From: a virus | Length of the DNA: 20,377 bases | Virus record (IMG/VR): IMGVR_UViG_3300020471_000196 | Span: 1-20,377 of that record | Direction: 5' to 3' (one strand) | In this document: positions 1 to 20,377 of the stretch, piece after piece | How the letters are laid out: every line of letters starts with the position of its first letter | Numbering within the stretch: the stretch's first letter is position 1 | Translations under genes and position numbers: made by a program | The notes under the pieces: generated by a model | Database searches by the model: none | What the model was told of the DNA's origin: nothing | The model's input: the letters and a program-made list of their open reading frames with translations, nothing else

Positions 1-122
1 GACCAGATAACGACACCAAGACGAACCATCGCCCCCAGTACCACCATCTGTTCTTCATGATCGTCTATTCCTTCTTTAAGTCTTTTGAAGAGTCCCTTTT
101 GTTCTTCCGGTTTTTTCTCCAT
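1..122 (-). CDS. Small membrane protein, 3' end cut by window edge (holin-like candidate)
   Basis: An open frame starts at ATG 120-122 and runs off the left edge; 40 codons are visible. The N-terminus is charged (MEKKPEEQKGLFKRLKEGID), then DDHEEQ, then a hydrophobic run MVVLGAMVRLGVVIW that looks like the start of a transmembrane helix. It overlaps the end of the upstream gene by 58 nt in another frame. I resolved it against two competing frames: the plus-strand frame and a shorter ATG at 58 both give less protein-like sequence. A charged N-terminus, a membrane segment and a position after the tail genes would fit a holin or small membrane protein, but that is inference from position and composition. 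The upstream Shine-Dalgarno is weak (AAGA), as expected for a gene reached by coupled translation. Confidence 0.6.
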   Translation of the reverse strand, partial: MEKKPEEQKGLFKRLKEGIDDHEEQMVVLGAMVRLGVVIW

Positions 123-463
123 TTAGCGATCTTATCTTGTAGGAATTTTTGTACTTTTTTACGTATCCATTCGATCAAAGGCTGTGTAACTGTTGTAGCT
201 GCCACAGCTGTAATCGCCGTTGTAGCTGCCACTACGACAACTTCGGTTGAAGGTCGAGGTACTGGCTGCTTAATAAACGGTATTTTTAGGGTAGGTGGTT
301 CGGGAGTTTCTTCTACAGTTTTGACTGGTTCTTCTTCCTGATCTCTTAAATCGCTAGGAGGAACTACCATAGGTTTATAGTATGGTACGTCAGCTGTAGG
401 TATTGGTATTTCTACTGTTTCAACTTTCTGAAACTTTGGAAGCACCATCACTGGTATTTCCAT
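65..463 (-). CDS. Proline-rich protein with one hydrophobic segment, function unknown
   Basis: 132 aa. Residues 1-70 are rich in Pro, Val and Glu (PIPTADVPYYKPMVVPP is the most recognisable stretch). Residues about 75-96 are an Ala/Thr/Val-rich hydrophobic segment that could span a membrane. The C-terminus is very basic (WRKNRKNKR). I recall similar proteins with a 'PIPTADVP...MVVPP' N-terminus near tail and lysis genes of marine cyanophages, but have no functional assignment. The start at 463 is supported by GGGAG seven bases upstream, although it lies 44 nt inside the preceding gene. The 3' end overlaps the next gene by 58 nt. It could be a small tail component or a lysis accessory; neither is proven. 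Confidence 0.7.
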   Translation of the reverse strand: MEIPVMVLPKFQKVETVEIPIPTADVPYYKPMVVPPSDLRDQEEEPVKTVEETPEPPTLKIPFIKQPVPRPSTEVVVVAATTAITAVAATTVTQPLIEWIRKKVQKFLQDKIAKWRKNRKNKRDSSKDLKKE

Positions 464-602
464 TATTTGACTCCCTATCTTGTATCACAGCATTTACAGC
501 TATGATTTTTTCTTTACACTGTTTTTGTGTATCAACAGCTTTATTGTAAGTATCAACTAATTGTTTAAGTTGTTGTTTTAATTCTTCGGTGGTTTGTATC
601 AT
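420..602 (-). CDS. Small coiled-coil-like protein, function unknown
   Basis: 60 aa, starting MIQTTEELKQQLKQLVDTYN. Residues 5-50 are rich in Lys, Glu, Gln and Leu with heptad-like spacing, suggesting a helical coiled coil; the last 15 residues are polar (Ser, Gly, Asn). The frame stays open upstream to an ATG at 641. I chose the ATG at 602 because it shares its A with the previous gene's stop (TAATG), the junction used repeatedly in this operon. No domain is recognised. Its place in the small-gene cassette after the fibres suggests a tail-assembly or lysis-related accessory role. Confidence 0.65.
   Translation of the reverse strand: MIQTTEELKQQLKQLVDTYNKAVDTQKQCKEKIIAVNAVIQDRESNNGNTSDGASKVSES
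471..475 (-). promoter_or_regulatory. Shine-Dalgarno deciding the start at 463
   Basis: GGGAG on the minus strand, 7 nt before the ATG at 463 and inside the upstream gene. It supports the start that overlaps the previous frame by 44 nt. Confidence 0.6.
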
Positions 603-844
603 TATGAATAAGGTGAATCTCCTAATATAGCAGTATCCCATGCTGCCTTAAGTTCAGCTTCTGTTGCTGCTGCCCCTATAGCAGATGCTGCCGGTGCATC
701 TCTTAATGCTTGTTTTTTAGATACTATTGTAGCTGTATCTGCGCTAGTTTCTAAAGCTTTTTGAAATTCAACATCAAGATCAGCTAGTTTTAGACCTCTA
801 GCTTCTCTTATACGTGTCTTAAATAACTCTTTAGCTTTAGTCAT
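602..844 (-). CDS. Probable tail-assembly-type small phage protein
   Basis: 80 aa, starting MTKAKELFKTRIREARGLKL. The pattern 'basic N-terminal helix, LDVEFQKALE, a short linker, KKQALRDAPA, AATEAELKAAWD' resembles a widespread family of short phage proteins encoded next to tail fibres, often suspected to be assembly chaperones; I recognise this from memory of the pattern, not from a search. An in-frame ATG at 907 is rejected because it would overlap the upstream gene by 46 nt and adds an Arg-rich segment unlike the family. The GGAG at the end of the previous gene is about 22 nt before the ATG at 844 and is better spaced for an ATT codon 15 nt further upstream, so the start is slightly uncertain. 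The stop overlaps the next start (TAATG). Confidence 0.65.
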   Translation of the reverse strand: MTKAKELFKTRIREARGLKLADLDVEFQKALETSADTATIVSKKQALRDAPAASAIGAAATEAELKAAWDTAILGDSPYS

Positions 845-861
845 GTCTGTTTTAATAATAC

Positions 862-1101
862 TCAATCTCCTACTCCATCTGTAAGTTCTGAATCTTCTAC
901 TGTCCAAGCGTTACGAAATGATCTATCTGTTGGAACTTCGGAACTTGGAATAATTTTGTAAGGTTTACCCGTAGGTACAACCTTTTTTGCTATCTCTTCA
1001 ACTGTTTCATCAGTTATATCAGTAGGGTGGCATATACTTATTCCACCCGGATATTCTGGTAAGTTGCTTTGAAAGACGATAGCATAATCTGAATTTGCCA
1101 T
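862..1101 (-). CDS. Conserved small phage protein of unknown function
   Basis: 79 aa. The segment GGISICHPTDITDETVEEIA followed by KKVVPTGKPYKII, then PTDRSFRNAW and a C-terminus ELTDGVG, matches the layout of small proteins often found beside tail-fibre genes in marine phages (a 'G-x-V/I-S-I-x-x-P' strand, 'VP-x-G-x-P-Y-K-I', 'PTDR-x-F-R-x-A-W'). No biochemical role is known to me. The ATG lies 6 nt after the upstream stop, preceded by an A/U-rich leader with no Shine-Dalgarno, so it probably depends on reinitiation. GGAG at its own C-terminus (codons for G-D-stop) may serve the next gene. Confidence 0.7.
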   Translation of the reverse strand: MANSDYAIVFQSNLPEYPGGISICHPTDITDETVEEIAKKVVPTGKPYKIIPSSEVPTDRSFRNAWTVEDSELTDGVGD

Positions 1102-1107
1102 AATTTT

Positions 1108-1434
1108 TTAATATAATGAGTAACATGCAAATTGAAAAGCATGGTTGCCAAAATCATACCAAGCCATACCACCATAGTAGGTGTAACCAGTTCTTACTCG
1201 TATAGAACCTGTTGCCGAGGTATGAACAGCAGTTACGGATTCTGCGTTGTTTGATGTTGTTTGAGTGCTTATGTTAGTCGCATAGTTAGCGTTTGCTGCA
1301 CTATTGGTAAAAGTCGCAGTCATATCTCCAGCACCATTATCAGTAACACCACTTATATTAAAGCCAGTGCGAAGAGTGCCATTATCATTAGCATTACCCC
1401 AAGCGTGAATTGCATTATCTCCATAATATGCCAT
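1108..1434 (-). CDS. Small tail/fibre-associated structural protein
   Basis: 108 aa, starting MAYYGDNAIHAWGNANDNGT. The core reads ISGVTDNGAGDMTATFTN followed by SAANANYATNIS and, near the end, SIRVRTGYT. This 'I-x-x-V-T-D-x-G-x-G-D-x-T-x-x-F...NANY' pattern recurs in phage tail-tip and fibre-end modules, predicted to be a small beta-rich domain. The start overlaps the fibre gene stop (TAATG) and has an excellent Shine-Dalgarno. Here the domain is a separate gene directly after the second fibre, so it may be a fibre tip subunit or a split-off C-terminal domain. The C-terminus is aromatic (HAFQFACYSLY). Confidence 0.65.
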   Translation of the reverse strand: MAYYGDNAIHAWGNANDNGTLRTGFNISGVTDNGAGDMTATFTNSAANANYATNISTQTTSNNAESVTAVHTSATGSIRVRTGYTYYGGMAWYDFGNHAFQFACYSLY

Positions 1435-2870
1435 TATGATACCTCCGTTAGATTAAATTTAAACTTCTTACCAGAACGGTTATTTTTTAAGAACAAGTCT
1501 GATTCTCCTTCTTGTATTGTCCAGTCACCCCAGCTACCATCAACGTCATTAGATGAACCTTCGTTAGATAAATTAAGGTCATTGGTGTAGATGTTTCTAT
1601 ATCTATATGACGATGTACCTAAATCATAAGCATTATTAGAATAAGGTTGTATGTTATAAGAAGTTATAGTACCTGACATTGTACCACCTGATTTAGGTAG
1701 ATAACTACTTAACGAGCTACTTGTAATATAACCAGCACCATTGCTTATCTGGTTATTATTAGTGACATTAGTAGCTCCGTTAGCTACGTTTAACAAGGTT
1801 CTTGCAGCAGCAGCAGTATATGACCGCCCATAAGTATCAGAACCATTTGTACCTGTAAATCTTTGCATCCCAGAACTATTACCGCCAGTTCCAAAAGTAC
1901 CAGTACCGTTAAAGTAATTAGCAAAAAGATAACCACTACTATTTCTAGTTGCAAGAGTGTTGCCGCTTTCAGAAGTACTTGCATGGTAACCATCAGTTGT
2001 ATCAGCGTCTAGCCCACTTCCAGATCCATCGTTCCCAGAAGTCCAGACAGTTCTATATGCACCATCATACCATTGTAGACCAGTTGAACCATTACCAAGC
2101 CTAAGAAAATCGCTAGTTTCTTGGTTAACAATGTCTAAATATCCAGCAGAGTTCCATTGAATATAAGCTTTATTTGTTCCACCTTCTTGCCATCTTATAT
2201 AAGGGTCTGTACCATTAAGAATTATTTTTTGATCATAACTTCCAGCAAATGTATATGTTCCAGTTAATGTATCACTTGCATCTGATCTTACAAAACTTGC
2301 AGAACTAATACCATCTAAAGTGTCTGCATCAAGGCCACTACCAGAACCATCAACTGTTTTGATAAGTGTTAATATCTCACTAGCTGACTGATCGGCTGTA
2401 GCTCCGTTTTCTACGTTTAATAAAGCTCGTACTTGTGAAGCAGCTAAATCAGTTGCAGCTCCACTTCCACTTGCTGTTCTTCCAATAAGTGTATCTTGTG
2501 AAACATTTTGCATTTTTGCAAAAGTTACAGCAGTATTATTTAACTTATCTGATGTAATAGCACTATTAGCTATATCCCCAGTTGCGATTGTTCCGTTAAC
2601 TATGTTTGCACTAGCTACGGTTACGTCTGTAGGTAAAGCTCCAGCAGCAATCTTACTTGTTGCTAGAGAATCATTAGATAATCTACCAGCAATAGTAGAA
2701 CTTGAAACATTATTCAAGTCCTCTCTGGCTAGTGGTCTACCAGCAGCCGTTGAGCCGTCATGTACGACGGCTGTATCTTTAGTTGTGTCGATAGTAACTT
2801 CACCCTCGGCTCCAGTAAAGCTACTATGTTGCGAGGTTGTACCTCTTCTTAATTTTAATAATTTTGCCAT
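1434..2870 (-). CDS. Second tail fibre / receptor-binding-type structural protein
   Basis: 478 aa. The N-terminus (LKLRRGTTSQHSSFTGAEGE...VVHDGSTAAGRPLA) is the short attachment-like motif seen at the start of many phage fibre and tropism-determinant proteins. Residues 60-115 share text with the upstream fibre (GALPTDVTV, NIVNGTI). Two pairs of internal repeats are visible: GSGSGLDADTLDG (about 175-187) with GSGSGLDADTTDG (about 282-294), and RALLNVENGAT (about 148-158) with RTLLNVANGAT (about 357-367). The last 65 residues (YDLGTSSYRYRNIYTNDLNL, then DWTIQEGESDLFLKNN and SGKKFKFNL) match a C-terminal module I know from structural proteins of both podo- and myovirus cyanophages. The start follows the previous stop directly (TAAATG) with no clear Shine-Dalgarno. 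A role in host recognition is inferred. Confidence 0.8.
   Translation of the reverse strand: MAKLLKLRRGTTSQHSSFTGAEGEVTIDTTKDTAVVHDGSTAAGRPLAREDLNNVSSSTIAGRLSNDSLATSKIAAGALPTDVTVASANIVNGTIATGDIANSAITSDKLNNTAVTFAKMQNVSQDTLIGRTASGSGAATDLAASQVRALLNVENGATADQSASEILTLIKTVDGSGSGLDADTLDGISSASFVRSDASDTLTGTYTFAGSYDQKIILNGTDPYIRWQEGGTNKAYIQWNSAGYLDIVNQETSDFLRLGNGSTGLQWYDGAYRTVWTSGNDGSGSGLDADTTDGYHASTSESGNTLATRNSSGYLFANYFNGTGTFGTGGNSSGMQRFTGTNGSDTYGRSYTAAAARTLLNVANGATNVTNNNQISNGAGYITSSSLSSYLPKSGGTMSGTITSYNIQPYSNNAYDLGTSSYRYRNIYTNDLNLSNEGSSNDVDGSWGDWTIQEGESDLFLKNNRSGKKFKFNLTEVS
1441..1446 (-). promoter_or_regulatory. Strong Shine-Dalgarno encoded by the end of the upstream fibre gene
   Basis: GGAGGT lies 6 nt before the ATG at 1434 and is formed by the last codons (Glu-Val) of the upstream gene. 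The block GGAGGTATCATAATGG is nearly identical to the start region of the gp15-like gene at 13393. Confidence 0.75.
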
Positions 2871-5800
2871 TTATAAGGTTCCGAAATCGAGAGTTAAGTT
2901 TGTACCATCTATAGTACCGATGTTTGATAAGTTGTTGTTTTGACCATCTAAGTTACCGCCTAATTGTGGTGATGTGTCAGCAACTAGATCTGTATTGATA
3001 CTTGATGTACCAGCTGCTGTAAGTCGACCTTGAGCATCTACAGTAAATGTAGCGATAGCTGAGGATGATCCATAACTACCAGCTGTAACTGAGGTGTTTG
3101 CAAGCTTTGCAGCAGTCACATTATCGTCTACAATATTTGCTGTAACTATAGCGTTTGTAGCGATATGCTCTTGAGCAACTGCATCATCAGCTATTGAATT
3201 AGATGTAACTGCATCTTGAGCTATTTTAGCTGTAGTCACAGCCCCACCATTTATTTTAGCTGTAGTCACAGCATCAGTGGCTATATGTGCAGCATCTATT
3301 GACCCATCTACATAGTGTTCAGAGTCTATACTGTTATCAGCTAAATCAGCAATAAGAGTACCTGTTAACGTTGCACCAGTAGAAGTTATCTCTAGCTTTG
3401 TATTTCCACCATCTTGTAATTTAAGATTACCAACACCAGATGCGTTGATTATAGAATCTGATGTATTATGGAATATTTGTAAATCTGAGTCAGCACCGAA
3501 CTTAGCTTTTATATTATCGTTATACTTGTTGTCTCCAGTAAATATAACACCAGAAGTTGTAGCAAAGTTACCAGTAGCTGTAACACCACCTTGCCAAGAA
3601 CTACCATTGTACACCCTTAACTCGTTAGCAGATGTGTTAAAGAACAAGTCTCCTGTATCTAAGCTAGTTGTTGGGTTAGTAGATCCAATACGATATCTAT
3701 TAGCAAAGGTGTTTACATCGGTAATGCTTGATGCAACTGTTGTCACGTTTGAGTTGTTGTTAGCAACTGATGTCACGTCAGACGATATGCCAGCGACTGT
3801 AGTTACGTTTGAACTTATACCAGCAACAGTATTTATGTTTGTAGCATTGCTGACCGCACTGTTAATATTGCTAGCATTGCTGACTGCACTGTTAATATTA
3901 CTTGAGTTGTTTGCAACTGCTGTAACATTAGAGTCATTATTAGCAACAGTAGTGATATTACCAGCAATATCAGCCAACGTATCCATGTCGGTTACGATTG
4001 CTGAAGTGCCTAATGTATTCATATCAGCCACTGCGTCAGCTGTACCTAACCTACCTATCTCTGTTGCTTTAGCAGCTACAGCTCCTATGTCAGTAGCATC
4101 AGCTGCAACAGCAGTAACGTCAGATGCAATACCGGCTACAGTAGTAACATTAGATGATATTCCAGCTACAGTTGTAACGTTAGAATCGTTGTTAGCGACA
4201 GTAGTAATATTACTTGAAATGTCTGCCAACGTATCCATATCAGACACGATAGCTGAGGTAGCTAGTGTATTCATGTCAGCTACAGCATCAGCAGTACCAA
4301 GTAGTGCTAGATCTGCGACTGCATCAGTTGTACCTAATCTACCTATTTCTGTCGCTTTACCAGCAACCGCAGTTACATTAGAGTTGTTTGTAGCTACTGT
4401 TGTTACATTACTAGATATACCAGCAACCGTTGTAATATTGCTTGATATGTCAGCTAGTGTATCCATGTCAGACACAATGGCTGTAGTACCTAGTGTGTTC
4501 ATATCAGCTACAGCATCGGCTGTACCTAGTCTTCCAATCTCTGTGGCTTTACCAGCTACGACTCCTATGTCAGTTGCGTCTGCTGCAACCGCAGTTACAT
4601 CTGATGATATACCAGCGACGGTAGTTACATTACTTGCTATTCCAGCAACTGTTGTTACATTACCACTAATACCTTGTACAGTATTTAAGTTGTTTATATT
4701 ATCAGCTACAGTCTGGATTTTAGTTATATCATCCGAAACTGTTTTGATTGGGTCATCTTTTACTGTAATAGTATTACCCATGCCACTATGGGCTGTGCAA
4801 TAATATATAAAACTTGTTGGCTGTGATTCAGGTACTACAAGTTGTATTTTTGCTCCAGCTTGTCCCTGAGTGCCAGTAACAGTAACACCAGTAGTATAAG
4901 CACTACCACCACTTGAGAAACGGAATGGGTGTGTTGCGTTTGATGCGTCACTTAAATCAAATGTATATGTCCAACCTTTATATAATGTTAGTGCAGGCTT
5001 ATCCACACCATCAATCATAAACTTACCAGTAGCTGCTGTAACAGCAAACGAAATCTCGTCTTCTATAATATCTGCAACTATATCAAGTGATCCGTTAGAA
5101 CTACCTGTACTTACTGGATCTGTTATTAGACCTAAATCTTCACTATATGTTATAGCACCTGAGACAATAGAGATGTCGTCTAGTACTGACTGATTTGGTG
5201 TTACATTAGAAAATGCACTACCTGTATATACCTGTATATTATCATTGCTACTATCATACCATAAGTCACCTTCTGTCAAAGATGAGCCATCATTTCTTTG
5301 TGTAGGCTCACTTGCAGAGATAATATATAAATCAGCAAAGTTATTTATGTCTACTACGTTTGCACCAGCGTTAACAATATTTGTTATATTATTTGCAACT
5401 GTTGTAACTTCTGTAGCTTTAGGTACGAGTCTATGGAAAGTGTATGTATGTAGTGTGCTTGTAGATTCTACCAAGAATCCGAAGCCCGAAGGTATGGTAG
5501 CAGTGACACCAGTTATAGTAATATCAGCATTGTTAGCTACATTAGCATTTTTTATAGTAAGAGTTGTACCACTAAGAGATGATACATTACTATCAGATGG
5601 GTGAGGTAGCTGGGCACTTGCAGCTTTTATACTTAATATAGCTGCTTGTCCTGTTGCCCCTTGTGGGTTCTCGTTAGGAAAATGTTGGTCACTATCTATA
5701 GCTGTAAAACCACCGACATCATCAACAAGGTCAACGATTCGTGCGTTAATAGCAGCAGTTGTAGCCACAAAAGCATCTGAGTTACTCCAAGTCATTCCAC

Positions 5801-6869
5801 TGTTAATATTTTCAGTAGAGTCTTGTCTTAAAAATCTAGCTTCAGCTTCTGTTTCTGTGTAGTATCTATTATCTAACTGACCAGCATCTAGTTCTGTTTC
5901 TGTGTAATATCTACCATCTAGTGTGCCTGTTGCTATTTCTGCATTTGTAACAGCACCACCTTGTATGTGCTCAGTTCCGATAGCGTCATCAGCTATTTTT
6001 GTACCGTCTACAATGTCAGGTGCTAAGTGCACTCTGTCTATAGACCCATCTACAAAATGCTCTGAGTTTATACTTTCATCAGCTATTTTGTTTCCGTTAA
6101 CTGCATCGTTTGCAATATGCTCATTATCTATAGATCCGTCAACATAATGTTCAGAGTCTATTTGGGCATCTGCTATAAGTGCATTTGTTATTTGATCTGC
6201 GCCTATATCAACTGTTTGTATTGTTCCGTTAACAATGTTATTAGTATTAACTGTTATATCTGTAGGTAATGCACCACTACCTAGCTTCTCCATAGTTACA
6301 TTATCATTTGCTATCTTAGATGTTGTAACTGCGCTATTAGCTAGAGCATCGGTATCTACTGACCCCGGTGCGTAGTGCTCGGTGTCGATAGAATCAGCAA
6401 CATAATGCTCAGAGTTAACTGAGTCATCTGCTAATCTAGTACCATCTATAGCATCTAGTGCTATCTTTTCTCTTGTTACAGCCTTATCTTCTATATCATA
6501 AGTCTGTATTTTTTGATCGTTATGTTCTTGTAATGCTCTAAGAACTTGTTTTTGGTTATCATTTAGGTCTGCTGCTTTAACTGAAGATCCAGCTGCATAT
6601 GTAGCTCTACCTTCTACAGCAGTATTACCTTGATTTAATATATCTGTTTCCCGTACAATACGAACTATACTAGGACTGCTTGGCGCAGTTCCTATCCAGT
6701 CTACTGTACTTTGAGAATTAGAATTGTATGGGTTTATATTATAATGAACCCCAACAGTCTTCAGAACTCCATCAACATATACTTTTATCTCATCGGATGA
6801 AAATGTATCAATAGTAAAGTTGATGTCAGCTCCAGTTGCTGTTTGTTGTGCAAAGGATTGTTGTGACAT
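2871..6869 (-). CDS. Tail fibre, T7 gp17-like N-terminus, unusually long, repeat-rich
   Basis: 1332 aa; T7 gp17 is 553 aa. Residues 1-120 look like the T7 fibre attachment domain (SQQSFAQQTATGADINFTI..., YVDGVLK, RATYAAGSSVKAADLNDNQ). Residues 120-310 are short degenerate repeats of the type 'ADDSVNSEHYVADSID', which recur at 1178-1260. Residues 320-600 form a mixed shaft with a module GDLWYDSSNDNIQVYTGSAF; a related module, GDLFFNTSANELRVYNGSSW, follows the repeats at about 1073-1092. Residues about 606-705 look like a cupredoxin domain. Residues about 709-1055 are ten-residue repeats. The ATG follows the gp16-like stop directly (TAAATG), without a Shine-Dalgarno. The N-terminus should dock on the tail and the remainder contact the host; which part binds the receptor cannot be told from sequence. 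Confidence 0.9.
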   Translation of the reverse strand: MSQQSFAQQTATGADINFTIDTFSSDEIKVYVDGVLKTVGVHYNINPYNSNSQSTVDWIGTAPSSPSIVRIVRETDILNQGNTAVEGRATYAAGSSVKAADLNDNQKQVLRALQEHNDQKIQTYDIEDKAVTREKIALDAIDGTRLADDSVNSEHYVADSIDTEHYAPGSVDTDALANSAVTTSKIANDNVTMEKLGSGALPTDITVNTNNIVNGTIQTVDIGADQITNALIADAQIDSEHYVDGSIDNEHIANDAVNGNKIADESINSEHFVDGSIDRVHLAPDIVDGTKIADDAIGTEHIQGGAVTNAEIATGTLDGRYYTETELDAGQLDNRYYTETEAEARFLRQDSTENINSGMTWSNSDAFVATTAAINARIVDLVDDVGGFTAIDSDQHFPNENPQGATGQAAILSIKAASAQLPHPSDSNVSSLSGTTLTIKNANVANNADITITGVTATIPSGFGFLVESTSTLHTYTFHRLVPKATEVTTVANNITNIVNAGANVVDINNFADLYIISASEPTQRNDGSSLTEGDLWYDSSNDNIQVYTGSAFSNVTPNQSVLDDISIVSGAITYSEDLGLITDPVSTGSSNGSLDIVADIIEDEISFAVTAATGKFMIDGVDKPALTLYKGWTYTFDLSDASNATHPFRFSSGGSAYTTGVTVTGTQGQAGAKIQLVVPESQPTSFIYYCTAHSGMGNTITVKDDPIKTVSDDITKIQTVADNINNLNTVQGISGNVTTVAGIASNVTTVAGISSDVTAVAADATDIGVVAGKATEIGRLGTADAVADMNTLGTTAIVSDMDTLADISSNITTVAGISSNVTTVATNNSNVTAVAGKATEIGRLGTTDAVADLALLGTADAVADMNTLATSAIVSDMDTLADISSNITTVANNDSNVTTVAGISSNVTTVAGIASDVTAVAADATDIGAVAAKATEIGRLGTADAVADMNTLGTSAIVTDMDTLADIAGNITTVANNDSNVTAVANNSSNINSAVSNASNINSAVSNATNINTVAGISSNVTTVAGISSDVTSVANNNSNVTTVASSITDVNTFANRYRIGSTNPTTSLDTGDLFFNTSANELRVYNGSSWQGGVTATGNFATTSGVIFTGDNKYNDNIKAKFGADSDLQIFHNTSDSIINASGVGNLKLQDGGNTKLEITSTGATLTGTLIADLADNSIDSEHYVDGSIDAAHIATDAVTTAKINGGAVTTAKIAQDAVTSNSIADDAVAQEHIATNAIVTANIVDDNVTAAKLANTSVTAGSYGSSSAIATFTVDAQGRLTAAGTSSINTDLVADTSPQLGGNLDGQNNNLSNIGTIDGTNLTLDFGTL
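3705..4745 (-). repeat. Coding decapeptide repeats in the fibre shaft
   Basis: Residues about 709-1055 repeat a ten-residue unit close to SNVTTVAGIS (variants SDVTAVAADA, SNITTVANND, SNINSAVSNA). Three longer embedded units begin near residues 773, 837 and 933 and share TEIGRLGT, DAVADMNTL and AIV(S/T)DMDTLADI; they are 64 and 96 residues apart. The DNA copies differ mainly by synonymous changes, so the repeat is much clearer in protein than in DNA. It is probably a rigid trimeric shaft segment whose length can vary by recombination. Confidence 0.85.
4755..5054 (-). other. Cupredoxin-like domain inside the tail fibre
   Basis: Residues about 606-705 of the fibre. The segment PALTLYKGWTYTFDLSD, then NATHPFRFSSGG, a Gly/Thr-rich hairpin, and FIYYCTAHSGMGNTITV has the order expected of a small beta-sandwich cupredoxin. 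A full candidate type-1-like copper ligand set is present: His647 (in THPF), Cys691, His694 and Met697 (C-x2-H-x2-M). Cupredoxin families keep this late C...H...M loop. Whether copper is bound, and whether the site is redox-active or purely structural, is inference. Confidence 0.65.
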
Positions 6870-9800
6870 TTATTTGTATATGTTGAGGATGTTGTTGCCT
6901 GCACTTTCTTCTTTTTTAAGCTCTCGTGCAATCTTCTTGTCTTCCCGTTCTTGTGCAAGTATTAGAGCTTTTTCATCATTCATAACTCTTATCCATGCAG
7001 CTTGACGTGCTTGGTCGAATAACCTACCAATCATAATATTATGGTAGTAATCTTTAGGTTGAAATTCAGAACGTCTACCAGATTGTATATCTTTGTACAT
7101 TAATTCCATAGATTCTATAATCTTAGGATCTTTAGCTAATCTACTTAGTTTTACTTCTAGGTTTTCTTTACCTATTTCACGTTGGAATTTAGAACGAATC
7201 ATAGGACTGTCAGTAAGGTTATCACCATTTGGTGAATATAGTACTGATAATCTTATATCGTAACCACTCTTAAATAAGAATGTTCTACCAAGACTTGGTG
7301 TTAAATTAAAGTTTATGGGTACAAAAGCGTTATATGCTCTTGTTATAAAGTCCCAGTTTTTAATTGGTCTACCATTTAGTAAGTCATACTTTATAGGTAA
7401 ATCTTGACCGGGTAAGTTTTCTGATAATAAGTTACGGTTACGTATCGAATCAATTATACCAGAGTTTAGTTCACGTGTATATGGTGTAAATATTTTACCT
7501 AAGTCATTACGTATACCAGCTAGCGGTATCTGGTTATTAGCAAAACCTGATATAATTCTAGCAGGCTGACCGGGTTTACCACCAAATAAATCTGCAAACG
7601 ATTGTAGTCCAGCTAAATAAGACTTACTTGTTACACCTTGAGATAATAGTAAAGCAACTTTTAATAAGTTATCTTCTGTCCACTCTTCACCCATAAGTAA
7701 ACTTGCGTCACCTATGTCAGCTATCATAGACATAATCTGGTTAAATGGTTCAAAGTTATCGTAGTTTACAGTTACTTCACCAAACACTAATGAACGTGGT
7801 TGGAAACCTGTATCCATCCATGTACTTCTTTTTTGTCTATCAACTGGTCCATTACCTGTCATTCTACCTGTCATCCATGCCCATGAAGCCATGCTAACTA
7901 AAGCAGAGCCCATCGCCAATCGGCCTGTTTGTAGAGCTTTAGCGTTGATTAGGTCTTGATCACTGTATATACCATACTGAGCTAACTCATCTAGATTTTG
8001 ACCGGGTCTAGCAAATGCTATGTCATTAAATTCTTTGACAAGAAAGTTAAAACCGGGTGTATGTTTAGCTGTAAGTTTTAGTCCGTTAACACCTGTACGT
8101 GCAAATAAAAAGAATGGTTTAGCCCAAGGGTTCTGTTGGAATACAGAGTTTAGGTTAGCAGCAAATCCTTTTAGATCCTGTGTTAGTGTAACTTCTTTAC
8201 GTGCAAACTGTGCAGCTTTATCAGTAAGCCCACCGTCTGCATCAAATATATCACGATAAAAAAAGTCTTCGTAGTTACGTATTAGCTGTGGTGATATGTC
8301 ATCAAAGGCTGTAATCTTACCAGCGTTCATTTGATCCATAGCTGATATAAGAGCTTTTTCTCTCATACGAACTCTACCTAGTATGTATGCAAACGCATCG
8401 TCAGTTGCAGCCATAACTTTTGTAGAGTATGTAAGAAAACTATTGTTATTCATCTGGCGTGCCATATTAGCCATTCTAAAGGCAGCCTTATCTCCAGCTG
8501 TAGCACGATCACTTTCTGACCATCTACGTAGTATTTCCCAGTTAGCGTCGCCTTGTGTATACTCAGCAAATCTAGTTTTTATAGTTGCTATATCACCAGA
8601 CCAATAAGAATTTAGTCTTGTTTTAAATAGCTCAAATGACTCAGGTATAGCTTCCATCATAGCGTTCATAGATGCCAAGCCTGTACGTATAGTTCTAACG
8701 TCACCAGTAAATGGAAAGCGTATAATGCCTCCTAAAGTCTGGTTCATAGGACGTAAGAATGTATGTGCAGCTGTACCTATTATAGCTCGCATTGGTGTCT
8801 TAGGAGAGCTAAGTACACTGTGTGTAAATACACCTTGTAGTTCTCTGATTAGTGCACCAGCCTGTGCTTTACCTTCAATCTCACCACCTTTTATCATCTT
8901 TCTAGCCCATGCGTCAAAGTCATCTAGACTGTTAACTGTTTGCATAGATGAGAAAGCTTCAAACAATGCCATCAATAGTTCATCACTATCCTCTCCGTCA
9001 GCTATATCAAGTATAGTCTGTATAGACTCACGAGTATCAGCCATTTCTTGTGTAAGAGTTCTTCTTAAATAGTTCTTCTTTACACCAGCACCAAGTTCTC
9101 TAAAGTTTTGTGACTTAACAATTCTAGCTTTTTTAGCTTCTGTTAGTGCTAAAAACATAGTATCTCGTATAGCTTGTAGTGGACCATCAGTGTCTGCTAA
9201 ATCTACAAAGTTAGATAATTCTCTACCAGCAATACCTAAATCACGAACTTGTTGCAATAATGTACCTACTATCATATCTGCTACTACAACATATTTACTT
9301 GTAATAGTTTCTAAGCTATCTACAGTATTACCATCTATATCAGTAATCGAGTACGCATCAGTAGCTTGGAATAACTCGTCTAAGTATTCTCTAGGACTCA
9401 TGTCAGCTGCGTTTCTACCTAGTGTAATACGTTGATGTGCAGCAATAGCATCACCAAATACTTCAACTAAAGTAAGTCTGTCTTTTTTAATCTGGTCAAT
9501 AATAGCTTGATATTTGTTGTTACTATATAATTTACGTAATACTTCATCAGCTACTTCTTCTGTTAGACCAGCATTTTCAGCTGCTCTCTGTCTTTGTACT
9601 GCTGGTATAACATTACCAGCTGCACCATCTTCTGAACCCCAATCTTCACGTACTTTTTTCTGCATTTCCCATACATCATATGGGTCATCTACGGATAACT
9701 CAGCACCTTGCGAAGCATCTGATATATTAGAGTTTTTAGCAGCTCTAAATCTTGATTCGTTTTCTCTTAGTTGTTGTATACCTTTTGCTAGTTTCTCGTT

Positions 9801-10583
9801 TTTTACACTATTCTGTCGGTTAGCTATCTTAGCTCTTGCTCCACGACTACCTCTGCCTATAAGCATAGTAGCACCATCAAATACAAGACCTATACCCATA
9901 CCTTCTACGATGTTTTTTACCTTCATCATAATAGGATGGTCAGCATCTTTAGTTGATAATGGTGTATCTACCCAACCATAATGGTCACGCATAGATCCTA
10001 AAGCATTATGTCCGTCTGACTCTTTGGATACTAAGTCAGATACAGCACCGATACCGGCTGCTCGTATAAGACTTGGAGCACCAAGTAGTTTAGTTGCGGC
10101 TGTACCAACTAATGGTACGCCAGCTACAGCTAGTCCTTTTGCACCTAAAACAGTTGCACCGGCTAATGTACCAAAGTGTACAACACCTCTAGCTAGTTTA
10201 CCCCACCATGTTTTTGTAATGATAGGATTGCCACCACCACCGAGAGGGTCAAACTCTGGTTGGTAGTAGCCTTTTTCTTCTCTTTCTCTTTGCATCTCTC
10301 CAGAGATCGCATCCATTGTGCGTTCTGGAAAGGTAGTTATAGATGATGCAGTGTCCTGTATACCCCCAGATACAATAGATCCGAGTTCTTTTACAAAACC
10401 TTTGACACCCCATCTTTCTTGGTCTCTAGGATCTTCCAGATCATCTGATTCCTGTTGGATTTCATTTTCATAATCTGTTACAGAGTCAGCTACTTGCTGT
10501 TGTTCTGCTATTGTTTGTTCTAGACTACCTAGTTCGCTGGGTTTATCATCTTCATCTATAGGACCCGGATTATATGAATCCAT
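6870..10583 (-). CDS. Internal virion protein, T7 gp16-like by position and size
   Basis: 1237 aa, against 1318 in T7 gp16. The position between a gp15-like gene and the fibre, and the size, are the main evidence. Residues 1-110 are acidic and polar. Residues about 130-185 are a Gly/Ala/Val-rich hydrophobic stretch and 228-243 a shorter one, possible membrane-inserting segments. The middle and C-terminal parts look helical and charged, ending [20 protein letters not shown]. In T7, gp16 is ejected and helps form the DNA conduit through the cell envelope; that role is transferred by analogy. I see no lytic transglycosylase motif in the N-terminus, where T7 gp16 carries one. The start overlaps the gp15-like stop (TAATG) with GGAG about 8 nt upstream; the stop is followed directly by the fibre ATG. 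Confidence 0.8.
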
Positions 10584-13393
10584 TAAAACATCTCCGTAAA
10601 ATATGTATCCAGTAAGTTTGGATCTAATAAAAAGGCTTGGTTGTGTACATCTGTATCATCAGTATATAATCCTTCCATATCTAAATCATTAAGATTAGGA
10701 ACTTGCATAAATCCTGTGCTAAAAGCATTATTGATTATACCATCTCTAATGTTTTTTGCTCTTATTATACGTTGCTGATTTTCTACAGTCAGTTGATCTA
10801 CACTATAATCTAAACCAGAAATTTCTTGTACTACTGGATCAGCAATCGTTAAAGGACTAAGTTTGTACTGCCCAAACCCTGATACAGTACCATAACCATA
10901 TTTTGTACTTTGTGTTAAAGTATCATTTATTGGTATATTTTCAAAGTTTAATACTGCATTGTTTGTATCTGATGATTTACTGCCGTGTTGTAAGTTTTTA
11001 GTTTTACGTACAAAATTATCAAAGAATGAACCAAACATACCACCTATTTCCTTATCACCTTGTGCCTCATACAAAAATCTGTTAGTTTTTTCTGGAGAAG
11101 GCATGTATGATAACATCTTAGTTTGACGAGCAGTAAGACCCTTTTTAAAATAACCACCATCTAGTAATAACTTTTGTTCATTATCATAGCCTAGTGCTTT
11201 TAGTCTAGCGTACATCAAATCTTGTGCTGTTGTAAATCTTAGATGTTTACTAGCTTCTATGTAGTATTGAGGTATACGACCACCATTTGCGTATTGTAGT
11301 AACTCGTTTTCTGGCTCGCCTACATGTGGTGTTTCTTTATTTAGCCACTCATTTTTTGTGTCTGGATTAGCTAACTGCTGACCAGCTTGATAGGCATATA
11401 CACTTCGTTTATATTCTAAGCCACCTCTTTTCAGCTCGTTATTATTAGTACCGTCAAAATATCTACCATCACCAGTTACATAGTAGTCACCAAAAGTAGT
11501 GTTACCACCACCTCTAAGTTGTTTAGATCCTTCTGGTACTAGATCTAAGTTTTTTTTAACTGTTTCAAAAGCATTTTGTAAAGCTACTTTTACAGGCTGA
11601 TCTTTACCAATTCCATCAAGAAAAAGGTCGTTAAAGTGCTCTGTAGCATTACCTATAATAACAGAAGATTTTAAATTACCTGTAGCTGTTGTACTTGTTA
11701 TACCTACAGTAGATTTAATATAGGTATCTAAGTTACCTTTTATTACATCGTATTCTTTTTTGTTATTCTTGATAGGTTCGTGAGCTTTATAGTAATCCTC
11801 AGCTTCTTTTTTATAGCCGGGATCACGTATAGTTTTGATTAACGCTTCTGCCTCTTTAAAAAATCCTTCGTCAGTAGCATGTTTTGCTAAGTCTTTTGTT
11901 GCTTCATCTTTAGCATCATCTTTAGTATGGTAGTTAAGTAGTGGTTGGAAGTATTTGTAATAATTACTACCCTCACTAACATCAATACCCATATCTCTCA
12001 GTTCGTTTCTAATCTGTTTTACTTCGGCTTCTAGATGTACTTCTTCAGCTCCAGTATCTATTCCGTTTAAACGCTCTGTTGCAGCTTCAATCTTACCTCT
12101 AATTGTTTGTATATCTTTTGCTGTTTTTTCTCTTTGTTCTCTTTCAGACACAGCACCTAGTAAACCTTCAAGTCTAGAGTGTAGCGGTTCGTTAAACTCT
12201 TTTAACGTCTTTGTACCAGAACCATCACGAGCGTTAATACCTTTGATGTTAATTAGCCTAGCTAAATCATCTGACTTTAATGAACGGTTATCTGCTAAAA
12301 CTTTTAGATCTGATTCTAGCATAGCTATAGCTCCAGCTACATCTTTTTTACCAGATATTGCTTCATACTTTGCAATGTATCCAGAATTAGGATCTTCTTT
12401 AGTACCAAAAATAACTGCTGTAAGACCAGCTGGATCTCCAGCAGTTCCTTTGATTGCATCAGCAAGATTGTTTTGCCTAGATATTTCGTAGTCTTTTTTT
12501 GCCTGTTCAAACGTATCTTTGATAAATGCTGAACGTGCAATTTTATCTGTATTATCTGTTAGTTTAAGTAAAGCTAACTGTTGTCTCTGACTTAAAGCAT
12601 TTTTACCACCAAACACGCCTGCTTGCCAGTAGTATGCTCCTTGATGAAACTTAACAACTGCGTCATATCTAGCAGGGTCTTTGTTAGCTTTACTTTGAAC
12701 ATCTTGAAGACTTAGCATACCATACTCAGTAGGTACTTTTATGTCTTGAACACTTCCTAAATAAGCTTCATAACCTTTTGCTAGTTCTGATGTAAGAGCA
12801 GCTCCTCTTGTTTCATAATCTGGTACAGTGGCTGTCTGAAATAGTTTAATACCATACTCAGCATTATCTATATTATCAGTTAGTTTGTAATTTTTATCAG
12901 CTTCAAAAGCTAGATTTATACCTTCTTTAAAAGCATCATTACTTTCTTTTGCTAACTCTGCATACTTAGCATCAGCACCTTCTAGCTTAAATTTAGAATC
13001 TTTAGGAAACGGTATAGGTTCACTACCTTCAAAGTTAAATAAAGTTTTTGATCCTTTTATAGCTTCGTTGTAAAGTTTTTCGTTTACTTTTTCAGTTTCT
13101 TGTGCTTGTTTTTCTGAGTTTTCTTTTAAAGCTTTTAACTTTTCTCTATTGTCATTCCACTCTCTTGCTTGCACACTAAATGTACCAGCTTGCTTGATTA
13201 AGCTACCAAGCTTCTGAAAGTTTTGACTTTTCTGATCGGCTAACTGAATAGCCATTTGTGCATTTCTTCTGTACTGTTCGTTGTTCTTTTTTACAACGTC
13301 ATCTATGGCTTGGTTAGCTACATTACCTAGATCAGACTTAGGATCTAGTTCCATGTAGTTAGTATCAGAGGTGTTAAACATTGCTGAATCCAT
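10583..13393 (-). CDS. Internal virion protein, T7 gp15-like
   Basis: 936 aa, against 747 in T7 gp15. It is charged and helix-rich throughout, with a likely coiled coil at about residues 35-110 (REWNDNREKLKALKENSEKQ and flanks) and further Lys/Glu-rich helices near 430-560. No catalytic motif is seen. Assignment rests on gene order (gp14-like, this gene, gp16-like, fibre), size and character. In T7, gp15 forms the core stack with gp14 and gp16 and is ejected into the host periplasm. The start has the best Shine-Dalgarno of the large genes (AAGGAGGT, 6 nt spacing) and shares its A with the previous stop. The C-terminus is rich in Asp (LDMEGLYTDDTDVHN). Confidence 0.8.
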   Translation of the reverse strand: MDSAMFNTSDTNYMELDPKSDLGNVANQAIDDVVKKNNEQYRRNAQMAIQLADQKSQNFQKLGSLIKQAGTFSVQAREWNDNREKLKALKENSEKQAQETEKVNEKLYNEAIKGSKTLFNFEGSEPIPFPKDSKFKLEGADAKYAELAKESNDAFKEGINLAFEADKNYKLTDNIDNAEYGIKLFQTATVPDYETRGAALTSELAKGYEAYLGSVQDIKVPTEYGMLSLQDVQSKANKDPARYDAVVKFHQGAYYWQAGVFGGKNALSQRQQLALLKLTDNTDKIARSAFIKDTFEQAKKDYEISRQNNLADAIKGTAGDPAGLTAVIFGTKEDPNSGYIAKYEAISGKKDVAGAIAMLESDLKVLADNRSLKSDDLARLINIKGINARDGSGTKTLKEFNEPLHSRLEGLLGAVSEREQREKTAKDIQTIRGKIEAATERLNGIDTGAEEVHLEAEVKQIRNELRDMGIDVSEGSNYYKYFQPLLNYHTKDDAKDEATKDLAKHATDEGFFKEAEALIKTIRDPGYKKEAEDYYKAHEPIKNNKKEYDVIKGNLDTYIKSTVGITSTTATGNLKSSVIIGNATEHFNDLFLDGIGKDQPVKVALQNAFETVKKNLDLVPEGSKQLRGGGNTTFGDYYVTGDGRYFDGTNNNELKRGGLEYKRSVYAYQAGQQLANPDTKNEWLNKETPHVGEPENELLQYANGGRIPQYYIEASKHLRFTTAQDLMYARLKALGYDNEQKLLLDGGYFKKGLTARQTKMLSYMPSPEKTNRFLYEAQGDKEIGGMFGSFFDNFVRKTKNLQHGSKSSDTNNAVLNFENIPINDTLTQSTKYGYGTVSGFGQYKLSPLTIADPVVQEISGLDYSVDQLTVENQQRIIRAKNIRDGIINNAFSTGFMQVPNLNDLDMEGLYTDDTDVHNQAFLLDPNLLDTYFTEMF

Positions 13394-14163
13394 TATGCTA
13401 CCTCCTTAAAATCAACGTCTATCATATCGTAGTATACAGCATAGAAACCGTTGCTAAGTTTACCTACAGCTTCTGGTTTTTTCTTTAATACTTCTTGAGC
13501 TTTAACTCCAATAAATTCTCTGTCAGAACTTACATACTTAAATTTGTATATATTATATCCGTCAATAGATTGACCTATTTTTGTGACGTCTCTTTTTAAT
13601 CTTTCGTCACTAGGAAACATCGTCATCAAACCTGATGCTACATTCATACCAAAGCTGATACTGTTCATTAACTGACCAGCTCTATCTTTAGGAGGCATCA
13701 TAGTAGGCATACCAAACTGTGGTCCCATACCTAGGTTTGCATGTTCACGCTTAATCATAGCGTCTTGTCTTCTTTGTATCTTAGTTTGTATTTTAGCTTC
13801 TCCTTGAGTTGCTAAGGCAAACATCTTGCGATCTATGTCAGCTACTTTTTCAAAATACTTTGCAGCTTTTATACCACCAAAACGACGTGATCTACCACCT
13901 TCGTTTACTGATTTACTCTGAAAAAACTGTCTAGCTAAATTTTCTTTTCCAAGTAAGGCTTTACCTTGAGCTTGATTTGAGAACTCTTGAAAGTCTGCAT
14001 AGTCTCTTGACCTACCTAAACCTCTTATGGTTTTAATGTTGTCTTCAAAGCTAGACTCTTTGTTCCATTGTTTTATCGAGTTAGCTCTAAACTCGGCATG
14101 TCGCCTGTTATTCTCGATTCGGGCTGCTTCACGCTTCCCCTTATTAGGATCTGGTGCACACAC
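13393..14163 (-). CDS. Internal virion protein, gp14-like, with C-terminal S74-like chaperone domain
   Basis: 256 aa, against 196 in T7 gp14. The start is GTG (the protein begins MCAPDPNKGKREAARIENNR); no ATG is suitably placed, and a 'MC-x-P' opening is, from memory, common in gp14-like proteins of this phage group. Residues 1-140 are basic and helical (FRANSIKQWN, KYFEKVADIDRKMFALATQG). Residues 160-185 are Gly/Met-rich with a weakly hydrophobic MNSISFGMNVASGLMTMF. Residues 185-256 read SDERLKRDVTKI, then YNIYKFKYV, FIGVKAQEV, PEAVGKL and VYYDMIDVDF, the order of motifs in the peptidase S74 / endosialidase-type intramolecular chaperone. It overlaps the gp13-like gene by 20 nt and the gp15-like gene by 1 nt. 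Role as an ejected core protein is by T7 analogy. Confidence 0.75.
   Translation of the reverse strand: MCAPDPNKGKREAARIENNRRHAEFRANSIKQWNKESSFEDNIKTIRGLGRSRDYADFQEFSNQAQGKALLGKENLARQFFQSKSVNEGGRSRRFGGIKAAKYFEKVADIDRKMFALATQGEAKIQTKIQRRQDAMIKREHANLGMGPQFGMPTMMPPKDRAGQLMNSISFGMNVASGLMTMFPSDERLKRDVTKIGQSIDGYNIYKFKYVSSDREFIGVKAQEVLKKKPEAVGKLSNGFYAVYYDMIDVDFKEVA
13400..13407 (-). promoter_or_regulatory. Strong Shine-Dalgarno of the gp15-like gene
   Basis: AAGGAGGT lies 6 nt before the ATG at 13393, encoded by the last Lys-Glu-Val codons of the upstream gene. The block GGAGGTAGCATAATGG differs by one base from the one at 1434. Confidence 0.8.
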
Positions 14164-14596
14164 GGCAAAATTCTATAAAGTATAAATTGTTTGGTCCATG
14201 TTTAAACTTACGTAAAAACTTGAAGCCTAAAAATTTGAGTAATTTTAAATGTACTGTATTTCTACAGTCTACTATGTTCCACAATAAAGGCTCAGTACGG
14301 CTATCGACCCACCGTTTAGCTTCTCTTGCAAATGTAATTGGAAAGTTGTGAATAGCTGGAGTGCATAGCATCCATATCTCACCTCCTTCTCCGACTCCTG
14401 CTAGTCCGGCAGTCTTGCCGTCTGGTACTGTGAAATACACAGCAGAGCCAATCCTAGCCACTCGTAATAGCTCGGCCATAGGATCTAGTCCATGACCTTC
14501 TACGACCTCTCTGAGGTCATCTGGGCGTAGGTTAGAGGCCACCTCTGCGGCAGCCTCCTCTGTAATTGGGTGTACGTATTGATCTAATTTAGACAC
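14144..14596 (-). CDS. Internal virion protein, T7 gp13-like (DUF2833 type)
   Basis: 150 aa, against 138 in T7 gp13. The C-terminal part resembles T7 gp13 directly: LLWNIVDCRNTVHLKLLKFL followed by GFKF and an aromatic end corresponds to the T7 'LWNYVW...NTSHIRFLKTIGA' region. The family has a GNAT-like layout (a central strand with VYFTVPDGKTAGLAGVG, then a helix with N-x-x-H-x-x-x-L-K) but no acetyltransferase activity is established. In T7 gp13 is needed for virion assembly. The start is GTG, 8 nt inside the end of tail tube B; the 3' end overlaps the next gene by 20 nt. Both flanking overlaps suggest coupled translation. Confidence 0.8.
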   Translation of the reverse strand: MSKLDQYVHPITEEAAAEVASNLRPDDLREVVEGHGLDPMAELLRVARIGSAVYFTVPDGKTAGLAGVGEGGEIWMLCTPAIHNFPITFAREAKRWVDSRTEPLLWNIVDCRNTVHLKLLKFLGFKFLRKFKHGPNNLYFIEFCRVCTRS

Positions 14597-17500
14597 GTTT
14601 ATAATATTTGGGTGAGTAGTCTCCCTCCCATGACAACGCTCGTAGTGTGGATGGTGCAGGGTGACTTGATTTAAGTGTAATATCTACGTTAGTATTCTTC
14701 TCATATACTGGTACAGTTTTTATAAACTCTTCTAAGTATGGTGCATCTGACACTTGATACTCGTCTAATTCTGTAGATTCATATACTTCTGTATAGTCAG
14801 TTTTACCGATACGTGTAAGAGTTGTTTCATATAAACCTATCTTACCAAAGTGTAGTTTGATTCTGTGTAGCACAAGTGATGAGTTAACATCAGCTCTGTT
14901 AGCTTCACCTTGCTGTCTTGAAAGATAGAATGTAGGAAACGCTACGCTGTACTCGTATAAGTATCCTATTGTAAGTGTTACACCAGACCAGTCTCCCGGT
15001 AGTGTAAAGCTAGTGCTGCTAGTTAATGTAGGTTTACCATATCTACCTACACGTGCAGATGCAGTGTTAGTATCTATAACAATTAAGTCATAATTAGGTG
15101 ATGTAACTAAAGGCAACCAACTAACGCCAGTAAATGTAGTTAGTTTTGTAGATGCACTGTAGCTACTACTACCTGTGTCAGTCGTATAATTATCTATATG
15201 TAATAAAAACTCTACGTTATCTTGTGTGATACTTGGATCACTTTCTTGTTGTACAAGTCTTATACTTTGTAAAAACTTATCAGTATCTAGAAAATAATAC
15301 TCGTCGTTTATAATAAAATGATATAATAATGGGTTGTTAAACTTCCATTTAAACCATGCTGACTGCTGACGTTTATCACCTACATTTAAGTATCTAAAAC
15401 CCTGTACTGTGTCAGAGTTAGTTTTACCCATAATAACTAGGTTGTTTTCACGTGAGTTTGTCAAGAGATCTATGTCTTTAGGTAATAATGTAGGAACTAC
15501 TTGGCTCTGATTTACTACATTTGGTTCACCCTCTCTAGCTATATTAGCCATTTCATTAAATCGACTAAACTTTCCAGAGTCGTCGATGTATGCTACTGTG
15601 GTTCCTAACGAAATAGGAGGTATATCTTTATTATAGTTAAATGTAGATATACTACGTAACTTAGCAGTATCAGGGTTGAGTACTGTATCATCTGATGACA
15701 GTAAGAACTGTTGGTTTGAACTAAATACAACAAGTCCTGAGTTGATATCTATACCATCAAATAATTCTGATGGAAATGTAGATGAACAAGCTATATCAAT
15801 AGGATCATTGGCACTTACTGTTAATGCTGTCTCTGCAAAAAAGTCAGGTTTACCCACAGTTCCCGGTCTAGACAATATGACATTCTCTTCAGATAAAAAT
15901 GCTAATCTGTTACGAAAGAATAATACTTTGTTAATACGTTTATTTTTAAAGGACGGAAATGGATTAGTAGAATCATCACCTACTTCTCTGTCTGCATACT
16001 CGAACTGCTTGATAGTAAACTCAGCTACTTCGTTGACTGTACCGGGATTATTAAGAGCTGTTCTCTGTATAACTAACGGCATGTTAGTAAGTGATTTAGG
16101 TATCCCCGGCTTTGCACATTCTGTCCATGAGCCTGTACCGTCCTCATCATTTAGACCTTCAAACCGTAAGTAGTAATCATCTTCTTCTGATATTCTAGCG
16201 TTAGCTATTTTAACTATATAGCCATGTTTACATTGCTTAGGTAGTAAAGTAACATCATTTACTGACGTACCCATACTTCGCATTAAGTCGTCTTCAACTA
16301 TTTCGACGTTAAACGAGCTATTAGCTGACATGTATATACCGTTACCTATAATAGTACCAGTGATACCTGTAGGTAATTCTGCTAATATACCACCTAATAC
16401 TTGGTCTCCACTGACTGCTGTATCAGAATCAAATGGAGTAGGTTCTGGTCTAACTCTACCGTTACCAGCTGTACCACCAAAGACTGTAGATTTTACTGAT
16501 ATCTCTTCATGTTCTGTTACTTCTATAACATACGTAGCTGATGACTCTCCTAAACCTGAGTTACTAGAAGTACCAGACGAGACAGTACCTGTTACAGTAC
16601 GCCCCTTAGCCTGATCCATAGTGACTCGAACAGTATCACCAGTTTCCCAGCCTTCTCCGCCATGTAATAAAATTACACTTCTAGCATATGCACAAGCGTA
16701 GTCGCTGTTACTATCACCATCAGCACCTATTGTACCTTGCTGACCACGTATGTCAAGTTTGAATATAAGATTCTTTTTACCAGATGTAACTCTCGCATTT
16801 TCTGTCGGAGTAAGTGTGTGGTTACCTGTACCCTGACTACTTATATTTATTGACAATAGTTCTTTAGCTTCGTCTATAGTAGCAGCTAGTGCAATAGTAT
16901 TTGCATCTATTACAATAATATAATATTTAGTACCACTTGTTAAAGCTCCAGCAGGGTCACCAGCAGTATATGTTACTTCGTCTTCATCTTCAAAGCCATG
17001 ATTTGATATAGTAATCTGTTCGTTACTGACATTGATAGCACTAGATGCAAAGGTAGTAGCTGACTGAGCTTGTGTACCTCTAACATTTACAGTATTACTA
17101 CCAGTGTAACTTGTAGCAGCGTCTACAGAAAAAGTCTGTATACCGATACCTCTACACTGTCCAGTACCACCACTTTCATCAAGAGTATCTCTTTTTATTT
17201 TTATACGTGTAGCTCTCTTAAATGAAGTAGTTGTACTGTTATCATAAATATTAAGTCCATACTGCCTACCGTTTTCCGTACGTGTTATCTCAATAAATGC
17301 AAAATGAGTATTAGGATTTGCAGCAGTTGTACCTGTAGTACCTACCAGCGTATTAGCGTTAGTAATATCACGACTACTAACAAAGGTAGTGTCGTTGATA
17401 GTAAGGAATTGTATGTTTTCACTATTGCTTGTTGCTAAATAATTTTTAATTGCTGTTTCACCGCCAGTGCCATATACTATATCCTGTGCAGCTCCAGCAT

Positions 17501-17786
17501 TATCGCCGTCAGCTTTCCACATTCTTAGTGTACCATCTGCGGCTATCTGTCCTATGTAAGATCCTTCCTCTTCATCTCGATGGTAGTGAAACCACGAACC
17601 ACCTGTAGCTACACTGGGTAAAGGCTGAGAGTTTATTCTTTTTGCACCCGGTCTTTTGTATAAACCACGTGTGATGTCAGGTATTGCATTTACGACATCT
17701 TTAACTTGTCCCGGAAATTTTAATTGATCGGGCTGTTCTGATATACCCCCAGTAAAACTAGGAATGGTTTGTGTTACGCTTGCCAT
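14589..17786 (-). CDS. Tail tubular protein B, T7 gp12-like (tail nozzle)
   Basis: 1065 aa, against 794 in T7 gp12. The N-terminus (PSFTGGISEQPDQLKFPGQV, then VNAIPDITRGLYKRPGAKRI) is highly typical of podovirus tail nozzle proteins: a 'GG-S-x-Q-P-x-x-x-R/K-x-P-x-Q' motif followed by 'N-x-x-P-x-x-x-x-G-L-x-x-R-P'. The extra length includes a likely inserted beta domain at about 245-326 (ISNHGFEDEDEVTYTAGDP, then GTKYYIIVIDANTIALAAT and GTGNHTLTP). The C-terminal half keeps FFRNRLAFLSEENVILSRPG, also typical. The nozzle forms the distal tail through which DNA passes. The start shares its A with the tail tube A stop (TAATG). Confidence 0.92.
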   Translation of the reverse strand: MASVTQTIPSFTGGISEQPDQLKFPGQVKDVVNAIPDITRGLYKRPGAKRINSQPLPSVATGGSWFHYHRDEEEGSYIGQIAADGTLRMWKADGDNAGAAQDIVYGTGGETAIKNYLATSNSENIQFLTINDTTFVSSRDITNANTLVGTTGTTAANPNTHFAFIEITRTENGRQYGLNIYDNSTTTSFKRATRIKIKRDTLDESGGTGQCRGIGIQTFSVDAATSYTGSNTVNVRGTQAQSATTFASSAINVSNEQITISNHGFEDEDEVTYTAGDPAGALTSGTKYYIIVIDANTIALAATIDEAKELLSINISSQGTGNHTLTPTENARVTSGKKNLIFKLDIRGQQGTIGADGDSNSDYACAYARSVILLHGGEGWETGDTVRVTMDQAKGRTVTGTVSSGTSSNSGLGESSATYVIEVTEHEEISVKSTVFGGTAGNGRVRPEPTPFDSDTAVSGDQVLGGILAELPTGITGTIIGNGIYMSANSSFNVEIVEDDLMRSMGTSVNDVTLLPKQCKHGYIVKIANARISEEDDYYLRFEGLNDEDGTGSWTECAKPGIPKSLTNMPLVIQRTALNNPGTVNEVAEFTIKQFEYADREVGDDSTNPFPSFKNKRINKVLFFRNRLAFLSEENVILSRPGTVGKPDFFAETALTVSANDPIDIACSSTFPSELFDGIDINSGLVVFSSNQQFLLSSDDTVLNPDTAKLRSISTFNYNKDIPPISLGTTVAYIDDSGKFSRFNEMANIAREGEPNVVNQSQVVPTLLPKDIDLLTNSRENNLVIMGKTNSDTVQGFRYLNVGDKRQQSAWFKWKFNNPLLYHFIINDEYYFLDTDKFLQSIRLVQQESDPSITQDNVEFLLHIDNYTTDTGSSSYSASTKLTTFTGVSWLPLVTSPNYDLIVIDTNTASARVGRYGKPTLTSSTSFTLPGDWSGVTLTIGYLYEYSVAFPTFYLSRQQGEANRADVNSSLVLHRIKLHFGKIGLYETTLTRIGKTDYTEVYESTELDEYQVSDAPYLEEFIKTVPVYEKNTNVDITLKSSHPAPSTLRALSWEGDYSPKYYKRV

Positions 17787-18403
17787 TATCGTCTAAGGTT
17801 TCTCCAAGGTTGATAAGTTGTATGTATTGTATCTTCTGGGAATCCAAACATACTGTGATTACCCTGATTACATTCATACTCCATGATAGAAGCACGTGCT
17901 AAGGCTTCTTGTCCTTGTAATAGTTTGACAAGATTAGGGTTTGCCACCAACTGTGTAGCTGCTTTTGTTGACGCTCTATATGTGATATAACGTCTAAATG
18001 GTATAGGTAGGTTTTCAAAGGTTACTAATAATACAACGTCAAGGTCTATACTCTCTAGAGTAGAGAAGTCATAAGTATGATCTATCTTATCATACAACTT
18101 ACCATTACGTCTAATTACATCATGTACTCTATGAGTCCAACCTTCTGATACATCTAATCGTAATACATCATTTGCTATAACTATATTACCATTAGTATCA
18201 GGTGTATATTTTACGTGTTTTTCTGTGTTAAAATGCCACCCCTCTGCCTGCGTGTCTACGTTGGCGTCACGGAGTAGGTTGTATATGAATGATATTTCTG
18301 GGTTTTCATACACTAATGCTGTTACTGGTGCTTGACCTATAGCTCCCAGTATAGAGTTAACTGCGGATAGTTCTGTATCGAGGTCAATAGTTGTGGAAGC
18401 CAT
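17786..18403 (-). CDS. Tail tubular protein A, T7 gp11-like (portal adaptor / gatekeeper)
   Basis: 205 aa, against 196 in T7 gp11. It starts MASTTIDLDTELSAVNSILG, and the segment AVNSILGAIGQAPV is the family's characteristic opening. Later landmarks are AEGWHFNTEK and IPFRRYITYRAST. Gp11 rings connect the portal to the nozzle. The frame remains open upstream to 18490, but that extension (starting MNYSLVQELS) runs through the terminator hairpin and the end of the capsid gene and is not part of the family, so 18403 is the start. The ATG lies 3 nt after the terminator U-run with no Shine-Dalgarno, so expression needs transcriptional readthrough and initiation on a U-rich leader. Confidence 0.92.
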   Translation of the reverse strand: MASTTIDLDTELSAVNSILGAIGQAPVTALVYENPEISFIYNLLRDANVDTQAEGWHFNTEKHVKYTPDTNGNIVIANDVLRLDVSEGWTHRVHDVIRRNGKLYDKIDHTYDFSTLESIDLDVVLLVTFENLPIPFRRYITYRASTKAATQLVANPNLVKLLQGQEALARASIMEYECNQGNHSMFGFPEDTIHTTYQPWRNLRR

Positions 18404-18406
18404 AAT

Positions 18407-18429
18407 AAAAAAGGGGACACGAAGTCCCC
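18407..18429 (-). terminator. Intrinsic terminator after the capsid gene
   Basis: On the minus strand a perfect 6-bp stem GGGGAC / GTCCCC with a UUCGU loop (18413-18429) is followed by six Ts (18407-18412) and then ATT. It lies 14 nt after the capsid stop and just before the tail tube A start. It occupies the same place as the T7 T-phi terminator between genes 10 and 11, so partial termination here would favour capsid over tail transcripts. Confidence 0.9.
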
Positions 18430-18443
18430 GTATAGAATAAAAA

Positions 18444-19592
18444 TTAAGAGAAAGCTGAAGGCTTAGTTCCTGTACCAGCGAATAATTCAACTGATGCAGC
18501 AGGGTTAAGTGCGTCTGCTCCCATTGCTAGGCGACCTAGAATTACGTCACCTTGGTAAACCACGGATATGTCTCCGCTTGTTACCTGTACTTGTGGTCCG
18601 ATTGCTTCAACAACACCAGCGGCTTCCTTCTGGAAGATAAGTCCACATGAGTTCTCGAAGTCAGATGTACCATTACCGTAAGAGTTAACAGTCTTAACAG
18701 CTCCTGTTCCAGCTGTTTCGTCAACCATTTCAACTTCTGTGAAGCTTCCTGTGTTTCCGGGATCTGTTACTCCGGGGTTTGTTGAGGAACCTGTACCGTA
18801 CTTAGTACCAAATCTACCAAAGAATGGAATATTCATTGACTTGTAGATCTTGATTCCAGCAATTTCGATGATGCCATTACCTGACTGTAATGCGTCACCT
18901 TGCTCGTCTCTGTTGATAAGACCGTTAGAACCTACAGCTTGTATAAGTTCGTAGTATTGTCTTGGGTTCAACACAGCAACTCTTCCGTCTGTAGAAACGC
19001 CCTTCTCATCTAGTGCAGCGGCTGCATCATAGAAAGCGTTTACGAGAGCTGTAGAGCTGTAAGCGTCAGATGCGTTTGCAGTTGTACCTACACGAATCTG
19101 TGTACCACCGGGCTCAACAAAGTTGGACTTAGTGATAGGGCTAGCTTGTCTAGCTGCTTTGGTGATTGATCTGAAGATCTTTCTGTCATACTTCTCTGCA
19201 AGAGCATAACCAATCTTCTTGGAAATTTCACCTCTCAAATCATAGTGAGCAAGTGTCTCATCCAATTCATAAACAAACGCAGAACTGATTAATAGGTCGT
19301 CGCATGTTATGGTTTTTTCAGCTACTGGAGGTGCACCGTCACCGTTACCTAGTATGCTGTTGCCGGGTGTATGGTACTCGGCTGTTGTTCTACCTGTGAA
19401 GATGAACTGAAGTGACTTACCGTTTGTAAGTGTTCTTTTCATAACAAGGTCTCTAGCGATTGTATTACGCTGGAAGCCTTTGAACATCTCTCCACTGAAC
19501 AACTTTAAATAAAGTGCTCTGGCGTCGCCTGCACTATTAGATTGACCCGGACGTGTTAGACTTGTAGTCAGGGTACTATTTTGTTGTGCCAT
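18444..19592 (-). CDS. Major capsid protein, T7 gp10-like
   Basis: 382 aa, against 345 in T7 gp10A. The N-terminal part (GDARALYLKLFSGEMFKGFQ, then DLVMKRTLTNGKSLQF and a short TPGN loop) and the central AEKTITCDDLLISSAFVYELDETLAHYDLR are hallmark T7-type capsid features, with an HK97-like fold inferred from the family. The C-terminus (VVYQGDVILGRLAMGADALN) is also typical. The start at 19592 has no Shine-Dalgarno; the 40 nt before it are A/U-rich and probably unstructured, which is unusual for what should be the most expressed gene. A structured leader lies upstream and a strong terminator follows. I see no support for a T7-like -1 frameshifted minor capsid form. Confidence 0.95.
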   Translation of the reverse strand: MAQQNSTLTTSLTRPGQSNSAGDARALYLKLFSGEMFKGFQRNTIARDLVMKRTLTNGKSLQFIFTGRTTAEYHTPGNSILGNGDGAPPVAEKTITCDDLLISSAFVYELDETLAHYDLRGEISKKIGYALAEKYDRKIFRSITKAARQASPITKSNFVEPGGTQIRVGTTANASDAYSSTALVNAFYDAAAALDEKGVSTDGRVAVLNPRQYYELIQAVGSNGLINRDEQGDALQSGNGIIEIAGIKIYKSMNIPFFGRFGTKYGTGSSTNPGVTDPGNTGSFTEVEMVDETAGTGAVKTVNSYGNGTSDFENSCGLIFQKEAAGVVEAIGPQVQVTSGDISVVYQGDVILGRLAMGADALNPAASVELFAGTGTKPSAFS

Positions 19593-19604
19593 TGATATGG
19601 ATTG

Positions 19605-19679
19605 TTAAGGATTGATATTGCTTAGTACTAAATTTTTCTCGAGTTTTTTTTGTGGTCTATCCCACCGTCTAGACGGCAT
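19605..19679 (-). CDS. Possible 24-aa basic micro-ORF before the capsid gene
   Basis: ATG at 19677-19679 to TAA at 19605-19607 encodes a basic peptide starting MPSRRWDRPQKKLEKN and ending NINP. It ends 12 nt before the capsid ATG, an operon-like distance. There is no Shine-Dalgarno, and its first codons fall in a 12-bp palindrome, so it may be only leader sequence. Composition (Trp, many Arg and Lys) looks protein-like, but the length gives little statistical support. If translated, it could feed ribosomes to the capsid start. Confidence 0.3.
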   Translation of the reverse strand: MPSRRWDRPQKKLEKNLVLSNINP

Positions 19680-19741
19680 AAGGTGTCCGGCTTACCGGGC
19701 TTGTGCCAATGGCAGGGGAGTCCGACTCTGAGGTGCTCCCC
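19665..19741 (-). other. GC-rich multi-hairpin leader upstream of the capsid gene
   Basis: In an otherwise AT-rich region this stretch holds, in tandem: GGGGAG...CTCCCC (19715-19741, 15-nt loop), TGCC-ATT-GGCA (19704-19714), CCGG-TAAG-CCGG (19687-19698) and the perfect palindrome CCGTCTAGACGG (19665-19676). No U-run follows any of them on the minus strand, so it is not a standard intrinsic terminator. It has no tRNA fold. Possible roles are an RNA processing or stabilising 5' leader, or a phage RNA polymerase promoter region; position before the capsid gene would suit either. Confidence 0.5.
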
Positions 19742-19747
19742 GGCTGT

Positions 19748-19879
19748 TTAGTAAGAAGGAGTCTCTAGTTGAGCATCTTCTTTCTTTTCTTCAGTTTTGT
19801 TTTCTGGTTCTGGAGTCTCATATGTCTCAGGTTCAAACCTTGTGACTGATGCTCTCATAACCGAGCTTTGATGTGCCAT
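19748..19879 (-). CDS. 43-aa acidic small protein, unknown function
   Basis: It begins MAHQSSVMRASVTRFEPETY and continues with a highly charged tail rich in Glu, Lys, Pro and Thr, ending ETPSY. The first 14 residues could form a short helix and the rest looks disordered. The start overlaps the stop of the preceding 17-codon ORF by one base (TAATG) and lacks its own Shine-Dalgarno, so coupling is likely. I do not recognise the family. Its location between psbA and the capsid gene suggests late, possibly high expression. Confidence 0.6.
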   Translation of the reverse strand: MAHQSSVMRASVTRFEPETYETPEPENKTEEKKEDAQLETPSY

Positions 19880-19932
19880 TACTTAACAAGTTTAGTATAT
19901 GTAACACCACGGTAAACGTAAGTTACTGTCAT
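19879..19932 (-). CDS. 17-aa mini-ORF with strong Shine-Dalgarno (MTVTYVYRGVTYTKLVK)
   Basis: ATG at 19930-19932, TAA at 19879-19881. It has one of the best ribosome sites in the window (GGAGG, 5 nt spacing). Its TAA shares an A with the ATG of the next ORF. The 'TY-x-Y-R-G-V-x-Y' core resembles the start of DUF4278-type small cyanobacterial and cyanophage proteins, which are longer, so this may be a shortened relative or a leader peptide that recruits ribosomes for the next gene. The ribosome site and coupling are seen directly; the family link is a motif-level inference. Confidence 0.55.
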   Translation of the reverse strand: MTVTYVYRGVTYTKLVK

Positions 19933-19935
19933 AGC

Positions 19936-19942
19936 TTCCTCC
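19936..19942 (-). promoter_or_regulatory. Shine-Dalgarno of the 17-aa mini-ORF
   Basis: GGAGGAA precedes the ATG at 19932. The GGAG part also belongs to TCGGAG (19939-19944), which can pair with CTCCGA just after the psbA stop, so access to this site may depend on RNA folding. Confidence 0.65.
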
Positions 19943-20008
19943 GATACCTAGCCCCCGTTCCATGACTAGATGACATGCGTCGCATAAAGCGATGAACGGA
20001 CGTCGGAG
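19939..20008 (-). other. Nested inverted repeats in the spacer after psbA
   Basis: On the minus strand CTCCGA (20003-20008), directly after the psbA stop, is complementary to TCGGAG (19939-19944). Inside it CCGTTC (19994-19999) is complementary to GAACGG (19955-19960). A small TCGC-TTTAT-GCGA hairpin lies further in. The collinear nesting suggests a folded RNA whose outer stem covers the mini-ORF ribosome site. No U-run follows, so it is not an obvious terminator. A promoter could also lie here but none is recognisable. Confidence 0.45.
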
Positions 20009-20377
20009 TTATCCTATTTGTGGTGCTGTAAGTGCTACGTTTGTAGACTCAGCTGATGCTAAGTCAAGTGGGAAGTTGTGAGCATTACGCTCGTGCATTA
20101 CTTCAAAACCAAGGTTGGCTCTGTTTAATACGTCAGCCCATGTTGGAACGACTTTGCCGTTAGCGTCAACGATGGACTGGTTAAAGTTAAAACCATTAAG
20201 GTTGAAAGCCATGGTGCAGATGCCCATTGAGGTGAGCCATATGCCAACCACGGGCCAAGTAGCCAAAAAGAAATGTAAGCTACGAGAATTATTAAAAGAG
20301 GCATATTGGAAAATAAGTCTACCAAAGTAGCCATGTGCAGCTACAATGTTATATGTTTCCTCGTCTTGACCAAACTT
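20009..20377 (-). CDS. psbA: Photosystem II D1 protein, C-terminal third (5' end beyond window)
   Basis: 122 codons read in frame from the window edge ([20 protein letters not shown]) to TAA; they correspond to D1 residues 238-359. D1 is the reaction-centre subunit of photosystem II in the thylakoid membrane; it binds the quinone QB and most of the manganese cluster. Visible functional residues fit standard numbering: His252, Phe255 and Ser264 of the QB pocket, His272 (non-haem iron), and His332, Glu333, His337, Asp342 and Ala344 for the manganese site. Ala344 is followed by a 15-residue tail expected to be removed by CtpA. Phages carry psbA to replace photodamaged host D1 during infection. 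The gene is intact as far as seen, with no intron or homing endonuclease after it. Its 5' end and any hli neighbour lie outside the window. Confidence 0.98.

Follow-up and report, generated by a model that had tools for sequence, protein, structure and literature searches.

A covarying P1/P2 RNA fold ahead of the capsid gene in T7-like phages of abundant marine bacteria

T7-like phages that infect Prochlorococcus, Synechococcus and SAR11 rank with the most common marine viruses. In T7 itself, the phi10 promoter lies 63 bases before gene 10, and RNase III sites serve as processing signals between late genes. In punctuation of the mitochondrial type, tRNAs mark off the units of polycistronic transcripts, and the enzymes that process them are RNase P and RNase Z, the latter of which needs no more than a minimal acceptor/T-arm helix. 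Structure at the 5′ end protects mRNA. Other RNAs of cyanophages include manA, wcaG and PhotoRC-II, named in a survey of 104 RNA motifs (PMC2864571), and Syn5 has only two promoters for its polymerase, with more than 37 kb read from one of them (PMC3950665).

The window analysed here is the whole stretch of DNA, 20,377 bases of a virus record with its genes on the minus strand. It is a fragment of a T7-like marine cyanophage genome; T7-like cyanophages, among them P-SSP6, 9515-10a, P-GSP1 and P-SSP7, are its nearest annotated relatives. A conserved, covarying P1/P2 fold keeps a constant position ahead of the capsid gene, and on its 5′ side stands one of three helical modules that substitute for one another. 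We rate this leader as a new RNA family, of the structured and possibly processed mRNA leader type; among the matches listed, no description of the element was found in the open-access literature at the level of titles and the starts of abstracts. A conserved RNA at the most demanding gene bears on how capsid protein would be made in large excess over other late proteins from two promoter sites.

Gene context and fold of the capsid leader

The sense strand of the leader is the minus strand, and the feature extends over about 19651-19744, more than the earlier note had described. In sense order, the window holds the following parts:

20009-20377, minus strand: 3′ end of psbA (open reading frame), first in sense order
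19946-20001, minus strand: glutamine-II riboswitch RF01704 (Rfam match, 53 bits), after psbA
19879-19932, minus strand: open reading frame for a 17-aa peptide, MTVTYVYRGVTYTKLVK, after the riboswitch
19748-19879, minus strand: 43-aa open reading frame, between the 17-aa peptide and the capsid leader
19712-19744, minus strand: upstream module of class H, GGGGAG/CUCCCC plus GC/GC across a C.U mismatch, with loop CACCUCAGAGUCGGA at 19721-19735 (from the sequence)
19706-19709, minus strand: UUGG junction from upstream module to P1, the proposed new 5′ end (from alignments of relatives)
19675-19707, minus strand: P1/P2 core (matches to the RNA models R1 and R2 described below; covariation)
19700-19707 with 19675-19682, minus strand: P1, GGCACAAG paired with CUUAUGCC, part of the core
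19699, minus strand: C between P1 and P2, a single unpaired base
19687-19698, minus strand: P2 hairpin CCGG-UAAG-CCGG with a YNMG loop, part of the core
19683-19686, minus strand: ACAC at the AYAM position, part of the core
19665-19676, no strand assigned: 12-bp palindrome CCGTCTAGACGG, occurring once in the window
19652-19665, minus strand: H3 hairpin GUGG-GAUAGA-CCAC, whose arms co-vary between loci
19638-19643, no strand assigned: CTCGAG, a 6-bp palindrome, followed by an A-tract on the sense strand
19622-19631, no strand assigned: second perfect palindrome TTAGTACTAA, centred about 35 nt before the capsid ATG
18444-19592, minus strand: major capsid protein gene (open reading frame), served by the leader

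Relatives of the capsid gene carry a capsid or major head protein annotation in many phage records among the matches listed. By eye, the pair formed by the riboswitch and the 17-aa peptide reading frame, between psbA and the capsid leader, recurs in many related leaders. A known riboswitch at the leader itself was rejected, Rfam showing only the glutamine-II riboswitch in the window, away from the feature. A search of 19590-19780 against Rfam 15 gave a single match (E 5.4, far below the cut-off), and at gathering thresholds nothing was found over the Syn5 or HTVC019P leaders.

The earlier note had described a GC-rich, hairpin-bearing capsid leader with neither terminator nor tRNA fold, and G+C content is indeed 63.6% in 19665-19741 against 45% in 19601-19800; an intrinsic terminator search of 19560-20010 found none, and the window holds no tRNA. 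The palindrome CCGTCTAGACGG and the inverted repeats GGGGAG...CTCCCC (19736-19741 with 19715-19720) and CCGG-TAAG-CCGG (19687-19698) lie where it had placed them, and the structured leader that it proposed was borne out by comparison of folds and by conservation among relatives (77 of 80 loci among the matches listed, see below). Its two AGGTG... segments on the plus strand are present (AGGTGTCCGGCT at 19681 and AGGTGCTCCCCGGCT at 19731) but belong to different structural parts, and hence no repeat unit is seen. The letters of its TGCC/GGCA inverted repeat likewise exist, but the hairpin finds no support in relatives, the GG being the start of P1.

From 5′ to 3′, the core comprises P1, C, the P2 hairpin with its YNMG tetraloop, AYAM, P1′, a linker and the H3 hairpin, and 188 of 194 loci parse into this order, with a P1 of 8-9 pairs that usually holds an internal loop mid-helix. 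As the parse requires a paired P2, a YNMG loop and AYAM-like letters, letter frequencies are valid for the parsed loci alone, among which the P2 tetraloop is UACG in 155, UAAG in 25, CACG in 5 and CAAG in 3. The P2 arms come in 15 kinds among these loci, which argues for pairing of P2, although the parse itself demands it. The six unparsed loci comprise three that are cut by contig ends, one with U for C and GUAC for AYAM, and two with a longer P2, and none of the six has an unpaired short P2. In L171 and L193, an insertion enlarges P2, with the flanking C and AYAC retained. The GG of UUGG is invariant in alignments A1 and A2, and UUGA replaces UUGG in a few divergent loci (e.g. L379).

Folded as a single sequence, the window's feature has a z-score of -1.61, with 12 of 200 shuffles folding equally well; single-sequence folding was uninformative and mispairs distant parts, and was therefore replaced by comparative analysis of two alignments, the gapless A2 (27 sequences) and A3 (55 sequences, joining core and Syn5-type leaders). 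When the partner strand was slid by 1-3 columns, a control that preserves relatedness, the share of paired cells fell from 91.1% to 33-54% in A2, and sliding took it from 84.4% to 29-50% in A3, where the covariation score likewise dropped from 0.577 to no more than 0.177. Changes on both sides affected 63 cells in A2 and 159 in A3, against 19.3 and 62.8 in shuffles, which ignore relatedness (0 of 500 as high in either alignment). RNAalifold, run on A2, predicts the identical 13 pairs unprompted, and the outer P1 pair in A3 changes in step (GC 39, CG 13, GU 1, other 2). Further pair types did not rise above shuffles (470 of 500 as high in A2, 458 of 500 in A3), nor did the number of A3 pairs with change on both sides (10 of 12, matched or exceeded in 230 of 500 shuffles). 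In A2, the two middle P1 pairs each lack pairing in 17 of the 27 rows, and most rows thus have an internal loop in P1. Taken as sequence evidence, the compensatory changes support P1 and P2, and the leader combines such changes with restriction to one strand and a fixed gene context, as a conserved cis-acting structured RNA would.

H3 is invariant within A2, which is therefore silent on this hairpin. The computed fold of the window favours GUCUA/UAGAC over H3 (probability of H3 0.32), but H3 is retained because its arms co-change in relatives (GUGG/CCAC, GUGUG/CACAC, GUAGG/CCUAC, GUCUG/CAGAC and GUCG/CGAC between loci). On the RNA, CCGTCTAGACGG spans these helices, with its CC in P1′, its last G in H3 and its middle as the P1/H3 linker. 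Since the CC pairs in P1 and the last G in H3, the conserved unit is the linker between helices, which is palindromic in most relatives, and not the 12-bp palindrome itself. The palindrome was disfavoured as a free-standing hairpin: across 111 unique elements, a few with a wrong GG as their start, its pairs had a mean probability of 0.04-0.06, and the outer P1 pair one of 0.81. S-RIP1 and L402 could form CC(G/A)AA-CCGG-UUUGG at the palindrome, given which a switch between a palindrome hairpin and P1 is possible.

Upstream modules and spread among phages

The module that adjoins UUGG on its 5′ side is a real tRNA, a tRNA-like acceptor/T-arm or a 10-bp hairpin. Among 159 unique leaders, 87 carry the hairpin with loop CACCUCAGAGUCGGA or near it (class H), 63 a T-arm or tRNA (class T) and one neither, with eight too short. 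The spacing to UUGG takes two values in each class. In class H, 66 of 74 leaders have 11 nt between the end of the loop and UUGG, and 8 of 74 have 12 nt; in class T, 47 of 63 have 8 nt between the T-stem and UUGG, and 16 of 63 have 9 nt, with 8 nt being the geometry of seven acceptor bases plus one discriminator. Four T-class leaders are full tRNAs according to ARAGORN (Gly-UCC in three, Leu-AAG in one), and in NATL1A-7 the annotated tRNA-Gly (3479-3549) directly abuts the element (3420-3478) at UUGG. By eye, L122 and L136 look like decayed tRNA-Gly. Acceptor strands are paired in register over at least 5 bases at 20 of 48 testable T-class loci, against 11.7% in a swapped control, the 48 including full or decayed tRNAs whose acceptor lies outside the tested stretch. 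A looser acceptor-stem test, asking for at least 5 of 7 pairs, gave no separation (47 of 59, against about 80% with permuted partners). The class H hairpin of the window lies outside the tRNA-like acceptor/T-arm definition.

On a capsid tree of 142 rows obtained by quick search, 29 changes between H and T are needed, of which 17 are forced by starred branches, a count that may be inflated by seven long branches (L098 above all), by the limits of the quick search and by recombination between leader and capsid gene. Shuffled labels needed a mean of 45.9 changes, with 0 of 500 shuffles as low as 29; the labels are clustered on the tree, and exchanges are therefore frequent, not free. We read the forms of the module as interchangeable, and hence as probably equivalent in role. 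The pelagiphage leaders examined have, by eye, neither module and another hairpin instead.

At least 80 loci in IMG/VR have a related capsid gene, and CCGTC-NN-GACGG lies upstream of it in 77 of 80 among the matches listed, the other three being cut by contig ends; a pattern scan of IMG/VR that left the two middle bases free gave at least 120 stretches. In the gathered loci, the palindrome pattern occurs at 223 places or more (the window counted twice), with the capsid gene next downstream at 190. Among the matches listed, four further places are phage contigs in which the capsid gene is unseen (three of which stop within 100 nt), and bacterial genomes account for another 29 as chance hits; also among the matches listed, 5 of the 34 pattern hits in bacterial genome records are capsid-linked, and are probably phage contigs in bins or infected single cells. 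Some contigs are duplicated (e.g. L003 and L094), and the 111 unique elements are therefore the better count; L016 was excluded by hand because its leader resembles a junction with the riboswitch.

The first RNA model, R1 (57 nt), has the window outside its training set and matches it at 19651-19709 with 70.7 bits. The earlier note had suggested looking for the motif before other late genes. R1 was run on 12 sources, the window plus 11 phage records other than P60, with P-SSP7 covered up to base 41917; nine of them have a single strong match and three none, and every strong match lies directly before the capsid gene. R1 has no match in the records of Syn5 and HTVC019P, and SS120-1 reaches only 9.2 bits, at the capsid leader.

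The second model, R2, covers P1/P2 in 33 nt and was trained on a set that includes the window and a leader identical to that of Syn5, the other reference records themselves being absent from it. R2 matches the window, as a member of its training set, with 43.5 bits, and its best match lies before the capsid gene in all 13 sources searched, 12 of cyanophages (the window included) and HTVC019P, a set that takes in P60 (part), SS120-1 and Syn5; the match in the HTVC019P genome is weak (E 0.16), and the 13 sources give two other weak matches (E 0.65 and 8.5). Pelagiphage HTVC011P has a match of 24.9 bits (E 1.2e-6), with its two outermost P1 pairs non-standard, and T7 has none in 19000-25000. Across 80 HTVC019P-type loci (225,616 bases), which are close relatives of one another, 78 matches were found, weak and near-identical (E 0.012-0.12) and all at the leader; the two loci left over, L319 and L345, have little or no upstream sequence. 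Of 35 Syn5-type leaders, 27 contain a strict motif that is absent from all 350 shuffles, and R2 recovers four of the eight that fail it (L278, L280, L281 and L284 being unmatched at the leader); no HTVC019P-type leader (0 of 39) has the strict motif. R2 is a compact RNA model whose matches point to the capsid gene in the marine phages covered here. These comparisons indicate that a structured RNA directly ahead of the capsid gene is conserved among phages that infect abundant marine bacteria.

Several variants were seen by eye in the more distant leaders. In HTVC019P-type leaders P2 varies in pairs around UGCG, and in L290 and others a P2-like hairpin with a UGCG loop is preceded by another conserved hairpin, GUUGUGCA-...-UGGCAAC, whose inner stem also varies in pairs. 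A divergent group (L373, L437, L387 and L432) has the CACCUCAGAGUCGGA hairpin and a CCAACCGGUUGG-type palindrome that precedes the P1/P2 core instead of following it, with R2 matches in L373, L387 and L437.

Late transcription and the proposed role of the leader

Copies of the Syn5 promoter number exactly two in Syn5, at 4929 and 44797, and none is near the capsid gene at 20017. A promoter-like repeat of 15-20 bases likewise occurs exactly twice in each of eight genomes (Syn5, S-TIP37, S-SBP1, S-CBP1, S-CBP3, NATL1A-7, P-GSP1 and P-SSP7), at these positions:

L232, 4929 and 44797: promoter-like repeat, two copies
L230, 5908 and 44474: promoter-like repeat, two copies
L235, 4139 and 44477: promoter-like repeat, two copies
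L238, 5067 and 44444: promoter-like repeat, two copies
L231, 6916 and 14367: promoter-like repeat, two copies
L236, 19493 and 26080: promoter-like repeat, two copies
L229, 8960 and 14509: promoter-like repeat, two copies
P-SSP7, 6853 (L082) and 43820 (L442): promoter-like repeat, two copies

In all eight genomes, one copy lies in or at the RNA polymerase gene (unannotated at the repeat in S-CBP3, NATL1A-7 and P-GSP1, and placed there from gene order) and the other beside the large terminase gene. The repeats were chosen for Syn5-like placement, and their places are therefore by selection; the missing third copy is not, and none was found within 3 mismatches in seven genomes (4 for P-SSP7), capsid region included. 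The two-copy repeats are likely promoters of each phage's RNA polymerase. The same two places share 21 bases in SS120-1 and 13 bases in S-RIP1, with equal lengths in 6 of 92 and 2 of 88 control windows, respectively. Near the capsid gene, scans that allowed 3 mismatches in seven genomes and 4 in P-SSP7 found neither the Syn5-type promoter ATTGGGCACCCGTAA nor the phage's own two-copy repeat, and in the window a single site comes within 3 mismatches of the Syn5 promoter, at 3606 and on the opposite strand. A capsid gene without a nearby promoter needs control at the level of RNA, and the conserved RNA sits exactly there.

We propose, with a probability of roughly one half, that the leader is a module for processing and protection, carried on very long late transcripts, and consider this model the most economical. 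Late genes would be transcribed as one very long transcript from distant promoter sites, and the upstream module would be a cutting signal, parting the capsid message from psbA and its neighbours by a cut at UUGG or beside it. The tRNA and tRNA-like forms would be cut by RNase P and RNase Z of the host, and the hairpin form of the window either by another host endonuclease or by these two enzymes as well. The folded core at the new 5′ end would then shield the capsid message from 5′-end-dependent decay, capsid mRNA would accumulate, and the leader would act at the RNA level as the phi10 promoter does in T7. In tRNA-bearing phages, a tRNA that is used must be freed, and a cut at UUGG is therefore likely there. 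By analogy, the hairpin form in the window may also be cut; class H is not tRNA-like, and cutting by RNase P or RNase Z is thus least secure for the window. Counting against the processing model, the palindromic linker and the second palindrome are left unexplained by it, and the pelagiphage leaders examined show neither module, by eye.

Alternative readings and comparison with known systems

A possible but less probable reading is that the leader is a cis-regulatory RNA, which would control capsid translation or access to the mRNA without cutting, by binding capsid, scaffold, a host RNA-binding protein or a small molecule. The compact fold, with its invariant unpaired letters (the C after P1a, most of AYAM and the YNMG loop), resembles a binding site, the element lies at the capsid gene only in the sources searched, and the glutamine-II riboswitch lies directly upstream. 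However, neither an expression platform nor a hidden Shine-Dalgarno sequence was noticed by eye, the core of the window ends 58 nt before the capsid ATG, and the fixed spacing of the tRNA-type module from the 5′ edge of the core would go unexplained.

More doubtful is a new kind of device, in which marine Autographiviridae of cyanobacteria and SAR11 would have lost the capsid promoter and one RNA would supply capsid, through a swappable cutter (tRNA, tRNA-like arm or hairpin), a self-active, YNMG-capped two-helix core (ribozyme-like or a new type of decay block) and two self-complementary loops that pair capsid mRNAs with one another.

The spacers between H3 and the ATG contain a perfect palindrome of at least 8 bp in 149 of 151 unique cases, against 32% of shuffles, and of at least 10 bp in 127 of 151, against 11%; in 137 of 151 the centre of this second palindrome falls 31-46 nt ahead of the ATG, and the centres show twelve different four-mers. 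A hairpin acting simply as RNA has no need of a self-complementary loop, and intermolecular pairing or a role as DNA is therefore possible for the second palindrome. Ahead of the capsid ATG of the window, an A-tract separates the TTAGTACTAA and CTCGAG palindromes, and palindromes of 6-8 bp are seen by eye at the CTCGAG position in many relatives.

It is unlikely that the palindromes act as DNA, as sites for a dimeric DNA-binding protein to which the RNA fold would be secondary. At 194 of the 195 core loci the first palindrome has a self-complementary centre, compared with 7 of the 29 chance hits, and the second is perfect to its centre across many different sequences. But the middle dinucleotide is TA at 180 of the core loci (AT at 14, TG at 1), so that the centre is mostly kept, not re-made, and a protein site should preserve letters, which the second palindrome does not. 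Furthermore, P1, P2 and H3 persist where the first palindrome is shortened or broken (CCGTCGACGG in P-GSP1 and CCGTGACGG in S-CBP1, both shortened; CCATGACGG in S-CBP3, broken; and CTGTCTAGACGG in NATL1A-7).

Also improbable is a self-cleaving ribozyme, or a ribozyme-like core, whose cut at UUGG would release the message or, in the tRNA form, the 3′ end of the tRNA. The fixed boundary adjoins a tRNA 3′ end in several phages, and the internal loop letters and the linker are conserved, as this reading would have it; against it, Rfam gave no ribozyme match for the window at gathering thresholds or for 19590-19780 at E up to 10, and an HDV-type double pseudoknot could not be drawn by hand.

Finally, a Syn5-like late phage promoter for the capsid gene is very improbable: T7 phi10 occupies the equivalent place and the earlier note had raised a resemblance in letters to the Syn5 promoter, but the GTAA of the window derives from the UAAG tetraloop of P2, where UACG or CACG stands in 160 of 188 parsed loci, the paired substitutions in the leader are not what promoter recognition would predict, and the two-copy repeats of eight genomes lie at the polymerase gene or its expected place and beside the terminase gene, in line with the two promoters reported for Syn5 (PMC3950665).

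Set beside known systems, the leader shares with the glutamine-II riboswitch that it is a structured phage RNA in the same gene string, but the riboswitch is a separate element about 200 nt upstream with an Rfam family of its own (RF01704). The processing signal that we propose would lie among the late genes of a T7-like phage, as the RNase III sites of T7 do; unlike these, P1/P2 offers about 12 pairs with internal loops, without a long duplex. Like the T7 phi10 promoter and gene 10 leader, the marine leader lies directly before the capsid gene and would raise capsid mRNA, but the T7 signal is a DNA promoter and the marine one a covarying RNA. In contrast to tRNA punctuation, a non-tRNA hairpin takes the place of the mark in the window and in many relatives, the mark is followed by a separate conserved RNA fold, and processing is proposed here; as in tRNA punctuation, a tRNA or tRNA-like fold marks a coding boundary, and the next RNA starts right after the discriminator base.
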